This document shows positions 1 to 64,000 of a stretch of DNA of 64,000 bases, in pieces. Both the position numbers and the translations under genes were made by a program. This DNA comes from Magnetococcales bacterium. Its GTDB lineage: Bacteria > Pseudomonadota > Magnetococcia > Magnetococcales > UBA8363. The notes under the pieces were generated by a model, which saw nothing but the letters and a program-made list of their open reading frames with translations, did not search any database and was not told where the DNA came from. The stretch is taken from contig JADGCV010000001.1 of the NCBI GenBank assembly GCA_015228815.1, positions 124,001 through 188,000 of the forward strand, given 5' to 3'. How positions within the stretch are numbered: the stretch's first letter is position 1; each line of letters opens with the position of its first letter.

Positions 1-1
1 A

Positions 2-406
2 GTGGTCAAGGTCCCCGACAGCGGCAATTATCTCTATCGGGGCAAGCCGATGGAAACCTTCGAAGCCATCCGCAAAATACTCGGCCCCGAGGTCATTCTG
101 ACGTCGGGTGTCCGAAGCGTCATCAAGCAATTCTATCTGTTCCTGAACAAAGCCTATGAAAGCGGCGGCAATCTGTCCCGGGCGTCCCGTTCCCTGGCCC
201 CTCCAGGATACTCGTTCCATGGCATCAGTGATTTCGACGTGGGTCAGGCAGGCTACGGCCACTACAACTTCACCGAGCGATTCATCGCGACCAAGGTGTA
301 CCGAACCCTGCGCGAACTGGGCTACCTGACCCTTCGCTATCCACGCGACAACCTGCTTGGCGTCCGGTTCGAACCCTGGCATATCAAAGTGGGCACTCGG
401 GTCTAA
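2..406 (+). CDS. D-Ala-D-Ala carboxypeptidase, VanY/M15 family (5' truncated by window)
   Basis: The open frame runs in from the left edge, so the N-terminus is probably outside the window; the first codon seen is GTG. The visible 134 residues resemble the zinc peptidase M15B (VanY) fold. There is an SGVRS..KQF segment, a SFHGISDFDVG segment corresponding to the SxHxxGxAxD zinc motif, and EPWHIKVG near the C-terminus corresponding to the ExWH motif that holds the catalytic Glu and a zinc His. Family members trim D-Ala-D-Ala from peptidoglycan stem peptides or cleave related cell-wall amides, usually outside the cytoplasm. A signal peptide cannot be assessed. folK follows after 9 bases on the same strand. 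Family call is good; the exact substrate is unknown. Confidence 0.75.
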   Translation: MVKVPDSGNYLYRGKPMETFEAIRKILGPEVILTSGVRSVIKQFYLFLNKAYESGGNLSRASRSLAPPGYSFHGISDFDVGQAGYGHYNFTERFIATKVYRTLRELGYLTLRYPRDNLLGVRFEPWHIKVGTRV

Positions 407-415
407 ACGCATCGC

Positions 416-1123
416 ATGATCCCCTGCTCCCGCCACGCGCGTCCCAGAATCGCGCCCGCTTCCAGCCATGACAAGACACCCCTCCCCCCTTCCGGAAACG
501 GCGTTTTTCCGGCGTGGATCGGCATTGGCAGCAATCAGGGCAACCCCCTCCGACAGTGTCACCGGGTCCTGACCGCCCTGTCACGACATCGGCGACTTCG
601 GCTGCTGGCGGTCTCCTCCTTCTATCGGACCGAACCGGTCGGATTCCTTCACCAACCCTGGTTCGTCAACGCCGTGGCACTGTTTTCCACCACCCTCCAC
701 CCCTTGACACTGCTGAACCTTTTGCAATGTCTCGAAAGACGCTTCGGGCGCACTCGTCGCAACGAACCGAAAAATGGCCCCCGTGCCATGGACCTGGATC
801 TTCTGTTCCACGGTCGGCGCATCCAACGCCATCCACGCCTGATCCTGCCCCATCCCGGCATTCCCCACCGCCGCTTCGTCCTCGTGCCTCTGGCGGAAAT
901 TTCTCCCTGGCTCAAGCACCCTCTGTCTGATAAAATCATTGACTTGCTGCTTGAGGAAACCGATGATGTCTCACAGGTGATGGATTTCTCCCACTGCCGG
1001 AAAACGCAGGCGTTTCCCGTGACACCGACGCCAGGATACAGATCGGGCGCGGTGATCCAAAACCGGAAATCCAGAACCTTGAAGGTCGGACAGGCTTCCA
1101 GAATCCCCAGAATCCATGGATGA
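416..1123 (+). CDS. folK: 2-amino-4-hydroxy-6-hydroxymethyldihydropteridine pyrophosphokinase
   Basis: HPPK transfers pyrophosphate from ATP to 6-hydroxymethyl-dihydropterin in folate synthesis. Family signatures are clear: GIGSNQGN at residues 36-43, FYRTEPVG, the metal/ATP-binding stretch RNEPKNGPRAMDLDLLF, and LPHPGIPHRRFVLVPLAEI. The core is about 160 residues. This frame adds roughly 33 residues before it, starting from ATG 416, and about 40 low-similarity residues after it. No better in-frame start sits next to the core, so the N-terminal extension is uncertain. The gene lies upstream of panBCD. A folK-pan grouping is common in bacteria, although a 300-base gap separates them here. Confidence 0.9.
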   Translation: MIPCSRHARPRIAPASSHDKTPLPPSGNGVFPAWIGIGSNQGNPLRQCHRVLTALSRHRRLRLLAVSSFYRTEPVGFLHQPWFVNAVALFSTTLHPLTLLNLLQCLERRFGRTRRNEPKNGPRAMDLDLLFHGRRIQRHPRLILPHPGIPHRRFVLVPLAEISPWLKHPLSDKIIDLLLEETDDVSQVMDFSHCRKTQAFPVTPTPGYRSGAVIQNRKSRTLKVGQASRIPRIHG

Positions 1124-1426
1124 AAACAATCCTCAAAAGGACTGTCCGTCGCCGATCACTTTCCCAGGGGTAGTTTTCAGACTTCAACAGGCAGGACGGC
1201 CTGGATCCCAACATCACATGGGTGGGACCGGGACTGTTAAGGACATGAATCCCGAGTTTACTTCATTCTCTTCATCGATTGGCGACAGGCATTGCCCTGG
1301 TTTGATCCCGGACCCCGCGCCCGCCCGTCGCATTTTCCCTGTTTCGGTCCCCGATCCGACGTTCCCCCGGCAGGCGCTGTCCCGACGCCGCGGCGCCCCA
1401 TCCTCCGGTATCTCGGGGAGTCTTCC
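1124..1426. other. intergenic gap between folK and panB
   Basis: About 300 bases without a convincing gene. An open frame extends panB upstream to 1292, but that extension (Pro/Arg-rich) does not resemble PanB and lacks a ribosome binding site, so it is treated as non-coding. I see no clear promoter or terminator hairpin. Confidence 0.4.
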
Positions 1427-2230
1427 ATGTCCTCGCGACTGACAGTCCTCGATTTTCCGAGACTCAAGGCGGAACGCCGTCCCATCGTCTGCGTGACTGC
1501 CTACGACTACACCTTCGCCCGACTCCTGGACGATGCCGGCGTCGATTTACTGCTGGTCGGCGACTCCCTGGGAATGGTGATCCAGGGACACGACACCACC
1601 CTGCCGGTAACCCTCGACCAGATGATCTACCACACCCAGGCGGTGGTACGGGGATCGAAAAAGGCATTTGTCGCCTGCGATCTGCCGTTCGGCCTGTGTC
1701 ATCGCTCGGCGGAAGTGGTCCTGGAGGGATCGATTCGCGTCCTGAAGGAATCGGGGGCGCAGGCGGTCAAGGTCGAAGGGGGAACAGTGGTGGCGGAAAC
1801 CATCCATGCCCTGACCTCGCGTCACATTCCTGTTCTCGGCCATGTCGGATTGACCCCCCAATCGGTACATGCCTTCGGCGGTTTCAAGGTGCAGGGGCGC
1901 GGAGAGGCGGCCAATCGGGTATTGGCCGATGCGCTGGCGGTGGAACAGGCGGGGGCGTTCGCCGTGGTCCTGGAAGGGATTCCCGCCAGCCTTGCCGCAA
2001 ACATCAGCCAACGGCTGACCATTCCCACCATCGGCATCGGCGCGGGTCGTGGTTGCGACGGGCAGGTTCTGGTGATCTATGACCTCCTGGGACTGTATGA
2101 TGGTTTCAAACCAAAATTTGTCAAACGATACATGGAAGGCAATGTACTGATACGCCAGGCGGTCCGGGAATTCGCCGAAGAGGCGCGAAGCCGTTCCTTT
2201 CCGGATGACACCCACTGTTTTTCGGAATAG
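1427..2230 (+). CDS. panB: 3-methyl-2-oxobutanoate hydroxymethyltransferase
   Basis: First committed step of pantothenate synthesis: it adds a hydroxymethyl group from methylene-THF to alpha-ketoisovalerate, giving ketopantoate. The 267-residue product carries the Mg-binding Asp46 in VGDSLGM and Asp85 in CDLPFG. It also has the K115-x-E117 pair in AVKVEGG and the catalytic Glu183 in VVLEGIP. ATG 1427 is chosen because GGGGAG lies 6 bases upstream and the family N-terminus (MSSRLTVLDF..) begins there. It is followed 42 bases later by panC, and the three pan genes form one likely operon. Confidence 0.96.
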   Translation: MSSRLTVLDFPRLKAERRPIVCVTAYDYTFARLLDDAGVDLLLVGDSLGMVIQGHDTTLPVTLDQMIYHTQAVVRGSKKAFVACDLPFGLCHRSAEVVLEGSIRVLKESGAQAVKVEGGTVVAETIHALTSRHIPVLGHVGLTPQSVHAFGGFKVQGRGEAANRVLADALAVEQAGAFAVVLEGIPASLAANISQRLTIPTIGIGAGRGCDGQVLVIYDLLGLYDGFKPKFVKRYMEGNVLIRQAVREFAEEARSRSFPDDTHCFSE

Positions 2231-2272
2231 GCCCCGATCCGTTCCATGGAATTCGACGCCGGGAAGGACACG

Positions 2273-3145
2273 ATGTATTCGGACAAAAACGACATGGTCA
2301 TTCTGACCAACCGCGAATCCCTGAAGGGATGGACCCGGGAACAACGAACCGCAGGGCGTCGCATCGGCTTCGTCGCGACCATGGGGGCATTGCATGCGGG
2401 ACATCTTCATCTGGTTCGCCAAAGCCTGGAGCGCACCGACCGCACGATCGTCTCCATCTTCGTCAATCCGACCCAGTTCGGACCGGGAGAGGATTTCGAC
2501 CGTTATCCGCGCCTCCCCGAACAGGATCAGACCTTGTTGCGTCAGGCGGGATGTCATGCCCTGTTCTATCCCGATGTCGCCACCATCTATCCGGAAGGGT
2601 TCCAGACCCGGATCGATGTGGAACCCCTGGGGTCGGAATTGTGCGGTCGGGAACGGCCCGGCCATTTCCAGGGAGTGGCGACGGTGGTGGCGGTTCTGTT
2701 GAACCTTGTCAAGGCGGACACCGCGTTTTTTGGCCTCAAGGATTACCAACAGTTCACCCTCATCCGGCGGATGGTGCGTGACTTGAGCATGGATGTCGCA
2801 ATCGTCGGCATACCCACGGTTCGCGAGGCGGACGGCTTGGCGATGTCCAGTCGCAACCGTTACCTGGGTCCGGAGGACCGCAAACGCGCCAGCGCGATTC
2901 ATGCCGGGCTGATGGCCGCCAGAAACGCCTTCCTCGCGGGAGAAAAGGAAGCGTGTCGCCTGGAAGACATTTCCCGCCGCATCTTCATCGAGGCGGGAAT
3001 TCATCGCATTCAGTACATTTCCGTCCGCGCCGCCGCCGATCTGGCGCCGGTGAAAACGGTTGCGGCGGATGGAATCATCCTTGCGGCGGTCAAGGTGGGT
3101 TCGACCCGCCTGATCGATAACATCTTGTTGTCCCAATCTCCATGA
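2273..3145 (+). CDS. panC: pantothenate synthetase (pantoate-beta-alanine ligase)
   Basis: ATP-dependent condensation of pantoate with beta-alanine. The HIGH-type nucleotidyltransferase motif is HAGH at residues 41-44 inside [35 protein letters not shown] and MSSRNRYL are also diagnostic. The preferred start is ATG 2273, which has GGGAAGGA a few bases upstream. ATG 2246 and ATG 2294 are in-frame alternatives. At about 290 residues it has normal family length. It sits between panB and panD and is probably co-transcribed with them. Confidence 0.96.
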
Positions 3146-3170
3146 CGATCGAAGAAAGGACCGGGTTGTA

Positions 3171-3551
3171 ATGGAAGTCTCCTTGTTGAAATGCAAGCTG
3201 CACCGGGTGACCGTGACCGAGGCCCATCTGGACTATGAAGGATCCTGCGCCATCGATGAACACCTGATGGAGGCTTCCGGCATCCGTGAATATGAACAGA
3301 TTCATCTTTGGAATGTCACAAATGGCGAACGGTTTCTAACCTATGCCATTCGTGGAGAACGCGACAGTGGCATGATCTCCGTCAACGGCGCCGCTGCCCA
3401 CAAGGCGCGGCCAGGCGATCTTCTCATCATCGCCGCCTTCGCCTGGATGAGCGACGCCCATGCGGACCGGTTCGAACCCAGGTTGGTTTATGTCGATTCC
3501 AGCAATCGCATCGTGCGCACCGGACATCTCATTCCGGCCCAGGTGGCCTGA
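3171..3551 (+). CDS. panD: aspartate 1-decarboxylase proenzyme
   Basis: Makes beta-alanine from L-aspartate, which feeds panC. PanD is made as a proenzyme that self-cleaves between Gly24 and Ser25, creating the pyruvoyl cofactor. Here the site is visible in YEGSCAID (G24-S25). The 126-residue length and the TV.NGAAA..A..GDLLI.. core are typical. Gene order panB-panC-panD puts the whole aspartate/ketoisovalerate-to-pantothenate route in one transcription unit. Confidence 0.96.
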
Positions 3552-3567
3552 AAGGATTCGACTGGTC

Positions 3568-5334
3568 GTGAGAAAAACCTTCGGGAGTTGGATCGTCGGC
3601 ATGACGGCGTTCGTTCTTGCCTGGGCCCCATGGGGGATAACCCTCGCGGTGGAACCGGGAAGAGGAACGGTTCTGCTGCCACGCTCCGAGACGGTGGATC
3701 AGGTTGGGGAGATCCAGGAAGAACGGTCTGGAAGAGATGCAACCTCGGAGTCTGTCCAAGACCCGGATCAGGAACTTCAACCGCGGTCGGTATCGGAGGA
3801 GGTCTTGCCGGACTATGGCGCCGAGGGGGTTGGATTCTATCCTCCGATCGACCTGGTACGTCAGGTGGCCGGACGGGGTTCGACCCATTTCAATCCCTAT
3901 TTGACGCCGCATCTGACCTTGTTTCTTGCCGAATGGGCCTTGAGTGCCGGCGCTGCCTTGCGCAATCCGGAGTGGCTCCAGATCAAGGCGGGGGCCTTGG
4001 TGGTTCTGGAACGTTTCGGCGATGCCCTGGAGATTCTGGAAAATCTTCCCCCTTTTCTTTTCCGGGAGGATCCACTGCTGTCACTGCAACTGGCACGGGT
4101 CCATCTGGCCAATGGCGGTTACAAACAGTCACGTACACTTTATTCCCGTTTTCTTGTGGAGCATCCTCGCCACCTTCAGGTGCGGGAGGCGGAAAAAGGG
4201 ATGGCCCTTTCGGTCCTCGGGGCGGGGGAACTGGATCAGGCGGAACTTTTGCTGGGTTTGATGACCGAATCGGGCGACAAGAGGATCCGTTCCGATTCCG
4301 ATCTTGCGGCGGCCATGGGTCGGCTCATGTTTTACAAGAACCGCAAGGAGGATGCCCAGCGTTGGTTGAAAACATTGGCGGCGATGCCCGAGCCTTCGGG
4401 CTGGGACCGACGGCGTCAATGGCGACGTGACGTGGCTCAATTGACCGTATTATTGGGTGATTGGTCCAAGGGAATGACCATCCTCGACGAGCTTCTGGAG
4501 CAGTATCCGGGGCCTGCCACCCTGGCGTTGCATGCCCGTCTGATGGAGGGGGCGGCAGCCCGGCCTCCGTGCGGCTGGCGCAACGATGATGCCCAGGGGG
4601 AACGACTGCGTTGGTTGCGGTTGCTCAAGGATCCCAGGGCGGATGTTTTGGAGCGGGAGGTGGCGCTTGAAGTATTGCTTGAAGCGGAACGAATCAAACC
4701 TTTGGGACTGGCCGGACCCGACGGTGTCCTGGCTCCCGAGAAAATTCTCCCCGATCTGACCTCGCCCGAAGCGGCGGTCCTTTATGCGGCGCATGCCTGG
4801 CGCAATCATCAGTATGAAGACGCCTGGGCCTTGTTGCAGGATGTTCCTGGAGAATTGGCGGACGCCTGGAGGTTGGCGGTGCTTGCCGCCGATTTCAGCC
4901 CGGTCGAGGAGGTAAACGCGAAGGCGTGGATTGCGGAGCTTCCCGACCCGGCCAAGGATCCGGTGGCGGTGACGATTGCCGAACCGTTGGCGGCGGCGAT
5001 GTTGGGTTTTACCGAAAAAATGGATCTTTCGGAGGCGGGCCGTATTCGTCGTTTTCTGTCGCGGTTGCCGATGGGGTCCAAGGTACGCGAATCGATGGAG
5101 GACATCCTGGGGTTGCAGGCCGCCATGGCGCGCGAAATGAATGAAGAACCCCAGGTGGCGTTGACCCTTTATCTGGAATTGGTCTTGTCCGGAAGCGCTC
5201 GGGGAAAGGTACGCGAATGGCCGTGGTATGTCTCCGAGACTCCGGAACAGGCGGTCGTGCGACTGCTCGTTGAAACCGGACGCGAGCGCGAAGCCCTGGA
5301 GTTCAAACGCATCTGGATGCCGGAGAAAAAATAA
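3568..5334 (+). CDS. exported TPR-like protein of unknown function
   Basis: A 588-residue product if started at GTG 3568 (MRKTFGSWIVGMTAFVLAWA..). That N-terminus looks like a Sec signal peptide, with a basic start, a hydrophobic core and a small-residue region near LAVEPG. The rest is alpha-helical and leucine/alanine rich, with degenerate TPR-like helix pairs from about residue 100 (for example ALSAGAALRNPEWL and ARVHLANGGYKQSRTLYSR). An acidic linker lies between. It starts 16 bases after panD but has no known link to pantothenate synthesis. It ends just before the nested palindrome at 5378. A periplasmic scaffold role is only inferred from the fold. Confidence 0.65.
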   Translation: MRKTFGSWIVGMTAFVLAWAPWGITLAVEPGRGTVLLPRSETVDQVGEIQEERSGRDATSESVQDPDQELQPRSVSEEVLPDYGAEGVGFYPPIDLVRQVAGRGSTHFNPYLTPHLTLFLAEWALSAGAALRNPEWLQIKAGALVVLERFGDALEILENLPPFLFREDPLLSLQLARVHLANGGYKQSRTLYSRFLVEHPRHLQVREAEKGMALSVLGAGELDQAELLLGLMTESGDKRIRSDSDLAAAMGRLMFYKNRKEDAQRWLKTLAAMPEPSGWDRRRQWRRDVAQLTVLLGDWSKGMTILDELLEQYPGPATLALHARLMEGAAARPPCGWRNDDAQGERLRWLRLLKDPRADVLEREVALEVLLEAERIKPLGLAGPDGVLAPEKILPDLTSPEAAVLYAAHAWRNHQYEDAWALLQDVPGELADAWRLAVLAADFSPVEEVNAKAWIAELPDPAKDPVAVTIAEPLAAAMLGFTEKMDLSEAGRIRRFLSRLPMGSKVRESMEDILGLQAAMAREMNEEPQVALTLYLELVLSGSARGKVREWPWYVSETPEQAVVRLLVETGREREALEFKRIWMPEKK

Positions 5335-5377
5335 TCCCAGACTGAACGACCACCCGTTCTGGTCCTGATATATATTA

Positions 5378-5769
5378 AACTATTGAAAGAAAAAAGGGGT
5401 CTGGGGGATTGCCCCCAGGGTTTTGATTTTGACTTTGTTTTTCCACGCGCCATTTCACCCGAAGCGGTTTCTCGCGTGGTTTTCGCGAGAAACCGCGTAG
5501 GCGCGCGCCTTGGTCCTGGTCTTTTCGCGGTTTTTGCGAAAAGACCAGGACACATTGCAAGTTTCCAGGCAACACAACGCGCAATGGGTCTGTCTTCCTT
5601 CGCAAAAAACGCGAAGAAAAACAGGCCAAGGGGCGTGTCTATGCAAGATTCCCGCAAAAACCACGCGGGAATCTTGCTTCGGGTGAAATGGCGCGTGGAA
5701 AAACAAAGTCAAAACCAAAATCAAAACCCTGGGGGCAATCCCCCAGACCCCTTTTTTCTTTCAATAGTT
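5378..5769. repeat. nested 392-bp intergenic palindrome with four internal hairpins
   Basis: The outer arms are 5378-5465 and 5676-5769. They are near-perfect inverted copies of a sequence that begins AACTATTGAAAGAAAAAAGG and contains GGTCTGGGGGATTGCCCCCA. Inside lie four stem-loops. H1 is 5464-5496 (13-bp stem, 7-nt loop), H2 is 5513-5551 (16-bp stem, loop GGTTTTT), H3 is 5598-5616 (6-bp perfect stem, extendable with mismatches, loop AAAAAAC) and H4 is 5643-5677 (13-bp stem, loop AAAAACCAC). H1/H2 and H3/H4 are in mirror orientation. It lies between two convergent genes. Open frames here are by-products of the palindrome. Confidence 0.85.
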
Positions 5770-5779
5770 TTCAAGAATC

Positions 5780-7702
5780 TCATCCCGGTTCTGTCTGTTC
5801 ATTTCGTCTCGGCTTTTCCTGCCCAAGGCAGCGCCCAACCTCGTCGATGGTCTGTATCCATGCCCCCGGCCAGGGCTGTCGAAACAAACGAACCGTGGGA
5901 TACCAGGGGGTGTCGGTCCGATCCAACAACCAACGCCAATCAGGAACGCACGGAATCAAACCCCACGTCGGACACCCCAGGGCCCCCGCCAAATGCAATA
6001 CCGCAGTATCCACCGTAATGACCACATCCAGCGCGGCAACAATCGCCGCCGTATCGGCAAAGTCACCCAACATCCCGCCAACATCAATAAAATTGCCCGC
6101 CCGGGAAAGAACGTCGATCTCCGCTTCAGTCCGATCCTTCTGCAAACCGACAAAAAAAGACCCCTCGACCGCCAGAAGCGGCTCCAAAAAAGCGACATCC
6201 ATGGAACGATTGCGATCATTCTTGAAGCGGGGATTGCCACGCCAGGTCAAACCAACCTTCAAACGCGATGGCCACTCGGCCAGTCGTCGGCGCCAAAAAC
6301 ACATCCGCTCCCGATCAACCTCAAGATAAGGAACAGTGACAGGTATGGTTTCGCCGATAATCGCCAACCGATGGGTAAGACTCATCAACGGAACCTGAAA
6401 ATCACACGGAGGAATCAATTCGGCGCGGGTCACAAACAAATCGATCCCCGTGTGCCGCGAAAAAAGCCGCTCCAGAGCAGAAGGCCCATACAAAATCACC
6501 CGGTCCGCTCCAAGATTTTTCAACGCCGGAACGAAACGAATCCACTGAATGCTGTCCCCAAACCCCTGTTCACAATGAACCAGAACCGTGCGCCCCAAAA
6601 GCGGTTCACCCTGCCACAAAGGTTGCCGGTGACCATGAGGCTTGAATCCCCTGGTTTTCCAACGCCATTCATAATTGCTCCATCCGGCGGAATAATCTCC
6701 CCGGAGCAGTTGAACAAGCCCTTCACCAAAACGGGCCTCGGCAAATCCAGGATCGATTTCCCTGGCCTTGGCAAAACAGGTCCGTGCCTGATCCCATGCG
6801 CCCAATTTGTGATGGACGCTCCCCAGATTACACAAAGCCGGCGCAAAACGGGGACGCAATGCCAATGATCGTTCAAGACAAACCATCGCCTCCGACAGAC
6901 AATCCAGATCCACAAGCGCTCCCCCCAGATGGGAAAGGGCTTCGGGATAATCGGGACGCAAGGAGAGCGCCTCACGGTATTTCTCGATTGCCTCCTCCAG
7001 ACTGCCCATATCCTGCAAGGCAATGCCCCAGCGGGACAACGCCTCTGGATCATTGGGACGAAGGACAAGGGCCTGACGATAGTGTTCGATGGCCAGCGCC
7101 CCATGACCCTGGCTCTGAAGAACCAATCCCAGATTGATCCACGCCTCGGGATACTCCGGACGAAGCGTCAGCGCTTTCTGATACCAGTTGCGGGCTTCGT
7201 CAAACGCACCACAAAAATGACAGACGCTGCCCGAATTAAGACAAGCCTCGGCAAAATCGGGCTGGATTCTCAATGCCTGGGCATAACTCGCCAGGGCGGC
7301 ATCCCATTGACCCGATTCCTTCCGCACATTCCCCAGATTGTAATGGGCCGCGACAAAATCAGGTTTGAAGACAATCGCTTTTTGAAACCAGGATGCCGCT
7401 TCGCTCCACCGACCCTGGAGTGTCAAAAGATGACCCAGATTGTTGCAGGCTTCGGGGAAATCAGGTTTGAGGGTGAGTGCCAAACCAATGCGCTCCAGAG
7501 CCAACTCATGTTGGCCTCGTTCACTGGCAAGCATGCCCGAAAGATGAAGCGCCTGGGGATTTCGCGGATCGATGTCGAGAAGAGACCGGTAGAGGATTTC
7601 CGCCTGATCAAGATTGCCTTGCCGGTGGGTCTTGAACGCCGACTCAAGCAATGCTTCGGTATGGCAATTTTTTTTTCGCTGTCGTTTCAATGAGCGGCGC
7701 AT
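5780..7702 (-). CDS. TPR-repeat protein with C-terminal GT9-like glycosyltransferase domain
   Basis: From ATG 7702 the product is 640 residues. Residues ~15-330 hold about nine canonical 34-residue TPRs (repeated ..A...YRQAL.LRP..PEA..NLG..). Residues ~370-630 resemble heptosyltransferase/GT9-like and SPINDLY-associated domains: VLVHCEQGFGDSIQWIRF, VGLTWRGNPRFKNDRNRS and VVITVDTAVLHLAGALGCPTWGLIP. It may therefore transfer sugar to a protein or surface glycan, with the TPRs binding the acceptor. An upstream TTG (7732) would place the start within repeat sequence and is disfavoured. The gene is convergent with the 3568 gene and downstream of pnp, separated by another repeat. Confidence 0.8.
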   Translation of the reverse strand: MRRSLKRQRKKNCHTEALLESAFKTHRQGNLDQAEILYRSLLDIDPRNPQALHLSGMLASERGQHELALERIGLALTLKPDFPEACNNLGHLLTLQGRWSEAASWFQKAIVFKPDFVAAHYNLGNVRKESGQWDAALASYAQALRIQPDFAEACLNSGSVCHFCGAFDEARNWYQKALTLRPEYPEAWINLGLVLQSQGHGALAIEHYRQALVLRPNDPEALSRWGIALQDMGSLEEAIEKYREALSLRPDYPEALSHLGGALVDLDCLSEAMVCLERSLALRPRFAPALCNLGSVHHKLGAWDQARTCFAKAREIDPGFAEARFGEGLVQLLRGDYSAGWSNYEWRWKTRGFKPHGHRQPLWQGEPLLGRTVLVHCEQGFGDSIQWIRFVPALKNLGADRVILYGPSALERLFSRHTGIDLFVTRAELIPPCDFQVPLMSLTHRLAIIGETIPVTVPYLEVDRERMCFWRRRLAEWPSRLKVGLTWRGNPRFKNDRNRSMDVAFLEPLLAVEGSFFVGLQKDRTEAEIDVLSRAGNFIDVGGMLGDFADTAAIVAALDVVITVDTAVLHLAGALGCPTWGLIPCVPDWRWLLDRTDTPWYPTVRLFRQPWPGAWIQTIDEVGRCLGQEKPRRNEQTEPG

Positions 7703-7781
7703 CAAAAAAACCAGACCCCTCTTTTTTTTCAATAACCTTGAACACGGAGAGGACCCGAATCGCTACCAACAAAACAAAAGC

Positions 7782-7830
7782 CTGGGGCGTTGCCCCAGAC
7801 CCCACTGGGAAGGGGCCAGCCCCTTCCCAG
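7782..7830. repeat. paired GC-rich hairpins (dispersed repeat family)
   Basis: Two adjacent stem-loops. CTGGGGCGTTGCCCCAG is at 7782-7798. At 7805-7830 a 26-base element pairs CTGGGAAGGGG with CCCCTTCCCAG. The same two hairpins with the same spacer recur at 63750-63806. The pair sits between pnp and the TPR-glycosyltransferase gene on the minus strand and could terminate or process pnp transcripts. Confidence 0.7.
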
Positions 7831-7860
7831 ACCCATCCACAATAGATTTTCTTCACCCAC

Positions 7861-9945
7861 TCAGGCGTCGGCAACTTCTTTCATCGTCAACTTGATCCGC
7901 CCCTGACGATCGATGTCCAATACCTTGACCTTGACCACATCCCCTTCCTTGACCACATCGGTCACCTTGGCCACCCGCTTGTTGGACAACTGGGAAATAT
8001 GAACCAAACCATCCTTGTTGGGAAGAATGTTGACGAAAGCACCGAAATCAGTCACCCGAACCACCTTGCCCTCATAGATCTGCCCCGTCTCGACATCGGA
8101 CACAATCCGCTTGATGATCGATTCGGCCATGGCAGCACTCTCGCCATTGACCGCGGAAATGGCAATGCTGCCATCATCCTCGATGTCGATCTGACATCCC
8201 GTCTCCTCGGTGATGCCGCGAATCACCTTTCCGCCGCTGCCGATGACATCACGAATCTTGTCGGGATTGATCTTGATGGTGAAAATCCGCGGGGCATATT
8301 TGGACAATTCGCTCCGACTCTCGGAAATTCCCTTCTTCATCTCCTCCAGGATGTGCAACCGACCATCACGCGCCTGACGCAAGGCGACCTCCATGATCTC
8401 CCGATTGATCCCGGTGATCTTGATGTCCATCTGCAAGGCGGTGATCCCCTCGGCATTGCCCGCGACCTTGAAATCCATGTCGCCGAAATGATCCTCGTCG
8501 CCAATGATGTCGGACAATACCGCAAACCGATCCCCTTCCTTCACCAACCCCATGGCAATCCCCGCCACCGGCGCCTTCAGGGGAACCCCGGCATCCATCA
8601 TCGCCAACACCGAACCGCAAACCGTCGCCATCGACGAAGAACCATTGGATTCGGTGATTTCGGAGGTGACCCGGATCGTATAGGGAAAAGTCTCCTTGTC
8701 GGGAAGAATGGCACTGATGGCCCGCGTCGCCAACTTGCCATGACCGATCTCCCGCCGTCCCGGAGCACCCATGCGTCCGGTCTCGCCGACACTGTAAGGG
8801 GGAAACGTGTAGTTCAGATAGAAACCATCGCGAAATTCCCCATCCAGGGTTTCCACGATCTGCTCATCCCGCCCCGAACCCAAGGTGACCGCCGCCAGGG
8901 CCTGAGTCTCTCCGCGCGTGAACAAGGCCGTCCCATGGACCCGCGGCAAAATCCCCACCTCGCAGGCAATCCGCCGCACCTGGGTCAACGACCGGCCATC
9001 GATGCGCCGCCCTTCCGAAAGAATCCGCGACCGGATCACCTCCGATTCCATTTTCTTCACTATGTTGCGCACATCATTGGCCTGAGACTTCTCGGGACCG
9101 CCACAAACATCGACCGCCACCTTCTTAAGCGCCGCCAGGACATTCTGCCGCTCCATCTTGTCGGTCTGTTCGTAGGCCCCCCGGATCTCTCCGAGAAAAC
9201 GCGACCGAACCTCCTCCTGCAACACCGGATCAACCTTCGGTTCCTCGACCTGCATCCGCGGCTTGCCACATTCCGCAGCCAACTCGCGAATCGCCGCCAC
9301 CACCGGCTGATAGGCCTCGAACCCCAGCATGACCGCGTCGAGCATCTGCTGTTCGGTGAGAAAATCGACCTCCGACTCGACCATGGTCACCGCGTCCGCC
9401 GTCCCCGCCACCACCAGATCCAGACGGCTCGTCTTCATCTCCTCGGGCGAGGGATTGACCACGAACTGCCCGTCGATCATCCCGACCCGCGCCCCGCCCA
9501 CCGGCCCGTCGAATGGCAACCCCGAAATCGCCAACGCCGCCGAGGCGCCAATCATCGCCACAATGTCCGACGAATTTTCACCATCATAGGAAATCACCGT
9601 GGCCACAACCTGGGTATCCAGGGTATACCCCTTCGGAAACAACGGCCTGAGCGGACGATCGATCAGACGCGAGGTCAATATTTCCTTTTCCGAAGGGCGG
9701 GTCTCTCTCTTGATGAACCCCCCGGGTATCCGCCCCGCCGCCCACGATTTCTCCTGGTAATGCACCCCCAGGGGAAAAAAGTCCATCCCCGGCCTCGGTT
9801 CCTTGTCGGCGACCGCCGTCACCAGGACGATGGTCTCCCCCATCGTCACCAGTACCGCGCCATCCGCCTGCCGGGCAATACGCCCCGTTTCCATCGTCAA
9901 GGTTTTGCGTCCAAATTGGACTGATTTCTTATGTATTTTGAACAT
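7861..9945 (-). CDS. pnp: polyribonucleotide nucleotidyltransferase (PNPase)
   Basis: Phosphorolytic 3'-5' exoribonuclease of the RNA degradosome. The 694 residues have normal domain order: a first RNase PH domain (MEFGRK-like start, [30 protein letters not shown]), a linker, a second RNase PH domain ([35 protein letters not shown]), then KH ([16 protein letters not shown], about residue 560) and S1 ([29 protein letters not shown], about 620-690). It is the last gene of the rimP-nusA-infB-rbfA-truB-rpsO-pnp cluster and lies 52 bases after rpsO, as in many proteobacteria. In E. coli, PNPase autoregulates through the rpsO-pnp leader; whether that holds here is unknown. Confidence 0.98.
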
Positions 9946-9997
9946 TGAGCTCTCTTTTCTCGCTTCATCGGCATCCCGTGCCGACGCCGGCTCCCAA

Positions 9998-10267
9998 TCA
10001 TTTACGCAGATTGAGCCTCTGGATCAGTTCCTGATACCGTCCCTTGTCCTTGCGTTGCACATAGGCCAGCAACCTTCTTCTCAAACCCACCATCTTCAGC
10101 AGACCGCGCCGTGAATGGTGGTCTTTCACATTGATCCGCAGATGTTCCGTCAGATTGTTGATTCGTTCCGTCAACAGCGCCACCTGCACCTCCGGAGAAC
10201 CGGTATCCTTCTCCTTGATGGCAAAATCCTTGATTAACTGTTGTTTTCTTTCCGGGGTCATCGACAT
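9998..10267 (-). CDS. rpsO: 30S ribosomal protein S15
   Basis: An 89-residue protein with the full S15 pattern: [34 protein letters not shown], then [26 protein letters not shown]. It binds 16S rRNA early in 30S assembly (central domain). Length is exactly typical. A ribosome binding site (GGAGATG) lies just upstream of ATG 10267. It is flanked by truB and pnp in the conserved order. Confidence 0.98.
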
Positions 10268-10325
10268 CGGTCATCTCCTTGCAGGAAAAAGTTCACGATT
10301 GAAATTGTTCAACGTTCGCCCGGTG

Positions 10326-11258
10326 TCAGGGAGAATGGAACAGCCGTCTGAGCTTGCACAACCGCCGATGATCGGCCCCGGTTCCCCCCGCCAATTCGCC
10401 GATGGCCGCAAAACGGCCCTCGGGATCCAACAGACGGACAGTCCCCGTGTCACAACCTTCAGCATCAAGCCAAACCGCCTGACCATTCTTGACCTTGTGC
10501 CAGGCATCGACCCGCAGACGCAGTGCCGGGATGTCGTCCAGCACGCGATCCATGGGATACAACACTTCCTTGAAACGACCCTCGGCAACCAGTGCCTCCA
10601 GCCGTTCCAACGGGACCCCCTCCTCCAAAGAGAACCCAAGGGTCCGTGTCCGCAACAATCGATCCAGATGGGCCGGGCAACCCAGGACGTTTCCCAGATC
10701 ACGCGCCAGCGCCCTCATGTAGGCCCCCTTGCCGCTGCGAACGGCGATGCAGGCGATCGCCCCCTCCATCCCCTCCAGCCGGATATCGTGAATCACGATC
10801 TTTCGGGGTTCGAGTTCGAAGACCTCACCGCGGCGTGCTTTCTCATAGGCCCGTTCACCATCGACATGAATGGCGGAAAAAAGAGGCGGCACCTGATCGA
10901 TTTCGCCAAGAAACCGTCCCAGGGCCTGGACAACCGCGGCAGGTTCGGGAACGCCCCCCCCCTCGCGAACCACCCGTCCGGTCGGATCGCAGGTATCGGT
11001 TTCCCGACCAAAGGCGACCCAGCATCGATAACTTTTTTCCCCTTCCAGGACATGAACCAGCGTTTTGGTCGCCTCGCCGAGGGCCACCGGCAGCAACCCC
11101 TCCGAAAATGGGTCGAGGGTTCCCCCGTGTCCCGCCTTGGCAGCCTGGGTAATCCGCCGCACCCGTTCCACCACCCGGGTCGAGGTCATTCCCCGTTCCT
11201 TGAGAATGGCCAGCCATCCATGGATCGCCTTGCCGCGGCGATTGCCTCCACGCCCCAT
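10326..11258 (-). CDS. truB: tRNA pseudouridine(55) synthase
   Basis: Isomerises U55 to pseudouridine in the T-loop of tRNAs. The catalytic Asp lies in GHGGTLDPFSEGLLPVALGEATK, the hallmark of TruB. YRCWVAFGRETDTCDPTGRV and RSGKGAYMRALARDLG are also family motifs. ATG 11258 is chosen because AAGGAG precedes it by 8 bases; an upstream TTG is in frame. At about 310 residues it includes a C-terminal PUA-like part. The ribosome binding site overlaps the rbfA stop codon region, which suggests coupling. Confidence 0.96.
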   Translation of the reverse strand: MGRGGNRRGKAIHGWLAILKERGMTSTRVVERVRRITQAAKAGHGGTLDPFSEGLLPVALGEATKTLVHVLEGEKSYRCWVAFGRETDTCDPTGRVVREGGGVPEPAAVVQALGRFLGEIDQVPPLFSAIHVDGERAYEKARRGEVFELEPRKIVIHDIRLEGMEGAIACIAVRSGKGAYMRALARDLGNVLGCPAHLDRLLRTRTLGFSLEEGVPLERLEALVAEGRFKEVLYPMDRVLDDIPALRLRVDAWHKVKNGQAVWLDAEGCDTGTVRLLDPEGRFAAIGELAGGTGADHRRLCKLRRLFHSP

Positions 11259-11270
11259 CAACAATTCTCC

Positions 11271-11663
11271 TTACTCGCCAGCGGTCGGAATTGCAAGTGA
11301 TCCCAACAATTTACCGATCCGGTTGCCATATTCCAGGGAGGTATCCTCCTTGAAACGAAGTTCCGGAACCCGCCGCATCCGCATTCGTTTTCCCAACTGC
11401 CCCCGGATGTACCCGGAAGCCCGTTGCAACGCCTGGATCCCCTGGGACACCCCGTGTCCATAGGCGGTGATGTATACCGTCGCCACCATCAGATCGCCAC
11501 TGACCGTCACTCCGGTCACCGAGATGATCCCCTCCCGCCGGGCTGGAACACCATCCTCGCCAGGAATCCCTTCGGCGCAGGCGCCATGAATCTCCCCCCG
11601 GAGAAGCATCTCGGCGATTTCCCGTTGAATCTGCCCCGCCACCTTTTGGGTCCGAACCCCCAT
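11271..11663 (-). CDS. rbfA: 30S ribosome-binding factor A
   Basis: A small KH-fold factor needed for late 16S rRNA maturation and cold adaptation. The 130 residues show the RbfA pattern: RTQKVAGQIQREIAEMLLRGEI at the N-terminus, ISVTGVTVSGDLMVATVYIT, then YIRGQLGKRMRMRRVPELRFKEDTSLEYGNRI. The start (ATG 11663) overlaps the ylxP stop by one base, so the two are translationally coupled. Confidence 0.96.
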   Translation of the reverse strand: MGVRTQKVAGQIQREIAEMLLRGEIHGACAEGIPGEDGVPARREGIISVTGVTVSGDLMVATVYITAYGHGVSQGIQALQRASGYIRGQLGKRMRMRRVPELRFKEDTSLEYGNRIGKLLGSLAIPTAGE

Positions 11664-11947
11664 CAGAGAATCTCCACACGGTAATCGACGATCACGGCCT
11701 TCCCTTCGGTATCGATAAACTGGACGATCTTGTCAAGCAACCCCTGCAACCAGACGGCATCGGCGCTCACCGCCGCCACCCCCAGATCGGCCGTCCCCCA
11801 GACATCCTGGGATCCCACCTCCGCCACCGCCACATGAAAACGGTTGCGCGTCCGTTCGATAAGCCCCTTGAGGACACCCCGTTTTTCCTTGAGCGAACCA
11901 ATCCCATGAAGCCCCAGGCGAATCTCCAACAGACCGATCCGGGTCAT
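11663..11947 (-). CDS. ylxP: DUF503 family protein (YlxP-like)
   Basis: A 94-residue protein of the DUF503/YlxP family, which typically sits between infB and rbfA. Hallmarks are LHGIGSLKEKRGVLKGLIERTRNRFHVAVAEV followed by a GTADLGVAAVSAD strand. Reported relatives are small ferredoxin-like-fold dimers linked to ribosome biogenesis, with the biochemical role still unclear. The context, inside the infB-rbfA gap, strongly supports the family call. Confidence 0.9.
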   Translation of the reverse strand: MTRIGLLEIRLGLHGIGSLKEKRGVLKGLIERTRNRFHVAVAEVGSQDVWGTADLGVAAVSADAVWLQGLLDKIVQFIDTEGKAVIVDYRVEIL

Positions 11948-11959
11948 GACGGATAAAAA

Positions 11960-14900
11960 TCAGACCGCGATGGTCTGGCGAATTTCTTCGACCATGAACG
12001 CTTCAATGATGTCTCCCGATTTGAAATCATTGAACTTTTCGATACTCATTCCACAATCCTGCCCTTCCCGCACCTCCTTGGTATCATCCTTGAAACGCTT
12101 CAGGGCCAACAGCTTGCCATCGTGAATGATGACACTGTCCCGCAACACCCGGACACGCGCCTTCGAGGGGATCACCCCCTGGGTCACGACACACCCCGCC
12201 ACATTGCCCACCTTCGAAATACGGAAGACTTCGCGAATGGCGGCGCTGCCCAAGAAGACTTCGCGCTGGGTCGGCGCCAGACGCCCTTCCATGGCCCGGG
12301 TCATGTCTTCGAGAAGATTGTAGATGACGGTGTAGAAGCGAAGATCGATCTTCTCCCGCTTGGCCATTTCCCTGGCCTTGGCATCGGCGCGCACATTGAA
12401 TCCAAGGATGACCGCGTCGGAGGCCATCGCCAGCATCACATCCGATTCGTTGATACCTCCAACCCCGGTATGAATCACGTTCAACCGGATCTCGGGATGT
12501 TCGATCTTCATCAGCGACTCGGCGACCGCCTCCACCGAACCGCGCACATCTCCCTTGACCACCACCTTGATCTCGTCGAGTTCCCCCTTCTGGATCTGAT
12601 TGAAGAGGTCGTCGAGCTGCGTCGGCTGGGCCGTGCGCAAATGTTCCTGTTCCTTGAGCTTGATCTGACGGAATGAGGCGATGTCCTTGGCCCGTTTTTC
12701 ATCCTGGACCGTCACCAGTTCGTCTCCCGCCTCCGGAACCCCCGACAGACCGATGATCTCCACCGGTACCGACGGCCCCGCCTTTTGAATCGATTTGCCG
12801 CGGTCGTTGATCAGCGTGCGCACCTTGCCCCATTGCTGCCCGACGACAAAAATGTCCCCTTCCGACAATGTTCCGCTCTGGACCAGACAGGTCGCCACCG
12901 CGCCGCGTCCCTTGTCGAGCTTGGCCTCGACAATGGTCCCGCGGGCGTTCTTGTCGGGATTCGTCTTGAGACTCAATACCTCCGCCTGAAGCAGGATCAT
13001 CTCCTCCAGACTCTCGATCCCCGTCCCGTCCACCGCCGACACATTGACGAAAATCGTCTGTCCGCCCCAATCTTCCGCGACCAGCTCGTACTCGGTCAAT
13101 TGTTGCTTGACCCGATCGGGATTGGCCCCGACCTTGTCGATCTTGTTGACCGCCACGATGATCGGAACCCGGGCATCCTTGGCATGATTGATCGCCTCCA
13201 CCGTCTGCGGCATGACCCCGTCATCCGCCGCCACCACCAACACCACGATGTCGGTCACCTTCGCCCCACGCGAACGCATCGCGGTAAAAGCGGCATGGCC
13301 CGGGGTGTCGATGAAGGTGATCGAACTGCCGTTTTTCAACGTCACTTGATAGGCACCGATGTGTTGGGTGATGCCGCCATATTCCCGCGACGCGACATCG
13401 GTCTTGCGAATGGCATCCAGAAGAGAGGTCTTGCCGTGATCGACATGCCCCATGATCGTCACCACCGGCGGACGTTCGGTCTTCTGTTCCTCGGTATCGA
13501 CCGCCTCGGTCAATTCGGCAACGATGTCCGCCTCCTCCGACACCGTCTTGGGTCGGTGCCCCAACTCCTCCACCACCAACACCGCCGTGTCCTGATCGAG
13601 GACCTGATTGATGGTCACCATCATTCCCTGATCGAAGAGAAGTTTGACCACCTCGGAGGCTTTCACCGCCATGCGGCTGGCCAGTTCCGCCACGGTGATG
13701 GTTTCGGGAATGACCACATCCCGCACCACCGGTCCCACCGGCGCCGCCTGGGCACCCTGAACGACCTCTTCGCGTCCCCCTCTTCCACCCCTGCCGCGCC
13801 CCTGGCGCCCCTTGCGCGGACTCAGGGCCTTTTCCGCCTCGGGATCGACCGACTTGCGTCCCTTGCGCTTGACCTTGGTCTTCAGGGTCTTGCGCCCCTG
13901 CCCTTCCTCGGACTCGATCTTGCGCCGTTCCTCCAACAACCGTTTCTGCTCACGCAATTCGTCCAGCTGCGACAACCTTTTGGTCACCAGGGCTTCGGTC
14001 TTCTTGCGAGCGACATCCTCCTTCTGCGCCCGGGTCAACTTTTTCTTGGCGCCAAACTTGTCCACATCGTCGTCCGGACTCCTCGCCTCCCCGTCCATCG
14101 CCGCCGCCATCCCCACCGGTACCTCCGACTCCGACCCGGCGCGCGATGCGACACCGCCTTCTCCCTGTTCCGACCCGTCGCTCCCGCGACCTTTCGCCGG
14201 ACGGGATGACACGACCTCACGCATTTCCTCCAGGTTTCCCCCCCTGGCAGGCGGCATCGTAAACCCAAGGGTCAACGACACCACCGGTCGCGACACCGGC
14301 GTCCCGACCGGTCGCGACACCGGCGCCCCGGCAGCAGGCCTCTCCCGGGACGGCGCCGCCCCTTCCCGTTGCCGGGAAGATTTTTCCCGTGAACCAGACG
14401 GCCCTTCGCGCGTGGCTTTCACCCGGGCCGACGGAGGATGATCCCGCCTGGCCGACGGTTCCACCGATGGCTTTCTGGATCCCGTCTCCCTTTCCCCCGA
14501 GGCAACCACCGCCTCCGGGACCCCCGAAGCAACCGCCTGCTCCGGCGGAGCGTCCACCGGTACCGATTCCTGCCGCGCCCCACCTTCATCCCCGGTTCGA
14601 ACATGGACAGCCACTTCAGGACCTTCGGAAATCGCGCCAGGAATCACCTGGACCGGCGCAGGAACCGGCGCAGGAACCGGCGCAGAAACCGGCACAGGAA
14701 CCGACGGCGCGGCATCGACCAAAGCGACGACAGATGGAGCATCCTCCGTGACATTCGCCTCCGGCGCCAATGGGGCTTGCGCCATGACGGCAACCACCCC
14801 TTCTCCTGCCGAATCAGGCGTCCCTTCCGCGGAAGTCGCGGCGGCGACACCGTCAACCCGATGATCCTCGCCAACCCCGCCGGCAACCGAAGGCTGCGTC

Positions 14901-15361
14901 AATTGATGATCCCGAACCTCCTCGATCGACGCGCCGGTCTCCTCTTCGACGCCAGAGGGGGGCGAAAACAGGGCCTCGGCGGTTTCCACCACGCTCCCCT
15001 GCCGTTCCTCCTTGAGGCGTTTGCGTTCCTCCGGCGTCAGTGGCGTCAAGACCTGATGCCTGGCGCGGTTCTGGGTCTCGGAAGAAGGCGATTCCCTGGA
15101 TGCCTCTCCTCCCTTGTCCGCGGACACCTGGGCTTGCACCGGATCCATGGCCTCCGATCCATCCTGAAGGTCACCGGCCTTTACAAATGTCTTCTTGCGT
15201 CGAACTTCGACCACGACACTCTTGCTTCTCCCGTGGGAAAAGTTCTGCTTGATCGAACCGCCTTCGACGGTTTTCCTGAGCACGATGCGACGTGGCGCCT
15301 TGAGACGCAGTTTGCCTTCATCCTCGATCTTCTTGGACTCACTCAAAAGATCAATCTCCAC
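11960..15361 (-). CDS. infB: translation initiation factor IF-2
   Basis: The GTPase that places initiator fMet-tRNA on the 30S P site. At 1133 residues it is longer than the roughly 890 of E. coli, because of a large low-complexity N-terminal half (about residues 60-480) rich in Pro, Val, Ala, Ser and Glu. A basic segment follows, then the IF2_N motif [20 protein letters not shown]. The G domain starts near residue 630 with [14 protein letters not shown], then DTPGHAAF and NKIDKV, followed by domains II-IV. Two short tandem DNA repeats lie in the linker (14285-14335 and 14650-14701). It sits between ylxR and ylxP. Confidence 0.98.
14285..14335. repeat. short tandem repeat in infB linker
   Basis: Two copies of GGTCGCGACACCGGCG about 24 bases apart inside infB. 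On the coding strand they encode repeated R-P-V-x-x-P-V-S type units of the disordered linker. This is in-frame and probably length-variable between strains. Confidence 0.6.
14650..14701. repeat. 12-bp tandem repeat in infB linker
   Basis: Four head-to-tail copies of about ACCGGCGCAGGA, with small changes in the last two. On the infB strand they encode alternating Ala/Pro/Val ([11 protein letters not shown]-type) linker. The unit is a multiple of three, so copy number changes keep the frame. Confidence 0.75.
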
Positions 15362-15376
15362 CGGTTTGAATGACTT

Positions 15377-16147
15377 TTAACAACCCTGCCCCACAATGGA
15401 TCCGGCCAAACTTGAATCCCCACGGGCTTTGAACCTTGGGGACACCGTCCCCGCCCCATCCGCGACACCGGCGGACAGCCCCTCTCCGACATGAAACGCC
15501 CGCCATCGCGACGCATCCAGCCGCAACCGTTGCGCCAGACCCTGATCGTTGACCGCGAGGATCGTCGTCCGCGACCAGCCGCAAGCGGCGCCAAGGCGCT
15601 CCCCGTCCAGAAGTTCCAGCCATTCCTTCACCCCATGCCGGTCAACGAGACCGGCGAACTTCTGTCGGGAATTGTCGGCGATATCGGCGGCCAGAATCAA
15701 CAACGGTCGCTCTCCCGCCAAAAACCACCCCTCCACCTCGCGCAGCCCGCGCCGGACCGCCCCGGCCCGCCGTGCCAGCCCCATCCCTTCCAGAAACCGG
15801 CGCGTCAAACCGGCGCCGCAACGCGCAACCACCCGTTCCACATCCACGCCGCCACCATTCTTCCGCAACAGGCGGGTGATGGCATCGACCGTCGGCACCA
15901 CATGGATTCCGCGTCCCGGAAGCCGATCCGCCAGATCCTCCACCAACGCCCCCTCGGGCGAGCGGACAAAACGCAACAAATACCCCCGGGGAAGCCGCTT
16001 CCGGACGATGGCGCAGCTGCGCATCGGCCCCCCCCGGTCGTTTTCGACCGCAACCTCCGGTTGCGCCGCAACCGGCGCTTCACCCGTCCGCCCTTCAAGG
16101 TTGTTCAGGCTGTTTTCCTTCCGACTCCGTTGCCTCCGATCCTTCAT
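15377..16147 (-). CDS. ylxR: YlxR (DUF448) RNA-binding protein fused to an L7Ae-like domain
   Basis: From ATG 16147 the product is 256 residues. Residues ~40-115 match YlxR: RSCAIVRKRLPRGYLLRFVR, then EDLADRLPGRGIHVVP with the conserved PGRG. The second Cys of the usual RxCxxCR is Val here. Residues ~130-225 resemble an L7Ae/L30e-like RNA-binding fold (GLARRAGAVRRGLREVE, PLLILAADIADNSRQKF). Such YlxR-L7Ae fusions between nusA and infB are common in alphaproteobacteria. The start overlaps the nusA 3' end by about 50 bases. Open frame further upstream is nusA sequence in another frame. Confidence 0.85.
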   Translation of the reverse strand: MKDRRQRSRKENSLNNLEGRTGEAPVAAQPEVAVENDRGGPMRSCAIVRKRLPRGYLLRFVRSPEGALVEDLADRLPGRGIHVVPTVDAITRLLRKNGGGVDVERVVARCGAGLTRRFLEGMGLARRAGAVRRGLREVEGWFLAGERPLLILAADIADNSRQKFAGLVDRHGVKEWLELLDGERLGAACGWSRTTILAVNDQGLAQRLRLDASRWRAFHVGEGLSAGVADGAGTVSPRFKARGDSSLAGSIVGQGC

Positions 16148-17645
16148 TTTCAAACCAACCCGCCTGTTTCCTGGCTTCGAGAATGAGCGCTTCGGCTGAC
16201 GTCGTATCCAACAGATCGCCCGTCGCTTCGAGCAGTTCGTCGGTTGAAAGATCGGCCAGGTCCTCCAGATTGCCGATCCCCTTTTCCGCCAGGGCGATGG
16301 ACATGGCATCGCTCAGCCCCGGCAAACACACCAGACGGGGATCGACCTTCAACTCCGCCTTGCGCTCCTCCGTTTCCAGGGCGCTTTGCAGCAGATGGTC
16401 CCGGGCGCGATTGCGCAATTCCTGGGCGATCTCCTCGTCGAAGCCATCGATGGATCCCAACTCCTCCAGTGGAATGTAGGCGACCTCCTCCAGCGAAGTG
16501 AAACCTTCCTGAACCAGGGAGCCTGCGACCTCTTCGTCAAGATCGAGTTTTTCCATGAACTCACGGGTCAGTGCCTGGAACTCCTCGACGCGACTGGCCG
16601 ATTCCTCCGCTTCGGTGATGATGTCGATCCGCCAACCGGTCAGATCGGAGGCAAGGCGCACATTCTGGCCGCGGCGCCCGATGGCCAGGGAAAGCTGGTC
16701 GTTGGCCACCACCACCCGTATGTTGCGATCTTCCTCGTCCACGACCACCTTGGCGACCTCGGCGGGGGCCAGGGCGTTGCATACGAAGACCGCCGGATCG
16801 GACGACCATTCGATGATGTCGATGCGTTCCCCCTGAAGTTCGGTCACGACCCCCTGCACCCGCGAGCCGCGAATACCGACGCAAGCCCCCACCGGATCGA
16901 CATGGGGATCGTTGGAACGGACGGCGATCTTGCTGCGATAGCCCGGATCCCGCGCCACGGCCCGGATTTCGACGACGCCGTCATAGATTTCCGGGACCTC
17001 CATTTCGAACAACCGCATCACCATCATCGGGTCGGTCCGGGACAGGATGATCTGAGGTCCGCGGGTCACATCCCTTATTTCATGGATGTAGGCGCGGATC
17101 CGGTCGCCCTGGCGGTAGTGTTCCCGCGGCAGCTGGTGCTCGTGGGGCAGAAAGGCCGAAGCCCGGCCAAGATCGACGTAAATGTTGTTGCGTTCGACCC
17201 GTTTGACCACCCCGTTGACCAGTTGCCCCTTGCGATCGATGTATTCCTTGAAAATACTGGCCCGTTCCGCCTCGCGGACCTTCTGGACGATGACCTGTTT
17301 GGCGGTCTGGGCGGCGATGCGTCCGAATTCGATGGGCGGCAGTTCCTCGGCGATGAAATCGCCCGGTTTGGCCTCGGGATTGAGGACGATGGCGTCGATC
17401 AGGGTGATGTGGGTATCTTCCCCCTCGAAGTTTTCCGCGTCCTCGGATTCGACCACCTCGCGCAGCTGGTTGATGCGAAAGACCCCCGCCTTGTTGTCGA
17501 AGCTGGCCTTGATGTTCTTGTGCGCCCCATATTTTTTGCGTGACGCCGTTTCGATGGCCACCTCCATGGCCTCGATCACAACCTCGCGCCGGATCCCCCG
17601 TTCTCGGGCAAGTTGTTCCGCGTATTGAAGAATCTCCACACTCAT
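16095..17645 (-). CDS. nusA: transcription termination/antitermination factor NusA
   Basis: Binds RNA polymerase and nascent RNA and modulates pausing, termination and rRNA antitermination. The 516 residues have the usual order: an N-terminal domain ([18 protein letters not shown]..), S1 ([23 protein letters not shown]), and two KH domains ([50 protein letters not shown]). Two helix-hairpin-helix acidic repeats follow ([35 protein letters not shown]). ATG 17645 fits the conserved N-terminus; a longer frame adds an unrelated 21 residues. It lies 13 bases after rimP. Confidence 0.97.
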
Positions 17646-17658
17646 GAAAGGATTTCCA

Positions 17659-18165
17659 TTATTTTTGACCGGATGTTTTGATTTCCAATTCCAGATTGGC
17701 CTTGCCAATCGCCGCCAACGGTATCGCCAGCCGTTCCCCCTCCCGAACCGTCAGAACGACCTCCTGTTCCACCACCTCCTGGATCACCCCCTTGAAATGA
17801 CGCTGCCTGGCAGCGCCATCATCCCCACCCACGGCCAGGGGAAGCAGGGTCGTCAGACGGACCGCCCTTCCCTGGAAACGGATGAAATCCTCCCTCGTTT
17901 TCAGGGGACGTTCCAGACCCGGCGACGAAACCTCCAGGCGGTAGGCATGGGGAAGCGGATCACGCACATCCAACAACCCCTCGACATGGTCACTGACCCG
18001 GGCACAATCCTCGATGGTCGGCGAGGCACCACCCAGCCGTTCGATGAACAGTCGAAGAAACCAGGACCGGCCATCCTTGACATAGTGCAGATCGACCAGT
18101 TCGCAACCGGCGGCACGGGCCGCCTGGCGAGACAGCGAAGTCAATTCTTCCAAGAGATTGGACAC
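17659..18165 (-). CDS. rimP: ribosome maturation factor RimP
   Basis: 30S maturation factor (DUF150). The 168 residues include ELVDLHYVKDGRSWFLRLFIE, the segment after DCARVSDHVEGLLDV, and the diagnostic YRLEVSSPGLERPLKTREDFIRFQGRAVRL. The second domain is the SH3-like C-terminal part (FKGVIQEVVEQEVVL). It is the first gene of the operon that continues nusA-ylxR-infB-ylxP-rbfA-truB-rpsO-pnp. The leader upstream contains a promoter and an intrinsic terminator. Confidence 0.95.
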   Translation of the reverse strand: MSNLLEELTSLSRQAARAAGCELVDLHYVKDGRSWFLRLFIERLGGASPTIEDCARVSDHVEGLLDVRDPLPHAYRLEVSSPGLERPLKTREDFIRFQGRAVRLTTLLPLAVGGDDGAARQRHFKGVIQEVVEQEVVLTVREGERLAIPLAAIGKANLELEIKTSGQK

Positions 18166-18222
18166 GGACCGAACCTGTCCTTCTTTGTGTCAAGGTCACC
18201 GGAGGCATCATGCGGCGCGGGT

Positions 18223-18247
18223 AAAAAAAAAGCCGGCCGAGCCGACT
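18223..18247 (-). terminator. intrinsic terminator/attenuator in rimP leader
   Basis: Read on the minus strand, AGTCGGC-TCG-GCCGGCT (7-bp stem with one G-U, 3-nt loop) is followed directly by nine U residues. It lies about 60 bases upstream of the rimP start and downstream of the likely promoter at 18448-18475. It would therefore terminate before the operon unless read through, which is the arrangement expected of an attenuator. Confidence 0.7.
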
Positions 18248-18269
18248 TCCCAACGTGCCAGGGAATCCT

Positions 18270-18328
18270 GTCGTCGCGGGCTGGAACTGCCATCGGACCA
18301 AGCCCGCGGGTGAAGGTAACGCGACGAC
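18270..18328 (-). promoter_or_regulatory. alternative-pairing leader structure upstream of rimP
   Basis: On the + strand the segment GTCGTCGCGGGCT (18270-18282) is complementary to two downstream segments: AGCCCGCG (18301-18308, 8 bp) and CGCGACGAC (18320-18328, 9 bp). The two pairings share central bases, so they either exclude each other or form one stem with a 14-nt bulge in the transcript. The element sits just before the intrinsic terminator at 18223-18247, so it may control read-through. The position matches the regulated rimP leaders of other proteobacteria, but no known RNA family could be assigned. Confidence 0.5.
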
Positions 18329-18447
18329 TGAAACCAAACCGGATATGAACCATGGACCGGACCGGATGACAGACGACCCATCCGTCGTTGCATCAACGCC
18401 GACGGCGCCTCCACGACGGCGATTTCCAACCGACACCGCTTACTGCC

Positions 18448-18475
18448 ATTTTATGGAAAATCATCACCAATGCAA
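18448..18475 (-). promoter_or_regulatory. probable sigma-70 promoter for rimP-nusA-infB operon
   Basis: On the minus strand TTGCAT, a 16-base spacer and TAAAAT form a good housekeeping promoter. Transcription would start near 18441, giving a leader of about 275 nt that includes the alternative stem and the terminator. Confidence 0.55.
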
Positions 18476-18541
18476 GGAAAATTCCCACCATCCCATGGCG
18501 GTCACGATGGTTCATCGTCGGGCGATTGAAACTCATCGCGC

Positions 18542-18571
18542 TTGTCAAGCGAATCCCGTTGCGGATATAAA
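18542..18571 (+). promoter_or_regulatory. probable sigma-70 promoter for the rloA-like gene
   Basis: TTGTCA (18542-18547), an 18-base spacer and TATAAA (18566-18571) lie about 100 bases before the AAA ATPase start. It points away from the divergent rimP promoter. Confidence 0.5.
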
Positions 18572-18673
18572 CACATAATCGTTCAGCAGGCCAGACCCCG
18601 GCACCGGCAAGAACATCCCGGTAAAGGTCCTGCAACACCCGAAAAACCCTGACGCACGGAGTGGCCGGATCGC

Positions 18674-19945
18674 ATGTTGATTGAATTCAGCGTCGCCAAT
18701 TATCTTTCCTTCTGCGAACGTCAGACCCTGAGCATGGTCGCCAGCTCCCAATATCGGGAATTGCCGGGGCATCATTTTTCTTCCGGAGTCACGGGGGTTC
18801 CCAACCTGCTCGTGGCCAATCTGATCTACGGCGCCAACGCCTCGGGCAAGAGCAACCTGATCAATGCGGCGATGTTCATGTGGGATTTCATCCTCAACTC
18901 CGTCAAGGGACAGGAGGGCGATCCCATCGATGTACAGCCCTTTCTCCTCAACAGCCGCAATTCCCAGGAACCCAGTCTGTTCGAGATGATCTTCATCATC
19001 GACGACACCCGCTATCAATACGGTTTCGGGGTGACGCCGCGCCGGGTCAACCATGAATGGCTTCTGGCCTATCCCAAGGGACGGGCGCAACGATGGTTTG
19101 AACGGTACTACGATCCCGACACCGGAAGGGAAACCTGGAATCTTCACAAAAAATTTCTCCCCGGCAACCGGGAAATCTGGAAGGATGCAACCCGGGCCAA
19201 CGCACTGTTCCTCTCCACCGCCATCCAACTCAACAGCGCCCCCTTGAAACCGGTATTCGACTGGTTCGACAAGCGGCTGCGCATTTTTCGTCCGCATGCC
19301 GAGATCAGCCGCGAATTCACCGCCACCCTGTGCCAGGATCCCCAGGGACGGCTTGAAGTGATGAAATTTCTCAATCAGGCCGATCTGGACATCGAGGGGA
19401 TCCGTCTGGAAACCCGCAATCTGGGTGATCTGGGAATGGACGACCTGCCCGATGGGGTGCGAACCGCCCTGAAAAGGGAAATGTCCAGCCAGATCGTCAC
19501 CGAGGTCCGCCTTGAACGTTCCACTTCCGACACCGGCGAACCGGTGGTCCTGCCCTGGGAGGCGGAATCCCGGGGAACCCAGAAATTTTTCGCCCTGGCC
19601 TGGCCTTTGATCAATCTTCTGCGCCAGGGACACGTCCTGTTCCTGGATGAAATGGATTCCAACCTGCACCACAATCTGGTCCGTTTTCTTTTCGAACTGC
19701 TGCACGACCCCAAGGTCAACCGCACCCAGGCGCAACTGGTTTCCACCACCCACGACATCGCCCTTCTGGACAATGACCTCTTCCGCCGTGATCAATACTG
19801 GATGATCGAAAAGACGGGCGACCGTTGCAGTGAACTCTATCCGATTTCCGATTTCGATCCGGTCCGCGGAGAACCGTTGCAACGGCGTTATCTCGATGGC
19901 CATTTCGGCGCCCTTCCCATTCTCAAGCGGTTCGACGGGTGGTGA
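18674..19945 (+). CDS. AAA_21-type ATPase, RloA/AbiLi-like
   Basis: 423-residue ABC/SMC-like ATPase of the COG1106/RloA group. It has MLIEFSVANYLSF at the N-terminus, Walker A GANASGKS at residues 53-60, Walker B VLFLDEMDSNLHH near residue 320 and the switch histidine in STTHD near 356. The ATP site looks intact. In known AbiL/RloA-RloB loci such an ATPase partners with a Toprim-like RloB and gives phage defence by abortive infection. The next frame overlaps its stop (GTGGTGA) and has RloB-like features. It is divergent from the rimP operon and has its own candidate promoter. A defence role is inferred. Confidence 0.8.
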   Translation: MLIEFSVANYLSFCERQTLSMVASSQYRELPGHHFSSGVTGVPNLLVANLIYGANASGKSNLINAAMFMWDFILNSVKGQEGDPIDVQPFLLNSRNSQEPSLFEMIFIIDDTRYQYGFGVTPRRVNHEWLLAYPKGRAQRWFERYYDPDTGRETWNLHKKFLPGNREIWKDATRANALFLSTAIQLNSAPLKPVFDWFDKRLRIFRPHAEISREFTATLCQDPQGRLEVMKFLNQADLDIEGIRLETRNLGDLGMDDLPDGVRTALKREMSSQIVTEVRLERSTSDTGEPVVLPWEAESRGTQKFFALAWPLINLLRQGHVLFLDEMDSNLHHNLVRFLFELLHDPKVNRTQAQLVSTTHDIALLDNDLFRRDQYWMIEKTGDRCSELYPISDFDPVRGEPLQRRYLDGHFGALPILKRFDGW

Positions 19946-20628
19946 CGCCCTTGGACAGGCGACCTTCAGGACCCCGGGAGCGAACGCCGTCCTCCCTGGA
20001 ACGCATCAAGGGAGTACATGGCGTCCGCGACGGCATGCTGCTCCTGGCCCCCGCCGCCGCCATCCCCTACCTCGATGCCATGTCGAAACACCTTGGCCTG
20101 TCGCGTCGGATCGCCTTGGCCCAGATCCCCCCCTTTCCCTCACCCGAGGCGTTCATGGCCGAGGTCCGTCTTCATCATCGACGCCTTGGACCTTTGCGCC
20201 GCATCTTCGGGCTTGTCGAACTCCCCCTGGGCCCGACGACCCGAACCGCGGAGGTCCGGGCACTGCGTGATCTTGTCCGCCATCACGACCTTCCGGGCAA
20301 CGTTTCACTCCGGGTCCTCTTTTCCCGTCCCGGTTTTTCCCTGTGGATCGCCCTGCATTATTCCTTTTCCGCGCCGCCCGAAGACCCTTCCCTCATTGGA
20401 AACTGGATCGAAAGACTCCATTCCGAAATCCCTCCCGATTCCCCGACCGTGATTTTTTCCGATCCGGTCGCCGTCCCCCGAACACTCGATACCGCCATGG
20501 ACCGGGCGCGATTTCTCGCCCGGAATCGGGCGCACCATCCAACCGATGAATGTCTCCCCTTCACGGAAGTCCATGAACTGATGGCCTGTCTGATACGTCT
20601 GGGGCAACGAATTCCCGAAAAACATTGA
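19942..20628 (+). CDS. RloB-like protein with degenerate Toprim motifs (putative AbiL partner)
   Basis: 229 residues; GTG 19942 overlaps the ATPase stop as GTGA, so the two are coupled. The C-terminal half matches the RloB pattern as I know it. RVLFSRPGFSLWIALHYSF corresponds to the SNPxFELWLLLHF block, and AMDRARFLARNRAHHP..LPFTEVHELMACL to the terminal A..rA.....PsT.VH.LV..L block. The N-terminal MLLLAPAAAIPYLDAM stands where RloB has an LIxCEGExTExxYF motif, and IFGLVELP where it has VFDRDD. The acidic catalytic residues thus appear to be absent. Alternatively it is an unrelated unknown. The alignment was made by eye. Confidence 0.55.
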   Translation: MTPLDRRPSGPRERTPSSLERIKGVHGVRDGMLLLAPAAAIPYLDAMSKHLGLSRRIALAQIPPFPSPEAFMAEVRLHHRRLGPLRRIFGLVELPLGPTTRTAEVRALRDLVRHHDLPGNVSLRVLFSRPGFSLWIALHYSFSAPPEDPSLIGNWIERLHSEIPPDSPTVIFSDPVAVPRTLDTAMDRARFLARNRAHHPTDECLPFTEVHELMACLIRLGQRIPEKH

Positions 20629-20680
20629 CGCTCCAGAAAACCCCCTTCGTTCCCTTTGCAACCGGTCCGGAAAATCATCC

Positions 20681-20702
20681 TTGCGAAAATCGCGTTTTTT
20701 TT
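20681..20702 (+). terminator. weak intrinsic terminator after the rloB-like gene
   Basis: TTGCGAAAATCGCG followed by eight T. The stem is short (3-4 bp), so this is a weak candidate that would separate the rloAB-like pair from the next gene. Confidence 0.35.
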
Positions 20703-20807
20703 CGCCCCGACCGCATTTTTTTGTTAAGATCCATTCAAACGATTCCGATAAATTGAATAGAGGTAGTGTTTACCAAATAAAAAAGTTACCGCATCAGGAA
20801 CAAGACC

Positions 20808-21584
20808 ATGTCCGACACCACGGAACAAATTCTGGATCAGGTTCTGGCCCGCGTACAGGGAATCTGGGCCTCTCCGATTCCGGTCGCGCGTTTCGAGTTC
20901 GAGTTGAAACGACTGGAACGGATCGTCAAGGAGTACCGTCGGAAGGAACCGACACGCGCCTTCTATCTATTGGGGTTGCTGGCGACCCTCATGGACGATC
21001 CGGAAAGGATGCGTGCCAGTTTCAGGAATGCCCTGGCGCATTCGGGTAACGATTTCGACGTGCGCCATGGATTCGGTTCGTGCCTGGCCCGCCTTGGATT
21101 TTTTTCCGAGGCGCGCAACCAGTACGAACTTCTCTACCAGGACAACCCCGAGGACCTCGACGTTCTGGCGGAACTGATCGTCTCGTCACTGGCGGCGGGA
21201 CGGATCCAGGAAGGGGTCAAGTGGATCCAGTGCTGGAGCGAACTCAACCCCGACCGGCCCTTCGAAGAGGCCGAAACCATCGCCAGAAGCGGCGCCCTGT
21301 TGCAGAAATTCGGCATCTCCGATGATCAGGTCGAACGTCTCCAGGGATTGGCCCTGCGCATTCTTGAAAAGGAACGCAAGGAGGTCAAGACCATCAACTA
21401 CCGCGGCATGCCCGAGGAAAATCCGCAGTGGATCGATGCAAGCCTGGTCCTCGACGAACCGGAGGATGTCGTCGATGCGTTGAACAGCAAACTCGCCTCG
21501 GCCCTTTCCAACACGACGACACCACGCAAGGTCGCCGATCTGGTCGTCTTCAACTATGCCCGCGAACATCAGTCGGTTTCATGA
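20808..21584 (+). CDS. TPR-like protein of unknown function
   Basis: 258 residues with no signal peptide, beginning MSDTTEQILDQVLARVQGIW. Residues ~45-165 form helix pairs with TPR spacing (AFYLLGLLATLMDDPERMRASFRNAL, FGSCLARLGFFSEARNQYELLYQDNPEDLDVLAELI). The rest is charged and not recognised. It is probably a cytoplasmic protein-interaction module. It lies 179 bases after the rloAB-like pair on the same strand, beyond a weak terminator, so membership in that module is possible but unproven. Confidence 0.6.
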   Translation: MSDTTEQILDQVLARVQGIWASPIPVARFEFELKRLERIVKEYRRKEPTRAFYLLGLLATLMDDPERMRASFRNALAHSGNDFDVRHGFGSCLARLGFFSEARNQYELLYQDNPEDLDVLAELIVSSLAAGRIQEGVKWIQCWSELNPDRPFEEAETIARSGALLQKFGISDDQVERLQGLALRILEKERKEVKTINYRGMPEENPQWIDASLVLDEPEDVVDALNSKLASALSNTTTPRKVADLVVFNYAREHQSVS

Positions 21585-21608
21585 ATCAGGAGGCGCGTAC
21601 ACGAACAC

Positions 21609-21638
21609 AGTCAAAAATAAAAATCATGGGGGCAATCC
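21609..21638 (+). repeat. half-copy of the dispersed intergenic repeat
   Basis: AGTCAAAAATAAAAATCATG then GGGGCAATCC resembles one arm of the family seen at 5700-5745, 60510-60550 and 63727-63765, without its inverted partner. It lies between the TPR gene and chrB, which converge here. Confidence 0.5.
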
Positions 21639-21660
21639 TTATTTCTTACCGAAAAAGCCA

Positions 21661-22641
21661 TCAGGCCTTTGTCGATAATCCGTGAAAAAGATTTTCCATG
21701 ACGTGTCCTCCGCGCTGGAGCCGTTCCGCGTCATCCGTTGTCGATGCGACGATTCCCGAAAGAACTGTCGCAATCCCTGGTGACTCTTCATGCTGGAAAC
21801 AACCTCCACCCAGATCCAGGTCGTGAACGATGCCTGCCAGTGCCTTCATCGCTGGCCAAGACACGTCAAAATGCCGGACCAATACCTCGAAGGTACATGC
21901 TTCTCCTTCATGGGTGAATTCTCCTCCAGGCATATCGAAACAAATTTCTCCCTCCCTGGGGTGATCCTCCCGATCGGCGACAAAACGAAAGACGGCCTCC
22001 GGATCGATGAACCTGCGGATCAACCAGGCCGAAGCGATGCGATCCACGTAAACCCCGGACCGGGTCACCCAGGTCTTGCGATGATAGTGCTTCTTGTCAC
22101 GCAGTGCCGGTTCCTGATCTTCGTCGGCTGGATTTTCCAAACGGTTCAATTTTGATTCCACGGCGATCAGTTGTTCTTTCAGGGACGCCCCTTCAGGGGC
22201 ATCAAAAAAATCGATCCGCCGAATCTTGAGCGCCCGTTTCCGAATCGCCTCGATTTCCCGCCGCCAGTTTGTCGTGCATTCATTGGTGGACAGACCACTG
22301 TTTCCAACGTCGGTCACCATCTCCAGGAGTCGTTTCGCTTCCCGGATCAGGGGAGTGTACTCCAGATTGCGTGCCGTCTGGAAACTTCCCTTGATTTCTT
22401 CTTCGATCCCGATCCCGGGAAAAACCACCTCCCCGACAAACGCCCGTCCTCCTCCCGATTCGATTTCCTGGGCCAACCACACGAACCCTTCATGTCCCTC
22501 TGGAGAGGCCGGAAGCAGGTAGACTGAATTCTTCAACGCCACCGCCCCCAGGGACGAAAGACGATTGGCCACCTTGTTGCGCAGGTAGGCGGGCTTTGGC
22601 GGAATGTTGTGAATCAGCAGGCTCCAACGAAGGGGATTCAT
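21661..22641 (-). CDS. chrB: chromate resistance protein ChrB-like
   Basis: 326 residues. The N-terminal part (to about residue 150, starting PLRWSLLIHNIPPKPAYLRNKVANRLSSLGAVALKNSVYLLP) resembles the ChrB N-terminal domain. From about residue 189 the ChrB C-terminal domain is clear: TWVTRSGVYVDRIASAWLIR, RFIDPEAVFRFV, CFDMPGGEFTHEGEACTFEVLV and LAGIVHDLDL. ChrB proteins act as chromate-responsive regulators or help detoxify chromate. No chrA permease is nearby; the divergent genes encode a DUF2148 iron-sulphur protein and an MFS transporter. Ribosome binding site AGGA precedes ATG 22641. Confidence 0.82.
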   Translation of the reverse strand: MNPLRWSLLIHNIPPKPAYLRNKVANRLSSLGAVALKNSVYLLPASPEGHEGFVWLAQEIESGGGRAFVGEVVFPGIGIEEEIKGSFQTARNLEYTPLIREAKRLLEMVTDVGNSGLSTNECTTNWRREIEAIRKRALKIRRIDFFDAPEGASLKEQLIAVESKLNRLENPADEDQEPALRDKKHYHRKTWVTRSGVYVDRIASAWLIRRFIDPEAVFRFVADREDHPREGEICFDMPGGEFTHEGEACTFEVLVRHFDVSWPAMKALAGIVHDLDLGGGCFQHEESPGIATVLSGIVASTTDDAERLQRGGHVMENLFHGLSTKA

Positions 22642-22660
22642 GCAGGGTCCTTTTTTATAT

Positions 22661-22700
22661 CAATTGCAATCGTAATCATGGTAGTATATAAAGCAATTGC
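22661..22700 (+). promoter_or_regulatory. sigma-70 promoter flanked by inverted GCAATTG (candidate operator)
   Basis: TTGCAA (22664-22669), a 17-base spacer and TATAAA (22687-22692) form a strong promoter toward the DUF2148 gene. CAATTGCA (22661-22668) overlaps the -35 box and GCAATTGC (22693-22700) follows the -10 box, giving an inverted pair. With chrB divergent, this is the natural place for ChrB to act; binding is inferred. Confidence 0.55.
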
Positions 22701-22780
22701 TACATAGTGTGCAACCGTTCGCTTTTGCTTGCGGATGAAGCATGTCCGCCATTTTCAATTTTGGAAAGGGAAACCATACC

Positions 22781-23326
22781 ATGAAACAGGCATCGTTGAT
22801 GGCCGCCCAGTTGATGGCCGCATCCATGCGGACCGCCCCCAAGGCTGGAGGAAAAGATTTTCTGGAGATTGTCGTGGTGGATGATGAGACCACCCTGAAA
22901 AGCCTGTCCGAAAGAATGTCGGCCCATGCCCCCGAGAGTACCAACGAGGCCTTCTGGTCCAGGGACGCAGCCAACATTGCCGTTTGTCACGCGGTGGTGC
23001 TGGTGGGTCTCAGGCGGTTCGTCACGGCGGGATACGATTGTGGCGGCTGTGGTTTTCCGACCTGTGCCGAATTTACCAGGCAGCGCACGGAACAAGTGAA
23101 AAAAATGGGTTACTCTGGCCCCCATTGCGTCATGCGAATGATGGATATCGGTGTTGCCCTGGCTTCCGCCGCCAAGACGGCGGGATTGCTCAACATCGAC
23201 AACCGGGTCCAGCAACGTGTCGGAGCGGCGGCCCGGGCGATGGGATTGATCGATGCCGCGGTGGTCATGGGAATTCCCATCGGAGTTTTCGGGAAGAACC
23301 CATTTTTCGACCGGGCGAAACATTGA
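22781..23326 (+). CDS. DUF2148 ferredoxin-domain protein
   Basis: About 181 residues from ATG 22781; an in-frame ATG at 22742 would add 13. The family is marked by the Cys cluster CGGCGFPTCAEF, a probable Fe-S ligand set, followed by GPHCVMRMMDIGVALASAAKTA and AMGLIDAAVVMGIPIGVFGKNPFFDR. Function is not established. The cluster suggests electron transfer or sensing. It is transcribed from the promoter at 22664-22692, divergent from chrB, and followed 17 bases later by an MFS transporter. The trio may be a metal/oxyanion stress module. Confidence 0.75.
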   Translation: MKQASLMAAQLMAASMRTAPKAGGKDFLEIVVVDDETTLKSLSERMSAHAPESTNEAFWSRDAANIAVCHAVVLVGLRRFVTAGYDCGGCGFPTCAEFTRQRTEQVKKMGYSGPHCVMRMMDIGVALASAAKTAGLLNIDNRVQQRVGAAARAMGLIDAAVVMGIPIGVFGKNPFFDRAKH

Positions 23327-23343
23327 TCGGAAGGACAAGCGCC

Positions 23344-24549
23344 ATGAGTGTTCAACTGATATTTGGATCGTTGTGTTCGGTCAGTTTCCTGGCCCGGTTT
23401 TCCTATGCCCTGGCCCGAAATCCGGTCCTGCCGCTGTTTGCCGTGTTTCTGGGGGCGGGACCGGAGGCGGTGGGACTGGCAGTGGGCATATCCACCGTGA
23501 CCGGGATTTTCTTCAAACTGCCGGCAGGGGCGCTGTCCGATGTCATCGGCAGGCGCCGGACCATGCTGGCAGGCCTGTGCATCTTTGCCATCATGCCGTT
23601 CGCCTATCTGTTCATCGAGGACTATGAACAATTGGTCGTCATCCGGTTTCTGCATGGATTGGCGACAGCAATCTATGGACCGGTGGCCATGGCGGTCGTG
23701 GCGGATATTGCTGGATCGAAAAAGGGGGAATGGCTTTCCTGGTTTTCCTCCGTGGGCATTGTCGGTACCCTCCTCGGTGCGCCGGTCGGCGGTTTGTTGC
23801 TTTCCCTGTATCCCCCCGAGACCGCCTCCCATTCCACCGGGACATTCGATTTGATCTATGGACTCTGTGGCGTGACCGGGGTGATGTCTCTGCTCATGGG
23901 ATTGCGCTGGCTGTTGCAACATGAGGAGGTGCCGAAAGCAAGCCTGTCGGAACGATGGCTACGCTTTGCCCATGGCATTCGCGAGGTCGTGGCGGACCGC
24001 AGGGTGGCGATCACTTCGGGAATGGAAGGGTTGCAAAATCTGGCCATGGGCGCATTGGAGGCATTCTTGCCCATCTATGCGGTGACGGTCGCGGGTCTCT
24101 CCCCCTTCCAGGCCGGTTTGTTGTGGGGTTGCCAGGTGGGAACGGTGTTGCTGGCCAAACCGCTCATGGGACGAATTTCCGATCGACGTGGCAGAAAATC
24201 CTTGATTCTGTGGGGCATGGTCTGCTGCGCGGTCGCCATCGCCATGATTCCCACGCAGGAAGGGTTCATGGCGCTTCTGGGACCGGCGCTTCTTTTTGGC
24301 CTGGGTGAGGCCTTGGTCACCTCGTCCACCGCCGCGTTGGTCGCCGACCTGTGCCGGGAACAACACTATGGCGCCGCCATGGGGGTGTTCGGAACCTTGT
24401 TCGATGTGGGCCACGCCTCGGGTCCCATCCTCGGCGGACTGCTGGTCGGCGCCTTCGGTTACCAGACCGCCTTTGCCGCCATGGCGTTCCTCATGCTTCT
24501 GTCCCTGCCGGTTTTTCACCTCATGGTGAAAGAAAACCCAAATCCTTAG
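23344..24549 (+). CDS. MFS transporter
   Basis: About 401 residues with 12 predicted hydrophobic segments. MFS loop motifs are visible: GALSDVIGRRRTMLAG between TM2 and TM3, and GRISDRRGRKSLILWG at the matching place in the second half. ATG 23344 is preceded by GGAAGGACAAG. The substrate cannot be read from sequence. Position behind a DUF2148 gene and opposite chrB hints at efflux of a toxic ion or small molecule. A long intergenic-looking extension upstream (from 22984) is the DUF2148 gene read in another frame. Confidence 0.85.
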   Translation: MSVQLIFGSLCSVSFLARFSYALARNPVLPLFAVFLGAGPEAVGLAVGISTVTGIFFKLPAGALSDVIGRRRTMLAGLCIFAIMPFAYLFIEDYEQLVVIRFLHGLATAIYGPVAMAVVADIAGSKKGEWLSWFSSVGIVGTLLGAPVGGLLLSLYPPETASHSTGTFDLIYGLCGVTGVMSLLMGLRWLLQHEEVPKASLSERWLRFAHGIREVVADRRVAITSGMEGLQNLAMGALEAFLPIYAVTVAGLSPFQAGLLWGCQVGTVLLAKPLMGRISDRRGRKSLILWGMVCCAVAIAMIPTQEGFMALLGPALLFGLGEALVTSSTAALVADLCREQHYGAAMGVFGTLFDVGHASGPILGGLLVGAFGYQTAFAAMAFLMLLSLPVFHLMVKENPNP

Positions 24550-24611
24550 ATCGCGAAAAAATCGGGGGAAGAGGCCGGAACCGGTCCCGGCCATTCCATG
24601 CCCGGGACCAC

Positions 24612-24803
24612 TCAACTGGGAAACGTCAAAATCCCATAATAATAATCGACATACCGTTTCAAACGGTTGAGGGCGTTGCTGTTGAGGGCCTGCAAATCGG
24701 TCAAATCCCTGACACCGCTGTGACTGCGGACAATGGCGAAAACGTTGGGGTTTTTCTTGAGAAAGTCGATTTTTTCTTGAATTTCGTTAAGTTCCAGAGA
24801 CAT
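24612..24803 (-). CDS. small hypothetical protein
   Basis: 63 residues from ATG 24803, with AAAGGAG 7 bases upstream. The start MSLELNEIQEKIDFLKKNPNVF is helical and charged, followed by LNRLKRYVDYYYGILTFPS. No family recognised. It stands between the MFS gene (convergent) and yrfG (same strand, upstream). The good ribosome binding site supports expression. Confidence 0.5.
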   Translation of the reverse strand: MSLELNEIQEKIDFLKKNPNVFAIVRSHSGVRDLTDLQALNSNALNRLKRYVDYYYGILTFPS

Positions 24804-24869
24804 CGTTTTTCTCCTTTCCATACGGGTGGCGATTGGTTTCATTAAGGTGAATCAATCTTCATGCCAAAG

Positions 24870-25550
24870 TCACGGGGGCATGATCTCACGAAAATCGATG
24901 ATCGAGGGAAAACGGTGCGAAAACCGGGGTGGCAATCGGGAACTGGGGGCAGCGACATGGATGGGAAAGGCGATCCCCTGGGTTTTGGCAGCATCGAGGA
25001 CCGCTTCGATATCGTCGGCCAGGAGCGTGGTTTCGGGATGGAAGGGGAATGATTCTTTCAGGGCATGCCAGAATTCGGGGGTTTCCTTGGGATGACCGAT
25101 GGCATGGCTGCAATGAATGGTGGTGATCCAGGCACCGAGTCCCGTTTTCTTGAACTTCAGGTCGATGGCGTGGGGATGGGCATTGGTGACCAGGCAAACG
25201 GTACGTCCATTCTGTTTGAGGCGGTCGAGAAAGGGGACAACATGGGGATGGATGCCAATCAGGTCGGAAACGCGCTCCTTGAGCCCTGGAATGTCCAGAT
25301 CGAGCATACGTGACCAATGGTCGAGATCGTACCAGGCAAGGGTTCCCTCGAAGGAGCGGTATCGGGCCAAAACTTCGGCGCGGGCCTGTTCGATGGGAAG
25401 GGCATGTTTTTCGGAATAGGCCTGGGGCACGGTTTCGCGAAAGAAAACGTTGTCGAAGTTCAGGTCCAGGAGGGTCCCGTCCATATCCAGGAAGACGGAG
25501 GAAATGGTTTGCCAGGGAATGGGTTGCATGGGCCTTGGGGCTGCGATCAT
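24870..25550 (-). CDS. yrfG: GMP/IMP nucleotidase, HAD family
   Basis: 226-residue HAD hydrolase closely matching E. coli YrfG along its length. It has VFLDMDGTLLDLNFDNVFF (nucleophile Asp22 and Asp24), LVTNAHPHAIDLKFKKTGL (motif II), CSHAIGHPKETPEFW (motif III Lys) and LLADDIEAVLDAAKTQGI (motif IV). YrfG dephosphorylates purine monophosphates. ATG 25550 overlaps the argJ stop as ATGA, so the gene is translationally coupled to argJ. Confidence 0.88.
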   Translation of the reverse strand: MIAAPRPMQPIPWQTISSVFLDMDGTLLDLNFDNVFFRETVPQAYSEKHALPIEQARAEVLARYRSFEGTLAWYDLDHWSRMLDLDIPGLKERVSDLIGIHPHVVPFLDRLKQNGRTVCLVTNAHPHAIDLKFKKTGLGAWITTIHCSHAIGHPKETPEFWHALKESFPFHPETTLLADDIEAVLDAAKTQGIAFPIHVAAPSSRLPPRFSHRFPSIIDFREIMPP

Positions 25551-26770
25551 GACCGGTAATCGGCATTGATGGTAATGTAGTCGTGGGTCAGATCGCAGGT
25601 CCAGACGGCATCGGCGTGGTCTCCCAGACCAAGATCGATGCGAACGGTGATTTCCTTCCGGGCCATGACGGCGGCGCCGTCTTTTTCCAGGTAGCCCGGG
25701 GCACGAACGCCACCGGAGACGATCTGAACCGTGTCCAGGAACATGTCGATCCGCTCGACCCGAAGCGGCACGCCGGCATAACCGACCGCAGCCAGGATCC
25801 GCCCCCAGTTGGGATCGGAACCGGCAAAGGCGGTCTTGACCAGGGGGCTCTTGGCAACGGTGGCGGCGATGGTCCGGGCATCCTTGCGGGTCATGGCTCC
25901 CGTGACCTCGATGGTGACGAATTTGCTGGCCCCTTCACCATCGGCGACAATCTTCCTTGCCAGCTGGCCGCAAACTGTTTCCAGGGCACGGGTAAACCGT
26001 GACATGGCGTCGGGATTGGCCGGACCGCAAACCACCCCACCCTGACCCGAAGCGAAGGCCAAGACGGTATCGTTGGTGGAGGTGTCGCCATCGACGATGG
26101 ATCGGTTGAAGGTTTCATCGACGGCAAGGGCAAGATGGGTCTGAAGAACGTCCGCCGGGATGATGGCATCGGTGAAGAGGAAACAGAGCATGGTGGCCAT
26201 GTTGGGGTGGATCATCCCTGCCCCCTTGGCAATCCCCAGGACATGGACCGGTTTATCCTCAATGAAAAAACGTTCGGCGGCCAGTTTTGGATAGGCATCG
26301 GTGGTCATGATTGCCCGCGCCGCTTTTTCCCAGCCGGTTTCACCGGCGGCAAGGGCCTGGACCAGACCCGGCAGGGCCGCCATGGGGCGCTCCACGGGAA
26401 AATGTTCGCCGATGACTCCGGTGGCGGCGATGAAAACGGTCTCCTCCGGGATGTGGAGGTGTCCGGCGACGGCCTGGGTCAGATTTTGCGCCGCCACCAT
26501 CCCCTGGGGACCATTGGCGACGTTGGCATTGCCGGAGTTGACGATCAGCGCCCTTCCCGTTCCCTGGGACAGCCGCTCGCGACACAGGGTCACGGGAGCG
26601 GCAACCACCTGGTTTTGGGTGAAGACACCGGCAACCCGGGTGTCGGGATCCATGGCCACGAGAAGCAGATCGGTCCGGTTGTCGGTCTTGATGCCGCAGG
26701 CGGCGGTGGCAAAACGAAATCCCGAAATGTTCCATGCCACGTTGTCGGAGAGATTCGCTGGGATCGTCAT
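25547..26770 (-). CDS. argJ: bifunctional glutamate N-acetyltransferase/ornithine acetyltransferase
   Basis: Transfers acetyl from N-acetylornithine to glutamate in the cyclic arginine pathway. The 407-residue precursor self-cleaves before a Thr nucleophile. The site is visible as KGAGMIHPNMATMLCF, with cleavage between Ala192 and Thr193. The oxyanion-hole ATGVIGE is at 116-122. C-terminal NPDWG-like SDPNWGRILAAVGYAG is present. ATG 26770 fits the family start; an upstream in-frame ATG at 26794 adds eight residues. yrfG overlaps its end. Confidence 0.95.
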   Translation of the reverse strand: MTIPANLSDNVAWNISGFRFATAACGIKTDNRTDLLLVAMDPDTRVAGVFTQNQVVAAPVTLCRERLSQGTGRALIVNSGNANVANGPQGMVAAQNLTQAVAGHLHIPEETVFIAATGVIGEHFPVERPMAALPGLVQALAAGETGWEKAARAIMTTDAYPKLAAERFFIEDKPVHVLGIAKGAGMIHPNMATMLCFLFTDAIIPADVLQTHLALAVDETFNRSIVDGDTSTNDTVLAFASGQGGVVCGPANPDAMSRFTRALETVCGQLARKIVADGEGASKFVTIEVTGAMTRKDARTIAATVAKSPLVKTAFAGSDPNWGRILAAVGYAGVPLRVERIDMFLDTVQIVSGGVRAPGYLEKDGAAVMARKEITVRIDLGLGDHADAVWTCDLTHDYITINADYRS

Positions 26771-27111
26771 GGGCTGCCCTTTGTCTGAACGCAAATCACT
26801 TTAGGTGAAACCGGCCTGAAAAATTCATGTCACGGATCGATAGACTGTCATGGCGTCTGAATTATCGGACGCCAGATTCTATGAAAGAAAAAACCGGGCT
26901 GCAATGGGTGTCGCATGGGGTAGGCATGGTGGCCAGGATGGCCTGGAAAATGGCATGCTACTTGAATCCAACCAGGCATGTGCATGACAGGCAGGACGGA
27001 GACGAAATCAAAAAACAACGATCGATCAACGTGTTCACGATCATCGAACAACCCGGCGCTCCCTGCGTGCGACCGACAAAAAATAATCGACAGTGGCAAA
27101 AGGGCACTCCA
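26771..27111. other. intergenic region upstream of argJ
   Basis: About 340 bases between divergent argJ and a small + strand gene. A longer frame from 26827 continues into that gene but its first 95 residues lack a ribosome binding site and any recognisable pattern. I see no hairpin or repeat of the window family. Confidence 0.35.
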
Positions 27112-27318
27112 ATGGGACAAAGCATCAAAAAAAAGATGAGCCGTCGCGCCTGGCTGGGCGACATGGAACCAGAATACGAAGGCATGCTGGAATGGATGCT
27201 CCTGGCCAGGGAGGTGGAAAAACAACCTCCCGAACCCAGGCAGCCGTTGTATTGGGCATTGCTTCCCGGCACGCTTGCGACGACCCCGGCCTCGCGGACA
27301 GGCATTGCATGTCACTGA
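27112..27318 (+). CDS. small basic hypothetical protein
   Basis: 68 residues from ATG 27112 with AAAAGGG 7 bases upstream. It reads MGQSIKKKMSRRAWLGDMEP, then a short acidic stretch and a proline-rich segment. No family recognised. The ribosome binding site is the main support; codon use is not decisive. Confidence 0.35.
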   Translation: MGQSIKKKMSRRAWLGDMEPEYEGMLEWMLLAREVEKQPPEPRQPLYWALLPGTLATTPASRTGIACH

Positions 27319-27405
27319 GGAATTGGTGACAATGAACGTGATACCGGTGTTTTGATCGTTTCAGACCGGCGATGGATCCTGCCGGATACCCAAGGATTGT
27401 CCACG

Positions 27406-27867
27406 ATGCCACCAGAGACCGCCACGGGAAGACCATGGACATTCAGGGAACGGATGAGCGGTCCATTCGATGGCCTGGTACGAATCGACGATGCCCGATC
27501 GCTGGCGATGGAAATTGCCGCGATGGGACCGTGGCATCTCCATGAACCGGCGGCGGGCGACCATTGGCAATTGGTGGATGGACACCATGCACGGGACCAT
27601 CTGGAAGGATTGCTCGACGAAATATTGCGCGAGGAAAAAGGAGTCTGGACGACGATGGTGTATGTCCAGTCGCGGGAAAACCCCGAGGTGATCAAGGTGT
27701 TTCATCCCCGCAGGGCCGGATGTGGCTGTGGTGGCGGTGGCGGGATCGTCCCCTGGTGGGTCCTTTCCCGTGGCATCGAACCCGAGACGGTCCCGGGATG
27801 GACAAAGAATGTTTGCGAGGCCCCGGCGGTGGCAAAAAAAAGTTGGTTGGGAAAACTGTTTTCGTGA
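27406..27867 (+). CDS. hypothetical protein with Gly/Cys-rich segment
   Basis: 153 residues from ATG 27406 (AAGGA about 10 bases upstream; TTG 27352 is an alternative). No family recognised. A charged helical stretch (DHLEGLLDEILREEKGVWTT) precedes AGCGCGGGGGIVPWW, a GCGCG cluster that could bind metal. No signal peptide. It lies 21 bases before the Nudix gene and is probably co-transcribed with it. Confidence 0.5.
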   Translation: MPPETATGRPWTFRERMSGPFDGLVRIDDARSLAMEIAAMGPWHLHEPAAGDHWQLVDGHHARDHLEGLLDEILREEKGVWTTMVYVQSRENPEVIKVFHPRRAGCGCGGGGGIVPWWVLSRGIEPETVPGWTKNVCEAPAVAKKSWLGKLFS

Positions 27868-27888
27868 GTTTCGGCCCTTGAGTCTCCC

Positions 27889-28308
27889 GTGCGTCGCCCT
27901 TTGATCCTCGTCGTTGCCGCCTGGATTCAGGACGACGCTGGACGAACCTTGTTCAGCCAGCGTCGTCCCGGAGACAGCTTTCCATTGCATTGGGAGTTTC
28001 CCGGAGGCAAAGTACGCGAGGATGAAACCCCCGAGGAGGCCCTGGTACGGGAACTTCGGGAGGAACTGGACATCACGGTCCTGGATCCCCAGCCGTGGAC
28101 CTTCGTTTCCCACCCCTATGAACAGTTTCATTTATTGATGACGGTTTATCGTTGCACCCGATTTATCGGTACGCCGAAGCCCATCGAGGTCCATCGGTTT
28201 TCCTGGTTGACACAGGAAGAGCTGATCGGGCTTCCCTTTCCCCCCGCCGACCTGCCGCTGTTGGAACGCATGCGCTGGTCTGTCCAAACCGGTCCTGGAA
28301 CCGGGTGA
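27889..28308 (+). CDS. mutT: Nudix hydrolase, MutT-like (8-oxo-dGTP diphosphatase)
   Basis: 139 residues from GTG 27889. The Nudix box is complete: G40-x5-E46-x7-REL-x-EEL within GGKVREDETPEEALVRELREE. The preceding LFSQRRPGD..PLHWEFPGGK and the W-L pattern near the end (FSWLTQEELIGLPFPPADLPLLERM) are typical of MutT proteins, which hydrolyse oxidised dGTP. The paralogue problem in this superfamily leaves substrate uncertain. Confidence 0.8.
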   Translation: MRRPLILVVAAWIQDDAGRTLFSQRRPGDSFPLHWEFPGGKVREDETPEEALVRELREELDITVLDPQPWTFVSHPYEQFHLLMTVYRCTRFIGTPKPIEVHRFSWLTQEELIGLPFPPADLPLLERMRWSVQTGPGTG

Positions 28309-28380
28309 TCCGGGACAAATCGAGGGAACCGGTCCAATGCGACCTGTTCCCGCAACTGAAATCGGGAACGGGCCGCGCGG

Positions 28381-28617
28381 CTACTTTTGTCCGGAGACCC
28401 CGAATTTCTTGACAGCGTCGAGCCATTGCGGATAAAGGGAGAAATAGCTTTCCACCGCCTTGCCAGGATCGAAAAGGCTTTCGAACTCATCCATTTTGGT
28501 CAACATGCGTTGTTTCATCTTTTCCAACACTTCATTTTGCAGCGGTTGTACATCGGGCAGCCCAAGGAAGGCCCGTGCCTCCTGGGGTGACACTTCCACC
28601 TGCACGTTGATCTGCAT
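28381..28617 (-). CDS. DUF6489 family protein
   Basis: 78 residues from ATG 28617, preceded by AGAGGGAGAGG. The start MQINVQVEVSPQEARAFLGL matches DUF6489, small proteins known mainly from alphaproteobacteria, followed by PDVQPLQNEVLEKMKQRML and a helical end. Function unknown. Open frame upstream to 28839 overlaps murG and is not supported. Confidence 0.7.
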   Translation of the reverse strand: MQINVQVEVSPQEARAFLGLPDVQPLQNEVLEKMKQRMLTKMDEFESLFDPGKAVESYFSLYPQWLDAVKKFGVSGQK

Positions 28618-28837
28618 GTTTTCCTCTCCCTCTCGATTGAAAATCGTCCGTGAGCATTGATTGCGATCGACCTGGGCGACCATGACGGGTTGATGTCGTG
28701 GCACCTCTGGAATAAGGTTTCCCCTGTTACCGCAATCCAATGTTGCCCAGCATAGCATGAATGGGTACGGGAAACACCATGAGAATGACTGAAGAACGTC
28801 GTTGAATCGCCTGCGAGGGAACCGCTTTGGGGGTGTC

Positions 28838-29962
28838 ATGAAATTGGACAGGCCGAAGATTGTATTGACGGGTGGTGGGACTGGCGGGCATTTGTATCCT
28901 GCCCTGTCGCTGGCGCGGCATGTTCGCGACCGTCTGGATGTCGCCTATGTTGGCCATCCCGACAAGATCGAGGGACGGGTGATTCCTGCCGAAGGGATTG
29001 CCTTTCATCCTCTGGTGGCGGTTCCGTTCACGGTGCGACCGGCGCGGCTGCCGGGATTTCTCTGGCATTTTCTTCGCTCGTTGATCGGCGCCTTCGTTTT
29101 GTTGCGTCGTTTGCGTCCAGTATTGGTGGTCGGTTTTGGCGGCTATGTCAGTTTGCCTGTCGGTCTGGTCGCCCGTCTTTTGGGAATTCCGGTGGCGGTG
29201 CATGAACAGAATACCCATGGCGGTCTGGCCAACCGGTTGTTGATTCGCGCCGGGGCGTTGCCGATGACGGCGTTTCCCGATACGAAACTTCCTGTTTCGC
29301 GGCATCCTCCTGTTGTCACCGGTTGCCCGGTGCGGCGGGAGATCGGTTCCCTGGACCGGATGGAATCGCGTCGGGAGTTGGGCTTGCCGCTCGATCGAAA
29401 AATCTGTCTGGTGATCGGAGGAAGTGGCGGAGCGCGGTTTCTCAATGAAGTCCTTCTTGAAATTCTGGTTCGGGTGGCGCATCGGCAGGATTGGTTTTTT
29501 CTTCATGTGACGGGCCAGGGGTATCTGGAGGAGATGCAACGGATGGTGGCGCAAAAATTTCCCGGCGACGTGTTGCGGGAGCGCTATCGCATGGAAGGCT
29601 ACATCAACGAAATCGCGCGTTTTTATGCCGCCGCCGATCTGGCGGTTTGCCGGAGTGGTTCCGCCACGGTCAATGAACTTTCTTGTGCCGGTCTGCCGGC
29701 GATTTTGATTCCCTCGCCCAACGTGACCGACAATCATCAGGAGGGCAATGCGCGGTATCTGGAATCGTTGGGAGGGGCCGAGGTGATTCTGGAGCGTGAT
29801 TTGACTCCGGAACATTTGGTGGATCGTTTGACGGCGTTGTTGGATGATCCGGGACGGTTGGTCGCCATGGGGATTCAGGGGCGCACCCATGCCTTGGGAC
29901 ACAAGGCGTTGGCCATCATGGAGGATGCCTTGAGGCGCCATTGTCGCGCACTGGCCGGGTAG
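28838..29962 (+). CDS. murG: UDP-N-acetylglucosamine--MurNAc-pentapeptide transferase
   Basis: Makes lipid II at the inner face of the cytoplasmic membrane. 374 residues; TGGGTGGHLYPALSLA (residues 11-26) is the first G-loop. VVGFGGYVSLPVGLVARLLGIPVAVHEQN is the membrane-association and second G-loop area. VIGGSGGARFLN and SATVNELSCAGLPAILIPSP..DNHQ.GNA bind UDP-GlcNAc. ATG 28838 is chosen with GGGGGTG upstream; an earlier frame start at 28802 has no ribosome binding site. Usually murG lies in the dcw cell-division cluster; here it stands alone among unrelated genes. Confidence 0.95.
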   Translation: MKLDRPKIVLTGGGTGGHLYPALSLARHVRDRLDVAYVGHPDKIEGRVIPAEGIAFHPLVAVPFTVRPARLPGFLWHFLRSLIGAFVLLRRLRPVLVVGFGGYVSLPVGLVARLLGIPVAVHEQNTHGGLANRLLIRAGALPMTAFPDTKLPVSRHPPVVTGCPVRREIGSLDRMESRRELGLPLDRKICLVIGGSGGARFLNEVLLEILVRVAHRQDWFFLHVTGQGYLEEMQRMVAQKFPGDVLRERYRMEGYINEIARFYAAADLAVCRSGSATVNELSCAGLPAILIPSPNVTDNHQEGNARYLESLGGAEVILERDLTPEHLVDRLTALLDDPGRLVAMGIQGRTHALGHKALAIMEDALRRHCRALAG

Positions 29963-30444
29963 ACTATTGCGGGTCCAGGGGGATCATCCTCCTGGTGGGG
30001 TCCAGGGGCAAAGCCCCTGGTAGGGTCCGGGGCGAAGCCCCGTCAGGCAACAAGGCCAGAAGCGACAAAAAAACGACGGTGGCAATCATTTTCCGGGCAG
30101 GTTTCTTTTATCCCATGGGTCCCATAAATCTTTTTCTGGGAGAGAAGGTTTGTTTCCAGATCGCCCGATCCTGTTTTCATCGACCAGCAGATCCAGTGGA
30201 TGACTGCCAGTGGCCAGGGTCTTGGAAGGTACACGCTGGCTGGACGGCTCCAGGGAGGAGATATTCATGGCACCCTCAAAAAGAAGAAAAAAGGTCGATG
30301 ATTGAATTGCCGAAACGGTTATTGCAAGCGACATGCCTGTGACGCTTCGACTTCTCCACCTTGCCGTGAGGGTGAACGATTGTGTACAAGGAAACCAGGG
30401 AAAAGAGTTGATTTTTTCGCCCGGGAACAAAAAAGGTTTTGGAA
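29963..30444. other. intergenic region between murG and recX
   Basis: About 480 bases. It begins with a three-hairpin array (29971-30044). The remainder has only short frames with no ribosome binding site or family pattern. No tRNA-like fold was seen. Confidence 0.4.
29971..30044 (+). terminator. three tandem hairpins after murG
   Basis: Three successive copies of a GGGTCC(A/G)GGGG stem unit, each folding on itself: 29971-29995 (CCAGGGGGATCATCCTCCTGG), 29999-30020 (CCAGGGGCAAAGCCCCTGG) and 30024-30043 (GGGGCGAAGCCCC). The spacing is regular. They are probably terminating or stabilising hairpins for the murG transcript, though no U-tract follows. Confidence 0.5.
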
Positions 30445-30948
30445 ATGAAGCAGCCCACCCGAAAAGAGGGGATGGAGCGCGCCCAAAGAAGCAAGGGGCG
30501 CAGCGTCCATGAACGCACGATCCGTCTTCTGGCACGGCGGGCGCACGGGATGGCGGAGTTGAAACAAAAACTCATCGCCAAAGGGGAATCACCCGCCCAG
30601 GTACAAAGTGAACTTGAGGATTGCCGCGAACGGGGACTCTTGGACGATACGGCATTTGCCTATCAGCGGACCATGTCACGGATTGCTGGCAAGGGGTATG
30701 GTCCGGTTCGGGTCCGGGGAGAACTTCTCGGTCTGGGGCTCGACCCGGAGGATGTCGCCCGGGGCATGGCGCGAGCGCTCGAAGAACTCGACCTGGATGC
30801 GGTATTGGCTGGGGTGCTGGAGAAACGGTGCGGCAAATGGCAACGGGAAGGTGGCGCGGCGGACGACCGACATGCCCGCAAACGCTGTTTTGATCTATTG
30901 TATCGGCGCGGTTTTGACATCGATACCATTCACAGGGTCTTGTCATGA
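30445..30948 (+). CDS. recX: regulatory protein RecX
   Basis: Modulates RecA filament activity. About 167 residues from ATG 30445, with AAAAGG 8 bases upstream. RecX three-helix repeats are visible: ERTIRLLARRAHGMAELKQKLIAKG, then LEDCRERGLLDDTAFAYQRTM (a RecX signature) and DDRHARKRCFDLLYRRGFD. It precedes alaS by 19 bases; recX-alaS adjacency is common in proteobacteria. recA itself is not in the window. Confidence 0.9.
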   Translation: MKQPTRKEGMERAQRSKGRSVHERTIRLLARRAHGMAELKQKLIAKGESPAQVQSELEDCRERGLLDDTAFAYQRTMSRIAGKGYGPVRVRGELLGLGLDPEDVARGMARALEELDLDAVLAGVLEKRCGKWQREGGAADDRHARKRCFDLLYRRGFDIDTIHRVLS

Positions 30949-30967
30949 TCTTCGGGTGGAGTGACCT

Positions 30968-33595
30968 ATGACGGGAAATGAGATTCGCCAGCGGTTCATC
31001 GATTTTTTCAGGAAGCATGGCCATACGGAGGTCCGCTCGTCCAGCCTGATTCCCCAGAACGATCCGACCCTGCTGTTCACCAATGCCGGGATGAATCAGT
31101 TCAAGGGCTTTTTCCTCGGAGAGGAGACCCCTTCCTTCCGTCGGGCCGTCTCCAGCCAGAAGTGTCTGCGGGCGGGGGGAAAACACAACGATCTGGAAAA
31201 TGTGGGCCGCACCGCCCGGCATCATACTTTTTTCGAAATGCTCGGCAATTTTTCCTTTGGCGATTATTTCAAGGAAGAAGCGATCACCCTGGCCTGGGAA
31301 CTGGTGACCGAAGGGTTTGGCCTGCCCGTGGAAAACCTGCTGGTGACGGTCTATTCCGAGGATCATGAGGCCCATGACATCTGGCGACGGAAGGTGGGCT
31401 TGCCGGAGGAAAAGGTGGTACGGATTGCCACCAGCGACAATTTCTGGTCGATGGGTCCGACCGGTCCGTGCGGTCCCTGTTCCGAAATTTTCTACGACCA
31501 CGGTCCTGAAGTTGCCGGCGGGCCTCCAGGGTCTCCCGATGCCGATGGCGACCGGTTCATGGAAATATGGAACCTGGTGTTCATGCAGTATGATCGGCTG
31601 GAGGATGGGACGATGCGCCCGTTGCCGCACCCGTGCATCGACACCGGCGCGGGACTGGAACGGTTGGCGGCGATTCTTCAGGGGCGGCGCAACAATTACG
31701 ACTCCGATCTGTTCCTGCCATTGATCCAGGCGGTGGCACGGCAGACGGGGGTATTCACCCACGATCCGGAACATGTCGTTTCGCTGCGTGTGATCGCCGA
31801 TCATCTGCGATCGGTCACCTTTCTGATCGCCGACGGCGTCCTCCCTTCCAACGAAGGACGGGGTTATGTCCTGCGACGGATCATGCGTCGGGCGATGCGC
31901 CATGGCCGCCTCCTGGGAATGGAAGAACCCTTTCTCCATCTTCTGGTTCCCGACCTGATCCGCCTGATGGGAGGCTATTTCCCGGAACTCGAAGCCCAGA
32001 GGGCGGTCGGAATGAAGGTGATCGAAAATGAGGAAAAGCGGTTTGCCTTGACCCTGGACGGTGGCTTGAAACACCTCGAAGATGCGGTGCGCTCCCTGGG
32101 ACCGGGGGGGGAACTCGATGGCAGGACGGTCTTTTCCCTGTATGATACCTATGGGTTTCCGGTCGATCTGACCGCGGACATCCTGCGTGATCGAGGGATC
32201 CGCCTCGACCTGGAAGGGTTCGAGCGGCAGATGGCCGAACAAAGGACCCGGGCAAGGGCGGCCTGGGTCGGATCAGGAGATGAACGGGTGGCGGTGGTCT
32301 ATCATGAATTGCGGGAACGATTCGGCGCCACCGATTTTCTTGGCTATGCCCTGGAAACCGCCCAGGCGGGCATTTTGACCTTTCTGAAGGATGGAACGGA
32401 AGTTTCCAGTCTGGGAGAAGGAGACGAAGGGGTGGTTCTGGTCAATCAGACCCCTTTCTACGGCGAGTCGGGCGGGCAGGTGGGAGACATCGGCATCATT
32501 CAATCGGGAACCGGGCGTTTTGCGGTCCATGATACCCGAAAACCCCTCCCGGATCTGATCAGCCACCATGGCCGGATGATCCAGGGGACGCTTCAGGCAG
32601 GAGATGCCGCCACCATGACGGTGGATGGCTCGGCGCGCATGGCGATCCGCCGGCATCACACCGCAACCCACTATCTGCATCATGCCCTGCGTCAGGTGTT
32701 GGGTTCCCATGTCAAACAGGCCGGTTCCCACGTCGGCCCCGAGCGCTTGCGTTTCGACTTTTCCCATTATCAGGCGATCGAACCGAAAGAACTGGAACGG
32801 GTGGAAGAGATGGTCAACGAGGGACTCCTGAACAACGATCTTCAGGAGACCACCGTGATGACCCCCGAGGAGGCGGTGGCGGCAGGGGCCATGGCGCTGT
32901 TCGGCGAAAAATACGGCGCCGAGGTGCGGGTGGTACGGGTGGGGCCGACGATGGAACTCTGTGGCGGAACCCATGTCCGACGTTCGGGCGATATTGGCCT
33001 GTTCCGGATCCTTGCCGAAAGCGCAGTCTCGGCGGGGGTACGGCGGATCGAGGCGGTCGCGGGGGCAGTGGCGCGGCAGAGTTACCAGAAGGATTGGCTT
33101 GCCCTCAAGGGAGGAGCCGCCCTGTTGAAACTTCCTCCAGCCCAGGTGGAGGAGGGAATCCGCAAACTTCTGGCACGGCAGAAGGAGCTGGAACGGGATC
33201 TGGGCAAGATGCAAAGCGCCATGTCGGGCAGCATGGTCGATACCCTGGTCGCTTCCGCCATCAAGGTTGGAGGGACCTCGTGTGTCTGTCAGAAGGTCGA
33301 AGGATTGGAGGCGGGGGGACTCAGGGAACTGGTGGACCTCCTGAAGGATCGGTTGGGTTCCGGGGTCATTTTCCTGGCTCTGCCGCACAATGACAAGGTC
33401 GGTCTGGTGGCGGGGGTCACGAAGGATCTGACCAAAAGGGTGGCCGCAGGCGATTTGATGCGTCATGCCGCGGAAAAACTGGGAGGAAAAGGGGGAGGAC
33501 GGCCCGATATGGCCCAGGGGGGAGGTACCCGAATCGACCTGCTGCCGGAAGTATTGGCAGGGGTCCCCGACTGGCTCAAGGAGAAGTTGGCATGA
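30968..33595 (+). CDS. alaS: alanine--tRNA ligase
   Basis: 875 residues, the normal length. Class II aminoacylation core at the N-terminus: FFRKHGH..V.SSSLIPQNDPTLLFTNAGMNQFK and FFEMLGNFSFGDYFK. The editing domain has HHTATHYLHHALRQVLG (HxxxH, about residue 562) and CGGTHVRRSGDIG (about 664) for Zn binding. The C-Ala domain ends in GGGRPDMAQGGG. It is co-transcribed with recX, and the next small gene overlaps its stop as ATGA. Confidence 0.98.
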   Translation: MTGNEIRQRFIDFFRKHGHTEVRSSSLIPQNDPTLLFTNAGMNQFKGFFLGEETPSFRRAVSSQKCLRAGGKHNDLENVGRTARHHTFFEMLGNFSFGDYFKEEAITLAWELVTEGFGLPVENLLVTVYSEDHEAHDIWRRKVGLPEEKVVRIATSDNFWSMGPTGPCGPCSEIFYDHGPEVAGGPPGSPDADGDRFMEIWNLVFMQYDRLEDGTMRPLPHPCIDTGAGLERLAAILQGRRNNYDSDLFLPLIQAVARQTGVFTHDPEHVVSLRVIADHLRSVTFLIADGVLPSNEGRGYVLRRIMRRAMRHGRLLGMEEPFLHLLVPDLIRLMGGYFPELEAQRAVGMKVIENEEKRFALTLDGGLKHLEDAVRSLGPGGELDGRTVFSLYDTYGFPVDLTADILRDRGIRLDLEGFERQMAEQRTRARAAWVGSGDERVAVVYHELRERFGATDFLGYALETAQAGILTFLKDGTEVSSLGEGDEGVVLVNQTPFYGESGGQVGDIGIIQSGTGRFAVHDTRKPLPDLISHHGRMIQGTLQAGDAATMTVDGSARMAIRRHHTATHYLHHALRQVLGSHVKQAGSHVGPERLRFDFSHYQAIEPKELERVEEMVNEGLLNNDLQETTVMTPEEAVAAGAMALFGEKYGAEVRVVRVGPTMELCGGTHVRRSGDIGLFRILAESAVSAGVRRIEAVAGAVARQSYQKDWLALKGGAALLKLPPAQVEEGIRKLLARQKELERDLGKMQSAMSGSMVDTLVASAIKVGGTSCVCQKVEGLEAGGLRELVDLLKDRLGSGVIFLALPHNDKVGLVAGVTKDLTKRVAAGDLMRHAAEKLGGKGGGRPDMAQGGGTRIDLLPEVLAGVPDWLKEKLA

Positions 33596-33879
33596 CAGAC
33601 GTGAACTGGGACAAGGAATGCCCCCATTGCGGGGTCAAAATGAAAAAATGGTGTGCCAATACCAATGAATTTGGTGATGGACTCGGTTTTTGCACCAACG
33701 TCATGCTGGTCTGCTTCAATGATGAATGTTCCATGTATGTCAAGGGTTGGAACAGCCTGTACGACCATTATCGCCGGATCGGTTCGGTACGTTATTTCTT
33801 TTCGCCCGAGGATGGCGATTCCGGGGTGTTGCCGGTGGCCCACCGGGATGCCTTGCGTGGCGACATCATCGAGGAGTGA
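33592..33879 (+). CDS. small zinc-ribbon protein of unknown function
   Basis: 95 residues beginning MTDVNWDKECPHCGVKMKKW. It has CPHC and, further on, CFNDEC, so a four-Cys zinc-ribbon is plausible, with CANTNEFGDGLGFCTN between. No named family can be assigned with confidence; it resembles the ogr/Delta zinc-finger type only loosely. It overlaps the alaS stop (ATGA) and precedes a glycosyltransferase by 6 bases. Shared transcription with alaS is likely. Confidence 0.65.
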   Translation: MTDVNWDKECPHCGVKMKKWCANTNEFGDGLGFCTNVMLVCFNDECSMYVKGWNSLYDHYRRIGSVRYFFSPEDGDSGVLPVAHRDALRGDIIEE

Positions 33880-33885
33880 CTTCCC

Positions 33886-34821
33886 ATGGCGGCAAGGTGT
33901 GTCTACCTGACGGGGGCGACCGCCTCCTATTTTCTGCTGACCTTGCCGCTTCTGGAATCCTTTGCCCGGCATGCCGGACCGGAAGACAACCTTTATGTTT
34001 GCGACTTTGGCCTTTCGGAGGCGCAAAAAATATTCCTGCGGCACAAGGGGCAGCTTCTGGAGCGTCCCGACACCCTGGCCGAAGGGCTCCATCCCTACCG
34101 TTACAAGGCTTCCATGAGCCTGTTTGCCCACGAACTGGACTATGATGCCCTGGTATGGATCGACAGTGATTGTCTGGTGGTGGGGGCTTTGGTCCAGGCT
34201 GTCCATAAAACGATGGCGTTCTGGCCCGAAGGGAAGGAATATCTTGCGATCTGTCAGGATCTGGGGGGGACGATCGCCGACATGGTACAGTCCCTGCCAT
34301 TGGCCCCGTTCGAGCGGTTATTGGAAAAAACCGGCATTTCGCGGGAAAACCCGTATCTCAACTGCGCCGTCTTCATTTTAAAATCACATGCCACCTTGAA
34401 GGCATGGCGCGAGCGGGTCGTCGATCTGGAGGAACATCCCCTGTTCGAACAAAATCTGCTCAACATCTTGGCCTATGGGGAATTGAAGAACATCGAACTG
34501 CTCGATCGCGAGGTGTGGAACGTCCATGATCTGGACCTGGACCGTCTCGAAGTGCGCGAAGAGCGCAGGGAACGTCGTTCGGTGGTGGTGTTGGATGGCA
34601 AGAAGGTCCTGGTGGTTCATGCGACCTCGTATGGTGGCCGTACCGTTTCCTTCCGTCCGGTCCGTTTTCCGGTCGGGGATGGATATGTGATCGATGGTTT
34701 GTTCCGCCTGGTCAAGAACATTCCGGTGCGGGATCTTTTTCTGACGAGTCTGTCATGGTTCCTGGTCAACAACAAACAGGGGTTGATCGACAGCGGCGTG
34801 GCAAACAAGATCGAGAAATAG
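33886..34821 (+). CDS. glycosyltransferase-like protein (DxD, GT-A type)
   Basis: 311 residues. It has a GT-A-like nucleotide-sugar fold with a DxD metal motif in ALVWIDSDCLVVG. The N-terminal YLTGATASYFLLTLPLLESF and the later ENPYLNCAVFILKSHATLKAW fit GT8-like transferases. A candidate acceptor/sugar-binding region follows (LFEQNLLNILAYGE). It is translated 6 bases after the zinc-ribbon gene. Substrate unknown; probably surface glycan synthesis. Confidence 0.75.
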   Translation: MAARCVYLTGATASYFLLTLPLLESFARHAGPEDNLYVCDFGLSEAQKIFLRHKGQLLERPDTLAEGLHPYRYKASMSLFAHELDYDALVWIDSDCLVVGALVQAVHKTMAFWPEGKEYLAICQDLGGTIADMVQSLPLAPFERLLEKTGISRENPYLNCAVFILKSHATLKAWRERVVDLEEHPLFEQNLLNILAYGELKNIELLDREVWNVHDLDLDRLEVREERRERRSVVVLDGKKVLVVHATSYGGRTVSFRPVRFPVGDGYVIDGLFRLVKNIPVRDLFLTSLSWFLVNNKQGLIDSGVANKIEK

Positions 34822-34835
34822 GAAAAACCGTATCG

Positions 34836-34866
34836 GGGTCCGGGGGCGGTCATCTTCCCCGGACCC
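34836..34866. terminator. bidirectional intergenic hairpin
   Basis: GGGTCCGGGGG (34836-34846) and CCCCGGACCC (34857-34866) form a 10-bp stem with a 10-base loop. It lies between the convergent glycosyltransferase and fumarase genes, so it probably terminates both. No U-run is present. Confidence 0.55.
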
Positions 34867-34880
34867 ACCTGCGGAAGGAT

Positions 34881-36491
34881 TTACAATGATTTGAAAAAGT
34901 CGTTCCCCTTGTCATCGACGATGATGAACGCCGGGAAATCGACGACATCGATTTTGTAGATGGCCTCCATTCCCAGTTCGGGATAGTCGATCACTTCGAC
35001 CTTGCGGATGCAATCCTGGGCCAGACGCGCCGCTGCCCCCCCGATGGAGCCCAGGTAAAACCCTCCATTTTCCTTGCACGCCTGGGTCACCACCGGAGAA
35101 CGGTTGCCCTTGGCCAGCATGACGAACGACCCCCCCGCCTTCTGAAAGGCATCGACATAACTGTCCATCCGTCCGGCGGTCGTCGGCCCAAAAGCCCCCG
35201 ATGCCATCCCCTTGGGCGTTTTCGCCGGGCCGGCATAATAGACGATATGGTTTTTGAAATAATCGGGCATTCCCTGTCCCGCATCGAGACGCTCTTGAAT
35301 CCTGGCGTGGGCGATGTCGCGGGCGACGACGATCGAACCCCGCAACATGACCCGGGTCTTGACGGGATACCGGCGCAACTGTGCCCGAATGGCTGCCATC
35401 GGCTGGTTGAGATCCAGATGGACGACTTCGCCGCTCAACGATTTTTCATCGACCTCGGGCAGAAAACGGGCCGGGTCACGCTCCAGGGCTTCGAGCCAGA
35501 TGCCATCCCGATTGATCTTTGCCAGAATATTGCGGTCGGCGGAACACGAAACCCCCAGACCCACCGGACAGGAAGCCCCGTGCCGCGGCAAACGGATGAC
35601 GCGAACATCATGGGCAAAATATTTGCCGCCAAACTGGGCCCCCAGTCCGATGGAACGGGCCATTTCGAGGATTTCGGCTTCCATGTCGCGGTCCCGAATT
35701 GCCCCACCCAGGCCGTCGCCTTTTTGCGGCAGATCATCCAGATACCGCGCCGAAGCAAGCTTGACCGTCTTCAGGGTCAGTTCCGGGGAAGTGCCACCAA
35801 CCACGAAGGCCAGGTGGTACGGGGGACAGGCAGAGGTTCCAAGGGAAGCAAGTTTGTCCCGGACGAAAGCCTTGAGTTTGTCAGGCGTCAGGAGCGCCTT
35901 GGTCTCCTGATACAGATAGGTCTTGTTGGCCGAACCACCACCCTTGGCCATGAACAGGAATTTGTAGGTATCGCCATCGACCGCTTCGATGTCGATCTGT
36001 GCCGGAAGGTTGGTGCCGGTGTTTTTCTCGTCGTACATGGTGAGCGGGGCAACCTGGGAATAACGCAGGTTGGTTTCGGTGTAGGTCTTGAAAATTCCGC
36101 GCGAAATGGCCTCCTGATCGCCACCGCCGGTCCAGATGTTTGCCCCTTTTTTGGCAACCACCGTGGCGGTGCCGGTGTCCTGACAACTGGGCAGGACCAT
36201 CCCCGCGGCGATGCTGGCGTTTTTCAGGAGTTCCAGGGCAACGTAACGATCATTGTCGGAAGCCTGGGGGTCATCGAGAATGTTGCGCAGTTGTTGCAAA
36301 TGACTGGTCCGCAGCAGATGGGAGACATCGTTCATGGCAGTGGCGGCCAGGAGGGAAAGCCCTTCGGCGGCCACCTTGACGATTTCCCGCCCTTCGAACG
36401 AGGAGGTGGCAACATGATTCCGGGTCAGCAGACGATATTCGGTATCACCATGTCCGGGATGCAAAACGGGGGCATACTGAAATTCAGGCAT
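34881..36491 (-). CDS. fumA: fumarate hydratase class I (Fe-S)
   Basis: Converts fumarate to malate in the TCA cycle using a 4Fe-4S cluster. 536 residues, single-chain alpha-beta type. [18 protein letters not shown] (first cluster Cys) and later [10 protein letters not shown] are cluster-ligand regions. [21 protein letters not shown] and [22 protein letters not shown] are also typical of class I fumarases. It stands alone with a half-copy of the dispersed repeat upstream. Confidence 0.93.
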
Positions 36492-36592
36492 GAGCGGGCT
36501 CCATGCAGGCGGGTTACAGGATGGGACATCTTATAGGCAATTGTTTCAAGCGATGCAATCTTCGATGCGGGACAATCGCGATGGAAATTCGC

Positions 36593-36642
36593 GACTGCCC
36601 AGGTACCTCTGGGTTCAATTATTGAAAGAAAAAAGGGTCTGA
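36593..36642. repeat. partial copy of the dispersed repeat
   Basis: GACTGCCCAGGTACCTCTGG is followed by GTTCAATTATTGAAAGAAAA and AAGGGTCTGA. It matches the left arm of the 60438 repeat, including its CTGCCCAGGTACC segment, but has no inverted partner. It lies between fumA and the downstream minus-strand gene. Confidence 0.65.
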
Positions 36643-36660
36643 ACGATGACCGAAGGTTTT

Positions 36661-37245
36661 TCATCCGTTCAGGGAAGAACGGACCGGAGCGGGAAGTTTT
36701 CTGGGATCGACCTTCTTGATTTTGACTTCTCCCGTCCCGGTGACCACCCGCTCGTAGGCGTCGGTGATTGCGCCCTCCACGTCGAGAATGCAGGCATGCG
36801 TCGCCTGTTTTTCCCGGGTCAACATGGCCCGCGCTTCGACCCGGGCCTTGTGCTGGCTGGCATCCAGGGGCACCCGCCGCGGTTCCTTGCCCAGGATGTG
36901 TATGGTAAAGACGGGCAGTGAGGGAACAGAAGTCGCCTCTGCACCGGCGGACCGGTCATCATCATTGGGCAGAGGAGAAGCGGGCGGCACGCGAAAGCCT
37001 GGACACTCGGGATGATGCCCCTCCTGGGCGTTGCAAAAACAATCGCCATAGCCGATAAACCATTGGCCATCCCCCATGGTGATGGCGGAATCATCGGGAA
37101 ATACGAATTTTTTCTTTCCGAATTCCGTGACCGTCCGCACCGCCTGTCCGGCACAGACATCCACAAGGTTTCCCGCTTCGGCAGAATGAAATGTCCGATA
37201 GTGATGACCAAAGGCCTGGGCCGTTTTTTCAGCGATGGTGGTCAT
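36661..37245 (-). CDS. hypothetical protein
   Basis: 194 residues; ATG 37245 has GGGAGGAG upstream, an excellent ribosome binding site. No family recognised. It has EGHHPECPGF and FCNAQEGHHP (two Cys and two His within the middle), a low-complexity polar linker, then VFTIHILGKEPRRVP. The His/Cys group could bind metal, but this is speculative. It is probably cytoplasmic. It ends close to the partial repeat. Confidence 0.6.
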   Translation of the reverse strand: MTTIAEKTAQAFGHHYRTFHSAEAGNLVDVCAGQAVRTVTEFGKKKFVFPDDSAITMGDGQWFIGYGDCFCNAQEGHHPECPGFRVPPASPLPNDDDRSAGAEATSVPSLPVFTIHILGKEPRRVPLDASQHKARVEARAMLTREKQATHACILDVEGAITDAYERVVTGTGEVKIKKVDPRKLPAPVRSSLNG

Positions 37246-37368
37246 GATCTCCTCCCGAAGAATGGAAGCCGTGTCACTCTTTGGGACGTAATGTACGCGA
37301 TTTCAATGACAAATACAAGCCCGCGACCGGCCACCGATCCAAACTTTGACATGGCGCGACCATGAAGA

Positions 37369-37740
37369 TCATTTTTCCGGACTTGACTGCTTGTGTGGCA
37401 AAACCTTGGCGAGACCTGGGAAAGACGGGTCATGAAAATCGCCAACCGCCATGAAAGGGTCAAGCTGGTCGAGAAGAAAATGAACACCAAAACCGGTACG
37501 GTGACTCCGTACCAGGTCGCAGGGAAGAGAAATCACGACCGGGTCGATGTGATCATCGATGAACAGCTTGAGCACCGGAGTGTTGACCGCGACGGAAGGC
37601 GTCTCGGGCCGGTACACGGGACGGTTGATCTTGGCCCCGGTCTCGCTGATGTTGCCGGTCACCCCACGAAAAACAAGGTTGTCGGGAAAGGGAAAGTGCA
37701 GTTCGACGGAAATTTGCACCGGAATTCTGGGTTTGCTCAT
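37369..37740 (-). CDS. PilZ-like domain protein
   Basis: 124 residues from ATG 37740 (MSKPRIPVQISVELHF..). The core FRGVTGNISETGAKI fits the (D/N)xSxxG half of PilZ, followed by strands VVISLPCDLVRSHRTGFGVHF. The RxxxR c-di-GMP-binding box expected before the core is not evident (VQISVELHF). It may therefore be a PilZ fold that does not bind c-di-GMP. Small, no signal peptide. Confidence 0.55.
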   Translation of the reverse strand: MSKPRIPVQISVELHFPFPDNLVFRGVTGNISETGAKINRPVYRPETPSVAVNTPVLKLFIDDHIDPVVISLPCDLVRSHRTGFGVHFLLDQLDPFMAVGDFHDPSFPGLAKVLPHKQSSPEK

Positions 37741-38013
37741 GACGATGGCTCTGGGGTCGGTAAGCGCGTTCACGGTGATTTCTGAAGGGCTTGGAAGCGG
37801 TTTTCCATCTGATCGAAAATCCACGAAAATTCCATACCCCGAGAAAATACATTAGAATGCTGGGCTTTATTTTTTATTTTCCTTGCCACTACCGGTAACA
37901 GGAAGATAACTCCTGAAAACGTAAAGGTAAAATTAGAAATAATTATTAAAAATAAAAAATTTTTATCGAAGAATGGAACCTTTTCCGGAATCGATGCGAC
38001 CAGGGGGAACCAT

Positions 38014-38919
38014 TCATGCCGCGGTTGTTACGCAGGCATCGAGTGCGTGAAGGAACTCCCCGGCGTCGCGGAAACGGCGACCGGGGCGTTTTTCCAGGGC
38101 CTGCATGATGATCCGGGACAGGGAAACGGGAAGGTGGGGTTGCAGACGGCAGGGTTCGAGAGGATGGTGCAGCAGGGTATGGTCGAGAAGGGCGGCAAGG
38201 GAATCGCCTGGGAATGGATGATGGCCGGTGGTCATGCGATAGAGGAGGACACCGAGGGAAAAAAGGTCGCTGCGCTGGTCCAGTGCCAGTCCCATGACCT
38301 GTTCGGGAGACATGAAACCGGGAGCGCCCATGGGCGGGGGTGGCGGGGCGTGAAGGGGGTACATGAGGCCAAAATCGGCAAGTTTTACGTGATGATCGGG
38401 AAACAGAAGGAGATTGGTGGGTTTGAGATCACGATGGAGCCAGCCGTGACCGTGCAGGTGGTCAAGGGCAAGCAGGACCTGACGGGCGATGACGATGGCC
38501 AGGGGCAGAGACAGGAAACGGCGGGGAGGAAGCAGTTGTTTGAGGTTCCCGTCGCGCGAGAGTTCCATGACGACATAACGCTGCCCATGATCGCAGGCGT
38601 GGGCGAGAAGGCGGACAATGTTGGGATGGGGAGACCGGAGAAGAAAATCCCAAGGGTCGGGCGGATCGACGGTGGCGACGGGTGGCGACGGGTGGAACAG
38701 TTTGATGGCAACCCATGCCCCGGTATTGGGGTCCCGTGCGGCATGAACCGTTCCGGTGGTCCCTTGCTTGAGTGGAACATGGAGACGGAAACCACCGATC
38801 AAGCGTTGATCGGTGGGATTGCGGTCGATCCAGGCGTTGTCGGGGCTTGATGTCGGAGAATTCCACGGACACGGGGAAGCGGTGTCCGGGAGTTTCGCGT
38901 CAAAGCCTGGGTCAGACAA
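38014..38919 (-). CDS. Ser/Thr protein kinase (Hanks type)
   Basis: 301 residues from TTG 38919, overlapping the carbonic anhydrase stop by 8 bases. Kinase motifs: G-loop LKQGTTGTVHAARD, VAIK (Lys73), HRDLKPTN with Asp164, and DFGLM with Asp182. The activation segment GAPGFMSPEQV and the F-helix DLFSLGVLL follow. The alpha-C Glu is hard to place. The region before HPNIVRL is short and Pro/Asp-rich, so the regulatory salt bridge may be altered. No transmembrane segment or PASTA domains are seen. Probably cytosolic. Confidence 0.85.
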   Translation of the reverse strand: MSDPGFDAKLPDTASPCPWNSPTSSPDNAWIDRNPTDQRLIGGFRLHVPLKQGTTGTVHAARDPNTGAWVAIKLFHPSPPVATVDPPDPWDFLLRSPHPNIVRLLAHACDHGQRYVVMELSRDGNLKQLLPPRRFLSLPLAIVIARQVLLALDHLHGHGWLHRDLKPTNLLLFPDHHVKLADFGLMYPLHAPPPPPMGAPGFMSPEQVMGLALDQRSDLFSLGVLLYRMTTGHHPFPGDSLAALLDHTLLHHPLEPCRLQPHLPVSLSRIIMQALEKRPGRRFRDAGEFLHALDACVTTAA

Positions 38920-39469
38920 GGGGGATGCCCTGGGCGATCAGGCTGTCGCGGTGTTGGGCGGCAAGGATGGTGTAGTGTTCCATGATTCTCTGGGCGCCGA
39001 TGATTTCGTCGTCGGTCCGCTCGCGTGCCTTTTTTGCCGGGCTGCCGAGCCAGAGTTCGCGGGGACCGATCTGCTTTCCGGGGGGGACGAGCGCACCCGC
39101 CCCGACCATGGCCTTGGCCTGGACCACCGCCCGGTCGAGAACGATGGCGCCAATGCCGATCATGGCGTCATCCATGAGGTGACAGGCGTGAAGCGTCACC
39201 TTGTGGCCGATGATGACACGGTTGCCGATGGTCAGTACCGAACCCTGGGGACGGTCCGGTGTTCCCTTGGTGACGTGGAGAATGCATCCATCCTGGATAT
39301 TGGTTTTTTCGCCGATTTCGATGTCGTTGACATCACCGCGGATGATGACTCCCGGCCAGACCGAGGAAAGGGGACCGATTCGGACACGCCCGATGATCAA
39401 GGCATGGGGATGAACGAATGCCTGGGGATGAATCCGGGGAAAAACCCCTTCGAAAGGATATATGGCCAT
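38912..39469 (-). CDS. gamma carbonic anhydrase family protein
   Basis: 185 residues of left-handed beta-helix made of hexapeptide repeats (IGPLSSVWPGVIIRGDVNDIEIGEKT..). The three metal ligands are present at H65 (ILHVTKG), H89 (IIGHKV) and H94 (TLHACHL). Arg44 and Asp46 in IIRGDVN are in the expected places. Members bind Zn/Fe/Co and hydrate CO2, but many close relatives (YrdA/PaaY group) have weak or no activity. ATG 39469 fits the family; longer open frame upstream is antisense to the next gene. The kinase gene overlaps its stop. Confidence 0.88.
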   Translation of the reverse strand: MAIYPFEGVFPRIHPQAFVHPHALIIGRVRIGPLSSVWPGVIIRGDVNDIEIGEKTNIQDGCILHVTKGTPDRPQGSVLTIGNRVIIGHKVTLHACHLMDDAMIGIGAIVLDRAVVQAKAMVGAGALVPPGKQIGPRELWLGSPAKKARERTDDEIIGAQRIMEHYTILAAQHRDSLIAQGIPLV

Positions 39470-39784
39470 GAAGGTTTCCTTGGTGGGGGATTGGGCGTCC
39501 GGACGCCCCGACGGACGGGGCCTCGCGGTGGCGGTATCACGGAAAAAATAATGAAACACCCGATTTTTTGCCGTGTTTGTCCTTGAAGGGATCGTTCCCT
39601 TGTTTAGAATGACCCTTGGGAGACGGCGGGAGACGATGTGTATCGCGCCGCGGTCATTTTTCTCTGTCGAACTGTTTCCCGAGGAGTTCCTTATCGTTTC
39701 CGCGACTTGAAAGTCAAGGAATGTTTCTGGTCGAGCCCAGGCCGTTTTCATCCTTAGCCAGGAGGATGGCCCCCGGTTCGAAAC
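39470..39784. other. divergent intergenic region
   Basis: About 315 bases between the gamma-carbonic anhydrase (minus) and the REC-PAS-DAC gene (plus). It must hold both promoters, but no convincing -10/-35 pair stands out, and no repeat of the window family is present. Confidence 0.3.
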
Positions 39785-41803
39785 ATGGTTTCGGGCGTGG
39801 CGTGTCAGGATCCGAAGGTGAAAAAAAACATCGTTTTGATCGTGGATGACGATCCGGACATCCGTCTTTTCCTGCGGCACAAGCTGGTCCGCGAGGGATA
39901 CACGGTGATGGAAGCGGATGATGGAGACCAGGCATTGCTCCGGTTTGGCAATCCGTTGCCCGATCTGGTGCTGCTGGATGCCCATCTGCCGGGAACCGAT
40001 GGTTTCCAAATCTGTGCCGACATGAAAGCCCTGGAGGGGGGCAACGACATTCCCGTCGTCATGATCACCGCCCTGGACGATGATCGATCCGTGGACCGTG
40101 CGTTCGCCGCGGGGGCGGAAGAGTTCGTCACCAAGCCAATCCGATGGCCGGTCCTCAGGCAGCGCATCCGGTTGATCCTGGAGCGGCGTACCTCCATGTT
40201 GCATCTTCAGGACAGCGAAAAACGGTTTCGTCATGTCACCGATTCCACCACCGAGGCGATCATCTCCATGGACGGAATGGGGCTGATCCAGTTCTGGAAC
40301 AAAGGGGCGCAACTGCTGTTCGGCTACACCTCGCACCAGATCATGGGGCTTTCGATCGTCTTGTTGATGCCCGAGGAGATGCGGGCGGAGTTCGAACAGG
40401 CTTTTTTCAACGCGGTGGCACTCGGTTTTCCGCGGGAGCGGGGGGAGACGGTCGAATGCATCGGGCTCAGACAGAACGGCGAAACCTTCCCGATGGAAAT
40501 ATCGCTCGCCGCCTGGCAGATTCCAGGAAAGCCATTCTTTTCGGCGGTGATGCGCGATCTTGGCGAGCGGGCGCGCATTCTGGGAGGTCTGGAAGAGACG
40601 GCGCTGTTCGACAGCCGCATCATCGAACGGATCACCTCGCTTTTGGCCGAGGTCAGTGGCAAGGATCCGATGCGGGTTTCCAAGATGCACATCCGTTCGT
40701 TGATGGAGACCGTTTTTCTCGCCGGGCTCAATCGCGAGGAAGACCGACCGGTATTGCCCAACGTCCTGTTCATGGACCGGGGCTATCCGATCAACACCTA
40801 CAACAAGAAAAAAATAGCGTATCAAACGCTCGAATTGGAAAAAAGCCAGCCCTTCACCATCGATGCCCTGGTGAAATTGGCGCGGGGATTCGATCCGGAA
40901 AATACGGTTTTGGCGGTCTGTCCGCAGAAGAACGATCCGCGCAATCTGGAAATCTGGGGGGCGGTGTTTCAGGAGGACAGCGACGGGCCGCGATTGCATC
41001 CGATGGTGCATCATGCGCCGCCGGAAAATTTTCTTTCGGTCTATTCCAACCGGGCGGGATCGTTGGTGGTCTCCTGGGGCAGCCGGGTCTTGGCCCGGTT
41101 TCATGCGGGACACTTTTCGTTGCCGGGAAACTCTTCCTTCGAGACCAGCCTCATCGGACAGGCATTGTTTCGCACGGTGCGCACACACCCCGAGTTTGCC
41201 GAACACGGCGAGGTCTACTGGAGCCGGTACCGCAATTTCATTCAAAGGTTGCTGGTGGAGATCGGGCGTGGTGGATTTGGCGGGATCATCATCTGGGTCC
41301 CCGACATCGACGACCGGCGTCCAAAACTGTCGCTGGTGACCCGCTATCGTTTTACCAATGCCACCGAGGCGTCACAATTGTTGGGGGGGTATTGTGGATG
41401 CCGGCGGGATGAGCTTCAGGGAAAAGGAAAGAAAAAACGCAAGGAAATGCGCGAAATGGCGCGCAAGGTGTTGTTTCACGCCAAGAGAATGGCCCATCTG
41501 AGCCGGGTGGACGGAGCAATGATCCTGTCGCACCGTCTGCGTCCCCTTTCCTTCGGTACGATGCTTTCGGCCCAGCGTTGGCGGGGGCGGACGCAGTATT
41601 GCCTGGACGATCACGGTGCCGACACGGTGGATGTCGATCTGGAAAAATACGGAACCCGTCATGCTTCGGCGGTGAATCTGGTGGGGGCCTATCCCGGGGT
41701 GGTGGCCTTCGTCATCTCCCAGGATGGACCCATCGCCGGCATGATCGCCTCGACCACCGATGACCGGGTCCTGTGGATTCCCGACCTGATGAATCGCTTC
41801 TGA
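39785..41803 (+). CDS. REC-PAS-sensor-diadenylate cyclase (DAC)-like signalling protein
   Basis: 672 residues with four parts. REC (residues ~15-135) has acidic pair VDDD (20-23), phosphoacceptor Asp65 in LVLLDAH and Lys117 in FVTKPI. PAS (~143-265) has IISMDGMGLIQFWNKGAQLLFG. A central region (~325-480) resembles sensor domains that precede DAC (YPINTYNKKKIAYQTLELEK..). The C-terminal DAC-like domain (~480-660) has the DGA motif at 576-578 in VDGAMILSHRLRPLSFGTML and GTRHASAV at 623-630. DisA-type cyclases have GTRHRAA; here the second Arg is Ala627. Diadenylate cyclases make c-di-AMP; activity here is uncertain. No transmembrane segment. Confidence 0.7.
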   Translation: MVSGVACQDPKVKKNIVLIVDDDPDIRLFLRHKLVREGYTVMEADDGDQALLRFGNPLPDLVLLDAHLPGTDGFQICADMKALEGGNDIPVVMITALDDDRSVDRAFAAGAEEFVTKPIRWPVLRQRIRLILERRTSMLHLQDSEKRFRHVTDSTTEAIISMDGMGLIQFWNKGAQLLFGYTSHQIMGLSIVLLMPEEMRAEFEQAFFNAVALGFPRERGETVECIGLRQNGETFPMEISLAAWQIPGKPFFSAVMRDLGERARILGGLEETALFDSRIIERITSLLAEVSGKDPMRVSKMHIRSLMETVFLAGLNREEDRPVLPNVLFMDRGYPINTYNKKKIAYQTLELEKSQPFTIDALVKLARGFDPENTVLAVCPQKNDPRNLEIWGAVFQEDSDGPRLHPMVHHAPPENFLSVYSNRAGSLVVSWGSRVLARFHAGHFSLPGNSSFETSLIGQALFRTVRTHPEFAEHGEVYWSRYRNFIQRLLVEIGRGGFGGIIIWVPDIDDRRPKLSLVTRYRFTNATEASQLLGGYCGCRRDELQGKGKKKRKEMREMARKVLFHAKRMAHLSRVDGAMILSHRLRPLSFGTMLSAQRWRGRTQYCLDDHGADTVDVDLEKYGTRHASAVNLVGAYPGVVAFVISQDGPIAGMIASTTDDRVLWIPDLMNRF

Positions 41804-42002
41804 ATCGTTACGAACGCGAAATGAATCGGAAATCGCATGGTCGCATTTCCGGGGTCCACCACAGGAAAAGCAGTTGAAATCGCCAAGGCATCAGTCGTAC
41901 CCTGGAGTCGTTTTGCGATCTGTCGTTTGGCCAAGGTACGAATGGGTGGATGGCAGAGATTGGGCTGTAGTGGACCACCATCGACATCAAAAGGAACGAA
42001 AA

Positions 42003-42431
42003 ATGGCATCTTTTTCAGAAAAGTTGGTTCATTTGGAAAAGTTGGTGGAAACCTCCGCCGATCTGGCGGAACCCTTCAAATACTTTATGGATCACATTGG
42101 CCTGGATCCTGGTTTCATGTCAGAATCATCGCGTACCAAAAACAACATGGTTCAAAAAATCATTCAAAAGGCACTGAAACATTATTTCAATCTTACGTTT
42201 AACGCAACTCAATGCATGATCATGGAATACAAGAATCTCAAGACCTTCCATCATGGTACATGCTTCATGAGTGGACATAGCCTTGTTTTTTTTCATTTTA
42301 CCAAAATCAACACCGGCATGATCGCCATGAGTGACATGCAAAGTGGCATGAATCATTTTTTCCGGTTCCGTGCCATTATCGCAAACGGAGAAATGACATT
42401 TCATCCTGGAGATCCCACGGTAAGGCACTGA
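42003..42431 (+). CDS. hypothetical protein
   Basis: 142 residues from ATG 42003, preceded by AAGGAACG. It reads MASFSEKLVHLEKLVETSADL and then a Met/Phe/His-rich section (KTFHHGTCFMSGHSLVFFHFTK). No family recognised. Its base composition is lower in GC than its neighbours, which may point to acquisition. It is convergent with the TPR-CHAT gene. Confidence 0.5.
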   Translation: MASFSEKLVHLEKLVETSADLAEPFKYFMDHIGLDPGFMSESSRTKNNMVQKIIQKALKHYFNLTFNATQCMIMEYKNLKTFHHGTCFMSGHSLVFFHFTKINTGMIAMSDMQSGMNHFFRFRAIIANGEMTFHPGDPTVRH

Positions 42432-42487
42432 ACACCCACGACGCTCTCTTTCCTTCCAACGAGGAAATCGGGACGATTCGATACCGC

Positions 42488-45400
42488 CTACAGCCAGTTG
42501 CCCATGAGAATGAAGGGGGCCCAGTAGTAGGGATGGGCGTGGGAAGGATCGGGAGAAGGATCCCGTCGAAGGGGGGCATCCATCGACACTGGCGTTGTCC
42601 GAGAATCGTCGCTCTTATTCCCTTCGCCGCGAATGAATGCCGTCATGGTACGTTGCAATGCCTCCGCCTTGGTCAGTCGCTCCACTTCCCGCCGGCGGTA
42701 GAAATCCGCCATGAATCGTCCCGTGGAGGCATCGTCCACGGGCCAGAGGGTGGCGAGCACCGCCGCCGCTCCCTTGTGTTGGGCAAGTGCCCCAAACCCC
42801 TCTACCTCCCGTCCCTGGGCATCGGTTCCGCCCACGGCCGTCTCGCAGGCCGACAGGGTCAGCAGATCCACGTCGTGAAACCGGTCCTTTCCACGTTTGA
42901 ACTCGGCCAGGGTCAATCGCTTTCCTCCTCCGAGAAGCAGAAAAGAGTCCATCTCCGTCCCCGGACGAAAGTCGAAGTGGCTCGCGATATGGAATACCTG
43001 GCTCTTCGCCAATGCCATGGTTTTCTTCAGTGTGGTGTCGTCGAAGGCCTCATCGAGATGCACTTTACCTGGAAGCACCCCTCGGGTATCTCCGGCGCCC
43101 TCAAGGATGATGGCGTCGAGTTCGTCCCGCACCGCCGGCAGCGGAACCAGGTGTTCACCCCCGCCAGTACTGACCCCGAAGCCGGCGACCCGCCACATAC
43201 CGGACGGACTTTGCCATCCGCTGGCACCACCGGCGACGGTGAAAAGGGTGACCGGGTGTTTTTCGATGAGCCACCGCTCCCCATCATGGAGCGCCGCCAG
43301 GGGAAGATAACGAAGGCTTCCCGTCAGGGAGACCATCAAGGTGGCATTGACGGGAAGATCCGCCGCGACCGGTCCGATCAGGAGATCATACCATTCCTTC
43401 GCCATGGGTTTCGGGTCGTTTTCAGGATCGGCGAACAATTTTCTCGATTGGATCACCCGTTCGGCAAGGTCGGCAAGGGTCACCGGCGCCGAACGGGTCA
43501 CGATCGTTTCTGGGGTGATCACCAGAATGCGCAGCCGATCCGTGCCGGGAAGATAGTTCAGGACCACGACACTGTGTCCCATTTTTTCCAGTGCATTCTG
43601 CAATCGGCCAAGGTCTGTCCGATCCGTCTCGTTGAAGGCGACCGCATGGGCCTTGTCTCCGGCCTTTCGGAAAGCCTCGCGAATCTCCACAAGATGGTGT
43701 TGGAAATCCTCGACCGCATTGGCGATAACAGCGTCGAGGGCCAAAAGTTGCCGTTCCTGTTCGGGTGTGCGTACCTTGAGTCGGGCCAACGGTACGCGCT
43801 TCTTTCCCAATACCCCGAGCCGCCGTAAACGTTCTGTCAGTCCCTCCTCCAGGGGTTGTTCGAAGAGGGCGAAGGGAATCACGGAGTTCCGGGGGTCTTT
43901 TCCCAGGTCGCGGCGTATATAGTCGAAATATTCCTCTTCCTTCAACATTGCCAGCACCCGTTCCGCCTCCATCAGCCGCCCCTGGTCGATGAGACGGTGC
44001 GCCAGCCCTTCGTATACCCCCTTCTTGTCGGTCAGGAAGGTTCTTTGCAGGTCCTTTTCCATTCCGGAGATTCCTCCCCGAAGCTTCTGGACGATATTGA
44101 CCGCCCGCTTGCCGAAGAAAATCGCGCTGCCAGGGTCCCCGAGCTTTTCGAACAGTTGACTCATGCTGTATTCCACGCGCCACTGCAATTCCGGGTTTTG
44201 GGCGTTTATGGCGAGGGCCAGGGCGCGACCGTGGAGCGGCTCCGCCTTGTCATGAGCGCCCATGGCCTGGTATAGCAAGGCCAGATTGTTGAGGCTCCAG
44301 ACGGTATCGGGATGGTCCGGCCCCAGGGTTTGCTCCCGGATCGCCAGGGCACGTCTGTACAAGGGTTTCGCTCTGGCATGGGCCCCCATGTCCTGGTAGA
44401 GAACGGCCAGATTGTTGAGACTTGCGGCAGTATCGGGATGTTTTGCTCCCAGGATTTTCTCCTGGATCGCCAGGGCTTCCTTGAAGCGGGATTCCGCTTT
44501 GTCATGGTTTCCCATGTCCTGATAGAGCGTGCCCAGATTGACGAGGCTTATGGCGGTGTCGGGATGATCCGGTCCCAGCGACTTTTCACGGATCGCCAGG
44601 GCGTGCCTGTAGCGGGACTCCGCTTCGGCGTAGGCGCCCATGTCGTGGTACAGCACGGCCAGATTGTCAAGGGTCGTGGCAGTACGGGGATGATCTGTCC
44701 CGAGCGACTTTTCCTTGACGGCCAGGGCCTGCCTGAGAAGGGACTCCGCAGCGGAATAACTGCCGATGTTCTTGTACAGCATTGCCAGGTTGTTGAAACT
44801 CGTGGCGGTATCGGGATGATCCGGTCCCAGGGACTTCTCGCGAATCGCCAGGGCACGCTTGTAGCAGGACTGGGCCTCGTCCTGGTCACCCATGTCCTGA
44901 TAGAGCAAGGCCAGATTGTTGAGACCCGTGGCGGTCTGGGGATGATCGGGTCCCAAGGATTTTTCCCAGATCGTCATGGCGCGTTGGGCCAGGGGGAGCG
45001 CCGCAATCGGGTTGCCCATTTCCCGGTAGAGCATTGCCAGGTTGTTGAGGCTTGTGGCGGTATCGGGATGATCCGGTCCCAGGGTGTTTTCCCGGATGGT
45101 CAGGGCGCGTTTGTAACTGGATTCCGCCTCGGAAAAGGCACCGATGTTCTTGTTCAGCGAGGCCAGGTTGTTGAGGCTCCTGGCGGTGTCGGGATGATCC
45201 GGTCCCAGGGTGTTTTCCCGGATGGTCAGGATACGCCGGGCCAGGGGGATTGCCGCAGCGTGGTTTCCCATTTCCTTGTGCAGCATGGCCAGATTGTTGA
45301 GGCTGACGATGGTATCGGGATGATCCGGTCCCAAGGTGTTTTCCCGGATTTCCAGGGCGCGCCGGGCCAGGGGAAGCGCCGCGGAGAACTGTCCGGCGTG

Positions 45401-46102
45401 GGAAAGGTCGATTATTTTCTGATTGAGCGTTTCCGCCTCGATCCGATCCCTTCGCCTGGACTTTTCCTGTTCCCAGGCCGCATCGAACCATTCGGCCTCC
45501 GTGCGTACCGCCGCCACTGCCCAGCCCTTTTTCAAAAACAACGCAAAATCAGCCTGGGGTCCGATGCGATAGGCCTCGTCGTCGGGAATGGTGGGGAGCG
45601 ACGATTCGTAAAGTACACGGGCCTTTCCGGGGTCATTGGCGAAAAGATGGAGGTGGCCAAGATTGACGGTCCAGGAGAAATTTTCCGGGGCCGATTCGTG
45701 GGCCTTCCGGGTTGGTTCCATCGCCTCGGCAAACCTTCCGGCCAGAAGCAGGCCCCAGCCGAGCGCGGCATGACCTTCGGCAAATTCCGGCGCCAGCCGG
45801 GTCGATTCCTTCAGGTCGGTAATGGCGGCATCGAGCCGTTCCTGTTGCAGCAAGATTGCCCCGCGAAGCCAGTGGGCGAGGGCATGATCGGGTTGCAGGG
45901 CGATCACCTGATCCAACAGGCCCGTGGCTTCCTCCAGATTTCCCCCTTCCTGGGCCGTGAGCGCCCGATCGTACAGCTCCTGGACCGGAGAGACGGTGGC
46001 CAATACCGTGTCGCTTTTCCAAAGCGTTTCCTCGGCCCGGATGGGGAAGACGGGAATCGAGCCCAGAAGGGCAACGATTGCGACGGCGATGAGATGGCGC
46101 AT
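42488..46102 (-). CDS. secreted TPR-CHAT (caspase-like) protein
   Basis: About 1204 residues from ATG 46102, which follows AAAAGGG and starts a Sec-like signal peptide (MRHLIAVAIVALLGSIPVFP). ATG 46159 is an alternative. Residues ~30-220 hold TPRs, then nine tandem 42-residue kinesin-light-chain TPRs (about 254-631; ENTLGPDHPDT..SLNNLA.LY). The C-terminal CHAT domain has the expected His1042 in FHIASHFDF and Cys1086 in LTLSACETAVGG, so the catalytic dyad is intact. CHAT proteins are cysteine peptidases of the caspase/separase clan. A secreted version would act outside the cytoplasm. Confidence 0.8.
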   Translation of the reverse strand: MRHLIAVAIVALLGSIPVFPIRAEETLWKSDTVLATVSPVQELYDRALTAQEGGNLEEATGLLDQVIALQPDHALAHWLRGAILLQQERLDAAITDLKESTRLAPEFAEGHAALGWGLLLAGRFAEAMEPTRKAHESAPENFSWTVNLGHLHLFANDPGKARVLYESSLPTIPDDEAYRIGPQADFALFLKKGWAVAAVRTEAEWFDAAWEQEKSRRRDRIEAETLNQKIIDLSHAGQFSAALPLARRALEIRENTLGPDHPDTIVSLNNLAMLHKEMGNHAAAIPLARRILTIRENTLGPDHPDTARSLNNLASLNKNIGAFSEAESSYKRALTIRENTLGPDHPDTATSLNNLAMLYREMGNPIAALPLAQRAMTIWEKSLGPDHPQTATGLNNLALLYQDMGDQDEAQSCYKRALAIREKSLGPDHPDTATSFNNLAMLYKNIGSYSAAESLLRQALAVKEKSLGTDHPRTATTLDNLAVLYHDMGAYAEAESRYRHALAIREKSLGPDHPDTAISLVNLGTLYQDMGNHDKAESRFKEALAIQEKILGAKHPDTAASLNNLAVLYQDMGAHARAKPLYRRALAIREQTLGPDHPDTVWSLNNLALLYQAMGAHDKAEPLHGRALALAINAQNPELQWRVEYSMSQLFEKLGDPGSAIFFGKRAVNIVQKLRGGISGMEKDLQRTFLTDKKGVYEGLAHRLIDQGRLMEAERVLAMLKEEEYFDYIRRDLGKDPRNSVIPFALFEQPLEEGLTERLRRLGVLGKKRVPLARLKVRTPEQERQLLALDAVIANAVEDFQHHLVEIREAFRKAGDKAHAVAFNETDRTDLGRLQNALEKMGHSVVVLNYLPGTDRLRILVITPETIVTRSAPVTLADLAERVIQSRKLFADPENDPKPMAKEWYDLLIGPVAADLPVNATLMVSLTGSLRYLPLAALHDGERWLIEKHPVTLFTVAGGASGWQSPSGMWRVAGFGVSTGGGEHLVPLPAVRDELDAIILEGAGDTRGVLPGKVHLDEAFDDTTLKKTMALAKSQVFHIASHFDFRPGTEMDSFLLLGGGKRLTLAEFKRGKDRFHDVDLLTLSACETAVGGTDAQGREVEGFGALAQHKGAAAVLATLWPVDDASTGRFMADFYRRREVERLTKAEALQRTMTAFIRGEGNKSDDSRTTPVSMDAPLRRDPSPDPSHAHPYYWAPFILMGNWL
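44210..45343. repeat. nine 126-bp tandem repeats within TPR-CHAT gene
   Basis: Nine in-frame head-to-tail units of 126 bp each encode a 42-residue TPR (consensus E(N/K)(T/S)LGPDHPDTA.SLNNLA.LY..MG....A......ALAI.). Nucleotide similarity between neighbours is high, so copy number can change by recombination without frameshift. Confidence 0.85.
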
Positions 46103-46355
46103 GGGATGACCCTTTTCCAGGTTGATCCGCGAATCGGCATTATTTTCAGAATTTTCCATGCGTCGAACCGCCGACCTTCCGTAGTGGACTCCTTGCGTGG
46201 TATCCCCGAAGGATAGCCTGGGTTACGAAGCGAAAAAAGGGAAACGAAAATTTTTACTTTTATTAATTTCATGGCGGGGAGTACGATACAGGCAAACAGA
46301 GCCATTTTGTATCGCCTGACATCGGGCCAACCCATGCATGAAAGGATTCCGAGCC

Positions 46356-47240
46356 ATGAGTCCGTCCAATGGAAAAATTCTTGGAATTACCGCTTTTTTT
46401 ATCGTCATGGCCCTGGGAGTCGATAACCTGCCCATGGCTGGAGACAACAAGGAACCAGCCACGCCCCCCTTGATGGTGGACCTGAAGGGGAAGGAGGAAA
46501 AGATCGATGCCAAGGGAGATGGGCTGGCCTCACCCGGAAAAACAGACGGAAAATCCAATGATGAAAAGAAAACCCAGCCATTGGTTCCGGAAGAGAGAAA
46601 GGAAAGTCCGACCCCAGCCCCCGGCAGCATGATGGGAAGTCCGATCCCCGGAGGAATGATGAAAAGTCCGCCACATGGATCCATGGGGATGATGGAAGGC
46701 CCGCGTTTCGGTCCTGGTCGGGTAGAGGAACGTTCGTTTCCGGTCGATGGGCGTGGGTATCGCGGTGGCTTGCAGCCGGAAGGACCGGGAGTCGTGAATG
46801 GACCCCCGGGATGGGGTGGCGGTCCAACAGGCCCGCGCAACGAAGGAAATCGGTTTTCGGGGAAAACGGGAGGTGCTTCGGGAGGAACCCCGAACGGGAC
46901 CATGGAATTCGCCCAGTTGGCGCCCAATATCGAAGCAGTCGAGCGGTACCTGTATGAACAAAGGCAAAGAATTCGCATCACCACCGATCAGGAAAAAGCC
47001 TGGAATGCCTTTGCCCAGGCGGTCATGAACCAGATCACGACCCGGATCGAGCTCATGAACACCTGGCGCAAGTCGGTCACGGTCGATCCCATGGACCGGA
47101 CCGAACTGCAACTGACCGCCATGGAAGCCATGCTGAAACAGCGGCGAGCCTTGTTCCAGGAGTTCAGGGCATTGCATGAATCATCGACTCCGGAACAAAA
47201 AAGAATGATCGAGCAGTTGTACCTGGGGTTTGGCGACTGA
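46356..47240 (+). CDS. Spy/CpxP-like periplasmic protein with Met-rich linker
   Basis: About 294 residues from ATG 46356 (AAGGA upstream; ATG 46338 is an alternative). A hydrophobic signal-like segment ([14 protein letters not shown]) is followed by a charged and then a Met/Gly/Pro-rich linker ([24 protein letters not shown]). The C-terminal ~100 residues match the LTxxQ/Spy-CpxP group: [19 protein letters not shown] and [20 protein letters not shown]. Spy/CpxP proteins are periplasmic chaperones or envelope stress sensors; Met-rich linkers often bind Cu(I). It overlaps the copA region by a few bases of open frame. Confidence 0.7.
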
Positions 47241-47259
47241 ACGGGCATTGGAACGATCG

Positions 47260-49701
47260 ATGGACGGGAGCGATGGCAATTCTGGAACAAGGGTGATCTT
47301 GCCGGTCAGCGGCATGAAATGCGCCTCCTGCTCGGGCAGGGTGGAGCGATGTTTGCAGGCTTTGCCCGGAGTTTCCCAGGCCTCCGTCAATCTGGCCATG
47401 GCCCAGATCGCGGTCACGGGACAGGTTGAGGTGAATGCCCTCGTGGCGGCGGTGGAAGACATCGGCTTTCGGGTGCCGGTGACGACCGAAACGTTCCGGG
47501 TGGAAGAAGCGGTCACAGCGGAGGACGATCAGCGGATCGCGGAAATGCTTGGGCGGGTGGTGGGTGTCCGAACGGTGACCATGGAACATGAGGGGGTTGC
47601 GGTCACCTATGTTCCTGGAACGGTGACTCTGGAAAAACTGCAACAGGCTCTTGGTGGCACCGGGTTCCGGCTGCGTCGGATGGGAGGGGAACGGGAGCCA
47701 CTGGATCTGGCGGAGGTGGAACGGCGGCGGGAACACCTGGCCATTCGTCTCAGGCTATGGCCGGGGGCGGTTCTGCTGGCGTTCACGATCATCCTGGTCC
47801 ATTGGGACATGTGGGGACTGGGGGCAGTGTTCGAGATTCCCACGCGGGTCAATCAGGGGTTGCAGTTTCTGTTGACGCTTCCTGTCCAATTCTGGTCGGG
47901 ATGGTTGTTTCATGCCGATGCCTGGGCAACGGCCCGTCACGGGGCCACCAACATGCACAGCCTGGTCTCTCTGGGAACCTTCAGCGCCTTTTTCTATTCG
48001 GTTCTGGTTTTGGCCGTTCCCGATCTCTTTGCCGTTCCCGGTGTCGCGGCAGAGGTTTACTTTGAAACATCGGGATCGATCATCGTCTTGATCCTTTTCG
48101 GGCGGTACCTGGAAATCGGCGCCCGTGGACGAACCTCCAAGGCCATCCGCTCCCTCATGGAACTGGCCCCAAAAACGGCACGGGTGGCCCGGGATGGGGT
48201 CGAGATGGACATCACTCTGGGGGATGTCGTCGTCGGCGACAGGGTCATCGTCCGTCCCGGAGAAAAGGTTCCCGTCGATGGCATCATCCTTCAGGGATCG
48301 TCGGCGGTGGACGAATCGATGCTCACGGGAGAGTCGCTTCCGGTAGTGCGTTCGGTGGGATCGTTGGTAACGGGGGGAACCCTCAATACGACGGGGTCAT
48401 TCACCTTCGAAGCGACCCGTGTCGGTCGGGAAACAGCCCTGGCCCGCATTGTGGACATGGTGGGTCGGGCCCAGGGGGCCAAGCCACCGATCGCCCGCCT
48501 TGCCGACCGCATCGCGGCAATCTTCGTCCCCGTCGTCCTGGGGATCGCGGTTGTGACCTTCTGTGTCTGGTGGTGGTTCGGGCCCGTCCCGTCCTTGACC
48601 TATGCCCTACTCAATTTTGTTTCGGTCCTGATCATCGCCTGTCCGTGCGCCCTGGGACTGGCGACGCCGACCTCCATCATGGTGGGAACCGGAAGAGGCG
48701 CGGAACATGGTATTCTGGTCAAGGGTGGCGATGCCCTGGAAACGGCCCATAAGGTGGACGTGGTCGTCTTCGATAAAACAGGGACCCTGACCCGTGGCCG
48801 ACCGGAAGTGACCGATTGGACCGGCGATGATCGTCATTTGGCCTCGGTAGCGGCGGCGGAATCGCGTTCGGAACACCCCATCGCCCGAGCCATCGTCGCC
48901 TTTGCCCGGGAACGAAAGATCCATCTTCCTCCGGTCGCCTCGTTCGAGGCGCTGACCGGAATGGGCGTTCGGGCCAGCATCGATGATCGGCAGGTCGTGG
49001 TCGGGACACGGGAATTGTTGCGCCGGGAAGGGATCGATGGTTCCACGGTCGAGACGCTTCTCGAAAGACTGGAACGGCTGGGACGTACCGCCATGGTGGC
49101 GGCGGTCGATGGTCGGATCGTGGGGATCCTCGCCGTGGCCGATGTCCTCAAGGAAGAGAGCGCGTTGGCCGTGGCAGGATTGAAGGCGATGGGTCTTGAG
49201 GTGGCGATGATCACCGGTGACAACGTGCGTACCGCCCAGGCCATCGCCTCGGAGGTGGGCATTGAACGGATCCTGGCCGAGGTCCATCCGGAACGCAAAG
49301 CCGAAGAAATCGCCCGCCTGCAATCGATGGGAAAAACCGTGGCCATGGTCGGCGATGGCATCAACGACGCCCCCGCCCTGGCCCAGGCCGATGTCGGAAT
49401 CGCCCTGGGAACCGGAACCGATGTGGCCATGGAAAGTGCCGCGGTGACATTGATTTCGGGGGATCCACGCGGGGTGGCGGTGGCCATCGAACTGTCCCGG
49501 GCCACAATGACCAACATTCGGCAGAATCTTTTCTGGGCCTTTGCCTACAACATCATTCTGATTCCCTTGGCGGCTGGGGTATGGTTTCCCTGGACCGGGG
49601 TGCTCCTGTCTCCGGTGATCGCGGCGGCGGCAATGGCGTTTTCGAGTGTGACGGTGGTAAGCAATGCCTTGAGATTGCGGCGGTTCGCTCCTCAACCATA
49701 G
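47260..49701 (+). CDS. copA: copper-exporting P-type ATPase
   Basis: About 813 residues from ATG 47260. One N-terminal heavy-metal domain has GMKCASC (Cys21, Cys24). Then come transmembrane helices, the actuator TGES, the ion-binding CPC in [13 protein letters not shown] (about 461-463), and the phosphorylation site DKTGTLTRG (about 505). SEHPIARAI provides the HP motif, and the hinge [20 protein letters not shown] follows. Signatures fit Cu(I)-type PIB-1 ATPases, which pump copper out. It is downstream of the Met-rich Spy/CpxP-like gene, so the two probably form a copper-stress unit. No cueR-like regulator was seen. Confidence 0.92.
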
Positions 49702-49779
49702 TTGGTGAAAATAGCACGGTCGAGGCCGGGACGCGGCGAATCCATTCCCGGTCGCGTTTGCCAAAGGCATCATCCACCG

Positions 49780-52182
49780 TCAGGACACGCCTCGTTCGTT
49801 CAAAAAGGGCGCGTATTTTTTATCGACCTTCATGATGTGCTGCGTCAACCATGATTTGAGGAATCCCAGCAGGGCCGGTGCTGCCCGATCATCGCCACGT
49901 TGCAGACGGTCGGAAAATTCCTGTACCCGTGTCAGCAGTTTTTCATGCGCTTCCTTGTGCGTCACCGCATCGGGAAAACCATGAGCGGCAAATAAATCCT
50001 CTTCGTGACGAAAATGTTCTTCCGTGTAGCGCAACAATTTTGGCAATACCTGCTCAAGCGCTGTCCGTGATTCCCCGGTCTTGATGGAGACATGGAGTTG
50101 ATTGATCATTTCCACAAGGGATTTATGTTGGCGATCGATGTCGTGAATGTTGACCTCAAGTTCATTGGACCAGGGGAATAGCGATTCGCTGGGCAAAGTC
50201 CTGGAGGTGACCATGCGTTGGTTCGCTTTCTGGGCCTGCCGCGATTCTTCGATGGAGTCATTGAATTGGATGACGGGTTGCGGTGTTTCTTCCTCGTCGT
50301 CCAATGTAAAGAACCGGACCTCCTCCAATAATTCCTCGGCCCGTTCCGTCATTTCCCGGGCCATCGACGCCATCCGTTCCACGGAATCGTTATTGCGTTG
50401 AATGATCTGGTCCAACTCGCGAATGGTCTGATTGACCTCCTCGGCGCCCCGGTTTTGTTCTTCGGAAGCGGTGGTGATTTCCTGTACCAGTCCGGCGGTC
50501 CGTTGTATGTCAGGCACCAACCGGACAATGATCGCTCCCGCCTGCTCAGCCACCTGCACGGATGAGGAGGACAGTTGACCGATCTCTCCGGCAGCGATTT
50601 GTGAACGTTCCGCCAATTTGCGCACCTCCGCGGCGACCACCGCAAACCCTTTGCCATGTTCACCCGCCCGGGCCGCCTCGATGGCGGCATTCAGGGCCAG
50701 AAGGTTGGTTTGGCGGGAAATTTCCTCGATGATGCCAATCTTGTCGGCAATCGCCTTCATGGCATTCACCGCCTGGGCCACTGCCTGGCCTCCATTCGTG
50801 GCATCGCTTGCCGCCTGTTCGGCCATTTGTCTGGTAACCCGGGCATTCTCGAAATTTTGCCTGATGTTGGTCATCATCCGTTCCATGGCGAAGGCGGTTT
50901 TTCCAATGCGGTCCGCCTGAATGGTGGACCCCGATGAGATCGCTCCCGCTTCGTCACGTACCACGAAACTGTTTTCCATGACCTGCCGAGAAACGCGCTG
51001 AATGGTGCCGACCGTTTTTTTCAGATTGCCGACCATCCCTCTTATGGCGCCATAAATGCCTCCACCATAAGCACATGCCCCAAAACGGACCGTGAGATCG
51101 CCGTGGGAAACCTGTTGACCAATTCTGGCGACATCCTCCAGGTCGGCCATGTCGCAACCGAGCTGACGGAGAATCTGGCGGGTATAGAAAAGATTCATCA
51201 CATTGGAAAGAATCAACACCGTTGCCAGCAGTGCCGACATCATGAACAGTGACTGGATGGCATTGGTTTTCAGCGTCTGGATCGAGGTCAGGAGATCATC
51301 GGCGACTCTGTCCTCCACCTTTTTGACCAAGTCTATTTTTTCGGTAATGACGGCGAACCAGGTATTGGGATCGATGCCAAAAGCGCCCGTTCCGGCTTTA
51401 TCGAATGCGACCTGGCGCATCTGTTCCACCTGATCCACGGCCTTGCCCTTGACGGTCTCCCTGAAGAATGAATATTCCTCCGGTGTCGCCTGGGCCGCGA
51501 ACACCAGCATGTGACTTTCCTGTCCTCCCACCAGCTTGGCGAATTTTTGCAACATTCCTGGCGCAAAGCCATCACGGGCAAAGGTGTTGGTCAGTGTGGC
51601 CCGTTCCAGCCCCATCCGTTCCTTGGCATGCAACAGGTTGACATAGGCACTGGCCCGGGACGCCATGTTGACGTCCGCCGAAAGCCTGGTTACCTTGCCG
51701 ACGATCTGGAGCAGGCTGTCGATGGCGCCGGTATAATAGTTGAGAACCTCGATCACCTGAATCGATTGTTCGTCCACCTTTCCCCGGACCATGGCAAGGT
51801 TTTCCAGATGTTTCGTGGCGATTGCCAGAGGTTCGGAAAGATTGATGACATTGATGGCCGTGACGGGATCCCGTAGCAGTTCCCGGAACTCATGCCGTTT
51901 GACGTCCGTTCCGACAGAGCGTTGCCGCGCCAGTTCCTGTTTAAATTTTTGCCCCTTGCTGCCGAGGAATCCCGAGGACATTCCCCGTTCTTTCTGTAGT
52001 TCATGGACAAGGGCGCCAATCCGTACCGATAACGCCCCCAATCCCGACATCTCCTCCATCCTTGATGCAAGTTCTTTTTTTTCCCAGATGTCTTTGCTTC
52101 CGATCAGCAACAACCCCATGATCGGCATCATCAGAATGATGATGAACTTGGTTTTCATTTTCATGCGACCCAACGCAAACAT
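49780..52182 (-). CDS. methyl-accepting chemotaxis protein, NIT and hemerythrin domains
   Basis: 800 residues. N-terminal TM ([16 protein letters not shown]) and a second TM (~315-340) enclose a nitrate/nitrite-sensing-like NIT domain with [25 protein letters not shown]-like link leads to the MCP signalling tip ([38 protein letters not shown]). The C-terminal ~120 residues are a bacteriohemerythrin: [37 protein letters not shown] and [10 protein letters not shown] supply the His/Glu/Asp diiron ligands. It probably couples oxygen or redox sensing to motility. Promoter TTGAAC-17-TATTAT at 52287-52315. Confidence 0.9.
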
Positions 52183-52528
52183 GATGTTTCCCTCTCATAA
52201 AACCGCGATGCCCGACAGGACAGAACGTGCCCGTTCTGTCTTCATCGACACCACTTGGAAAAATGAATGAACATTAATTCGCGCAAATAATATACAGGAT
52301 CCCATGCAGGTTCAAGGAATCGAATTCATGTAAAAAAACGTAGATATTCATGTATTATGTTCAAATTGTCGCTGGTATGGACTTCGCGTGTCTTTTGCGA
52401 TCAAAAAACAGGTTTGAGGCACGCATCGATTTTTTCAAAACGATAAACGCTTCATTAATGCCGGGAATTGTTTTAGAATTCGGTTGATGGAAAGACCTTG
52501 ATCAACCAACCACCAGGAACAACCGCGC
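52183..52528. other. divergent intergenic region
   Basis: About 345 bases, visibly AT-richer than the neighbours, between the chemoreceptor (minus) and lsrF-like gene (plus). It contains the chemoreceptor promoter at 52287-52315. No repeat of the window family and no clear promoter for the lsrF-like gene were found. Confidence 0.4.
52287..52315 (-). promoter_or_regulatory. probable sigma-70 promoter for the chemoreceptor
   Basis: On the minus strand TTGAAC, a 17-base spacer and TATTAT lie about 105 bases upstream of ATG 52182. Confidence 0.5.
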
Positions 52529-53404
52529 ATGGCCGATACCGACAGCATTCCCGAAACCAAGGAATTTCATTTGGGGGTTCCCCAAACCTCCGCCCCATTT
52601 CCGCTCAAGGGGTGTCAGCATCTGGACTGGGGGATGAAGAACCGATTGTCCCACATTTTTTCGCCCCAGAGCGGCAAAACGGTGATGTTGGCCGTGGATC
52701 ATGGTTATTTCATGGGACCGACCTCGGGATTGGAACGGATCGATGTCACCATCAATCCCCTTCTTCCCCATGCCGACACCTTGATGTGTACCCGGGGGAT
52801 TCTCCGTTCCATCACGCCGCCAACCTTCAACAAGGGGGTGGTGTTGCGGGCAAGTGGGGGACCCAGCATTCTCAAGGAATTATCCGATGAAAACGTGGCG
52901 GTATCGATGGAAGATGCCCTGCGCCTGAATGTCGCCGCGGTGGCGGTGCAGGTGTTCATCGGCGGAGAGTTCGAAACCCGGTCCATCCAGAACATGACGC
53001 AACTCGTGGAGGCGGGCAACCGTTTTGGCGTTCCTGTCCTTGGAGTGACGGCGGTGGGCAAACAATTGACCCGCGACGCCAAATACATGCGTCTGGCAAC
53101 CCGCATTTGTGCCGAATTGGGCGCGACTTATGTCAAGACCTATTTCGTTTCCGAGGGATTCGAGACCGTAACCGCCTCCTGTCCGGTACCAATCGTGATC
53201 GCCGGGGGCAAAAAAATGCCTGAGTTGGAAGCCCTGACCATGGCCTGGGAGGCGATCGACCAGGGGGCGGCGGGAGTGGACATGGGACGCAACATTTTCC
53301 AGTCCGAGGCCCCCATCGCCATGATTCAGGCTGTTCGCAAGGTGGTTCATGAAAACATGCGCCCCAAGGATGCCCATGAATATTATTTAAGCATCAAAAA
53401 CTAA
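52529..53404 (+). CDS. lsrF: LsrF-like class I aldolase (3-hydroxy-5-phosphonooxypentane-2,4-dione thiolase)
   Basis: 291 residues, the same length as E. coli LsrF, and matching it closely from [19 protein letters not shown] through to the end. [40 protein letters not shown] and [11 protein letters not shown] are the key stretches. LsrF completes breakdown of phospho-AI-2. The lsr transporter and kinase genes are not nearby, so its role may be in another sugar-phosphate or DeoC/FbaB-type reaction. The 3' end is followed by a perfect terminator-like repeat. Confidence 0.85.
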
Positions 53405-53419
53405 GAAGGCGGTATCGGA

Positions 53420-53487
53420 AAAACTATTGAAAGAAAAAAGGGGTCTGGGGAATTGCCCCCAGACCCCTTTTTTCTTTTAATAGTTTT
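53420..53487. terminator. palindromic repeat / bidirectional terminator
   Basis: A 31-bp inverted repeat (one mismatch) with arms AAAACTATTGAAAGAAAAAA/GGGGTCTGGGG and its complement around a short loop. Each strand has a G/C stem followed by a U-run. It lies between the convergent lsrF-like and lipoprotein genes. It is the simplest member of the dispersed family seen at 5378-5769 and 60438-60604. Confidence 0.85.
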
Positions 53488-53512
53488 GTATATAAATATT
53501 ACTAAAATATAG

Positions 53513-53968
53513 TTAACGGATCAGTGCGATTTTCAACTGTTCCCTGGCCTTTTGTACCAGGTCCATCGCGTCGCGCATCGCCCGGGCATGCTCCTTTGAC
53601 CGCTCCCGCAACGGATCCAGCTTCTCGCGAAAACGCCCGATGACCTCCCGCCTTGCCCGAGAAGGATCCTGAGCGGCTCGCACCGCCGTCGCGACGGCCT
53701 GGGCAATCTCCCGGCGCCGGTCACTCAGGACATCATGGTAGGCCTGGGTCGCCTCGCGATGGCGCTTCTGCTCCTCGGCCACCATGCGACCAAAAAAGGC
53801 TGCCTTGTCACGCCAATAGGCGGCGGGAAAGAGGATTCTCTTCCCCTGTTCCCACAGGCCGTCACCCATGCGCAACCGGGGATCCACCACAATGTCCGCA
53901 GAGTCACCGCACCCCGTCAGCAACAAAAACGGAATCAGGACCCAAAAGAAAAAAAATCGATATCCCAT
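53513..53968 (-). CDS. lipoprotein, coiled-coil, unknown function
   Basis: 151 residues from ATG 53968; ATG 53986 would add six. The N-terminus has a signal peptide with lipobox LLLTGCG, so Cys should be lipidated. The mature part is Arg/Glu/Ala-rich and helical (RRREIAQAVATAVRAAQDPS, RERSKEHARAMRDAMDLVQK), probably a coiled coil. It sits downstream of the FlbD-like gene on the same strand. Link to the flagellum is only positional. Confidence 0.7.
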   Translation of the reverse strand: MGYRFFFFWVLIPFLLLTGCGDSADIVVDPRLRMGDGLWEQGKRILFPAAYWRDKAAFFGRMVAEEQKRHREATQAYHDVLSDRRREIAQAVATAVRAAQDPSRARREVIGRFREKLDPLRERSKEHARAMRDAMDLVQKAREQLKIALIR

Positions 53969-54019
53969 CGGCACCGGAGTGGGCATCAGAAGGATTCCAC
54001 GGAAAACCGGATTGTCACG

Positions 54020-55402
54020 TCAACGCGCCGCATATTCATTGAGCTTGTTGCGCAAGGTGCGAATGGAAATGCCAAGAAGCTCCGCCGCCCGGGTCCGATT
54101 GCCGTTGACCTCATCCAGGGTGCGGTGGATCAGGATTTCCTCCATTTCCCGCACCGTGGTCCCGATGGGCAAACGAATCGCCTCCGCATTTTCACTCAAG
54201 GAAGCGGTCGAAGAATGTGATCCCGAAGACCCGCGCTCTTCATCCTCAAGAGTGGGTTCGGCATCGATCATCAAATCCTCCGGTTCGATCGCCCGCCCTT
54301 CCGCCATGAGCAGCGCCCGCTGAATGACATTTTCCAACTCGCGAATGTTTCCCGGCCAGGAATAATTTTCCATGGCGCTCAGAGCGGCAGGGGCGAAGGG
54401 AATGTCATTGCGTCCCAGTTCGGAGATAAACCGTTTGCGAAAATGATTGGCCAACAGAAGGATGTCCCCTGCCCGCTTGCGCAACGGCGGCAGGGAGACG
54501 GGAAAGACGTTGAGACGATAATAGAGATCCTCGCGGAATTTTCCTTCTTCGGCCCATTCCTTGAGATCACGGTTGGTCGAGGCGACGACCCGAACATCCA
54601 GGGGAACCGCGCCCCGTCCGCCGACCGGATCGACCTCCCGTTCCTGCAAGACCCGCAACAGCTTGGCCTGAAGGTTGAGCGACATTTCCGAGATTTCGTC
54701 AAGGAAGATGGTCCCGCCATTGGCCTGAAGAAATTTTCCCTTGCGGTCGGTGATGGCCCCGGTGAACGCCCCCTTGGTGTGGCCGAAGAGTTCCGATTCA
54801 AGCAGGTTTTCCGGTAACGCAGCACAGTTGAGGGCGATAAAGGCCTGGCTGGCACGGTCGGAAACCTGATGGACAAACCGGGCGATCAACTCCTTGCCGG
54901 TACCACTTTCCCCCTGAATCAACACCGTGGCCTGGGATTTTCCAACCCGCCGGATCTGGTTGAGCAGACGTTTCATGCCCGAATCGCTCGACAACAGACG
55001 GCGACCGTTGCCAAGCTCCGGATCGAAAAAGCGTGCCAGATAATTGTTGAGATGGGTTTTGAGCAGTTCGTTTTCGATGGGCAGCATCAGATAGTCCGCC
55101 GCACCGATACCGATGGCCTCCCTGGCATCGGTCACGCTGCCCTGGATGGCGGCGGCAAGGACCGGCAGACCACGGTGGAGAAAAGTGATTTCCCGAATCC
55201 ATTCCAGGGACTCGCTGCCCGAATCCAATGCGACGATGACCATCCCCACGGTGGAATTGCCGATCCGGGAACGAACATCATCGCCGAAAGGAATCAGGGA
55301 GGGCCGACATCCATGGGCCGCGATCTGACCCGCCAGGTTCTTCAGGGCAAGGGTGTCATGTCCGATCAGGATGATTTCATTGCGCTCCGTCATCATGGTC
55401 AC
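54020..55402 (-). CDS. sigma-54-dependent activator, FlbD/FlrC-like, with degenerate receiver
   Basis: 460 residues from GTG 55402, which overlaps the previous stop as GTGA; ATG 55396 is an alternative. An atypical receiver-like domain (1-120) lacks the acidic pair (ILIGHD in place of VDDD), a clear phospho-Asp (MVIVALDSG) and the conserved Lys (YLMLPI). The AAA+ domain is complete: [14 protein letters not shown] and the arginine-finger region. A Fis-type helix-turn-helix ends the protein (NGNRTRAAELLGISIRTLRNKLNEY). FlbD/FlrC proteins activate late flagellar genes. Degenerate receivers are also seen in phosphorylation-independent relatives. Confidence 0.8.
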   Translation of the reverse strand: MTMMTERNEIILIGHDTLALKNLAGQIAAHGCRPSLIPFGDDVRSRIGNSTVGMVIVALDSGSESLEWIREITFLHRGLPVLAAAIQGSVTDAREAIGIGAADYLMLPIENELLKTHLNNYLARFFDPELGNGRRLLSSDSGMKRLLNQIRRVGKSQATVLIQGESGTGKELIARFVHQVSDRASQAFIALNCAALPENLLESELFGHTKGAFTGAITDRKGKFLQANGGTIFLDEISEMSLNLQAKLLRVLQEREVDPVGGRGAVPLDVRVVASTNRDLKEWAEEGKFREDLYYRLNVFPVSLPPLRKRAGDILLLANHFRKRFISELGRNDIPFAPAALSAMENYSWPGNIRELENVIQRALLMAEGRAIEPEDLMIDAEPTLEDEERGSSGSHSSTASLSENAEAIRLPIGTTVREMEEILIHRTLDEVNGNRTRAAELLGISIRTLRNKLNEYAAR

Positions 55403-58224
55403 CTGCCGGCTTCCATAGCCATTTCCAATTGTAAAGCGTTTTCGGAGGATACCCGTGCCCAGGAGGTTCCCGGAGCCAGTTCGGCCGCGCTCAGGTATCG
55501 CTGTCTGGCCTCTTCGAAACGACCCGATTTTTGCAGGATATCGCCAACTCGAATATTGGCAAGGGATTGAATCTCCTTGTCTTCGGCCTCCTGGGCAACC
55601 TTCTGGAAGGGTTCAAGTGCCCGTTCATCCCCCTTCCAGAGTTGAATGACCGTGGCATAGTTGTAATAATCCAGGCCATCGCCCATGGGGCGGTTGGAAA
55701 GAAGATATTCCAGATGTTTGACCGCATGGGGAAACCGGCCCCGCCCCAATTCCGCCTTGGCCATGAGACGGAGGCGACGTTCCCGGTCACGGTCGCCAAG
55801 CAATCCCTCCGGAAGCGGTTCCAGAAGCAGTTGCACCGCTTCCCACTCCTCCCTGTCGAGCGATCGCCCCGCTTCGGCCAGACGGACCCGGGCCACCTCG
55901 CGGGTCATGGCGCCCCCCAGTTTTCCCTCCGCGCGCGCTTCCTGCAACCAGTTGCCCGTGGCAAGAATCCGCGACAACTGCCGCAAGGAGTCGGCGGCAT
56001 CATCATCGAGGTTTTCAAGGACCGCCATCGAGGTGACGTTGTCTCCCATCTGCATGAGCGCCTCGGCCAGGAGAATGCGTGGCCTGGCGAATTCCGGATC
56101 CTTGCGCCAATCCTGACCATGGATTTCCCCGAGCAAGGCGGCAAACTCGGGACGCCCTTCCTCCATGGCGGCGGTCATCCCTTTTTCCAGAAGCTCCTTC
56201 TTGAGCCGGACCGCGCGACGCACGACCGCAGTGCTTTCTGTCATGGTAAGCAGGTTGTTCAGGGTTTCGATGCTTTCACGGTACTGGCGATCGTTTCCCA
56301 GCAGTTCGCCCCGCACCAGATAGGCCTCCGCCAGGGCGTTGGGAAGGGCAATCGAGGCGATCACCTTGTCAAGTTTTTCCAGACGTTCCTTGAAAGTCAG
56401 TTGTTGTTCCAGGCCCAACTGAAAAATCTGACTCCAGACCGCGGCATCGGAACCAGAATACTGTTTTCGCAGACGTTCGAACAGCCTTCGGGCATCTTCG
56501 AGCCGTTCCCGAGCCAGTTCCACTTCCTGCCGTTCCTGGGCGGCATGGGACAGTTGCAGACTCGATTCCGCCGCCCGCAACATGGCCCACGGAACAATGT
56601 TGGCCTGATCGGGAAAGGCATCCATGAACATGGCATAGTATTGGAACGCCTTGGTAAAGGCGCCGTACTTGTAATACAGGTCGGCAATGCCCATGATCCG
56701 ATCCGGGACCATGCCGAGAAAGCCCAGATGCTCGGGGGTGAGCCGTTCGAGGACGGCAAGGGTGGCTTCGGGATCCTGTTTCAAATCCTTGACCTGGGCC
56801 TTGAGATAATGGGCCGTGGCGGCATGTTCGCCATGACCGAACGTAAGGGCGTTCACCTGATCCAGCAGGTTTTCCGCCTCGGTGGCGAAACGGGATTCGT
56901 TGGGATGGGCCTTGGCCAGACCAAGGTGCGTTCGCGCCTGTTCCAAAAGTAAAACCGTCTTCTCGCGTGGCAGATTGGGGTCGTTCATCATTCCCAGGGC
57001 ATTTTCAAAACGACCCGCGTCGTTGAACAATTGCAATTGCAGGAACCGATGCCTCGGATGATTGGCGGAGTTGGGGTGTCGTGCAATGGCCGTTTCCAGT
57101 TCGCTCAGAAGCCAACCCGGTTTCCACGCCATCCGCCGGGCAAGGTCAAGCCGCAGAAAATCGATAACCTCCCGGTTCGGCGTATCGGGAAAGGTTTCGA
57201 GCAGGCTTCCAAGATAGCCGCGGGCATTCTCGTAGCGGTGGTCCTTCTCGAATTCCCTGGCCGATTTCCAGAAATGATCCTCCGTGACTGCCTTCTTGGC
57301 AAGCATCTTGGTCTCGCTGGAAGCCTCGTACAGCGGAAACAGGCGGTTGAGGGGTTTGACGATATTCTGCTCCAGGTCGCCTTCCCTTTGGGCAATGATC
57401 CGTTTGGCGTCGCTGTCGCGCCCGACATCGCGGGGACTCAGGATTTCGACGATGAAATAGCCCGCCTTGGCGCTTTCATGGAAATGGACCGAATGCGCCT
57501 TTTCGTTGAGCAATACCTCAAGTTCCGAGTGCCCTTCGGGAAATTCATAGGCGAACACATTTTCCACCAATCCCCCGCCGACGACAGGTCTCCAGGTTTC
57601 CGCCAGACGCGCCGCCTTCAGATGGATCCGGACAACCGGATTGCTCCCTTTTTCAATGTTTTTCTGGATTTCGGTCGAACCGGTATGGGAAAGAATCAAA
57701 AGCGTCCCATCCCGCCCCGGAAGAACCAGACCCTCGCGCAATTTCATGGCGGCGTTGGGTTCGGGCGCGGGTTCCTCGTCGATTTCGAACTGGTATTGCG
57801 CTCCGGTGACCGGATCCTCGGTTCCCAACGATTCGCGAAAATTCAGGTTTGGTTTCTTCAGTTCCAACGTGACCCAAAGCCCCATCTTGCGCGCCGGAAT
57901 GCTTTCCACCGCAAGCGACTTGACCCAGGGAGACCGCTCCACTTTGAAGTCACTGGCCGGAAGCGCCAGTATGTTGTGGACTGTCAACAGAAGTTTCGTC
58001 GGCTCCACCAGTTCGAGCGTTGGTTTCATCGCTCCGGGGGGAATCGTGAAGGAAAAAACCTCGCGCTTTCCCTCGTCGGCGGTCGTATGCTTCAAACTGG
58101 TGAAAAAAGCCAGTGCCTCGGAAACCGGAAACACTGCGAGAAAAACCGCGAAAACCGCGGCAAAAATGATTCCGGACGGGCCGGAAAACCTCTTCGATTC
58201 GATGACAGATTGACGCTTCGTCAT
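55399..58224 (-). CDS. exported TPR-repeat protein in sigma-54 regulator cluster
   Basis: 941 residues from ATG 58224, which overlaps the upstream gene's stop as ATGA; a longer frame exists but would overlap the regulator. A signal peptide-like segment ([21 protein letters not shown]) is followed by an AMIN-like beta region (about 40-230; [36 protein letters not shown]). Many helix pairs and TPRs follow (about 330-930). It is probably periplasmic. Its coupling between two flagellar-type activators suggests a part in flagellar or envelope assembly, but no defined family is known. Confidence 0.7.
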
Positions 58225-59228
58225 ATCTCGGTCCCCGCGGGTTCCAACCCTTTTTTCTTGATCTTTTCCACCAGCGTGGTACGGTTGAGGTTCAGAAGAC
58301 GGGCCGCCTTGTTCTTGTTCCACCCGGTGGAGTTGAGCGCCGAAAGAATCAGATTGTTCTCAAAGTTGGCGACTTCGGTGTTGAAATCGATTCCGGAGGT
58401 GACGATCGGATTATGCACAAAATTGGTGATCGGCATCACCGGCGGCTCGCCATCCTCGTCGTCCGGCGCCTCGGCGATGCTGCCATTGAACATTTTCTCC
58501 GGCAGGTCTTCCGGTTTGACCTGGCCGTCGGCGAGAATGGTCAACCGTTCAATGAGGTTTTCCAGTTCGCGGACATTGCCGGGCCACGGGTAGATCTTGA
58601 GAAGTTCCATGATTTCTTCGGAGATGAAATTTTCGACAATGGGACTGTCGCATTTCTTCAGGAAGTGTTCCACCAGGAGGGGAATATCGACGATCCGGTC
58701 ACGCAATGGCGGAACATTGATGGGAACAACGTTGAGACGATAGAACAGATCTTCGCGAAAACGGCTCTGCGCCACTTCCATTTCCAGGTTCTTGTGGGTG
58801 GCGGTAATGACCCGCACATCGACCCGGATCGGTTTGGTCGCCCCCACCGGATCGACCATTTTCTCCTGCAACACCCGCAGCATCTTGACCTGAAGTTTCG
58901 GACTCATGTCGCCGATTTCATCGAGAAACAGGGAGCCGCCGTTGGCCAGTTCGAACCGTCCCATCCGATTGTTCGCAGCCCCCGTAAACGCCCCCTTGAC
59001 GTGTCCAAAGAGTTCCGATTCGAGCAGATCCTCGGGAATGGCGCCGCAGTTGACCGGGATGAACGGTTGATCGGCCCGCGGTGAAAGGTCGTGCAGCGCC
59101 CTGGCGATCAGTTCCTTGCCCGTTCCGCTTTCGCCATGGATCAGGACCGTCGATTGCGACGATGCGACCTTTTCGATCAGCTTGTAGAGCTTTTGCATCC
59201 GGGGGGATTTGCCGATGATTCCGTACAT
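58221..59228 (-). CDS. FleQ-like sigma-54 activator without N-terminal domain
   Basis: 335 residues. AAA+ domain: [20 protein letters not shown] (Walker A), [23 protein letters not shown] (Walker B) and [15 protein letters not shown]. The C-terminal Fis-type helix-turn-helix [20 protein letters not shown] is very close to that of FleQ, and FleQ is the master flagellar/biofilm regulator in pseudomonads. The FleQ N-terminal receiver-like domain is absent. The c-di-GMP-binding residues lie partly in the AAA+ domain and cannot be judged. The next gene is coupled to it. Confidence 0.82.
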
Positions 59229-59320
59229 GATGTCAATAAGGCGTCTTTGTGTTGGATATGGCCGGGAGCCCTTGGTGAACCGGGGGCGGTTTTCCTGATT
59301 GCGTCAAAATTCCAACGGCT

Positions 59321-59349
59321 AAAGTACGACAATTAATCATCCTCAACAA
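59321..59349 (-). promoter_or_regulatory. possible promoter for fleQ-like operon
   Basis: On the minus strand TTGTTG, 17 bases, TACTTT, about 95 bases before the gene. The -10 is not ideal, so confidence is limited. Confidence 0.35.
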
Positions 59350-59447
59350 GTTGCTTTCTTTGTTTTCGGCCTCATTTTTTTTCCCGGCCCGTTTGGCACG
59401 ATGGCGGCATGATGAAGAAACGACGAACTCGAAATCAGAAAAAGGCG

Positions 59448-60365
59448 ATGAACAATACCGTTTTTCCAGGTTCCCGGGCCCCCGTGGTCGCGTGGATCCG
59501 GTTTTTGGCGCTGCGCCTGGACCGGTCGCATCTGAGTTTCGAAAATGGAATGCAAAATCCATACCATGAGGCGGAATACCTGACGGCATTCGCTTTTGAC
59601 ATCCCTTTGGATTCGTTGGATTCCTCCTTGAACGCCGCTCCTCCCGCCGATGCCCGGCGACGAATGGAGCAAATCATCGAACAAAGGATTGGCCGTGGTC
59701 TTCCCGCCGCCTACATTACCGGAGAGGCTTTTTTCGCCGGGCATCGTTTTCTGGTGGATCGGCGGGTATTGATTCCGCGGTCGCGCATCGAGAATCTGTT
59801 CGACGACAAGCCGGGATTCGGCGCCTTGGTTTCCCTTCCCGAAACGCCGTTGGTCCTGGATCTGTGTACGGGGAGCGGTTGTCTGGCGATTGCCTTGGCC
59901 TTGGCTTTTCCAGGGGCCGTGATCCACGCCTCCGATCATTCCCCGGACGCCTTGGCGGTGGCTCGTGACAATGTGGCGCGATTTGGGCTCGAAGCGCAGG
60001 TATTGTTGTTCCACGCCGATCTTTTCCAGGGATTGCCCAAGGTTCGTTACAATCTGATCGTCACCAATCCTCCCTATGTTTCCCGAGAGACCATGGCAAC
60101 CTTGCCGCGGGAATACCGTCATGAGCCTGCCATGGCCCTTGACGGGGGGGTGACGGGGTTGGATCTGGTGAGGCGTATTCTCGCCGAGGCGGGAGGGGTT
60201 CTCGCACCGGGGGGGGGGGTGATCTGTGAGGTGGGTGATGAAGGAGAGGAGACACTCATGCGCCTCTGGCCCGAATTTCCGGGAAAATGGATCCCGTTTC
60301 ATTTTGGGGCGAGCGGCGTTTTTTTTCTGGATCGCCCTTCGTGGCCCGATGTGGTGCCGATTTGA
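59448..60365 (+). CDS. prmB: ribosomal protein L3 N5-glutamine methyltransferase
   Basis: About 305 residues from ATG 59448 (AAAAAGG upstream). The PrmB N-terminal region R.GRGLPAAYITGEAFFAGHRFLVDRRVLIPRSRIE is followed by the SAM motif LDLCTGSGCLAIALALAFP and catalytic NPPY (about 206). PrmB methylates Gln of L3, helping 50S assembly. Paralogue HemK/PrmC would have a different N-terminus; the LIPRSRIEN feature favours PrmB. Confidence 0.9.
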   Translation: MNNTVFPGSRAPVVAWIRFLALRLDRSHLSFENGMQNPYHEAEYLTAFAFDIPLDSLDSSLNAAPPADARRRMEQIIEQRIGRGLPAAYITGEAFFAGHRFLVDRRVLIPRSRIENLFDDKPGFGALVSLPETPLVLDLCTGSGCLAIALALAFPGAVIHASDHSPDALAVARDNVARFGLEAQVLLFHADLFQGLPKVRYNLIVTNPPYVSRETMATLPREYRHEPAMALDGGVTGLDLVRRILAEAGGVLAPGGGVICEVGDEGEETLMRLWPEFPGKWIPFHFGASGVFFLDRPSWPDVVPI

Positions 60366-60390
60366 CGGAAAAGGGAAACCCCAAAAGTTT

Positions 60391-60604
60391 GGTAACCGCC
60401 CAGGCCGCTTTCGGGTTTAATTATTGAAAGAAAAAAGGTAACTGCCCAGGTACCCCCCGGTTCGAGATTATTGAAAGAAAAAAGGGGTCTGGGGGTACCT
60501 GGGCAGTGACGCAAAATCAAAAACAAAATCAAAACCCTGGGGGCAATCCCCCAGACCCCTTTTTTCTTTCAATAATCTCGAACCGGGGGGGGCTGGGCAG
60601 TTAC
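60391..60604. repeat. compound palindromic repeat, convergent intergenic
   Basis: The left arm 60438-60494 and right arm 60549-60604 are inverted, about 56 bp each, with mismatches only near GGTACC/GGGGGC. A further copy of the GTAAC.GCCCAGG....ATTATTGAAAGAAAAAAG unit precedes it (60391-60436). GTACCTGGGCAGT (60495-60507) can pair with ACTGCCCAGGTAC within the left arm, giving an alternative fold. Loop: a gap with CAAAATCAAAAACAAAATCA and family sequence. It lies between convergent prmB and glyS. Confidence 0.85.
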
Positions 60605-60620
60605 GTCTTCTGGAAGTCAC

Positions 60621-62723
60621 TCACCCCTCCGGCCCCGCCAAACGACTGACATCGGCAACCCTCTGGAACGCCTGGCGCACCCGAGCCAAAAGAGCCAGAC
60701 GGTTCAAACGCTTCGTCGCATCGGGATCCATCACCAAAACCGCTTCGAAGAAGGTGTCGATTTCGGGACGAAGCCGGGCCAGATGATCCAGGGCATCATG
60801 ATAATTGCCATCCCGCACCGCTGCGGCCACCACCCGATCCGTCGCATCAATCCTCTGGCAAAGATCCCGCTCGCTCGCTTCGGATAACGCCGCGGCATCC
60901 AGGAAATGCTCCCGCCAGGGATCCTCCGCCTTCTGTAGAATGTTGGCGATCCTCTTGTTGGCCGCCACCAGAGCCGCATACGAGGAAAGTTTCCTGAACC
61001 GGTCCAGGGCGTTGACACGCTGCCATGCATCCTGGAGATCATCCAATCCCAACACCTGAACCGCATCGATCAGATCATGGTCGAAACCTTGGGTTTTTAA
61101 ATGATTCTGCAACCGCCCGTAGATGAAGGTCATCAGATGATCGATCGTCTGTCGCCGCGAATGCTCCAGAAGTCCCGGGGCATAGGCATCAAACGCCGAT
61201 TCGAGAAGCGGCAATAAAGGAAACCGCGGCGTTTTTGCATCAAGCAGGATGCGAATCACCCCCAGGGCGGCACGGCGCAGCGCAAACGGATCCTTGGCGC
61301 CCGTGGGCACCAGTCCGACCGCGAAACAACCGACCAGGGTATCAAGTTTGTCGGCCATGGAAAGCAGACGCCCTTCCAGATGCCCAGGCAAACCGTCCGC
61401 AGCCCCCTGGGGACGGTAGTGTTCGCCAATCGCCGCCACCACCGCGGCATCCAGGCCATCATGCCGGGCATAGTAGCCGCCCATGATCCCCTGCAATTCG
61501 GGAAACTGCCCCACCATGCCACTCACCAGGTCGCACTTGCACAAACCCGCCGCCAGCCGGACATGCTCTGGATCCACACGCCCGTCCGCCAACGCCACCA
61601 GCCGCTCCGCCAGACGCTCGATCCGCACCGTCTTGTCGTACAAACTTCCCAGACGCGCCTGAAATACCACTTTTTTCAGCATCTCGCGCCGCTGCCACAA
61701 CGGCTGGCGACGATCCTCATGCCAATAGAAGGCGGCATCCTCCAGACGGGCGCGCAAAACCCGTTCATATCCCCGGACCACCAGGGTCGGATCGGAGACC
61801 TCGGTATTGGAAACGGCGATGAAACAGGGAAGAAGACCGCCGTCGGCATCCTCGACGGGAAAATATTTCTGATGGTTCTTCATCGACGTGGACAGCACCT
61901 CGGGAGGAATGTCGAGGTAACCGGGATCGAACCGTCCAAGAACCGGTATCGGCCATTCGGTCAGATTGGCGTTTTCAAGCAGCAGTTCCTCCGCCACCCG
62001 CGCCCGGCCACCCGCCTGGGCGGCAAGACGATGAACCCCCTCCTCGATGATTTCCCGTCGCCGGGACATCTCCAGGATCACCCGTCCCTCGGCCAACGCC
62101 CGGGTGTACCCCTCGATGCCCGTGACCGTGAACGGACCACGCCCCATGAACCGGTGTCCCTCGGTGTGGTTCCCCGCCATCAGACCATCCACCGTCCCGA
62201 AAGGAAGCACCGCGCCATCGAGCAACGCCACCATCCAGCCGATGGGCCGGACAAACCGCGTCCGCCCCCCACCCCAACGCTGGGTCTTGGGCCAGGGAAA
62301 CCCTTCCAGGATCCGGGTCATGATGCCGGGCAGCAATTGCGCCGCCTCCTGTCCCGTTTTCTGGATCGAATACGCCAGGTAGACCCCCTTGGACGTCTCG
62401 ATGCGCCGCAGTTGCGCCACCGTCACGCCGCAACCGCGGGCAAAGCCTTCCGCCGCCCGGGTCGGATTGCCCGCCGCATCGAAGGCGCGGTCCACGGGTG
62501 GTCCGCGCATCTCCTCGACCCGGTCCGCCTGACGGGCCGCCAAGCCGGTCACCGCCACCATCAATCGCCGCGGAGTCCCCTGGCTTTCGATCCGGGTCGT
62601 CCCCGAAACATGCAGCCCCACCTCCCGCACCTGTTTTTCCATTTCCTGGGCGAAATACCCGACCCCTTCGGGCAGCATTCCCGCCGGAATCTCCTCGCAA
62701 CCGATTTCCCATAAAAATTCCAT
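60621..62723 (-). CDS. glyS: glycine--tRNA ligase beta subunit
   Basis: Beta chain of the alpha2-beta2 class II enzyme found in many bacteria. About 700 residues from ATG 62723 (GAAGAGGA upstream), fitting the start MEFLWEIGCEEIPAGMLPEG. An ATG at 62747, which overlaps the glyQ stop, is an in-frame alternative. HRFMGRGPF, PWPKTQRWGG and DRFRKLSSYAALVAANKRI-type segments are seen. The C-terminal HD/anticodon-binding region is complete. It works with glyQ. Confidence 0.94.
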   Translation of the reverse strand: MEFLWEIGCEEIPAGMLPEGVGYFAQEMEKQVREVGLHVSGTTRIESQGTPRRLMVAVTGLAARQADRVEEMRGPPVDRAFDAAGNPTRAAEGFARGCGVTVAQLRRIETSKGVYLAYSIQKTGQEAAQLLPGIMTRILEGFPWPKTQRWGGGRTRFVRPIGWMVALLDGAVLPFGTVDGLMAGNHTEGHRFMGRGPFTVTGIEGYTRALAEGRVILEMSRRREIIEEGVHRLAAQAGGRARVAEELLLENANLTEWPIPVLGRFDPGYLDIPPEVLSTSMKNHQKYFPVEDADGGLLPCFIAVSNTEVSDPTLVVRGYERVLRARLEDAAFYWHEDRRQPLWQRREMLKKVVFQARLGSLYDKTVRIERLAERLVALADGRVDPEHVRLAAGLCKCDLVSGMVGQFPELQGIMGGYYARHDGLDAAVVAAIGEHYRPQGAADGLPGHLEGRLLSMADKLDTLVGCFAVGLVPTGAKDPFALRRAALGVIRILLDAKTPRFPLLPLLESAFDAYAPGLLEHSRRQTIDHLMTFIYGRLQNHLKTQGFDHDLIDAVQVLGLDDLQDAWQRVNALDRFRKLSSYAALVAANKRIANILQKAEDPWREHFLDAAALSEASERDLCQRIDATDRVVAAAVRDGNYHDALDHLARLRPEIDTFFEAVLVMDPDATKRLNRLALLARVRQAFQRVADVSRLAGPEG

Positions 62724-62739
62724 CACGGCCTGATCCTCT

Positions 62740-63630
62740 TCATCCATTGGGTCGGGTAGCGGATTTCTTCAGCAGCGGATGCCCCAGGACTTCCCGTTGC
62801 CGGACATAGGCCTCCGCCACCGTCCGGGCCAGATTGCGGACCCGACCGATGTAACCTGCCCGTTCGGTGACGCTGATGGCGCCGCGGGCATCGAGAAGAT
62901 TGAAAGCGTGGGAACACTTGATCACCTGATCGTAGGCGGGCAATGGCAGTTGGGCCCCGGCCAGGGCAATGGCCTCTTTTTCGTGCATCGAAAACAGTTG
63001 AAACAGCATGGCGGTATCGGCCTGCTCAAAATTGAAACGGGAATATTCCACCTCGTTCTGGTGAAACACATCGCCATAGGTGATGTCCCCCGACCATTGC
63101 AGGTCGAAAACGTTTTCCCGGCCTTGAATATACATGGCCAGACGTTCCAGGCCGTAGGTGATCTCTCCCGAAACCGGATCAAGGTCGATGCCGCCGACCT
63201 GTTGAAAGTAGGTGAACTGGGTCACCTCCATCCCATCGAGCCACACCTCCCAACCCAGGCCCCACGCCCCCAGGGTCGGGCTTTCCCAATCGTCCTCGAC
63301 AAACCGAATGTCGTGCTGCCCCGGCCTGATGCCGATGGCCACGAGCGATTCAAGATACAGATCCTGAATGTTGGCGGGAGAAGGTTTCAGGATCACCTGA
63401 AATTGGTAATAGTGTTGCAGACGATTGGGATTTTCGCCATAACGACCATCGCTCGGACGCCGGGAGGGTTGTACATAGGCGGTACGCCACGGTTCCGGTC
63501 CTAAAACGCGCAAAAAGGTTCCGGGATGAAACGTCCCCGCCCCGACCTCCATATCCATGGGCTGCACCACCACGCATCCCTGTCGGGACCAATAATCCTG
63601 CAAGGCAAAGATCAATTCCTGAAAAGTCAC
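62740..63630 (-). CDS. glyQ: glycine--tRNA ligase alpha subunit
   Basis: 296 residues; catalytic alpha chain. [40 protein letters not shown] at the N-terminus and [29 protein letters not shown] are unmistakable. [20 protein letters not shown] is also diagnostic. It charges tRNA-Gly together with the GlyS chain encoded just downstream. Confidence 0.97.
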
Positions 63631-63726
63631 CTAAAACGCTCCACTTGAAATTTTATTGAATGGTGTGAATAATCTCGCTGGACAGGATCGGCTGTCAAGC
63701 GACACCCTGGCACCCGTGGAAAATAA

Positions 63727-63806
63727 AGTCAAAAACAAAATCAAAACCTTGGGGCGTTGCCCCAAACCCCACTGGGAAGGGGTTTCCCCTTCCCAGACCC
63801 ATCCAT
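63727..63806. repeat. dispersed repeat with paired hairpins
   Basis: AGTCAAAAACAAAATCAAAA then CCTTGGGGCGTTGCCCCAAA, followed by CTGGGAAGGGG-TTT-CCCCTTCCCAG. It closely repeats the 7782-7830 element and the A-rich arms of 5700-5740 and 60510-60535. It lies between divergent glyQ and waaA, so it is in a promoter region, unlike most copies. Confidence 0.7.
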
Positions 63807-63845
63807 GCTGTTTTTCCTCTTGAAGGATCCGGGTATGGTCCGCTG

Positions 63846-64000
63846 ATGGTTCATCTTTACGCAATCACTTTGTTCCTGATCATCATCATCACCCTTCCTC
63901 TTTGGGTATGGCGCTATTGGACCACCCCCAAATACCGCGGCACCATCCTGGAACGCCTCGGAATGAACATCGAACAACGGGACAATGCCCCACGCATCTG
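63846..64000 (+). CDS. waaA: 3-deoxy-D-manno-octulosonic acid transferase (N-terminal fragment)
   Basis: Transfers Kdo to lipid A during LPS core synthesis. Only the first ~51 residues are visible. The membrane anchor (MVHLYAITLFLIIIITLPLWV) is followed by W RYWTTPKYRGTILERLG and the start of the IW(xH) block, the family's entry motif. The remainder runs off the window. Its presence indicates an LPS-bearing cell. Confidence 0.72.
   Translation, partial: MVHLYAITLFLIIIITLPLWVWRYWTTPKYRGTILERLGMNIEQRDNAPRI

Follow-up and report, generated by a model that had tools for sequence, protein, structure and literature searches.

The palindrome at positions 5377-5770 of the window, by which we mean the whole 64,000-nucleotide stretch that was analysed, represents one of many dispersed, non-coding copies of a repeat. 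The best explanation, to which we give a probability of about 0.66, is that it belongs to the MITE class, the miniature non-autonomous transposable elements, in Magnetococcales, an order of magnet-sensing bacteria, and is of IS66 type at least in part. Such elements are already known as a kind; the variant is new. Bacterial miniature elements are usually simple hairpins or deletion remnants of transposons. Here the stem sequences of a branched palindrome turn over among congeners, yet its shape is kept, and several copies lie inside transposon ends. The family offers a natural series for studying the survival of long palindromes in bacteria and selection on the DNA fold itself. No paper describing it was found in a limited literature search.

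Structure and dispersal of the repeat

The window copy is a nested palindrome of 394 bp with four internal hairpins. It had first been noticed in a reading of the sequence alone, and its arms reach slightly further, to 5377-5770, than that reading had placed them. The outer arms of about 90 bp, already recognised as inverted copies, resolved into two overlapping pairs, 5377-5442 with 5705-5770 (66 nt, 94%) and 5421-5465 with 5676-5720 (45 nt, 98%), which combine to about 90 bp per arm. The loops TGGTTTT and GGTTTTT, said to face AAAAAAC and AAAAACCAC, were located in hairpins H1, H2, H3 and H4, respectively. We also found features that had not been described: a separate hairpin in each terminal arm (5401-5418 and 5729-5746), a fifth short inner stem between H2 and H3, nested outer shells, IS66-type ends, and facing-hairpin stems that are usually of different types. 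The copy lies between two convergent genes for TPR proteins, whose stops are about 45 and 12 bp away. Its parts are as follows, with the strand given where a feature has one.

5377-5770: the complete nested palindrome (window copy)
5381-5399, plus strand: left end motif TATTGAAAGAAAAAAGGGG
5401-5418: left terminal hairpin CTGGGGG-ATTG-CCCCCAG, terminator-like on both strands
5419-5445, plus strand: spacer of GATTTT/GACTTT/GTTTTT hexamers, whose number varies among copies
5446-5463: core outer stem, 5′ side, partner 5678-5695; paired in 96% of cells, two-sided change at 5 pairs
5464-5496, plus strand: hairpin H1, type C stem GCGGTTTCTCGCG, loop TGGTTTT
5497-5513: middle stem, 5′ side, partner 5626-5642; 90% paired
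5514-5550, plus strand: hairpin H2, loop GGTTTTT; 98.5% paired, 8 pairs with two-sided change
5551-5588: central loop with the short inner stem (about 5551-5560/5579-5588); paired in 83% of cells, two-sided change at 6 pairs
5589-5625, plus strand: hairpin H3, loop AAAAAAC; 97% paired
5626-5642: middle stem, 3′ side
5643-5677, plus strand: hairpin H4, type A stem GCAAGATTCCC, loop AAAAACCAC; main helix paired in 100% of cells, two-sided change at 7 pairs
5678-5695: core outer stem, 3′ side
5696-5728, minus strand: hexamer spacer, inverted
5729-5746: right terminal hairpin, inverted copy, terminator-like on both strands
5748-5766, minus strand: right end motif, inverted copy

In its own 4.2-Mb genome, a search with the whole element gave 97 matches, which fall in about 40 places, among them several contig ends. 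The end motif pattern TATTGAAAGAAAAAAGGGGT matched 187 times with at most two mismatches, while its reversed control matched 0 times; this census was complete for contig C1 and was extended to sampled stretches. All seven congeners carry matches, and relatives are also present in several other Magnetococcales families. The exact 30-base end motif occurred in at least 120 stretches of the genome collection, and the titles listed were all Magnetococcales bins. The sequence-only reading would have been undermined by a lack of other copies and of conservation in close relatives, or by arms that were an assembly artefact. The copies within and between genomes contradict the former. The palindrome is not an assembly artefact either, because many copies with differing flanks lie inside contigs and the family is also present in a single-contig complete genome. 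The family accounts for many contig breaks in these draft genomes. A viral, plasmid or phage origin was dropped, since the 23-base end motif had no exact match among viral contigs and plasmid and phage records gave no blastn match.

The repeat is modular. Singlets of its ends were seen, as were 58-bp hairpins made of them, and the ends also flank either a second, shorter core or the four-hairpin core. Three further relatives lie in the window.

36591-36640: fragment with a degenerate GTAAC-type repeat GCGACTGCCCAGGTACC and the end motif
53420-53487: short relative with both ends and no core, a nearly perfect hairpin between convergent genes
60390-60605: relative lacking the four-hairpin core, in which the end motif is nested with outer repeats of GTAAC type

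At the orthologous site downstream of the left gene, shorter relatives were found in the congeners G002 and G004 and none in G003 and G006, and the gene on the far side differs between species. The site is thus polymorphic. The sequence-only reading had suggested a mobile non-coding element, a recombination target or a structured RNA; the first of these was supported by the high copy number, by this presence and absence at an orthologous site and by target duplications of 8 bp in sister copies.

Terminal repeats and target duplications

Many copies are enclosed by a further inverted repeat beginning GTAAC. Where both ends were intact, exact 8-bp direct repeats flanked four full copies and one 72-bp relative.

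L066: ACGCCTGG
L069: ACAATATA
L072: AAAAATAT
L078: GCTGAGGC
L067:8703-8774, the 72-bp relative: GAATATAT

The repeat AAAAATAT of L072 lies within the last codons of a gene, and removing the insert in silico restored the frame VAARKIKKYGNK-stop. A search of the congeners for the empty site of this insertion gave no orthologous match. IS66 elements make 8-bp repeats and have ends that begin GTAA (PMC11946415). Genes for IS66-family transposases are present in 8/8 genomes of the genus. At locus L140, the end of such a gene is followed by ACGGGGGGGTACCTGGGCAGTTAC, which is the outer repeat of the palindromes, and the repeat after the transposase end matches GTAACTGCCCAGGTACCC exactly. Locus L135 holds a 1737-bp IS66 element with GTAACTATTCAG ends and a duplication agreeing at 7/8 positions. 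The genome of the window has only a fragment of an IS66 transposase gene, which may reflect loss or the draft assembly. It seems that an IS66-type transposase acted in trans on the GTAAC-ended copies.

The sister copies therefore resemble IS66-family MITEs in their GTAA-beginning terminal inverted repeats, their 8-bp duplications (8/8) and the congener IS66 transposases with matching ends. They differ in that the interior is a large, conserved, branched palindrome, which is also found in copies with other ends or no recognisable ends. The window copy itself differs further, as it has neither such ends nor a clear target duplication. Its flanks showed no recognisable GTAAC end (best P = 0.02 in ten uncorrected tests), and we therefore file it only as a relative of IS66-derived MITEs. 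Most end-motif clusters on contig C1 are likewise without GTAAC ends. Such copies, the window copy included, might have lost their ends or might have spread by another route, for example by exchange at shared arms or with other terminal repeats.

In G004 and G005, another candidate terminal repeat, TAGGGYGTGTTGACATTC, encloses or borders the palindromic core (loci L093-L101). As the core adjoins this repeat there, IS66 cannot explain all copies; it explains a subset, and the core is joined with more than one kind of end.

Two other arrangements were noted. One copy in G002 (L083:7483-8001) is centred in a 68-nt inverted repeat beginning TTCTACTTTGTTACATTC, which also occurs beside copies in G003. 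At L105:19710-19827, the palindromic core inside GTAAC-type repeats is a different one, CATTCCCTGCTACAGCAGGAATC, and there is no 8-bp duplication that matches.

The fold of the core

The palindrome is predicted to fold strongly as RNA on the plus strand (-290.5 kcal/mol vs -121.2 for shuffles, z = -32) and on the minus strand (z = -29), and as DNA (z = -28). We aligned 27 cores from six genomes, oriented by the H2/H3 arms. A branched fold, running in the order outer stem, H1, middle stem, H2, inner stem, H3 and H4, paired 94% of cells in the 27 cores. Comparatively, a linear single hairpin, with H1 paired to H4 and H2 to H3, paired 82% of cells, and three of its column pairs failed in 27/27 cores, a worse fit. 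Two-sided changes occurred at 46 pairs of the branched fold and in 321 cells, against 34.8 and 119.5 in shuffled alignments and 6-53 cells in slid controls. The shuffles keep relatedness and the structure was partly read from the same sequences, so the slid controls are the stronger comparison. Compensatory base changes are thus present in the proposed stems. In the oriented alignment, the stem pairs comprised 1431 Watson-Crick, 21 GT, 10 AC and 4 other pairs. It had been proposed that stems differing in sequence around like loops reflect selection on geometry, and the compensatory changes agree with a conserved stem geometry. Across the alignment, hairpin sequences change but the four-hairpin shape is kept.

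The stems of H1 and H4 are of three types in the genome of the window, and all three combinations occur. The two stems were the same in 0/11 full copies of this genome (chance 0.02 to 0.05) and in 1/11 copies of G004, G005 and G007 (chance 0.02). With one exception among the 22 copies tested, this inequality is moderate evidence, the copies being related. Selection might have favoured the branched fold or acted against long perfect palindromes, and either could leave the stems unlike. That H1 rarely shares the stem of H4 argues for a fold with two stacked four-way junctions and against one long hairpin. In the cell, the core would reach this form as single-stranded DNA or as a cruciform, and the stacked junctions would keep the 390-bp palindrome from becoming one perfect hairpin.

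The inverted terminal repeat of AAV type is likewise a palindrome that folds with side arms unlike in sequence, and not as a single hairpin. Neither a viral gene nor a replicon is present here, and the likeness is one of shape only. Repetitive hairpin-forming elements of sponge mitochondria (PMC2800124) are also dispersed, non-coding and possibly mobile. In those elements it is the loops that are substituted and the stems that are conserved; the present repeat shows the reverse, with conserved loops and stems that vary with compensation.

Distant relatives and alternative explanations

Elements in other Magnetococcales families resemble the repeat in layout, as judged by eye, and differ greatly from it in sequence: they combine T-rich hexamers and a G+C-rich stem with a terminal hairpin and with one or two hairpins whose loops are G/T-rich. 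A simple MITE would not usually keep one architecture across a whole order. In the complete genome G018, which begins dnaA-dnaN-recF, a related element carries two hairpins in its first half, and its second half is different and tandemly repeated. At L280:1185-3286 of this genome, tandem arrays have units of 118 bp, about 344-376 bp and 33 bp. On its contig C1 (loci L296-L313, with dnaA in L314), all 24 related loci lie at -0.62 to +0.82 Mb of dnaA, that is, within 0.83 Mb of the replication origin. The loci number 21 after merging. A post hoc test gave P of about 1e-9 for the arc and about 2e-7 for the Rayleigh statistic. A query with the second half agreed with this clustering. No match to the G018 element was found in G029, of the same genus, or in G025, of the same family.

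An alternative is an order-wide family in which the branched DNA fold would itself be the recognised feature. The facing arms would be kept different and the loops complementary, with a possible loop-loop contact; the fold would be the substrate of an enzyme or of a chromosome-organising protein, and transposon-like ends would have been acquired secondarily. We regard this explanation as unlikely, though worth keeping in mind. If it were true, no sign of it would be clearer than the clustering of loci near the origin in G018.

It is improbable that the repeat is a REPIN-like element, moved by a Y1 (RAYT/TnpA-REP) transposase that recognises the hairpin ends as single-stranded DNA. The layout does recall one, with two inverted end hairpins around a core and decaying singlets; singlets, short doublets and cored doublets occur together, and the hairpin ends and the structure are compatible with a single strand. 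REPINs and BIMEs with their RAYT genes (PMC3116915, PMC8266576) are similarly inverted pairs of short hairpins round a spacer, present between genes in many copies, as singlets and doublets. They differ from the present repeat, for which no linked Y1 gene was found and which has a four-hairpin core and, in several copies, 8-bp duplications, a feature of DDE transposases. Y1_Tnp genes are present in 7/8 genomes, but the end motif was absent from the flanks of every Y1 locus examined, unlike the case of RAYT genes, and no repeat-flanked, linked transposase gene was seen at these loci. Linkage to a RAYT gene was dropped because no end motif lies near the Y1 genes examined. The genome of the window has one Y1 gene, and none was seen in G003 (a 74% complete genome), which is rich in the element.

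There is an equally small chance that the element is a structured non-coding RNA or a transcript-level element selected for its RNA fold. The strong fold, the compensatory changes and the conserved loops are what a structured RNA, as suggested in the sequence-only reading, would show, and copies lie near the 3′ ends of genes. The GT pairs slightly exceed the AC mismatches (21 to 10 in the oriented alignment), but this is a weak test and the excess is small. Against these points, the two strands fold almost equally, GT pairs are few in the hairpin stems, where nearly every pair is Watson-Crick, and no promoter-like site was found. The window had no Rfam match at the gathering threshold, and a known RNA family was dropped on that ground. 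A DNA-level structure is likelier than a structured RNA, because of the equal folding of both strands, the rare wobble pairs and the lack of an Rfam match.

It is more doubtful still that the repeat is a selected terminator or mRNA 3′-end element, multiplied because it helps host genes. The window copy lies between convergent genes, and G+C-rich hairpins followed by T tracts were found at four sites (1.0 expected), by consensus match only, so that both ends carry terminator-like hairpins on both strands. Under the transposable-element explanation that we prefer, the two terminal hairpins would likewise act as bidirectional terminators beside gene ends. However, enrichment between convergent genes was suggestive and short of significance (9/30 vs 40/222, P = 0.08), depletion between divergent genes was not significant (P = 0.22), termination has no need of a four-hairpin core, and copies interrupt a gene end.

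Least probable of all is a chromosome-organising site, in which a host protein would recognise the branched DNA as a binding signpost: it would fit the origin-proximal position of 24/24 loci in G018, but that pattern was seen before it was tested, the orientation of the loci has no polarity from the origin (13/24), G029 and G025 have no match, and the copies in the draft genome of the window are spread over many contigs.

Two other kinds of repeat were observed in the window. Positions 7771-7815 and 63738-63782 hold copies, 91% alike, of another dispersed hairpin repeat, TGGGGCGTTGCCCCA followed by CCCCACTGGGAAGGGG. Tandem repeats of 126 bp occupy 44217-45398, within a gene whose protein product has many TPR-like repeats.

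What the first reader, a model, noticed from the sequence alone, without database searches (positions are those of the whole stretch)
18674..20628. RloA/AbiL-like defence pair whose RloB-like partner lacks acidic Toprim motifs
The ATPase has intact Walker A, Walker B and switch His. The coupled second gene aligns by eye with RloB at FSLWIALHYSF and at the C-terminal AxxRA..P.TxVH block. Where RloB has EGExTE and DxD-type acidic residues, this protein reads APAAAI and VELP. If real, this is an AbiL variant with a non-nucleolytic or differently acting effector, located beside an essential translation operon.
Basis: partly seen in the sequence, partly recalled or inferred. Interest (0 to 1): 0.75.

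Follow-up and report, generated by a model that had tools for sequence, protein, structure and literature searches.

The report
Domesticated defence ATPase with dead nuclease
In an order of bacteria best known for magnetic-compass swimmers, what looks like a former anti-phage gene pair has become a stable inherited part of the genome: its ATPase is as conserved as a translation gene, while its nuclease partner has lost its cutting residues and changes fast, which hints at a new non-cutting job that still has to be tested.

Summary
Genes 18674-19945 and 19939-20628 (+) are an intact RloA/AbiLi-type ABC ATPase and an overlapping RloB-type partner without the Toprim acidic residues. The partner is a real RloB homologue: PF13707 matches 28 of 29 orthologues, best E 6e-14. 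It is no sequence error: in 29 of 29 orthologues the Toprim Glu and the TE Glu are gone.

The surprise lies outside the coordinates. The pair was found only in Magnetococcales and is inherited vertically. The ATPase orthologue is in 30 of 33 genomes of the crown clade; the three without it are incomplete and also lack nusA. ATPase and NusA trees agree. The ATPase evolves at NusA's rate (dN ratio 1.0-1.3), the partner 7-9 times faster yet under purifying selection; ordinary RloAB pairs give 0.5-1.5. Four lineages keep the ATPase with no partner. The ATPase has its own fixed residues, such as R282 where relatives have His in 28 of 28.

Best reading: a defence-derived RloAB complex, domesticated as a non-nucleolytic cellular machine. 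An old defence system with a non-cutting, arms-race partner remains possible. Function is inferred, not shown.

The parts
18674..19945 (+). RloA/AbiLi-type ABC ATPase (PF13304), 423 aa; orthologue conserved across Magnetococcales
18830..18853 (+). Walker A, GANASGKS (residues 53-60)
   Evidence: G53, N55, A56, G58, K59, S60 in 32 of 32 aligned orthologues
19517..19519 (+). Clade-specific residue R282 of the ATPase
   Evidence: R in 32 of 32 orthologues, H in 28 of 28 outside relatives
19634..19651 (+). Walker B, VLFLDE (residues 321-326)
   Evidence: D325 and E326 in 32 of 32
19748..19756 (+). Switch motif T359-H360-D361
   Evidence: 32 of 32
19939..20628 (+). RloB-type partner without Toprim catalytic residues, 229 aa; overlaps the ATPase stop (GTG at 19939 or 19942)
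20044..20070 (+). Site of the lost EGxxTE motif (residues 36-44)
   Evidence: Toprim Glu and TE Glu 0 of 29 in the orthologue clade
20215..20226 (+). Site of the degraded DxD motif (reads VELP, residues 93-96)
   Evidence: both positions acidic in 9 of 29 orthologues, not in the window
20329..20358 (+). Retained RloB core block PGFSLWIALH (residues 131-140), its conserved Glu replaced by S134
   Evidence: P131, W136, H140 in 29 of 29; the Glu in 5 of 29
20808..21584 (+). TPR protein downstream; a neighbour in two genera, probably not a required part
17659..18165 (-). rimP, start of the divergent rimP-nusA-ylxR-infB operon; context in one genus only

Best explanation
A two-gene RloAB (AbiL-type, split OLD-type) defence unit was recruited in an ancestor of most Magnetococcales and turned into a vertically inherited, non-nucleolytic cellular complex. 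Shown by sequence: an intact ABC ATPase with clade-specific fixed residues, under constraint like NusA's, and a partner with the predicted RloB architecture but without the metal-binding residues, free to change except at a few core and N-terminal positions. Inferred: the ATPase dimer or oligomer is the working part, cycling ATP on a cellular ligand; the partner docks on it through the retained RloB surfaces (R15, R22, the PxFxxW...H block, A186, the C-terminal helix) as an adaptor or regulatory subunit; and it does not cut nucleic acid. Because four lineages lack the partner, the ATPase probably has a partner-independent role. Which ligand or process it serves is unknown.
For: Catalytic loss is clade-wide: Toprim Glu 0/29, TE Glu 0/29, FExW Glu 5/29, YxK 0/29, against 37/37, 32/37, 37/37 and 37/37 in the comparison set; a check not selected on the motif found Glu in 67 of 75 aligned segments outside the order, Gly in 3, gap in 5. 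Vertical: 33 orthologues monophyletic at 100/98 with genera recovered, matching NusA (distance correlation rho 0.67, 0 of 2000 permutations, 24 genomes). Near-universal in the crown clade: 30 of 33. Rates: ATPase/NusA dN medians 1.00-1.34; partner/ATPase dN medians 6.7-9.2 over 82 within-genus pairs; ordinary RloAB 0.5-1.5 over 6 pairs. Partner functional: pN below pS in every 40-codon window of three close pairs, omega 0.15-0.45 in 16 pairs, open frame in 29 genomes. ATPase without partner: G013, G005, G006, G016. Clade-fixed ATPase residues shared by the solo ATPases. Precedent: Cran1, a vertically inherited archaeal OLD ATPase with a cell-cycle role (PMC12796447; abstract and sections 7 and 16 read).
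Against: No phenotype, interaction or activity is known; function rests on evolutionary pattern. The orthologue is absent from families f2, f5, f8, f9, f11 and f14, including near-complete genomes and one closed one, so it is not essential for the order. No neighbour gene is conserved across all genera that would name a process. Fast partner evolution also fits an arms race. In BpOLD single substitutions of metal ligands had no discernible effect and triple mutants kept some nicking (PMC6755086, passages), so residual activity cannot be ruled out where acidic residues remain (9 of 29 keep both DxD positions, not the window).
Confidence: 0.56

Rival explanations
1. It is still an anti-phage system, old and vertically kept: the conserved ATPase is the sensor or motor and the fast, non-cutting partner is the phage-facing part (trigger, decoy or alternative effector).
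For: Ancestry is a defence family; relatives sit on plasmids and prophages; the partner evolves fast, as arms-race proteins do.
Against: ATPase at NusA rate, presence in 30 of 33 crown genomes, no sign of mobility, no diversifying signal in 40-codon windows of three close pairs; partner absent in four lineages that keep the ATPase. No PADLOC hit among nine neighbouring window proteins, but that test did not separate it from two ordinary RloAB loci either.
Confidence: 0.29
2. The partner keeps a different catalytic or nucleotide-binding activity built on the residues it still has (for example the EWDG acidic pair of one genus or the conserved His140).
For: H140 and W136 are in 29 of 29; 22 of 29 keep an acidic residue at the first DxD position.
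Against: No acidic position of the ordinary active site is conserved across the clade, and the window has Pro at the second DxD position; H140 is equally invariant in ordinary RloB (37 of 37), so it is not new.
Confidence: 0.07
3. The partner is a decaying leftover gene under relaxed constraint, and only the ATPase matters.
For: Low identity (20-47% to the window), a roughly 30-residue deletion in two congeners, outright absence in four lineages.
Against: Intact frame in 29 genomes, omega 0.15-0.45, pN below pS in all windows, invariant R15, R22, P131, W136, H140, A186, E213, high-confidence predicted fold.
Confidence: 0.05
4. It is a dead decoy that protects the cell from ordinary RloAB toxins in the same genomes.
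For: 14 of 29 carriers also hold an ordinary or near-ordinary RloB.
Against: 15 of 29 carriers hold none; its ATPase is more conserved than the supposed targets.
Confidence: 0.03

Closest known systems
RloAB / AbiL (AbiLi-AbiLii), PF13304 + PF13707
   Same: Bicistronic ABC ATPase plus RloB-type partner; homology of both parts.
   Different: No Toprim catalytic residues; vertical and near-universal in its clade; slow ATPase with fast partner; ATPase sometimes alone. For ordinary AbiLii, the F. nucleatum protein inhibited E. coli growth and the L. lactis one did not (PMC3985639, passages).
Cran1, class 5 OLD ATPase-nickase of Sulfolobales
   Same: Defence-type OLD ATPase whose tree follows the species tree and which serves a cellular role (PMC12796447).
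   Different: Cran1 has an active nickase in the same protein and is archaeal; here the two parts are separate genes, bacterial, and the Toprim site is lost.
PARIS (AriA-AriB)
   Same: Split ATPase plus Toprim partner; the ATPase matches the AriA PADLOC model.
   Different: The partner matches only RloB/AbiLii models and has no Toprim Glu; in AriB the E26A mutant does not cleave (PMC12409363, passages).
OLD class 1-2 nucleases (TsOLD, BpOLD, GajA)
   Same: Toprim plus helical domain resembling the partner model (6nk8, 6njv, 6njx).
   Different: Fused to the ATPase and catalytically equipped.

Membership tests
RloAB / AbiL | PF13304-type ATPase gene directly followed by or overlapping the partner gene | tested here: met
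   PF13304 E 1.1e-32, AbiLi 1.3e-87; a candidate start codon before the end of the ATPase stop in 26 of 29 loci
RloAB / AbiL | Partner homologous to RloB (PF13707) | tested here: met
   Window alone is below cut-off (E 0.0017); 28 of 29 orthologues match at E 0.01 or better, best 6e-14
RloAB / AbiL | Toprim catalytic residues (Glu, DxD) | tested here: not met
   Toprim Glu 0 of 29; both DxD positions acidic in 9 of 29 and not in the window
RloAB / AbiL | Toxic effector and phage resistance | not testable with these tools
   needs expression and phage assays
OLD/Toprim fold | Toprim-like alpha/beta core with helical domain | tested here: inconclusive
   AF2 pLDDT 90.4, same element order as an ordinary RloB model; OLD C-terminal regions at Z 5.9-7.1 tie with lumazine synthases; the ordinary RloB model gives OLD 6p74 Z 8.6 and 6nk8 Z 8.0
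PARIS (AriAB) | AriB-type (DUF4435) partner | tested here: not met
   only RloB and AbiLii models match the partner at E up to 1; the DUF4435 label is recalled
OLD class 1-3 | ATPase and Toprim in one chain | tested here: not met
   two separate reading frames, each ended by its own stop, in all 29 loci
Cran1-like domesticated OLD | Gene tree follows species tree | tested here: met
   (NusA as proxy for the species tree)
Cran1-like domesticated OLD | Nickase activity | not testable with these tools
   catalytic residues absent, activity not assayed

The most novel reading that the evidence does not exclude
A bacterial order has turned an RloAB anti-phage unit into a core, vertically inherited cellular machine: the ATPase took on a new constrained role (with its own fixed residues, even without a partner), and the nuclease became a fast-evolving pseudo-nuclease adaptor. 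It would be a split-OLD/RloAB domestication and a bacterial counterpart of archaeal Cran1; I found no report of one in the searches named under Tried and rejected.
Probability: 0.5. Interest if true: 0.82.

Novelty: new variant of a known kind. Interest (0 to 1): 0.68.

Why it matters
How defence genes become cellular genes is rarely seen in progress. Here one order holds several stages side by side: ordinary RloAB, RloAB with a reduced CEDSKSG motif, the dead-nuclease pair, and the ATPase alone. That makes it possible to ask what an RloA ATPase does when it no longer controls a nuclease. It also warns that defence annotation (PADLOC scores this ATPase as AbiLi at 1.3e-87) can label core genes as an anti-phage system.

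Tried and rejected
Frame or sequence error as cause of the missing motifs: rejected, since 29 genomes agree. Natural ATPase-partner fusion in G027 and G033, suggested by 690-700 aa open frames: rejected, the partner frame merely stays open upstream. Sequence search of PDB with the partner profile: no meaningful hit. Defence-island contrast: no PADLOC hit among nine neighbours here, but none among ten neighbours of two ordinary RloAB loci either, so it does not discriminate. Promoter/terminator scan: 0 promoter-like sites found, 0.8 expected; 6 terminator-like, 3.5 expected; nothing used. Conserved functional neighbour: none across all genera. Diversifying selection in the partner: not seen. 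The partner tree does not place the dead clade next to the CEDSKSG group that the ATPase tree favours; it hangs on a 1.12 branch and its placement is open. The first NusA tree is invalid: ten rows were read on the wrong strand; one search replaces it. The viral-contig scan with the ATPase found no relative. AriB-type and other Toprim entries did not appear in the structure lists, which shows nothing either way.

Selection effects to know: the 28 non-class members of the 37-row comparison set were picked by a V-x-E-[GD] motif, so their Glu column is circular; one search is the unselected check. L137, L142, L177 and L179 were left out of the 66-row alignment, and so was L130 (in-class, not orthologous, partner reads VTKD, so without the Glu). 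L108 (truncated ATPase) was left out of the 32-row ATPase alignment and of the rate counts; families with one genome were left out of the rate medians.

Papers: PMC12796447 abstract and sections 7 and 16; PMC12409363, PMC10568477, PMC10440598, PMC6755086, PMC3985639 passages only; all others search listings. That I found nothing like this in print rests on the searches in one open-licence library.

Full report
The observation. The window lies in a genome (G000) of an order that a named relative identifies as Magnetococcales: locus L136, 72% identical in the ATPase, is from a Magnetococcales MAG whose contig length (27,388) equals that of G037:C92. Two overlapping genes at 18674-19945 and 19939-20628 (+) encode an ATPase (PF13304 E 1.1e-32; AbiLi 1.3e-87) and a partner with a weak RloB match (PF13707 E 0.0017, cut-off not reached).

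Is the partner an RloB? Alone it is borderline. Its orthologues settle it: 28 of 29 match PF13707 at E 0.01 or better, best 6e-14, and several exceed the family cut-off in a genome search. An AlphaFold2 model from a 66-row alignment has pLDDT 90.4 and pTM 0.82, with the same order of main strands and helices as a model of an ordinary RloB from a Geobacter MAG (pLDDT 92.0). Structure searches are consistent with, but do not prove, an OLD-type Toprim plus helical domain: OLD C-terminal regions score Z 7.1, 6.4 and 5.9 with the longest alignments (149-155 residues) but tie with lumazine synthases; the ordinary RloB model gives OLD nucleases at ranks 1 and 3 (Z 8.6, 8.0).

What is lost. In the 66-row alignment the strand-1 Glu is present in 37 of 37 comparison rows and 0 of 29 orthologues; the TE Glu in 32 of 37 against 0 of 29; the FExW Glu in 37 of 37 against 5 of 29; the Tyr and Lys of YxK in 37 of 37 against 0 of 29. 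The first DxD position is acidic in 22 of 29, both positions in 9 of 29; the window has E94 and P96. R22, P131, W136, H140 and A186 are kept in 29 of 29; R15 and E213 are also invariant within the clade. Because the outside rows were chosen by motif, I repeated the check without that choice: 73 of 79 non-class ATPase loci have an RloB-like partner downstream, and of 75 aligned segments 67 have Glu, 3 Gly (all three keep the TE Glu) and 5 a gap. In BpOLD the residues at such positions bind the two metals (PMC6755086, passages), and AriB E26A does not cleave (PMC12409363, passages). So loss of cutting is the likely reading, with residual activity not excluded for relatives that keep both DxD acids.

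Who has it. Of 48 genomes held for the class, 33 carry the ATPase orthologue (identities of 52-93% to the window in the aligned rows). In the clade made of families f1, f6, f7, f12 and f13 it is in 30 of 33 genomes; the three without it (G035, G046, G047; 57-75% complete) also lack a nusA match. The partner is present in 29 of these 30. Families f2, f5, f8, f9, f11 and f14 lack the orthologue (some hold other RloAs). Outside the class the best ATPase identity found is 46%. No relative was found in viral contigs; 177 plasmid records and 8 phage records hold relatives, all under 60% identity, best rows 37% and 40.5%.

Vertical inheritance. The 33 orthologues form one clade (100/98) in which genera are recovered, and the NusA tree shows the same arrangement: G019 and G013 outside, then g15, then g14, g7 and g1. 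Pairwise distances of ATPase and NusA correlate (rho 0.67, 24 genomes, 0 of 2000 permutations) with slope 1.14; ATPase and partner distances correlate too (rho 0.62, 28 loci, 0 of 2000). The dead partners are one clade (100/100).

Rates. Within four genera (82 pairs: 15, 10, 21, 36) median dN of the partner is 6.7, 6.7, 7.7 and 9.2 times that of its ATPase; ATPase dN is 1.34, 1.01, 1.00 and 1.22 times that of NusA (15, 1, 15 and 21 pairs with NusA). Six pairs of ordinary RloAB from the same order give 0.5-1.5. The partner is not simply decaying: omega 0.15-0.45 in 16 pairs against 0.01-0.09 for the ATPase (one ATPase pair had saturated dS), and pN is below pS in every 40-codon window of three close pairs. 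Many dS values are above 1, so the omegas are rough.

ATPase alone. In G005, G006 and G016 the frame in the partner's slot, 4-14 bases after the ATPase, reads as an NAD-dependent epimerase (Pfam run on G006's copy only); in G013 no partner frame follows. Neither the partner search nor the RloB search found an orthologous partner elsewhere in these genomes (G013 and G016 have another RloB at a different locus). G013 is 99% complete and G006 93%. G019, next to G013 in the NusA tree, has a partner, so G013 most simply lost it; for the other three the order of events is open.

ATPase change. Twenty-two positions are fixed (95% or more) in the orthologues and rare (15% or less) in 28 outside relatives: R282 (His in 28 of 28), H333 (Pro 21), Q403 (Glu 24), L11 (Arg 23), A363 and others. 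The solo ATPases share them (15-16 of 16 positions tested); other in-class RloAs have at most 6. So the ATPase itself changed, not only its partner.

Neighbourhood. rimP-nusA lies upstream in the window's genus only; a TPR gene lies beside the pair in that genus and in g14 (10 loci); in other genera GGDEF, ClpB-like or zinc-ribbon genes are near. Nothing names a process.

Interpretation. Ancestry is defence; present behaviour, by the measures I could take, is that of a core gene with a fast non-catalytic subunit. I favour domestication into a non-nucleolytic complex (0.56) over a persistent defence system with a phage-facing partner (0.29). The direct precedent is Cran1, where the agreement of gene tree and species tree prompted the work that found a cell-cycle role (PMC12796447, sections 7 and 16). 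The steps from sequence to docking, adaptor role and cellular ligand are inferred.

Noticed in passing
L120, L121, L122 (families f3, f4, f10): Solo orthologous ATPase sits in a tight apparent operon with an NAD-dependent epimerase and, further on, an AsmA-family gene.
   Followed up: partly
L123, L126, L128, L129 and L180 partners: RloB subfamily with a reduced motif (CEDSKSG and similar): strand-1 Glu kept, TE Glu lost; an apparent halfway state. L130's partner reads VTKD, without the Glu.
   Followed up: partly
G000:C19 and G000:C17 (L134, L135): The window's own genome carries two further RloAB-type pairs with EGxxTE motifs, 28-30% identical to the window in the ATPase.
   Followed up: partly
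window 20808-21584: TPR protein conserved next to the pair in two genera, 82-86% identical within the genus.
   Followed up: partly
G026:C379 and G011:C205: Partial second copies of the orthologous ATPase at 69% and 72% identity to the window's ATPase; may be second genes or foreign contigs in these genomes.
   Followed up: no
L099 and L100 partners: Two congeners lack about 30 residues between the core block and the C-terminal helices, in frame.
   Followed up: no
L131 (G027:C1) and L132 (G033:C45): Weak RloB-like matches with no match to the window's ATPase nearby.
   Followed up: no
window 21664-22641: ChrB-family gene (chromate resistance type) next to the TPR gene.
   Followed up: no

Follow-up and report, generated by a model that had tools for sequence, protein, structure and literature searches.

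The window analysed here is a stretch of 64,000 nucleotides from a bacterium of the Magnetococcales, an order with many magnet-sensing species, and the gene of interest is an open reading frame of 672 amino acids at 39785-41803 on its (+) strand. The longest reading of the frame begins at an ATG at 39785, the start from which residues are numbered below. The orthologues begin at the equivalent of a Met/Val-Lys-Lys-Asn sequence, about 11 residues further downstream, and therefore the GTG at 39818 is the likelier start, which makes 39818..41803 (+) the likeliest coding sequence. An AGGA lies a little upstream of this GTG. Divergent from the gene are a hexapeptide gamma-carbonic-anhydrase-like gene at 38912-39469 and a Ser/Thr protein kinase gene at 38014-38919, both on the (-) strand, as the first-pass annotation of this DNA had described. 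Past the kinase comes a PilZ-domain gene (37369-37824), of the c-di-GMP receptor type, and this synteny is kept in orthologous loci. Downstream, on the opposite strand and convergent to the gene, lies a large TPR-CHAT gene (42488-46159). Neither a histidine kinase nor a known c-di-AMP effector gene was found adjoining 39785-41803. A neighbour common to the related genes throughout the order was also sought and none was found; their synteny is only local, within the genus or within close groups.

From Pfam profiles and fold comparison, the domain order of the protein is receiver (REC), PAS, DACNV and a C-terminal domain resembling the diadenylate cyclase (DAC) domain. The receiver spans residues 17-129 (39833..40171, +; PF00072, 6.5e-25, 87.9 bits) and has all the residues of its pocket, i.e., VDDD at 20-23, the phospho-acceptor Asp65 (39977-39979, +, by motif position), Thr95 and Lys117 (40133-40135, +, by motif position). 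The acidic pocket, the acceptor Asp, the Thr and the Lys are invariant in 21 REC-PAS homologues. A PADLOC match of the protein to PD-T4-6 was rejected as an identification, since it spans the receiver region alone. The PAS domain follows at residues 147-257 (40223..40555, +; PF00989, 2.1e-11), so that the earlier description of a complete receiver with Asp65 and Lys117, followed by PAS, is borne out. What had been called a sensor between PAS and the C-terminus is a named Pfam domain, DACNV, a probable sensor domain at residues 301-394 (40685..40966, +; PF21751, 2.3e-12), with a score of 47.3 bits against a cut-off of 27. Between this domain and the DAC-like part lies a family-conserved middle segment of beta hairpins and helices, defined from the alignment, the conservation per segment and the model (residues 395-490; 40967..41254, +). 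In a full-length structural model a continuous predicted helix joins REC to PAS with low inter-domain confidence, and with a pTM of 0.50 we make no claim about the arrangement of the domains beyond this helix.

The C-terminal part extends from about residue 491 to 672 (41255..41800, +). The Pfam DAC profile (PF02457) matches residues 573-650 with 13.8 bits for the whole protein and 16.6 bits for the C-terminal part alone, in both cases under the cut-off of 27, and a search of the PDB by sequence gave no convincing relatives. Seen for this single protein, these two results are what would be expected if the DGA and GTRH pattern were a chance match in a domain of unrelated fold. That possibility is largely refuted by comparisons of structure and of profiles. 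An AlphaFold model of the core (residues 263-672, built with 55 homologues; mean pLDDT 85.4, pTM 0.79) was compared with the PDB, and the top 40 matches, which include all those with a probability above 0.9, are DisA, CdaA, CdaM or DacA. The Foldseek E-values are modest (best 1.5e-3), which is explained in part by a query of which the DAC domain makes up only about half, and the target-normalised TM-scores are 0.3-0.55. When the family profile was aligned by hhalign with a profile of canonical DACs, most of which came from Desulfobacterota genomes, the probability was 95.5 and the E-value 1.5e-8, with DGA on DGA, GTRH on GTRH and SQD on SEE in register. Furthermore, some homologues score at or near the Pfam DAC cut-off, and the domain directly upstream is DACNV, the Pfam name of which refers to DAC. 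A chance resemblance is, in view of this, very improbable.

The model and the profile alignment thus indicate a DAC fold with its pocket motifs in register. In the model DGA is found in a helix-to-strand loop, GTRH at the N-terminus of a helix and SQDGP in a strand-strand loop, and the ATP pocket of CdaA is built from the same kinds of secondary-structure element (PMC7288161); the predicted loops therefore stand where a nucleotide pocket would be lined, as the proposal of a DAC-like active site had demanded. Within the core, conservation is highest in the two segments that carry these motifs. The suggested profile check gave a divided answer, in that the match to PF02457, although regarded as real, stays below threshold, while DACNV exceeds its own cut-off. 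Nearly all Magnetococcales proteins with DACNV share this sub-threshold DAC score. We assign the protein to the DACNV-DAC family and leave it outside the canonical PF02457 DACs, because it falls below the Pfam cut-off and lacks the full GxRHR motif. The earlier reading of a receiver-PAS-sensor protein with a DAC-type C-terminus in a proteobacterium holds, with Pfam domains and fold match in agreement.

The putative active site was examined residue by residue in an alignment of 55 homologues. GGII at residues 499-502 (41279..41290, +), in the first DAC strand, is the likely equivalent of the GALI motif described for CdaA (PMC7288161), and its Gly499 is invariant; the position of the GALI Leu is Ile, Thr, Ser or Ala in the family if this motif register is assumed. 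A variable stretch of 60 residues (511-570) separates this strand from DGA (residues 576-578; 41510..41518, +), which falls on the canonical DGA and in which Asp576 and Ala578 are invariant and Gly577 occurs in 54/55. The equivalent of GxRHR is GTRH followed by Ala (residues 623-627; 41651..41665, +), which keeps the Gly, Thr, Arg and His and has Ala in place of the third-position Arg; Gly623, Arg625 and His626 are invariant and Thr624 is conserved in 47/55. DGA, GTRH and Ala627 all lie where the first-pass annotation had placed them. The canonical (V/I)SEE site reads ISQD, so that the Ser and the acidic residue are kept while the middle Glu is replaced by Gln. It forms part of an SQDGP loop (residues 645-649; 41717..41731, +) with Ser645, Asp647, Gly648 and Pro649 invariant in 55, and SQDGP, or SHDGP, is near-invariant across the homologues in place of SEE.

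A review of the ATP contacts of CdaA lists as side-chain ligands a Leu, an Asp, a Thr, an Arg, a His, a Ser and a metal-binding Glu, with the third Arg of RHR unlisted (PMC7288161). The equivalents Asp576, Arg625, His626, Ser645 and the acidic Asp647 are invariant in the 55 homologues. In the Leptospira CdaA, activity is lost upon mutation D172A or R203A, which correspond to the DGA Asp and the first Arg (PMC12974146). Mutation of RHR as a whole also abolishes activity in published work, but such mutants do not isolate the third residue (PMC3328451, PMC13022847). This bears on the suggestion that RHA marks an inactive or altered enzyme. Position 627 varies throughout the family (Asn in 23, Ala in 11, Thr in 6, Ser in 5, Gly in 4, His in 2, Arg in 2, and others), and canonical DACs that score 117-127 bits also lack the third Arg, with motifs such as GLRHTAA and GTRHHAA. 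The genomes in which such canonical DACs were seen (loci L120-L124 and L128) are labelled Desulfobacterota, Syntrophaceae or Deltaproteobacteria. From the variability of the position, the canonical counter-examples and the CdaA contact list it follows that Ala627 is weak evidence for a loss of function, and the suggestion fails; the reading of Ala627 as the mark of a dead enzyme was rejected on the first two of these.

The protein is no lone oddity: it is one of three paralogues in its genome and belongs to an order-wide family. In a Pseudomonadota sample of 299 genomes, 48 from Magnetococcales and 251 from elsewhere, DACNV occurs in 43/48 of the former and in 0/251 of the latter. Most Magnetococcales genera have a single DACNV protein, usually standalone and about 420 amino acids long, with a core of about 400. 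The genus of the window has three, like the genome itself: two of the REC-PAS form and one with GAF. The second paralogue in this genome (contig 11) is likewise of the REC-PAS form and carries GTRHG; the third (contig 13) is of the GAF form and carries GARHT. The gene of the GAF-type paralogue (8802-10595 of locus L008, G000:C13) adjoins a cluster of flagellin, FliD-like and FliS-like genes. In a tree of the family the REC-PAS forms make up one strongly supported clade within Magnetococcales and the GAF-type forms a separate clade; the fused-architecture label requires at least three changes on the tree, and one fused sequence (L043) is placed among standalone ones. The domain order REC-PAS-DACNV-DAC may already be catalogued in earlier literature.

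Homology to the family extends over the full core, as judged from the alignment of 55 sequences and from blastp over about 410 amino acids. DACNV-DAC proteins of Desulfobacterota, Myxococcota, Methylobacter and Nitrospira have the same two-domain core and align over its full length; in comparison with them, the present protein has REC-PAS in front, Ala as the third RHR residue and a DAC part further from PF02457. DACNV was found in 5/148 sampled genomes of the phylum of Desulfogranum, including the genome at the centre of the search. Two of the outside members have an intact RHR and score higher on the Pfam DAC profile, one from Nitrospira (L103) with 27.4 bits, over the DAC cut-off, and one from Methylobacter (L102) with 24.0 bits.

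A second DAC-like family was observed in Magnetococcales at three loci (L109, 1323-5039; L111, 2253-5871; L110, 2495-3448), one of them from the genus of the window. Its cluster consists of a protein of about 510 amino acids (a Pfam scan of one gave no match), the DAC-like protein and an AAA+ ATPase, an arrangement of three genes that L109 and L111 showed. These DAC-like proteins carry the motifs GARHAT, GGRHAS or GGRHDS and end in SQDGP. They share with the DACNV-DAC family this DAC-like C-terminus and, as judged by eye, a similar beta segment before it, but differ in having no DACNV, REC or PAS and in being clustered with the AAA+ gene. The cluster may be a module for conflict through nucleotide signalling or for quality control.

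The PgpH-type 7TM-HD proteins are the family to which known c-di-AMP phosphodiesterases belong. The window's genome encodes an intact-looking member with 7TMR-HDED, 7TM and HD domains (contig 29), and its gene stands in a miaB-phoH-pgpH-ybeY-lnt cluster. PgpH is present in 46/48 Magnetococcales genomes and in 1/251 other sampled Pseudomonadota. A canonical DAC was not found in the window's genome, and the only DAC matches over the cut-off in the whole order are one DACNV protein (G019) and two proteins from the second divergent family. Presence of PgpH together with absence of a canonical DAC fits the DACNV-DAC proteins as the source of the PgpH substrate. PgpH and DACNV each characterise the same clade, so that their co-occurrence amounts to a single evolutionary observation, and the PgpH cluster is old and conserved. 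Outside Magnetococcales, 73/251 sampled Pseudomonadota have canonical DACs. Of these genomes, 69 belong to one family (f18) and have a canonical DAC without PgpH, which counts against the argument from pairing. The genomes of this non-Magnetococcales family are small and very often have a canonical DAC of CdaA size. From the same 73/251 it is seen that the synthesis of c-di-AMP, a compound which had been described as uncommon in proteobacteria, is patchy rather than exceptional there. The c-di-AMP riboswitch RF00379 occurs in some, not all, c-di-AMP bacteria; in the 48 Magnetococcales genomes it was found in none. Among the papers searched, none on c-di-AMP signalling in Magnetococcales was found.

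In relation to canonical CdaA/DacA, DisA and CdaM (PF02457), the protein has the predicted DAC fold in common and DGA, GxRH and Ser-x-acidic in register, and differs by its score below the Pfam cut-off, by SQDGP for SEE, by the missing third Arg, by the variable 511-570 stretch and by having no transmembrane or DNA-binding part. A parallel in layout is offered by the REC-PAS-GGDEF regulators of the PleD/WspR kind, which are c-di-GMP synthases where the receiver controls a C-terminal cyclase that must pair face to face. The likeness is the phospho-receiver ahead of a C-terminal dinucleotide cyclase, here a predicted one; the output domain is DAC-fold instead of GGDEF, and the two cyclase domains are non-homologous.

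The explanation we favour, and consider fairly probable on the sequence and model evidence, is that the protein is an active, divergent DAC under two-component control that probably makes c-di-AMP. A histidine kinase would phosphorylate Asp65, and signals through PAS and DACNV would act together with this phosphorylation, so that the C-terminal DAC-fold domains of two chains come to face each other. Two NTPs, likeliest ATP, would then be joined by this pair into a cyclic dinucleotide, likeliest c-di-AMP, and its degradation would fall to the PgpH-type phosphodiesterase of the genome. Receivers often dimerise upon phosphorylation. DAC catalysis, for its part, requires two facing domains (PMC6368335, PMC7288161), and when these properties are combined with the predicted REC-PAS helix, DAC pairing driven by phosphorylation becomes a natural proposal. 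For this protein we infer catalysis, specificity for ATP, c-di-AMP as product and control by dimerisation alike.

Two other readings of the same residues must be weighed. The DAC-fold domain could bind a nucleotide, ATP or c-di-AMP, without catalysis, so that the protein would be a two-component-linked nucleotide sensor. Its conserved ligand residues fit binding without turnover equally well, it has diverged from the canonical DACs and lost the third RHR Arg, and the several paralogues of the genus could include sensors. Against this stand the invariance in 55/55 of the GxRH His and of Asp647 at the acidic metal-ligand position, the occurrence of third-position substitutions also in canonical DACs of high score, and a genome with no detected canonical DAC to supply c-di-AMP; a sensor is in this light unlikely, if worth keeping in mind. 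Alternatively the enzyme could be active with another product, based on a different base, a linear dinucleotide or a larger ring, with SQDGP and the variable third RHR position as signs of shifted specificity. The near-invariance of SQDGP/SHDGP instead of SEE in the 55 homologues would agree with this, and so would the absence of the known riboswitch from the order (48 genomes) and, in the assumed motif register, the replacement by Ile, Thr, Ser or Ala of the Leu that touches adenine with its side chain in CdaA (PMC7288161). The near-universal PgpH-type c-di-AMP phosphodiesterase of the order argues the other way, as do the canonical relatives, which use ATP, and positive evidence for another base is lacking, which makes a different product rather doubtful. 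It is just as doubtful that the SQDGP subfamily, wired to receivers, makes a signal other than c-di-AMP as a separate phosphorelay-controlled messenger system, in which each cell would have three synthases that are gated in different ways.

Function is poorly judged from the third Arg of RHR, which is of consequence for the annotation of divergent DACs and for their dismissal as dead. If the divergent DAC described here is active, a DAC-fold cyclase would in this case be controlled directly by a receiver, in analogy to the c-di-GMP response regulators. Signalling of the c-di-AMP type would then also be indicated for Magnetococcales, an order that, as far as its sequences tell, probably has its own form of it.
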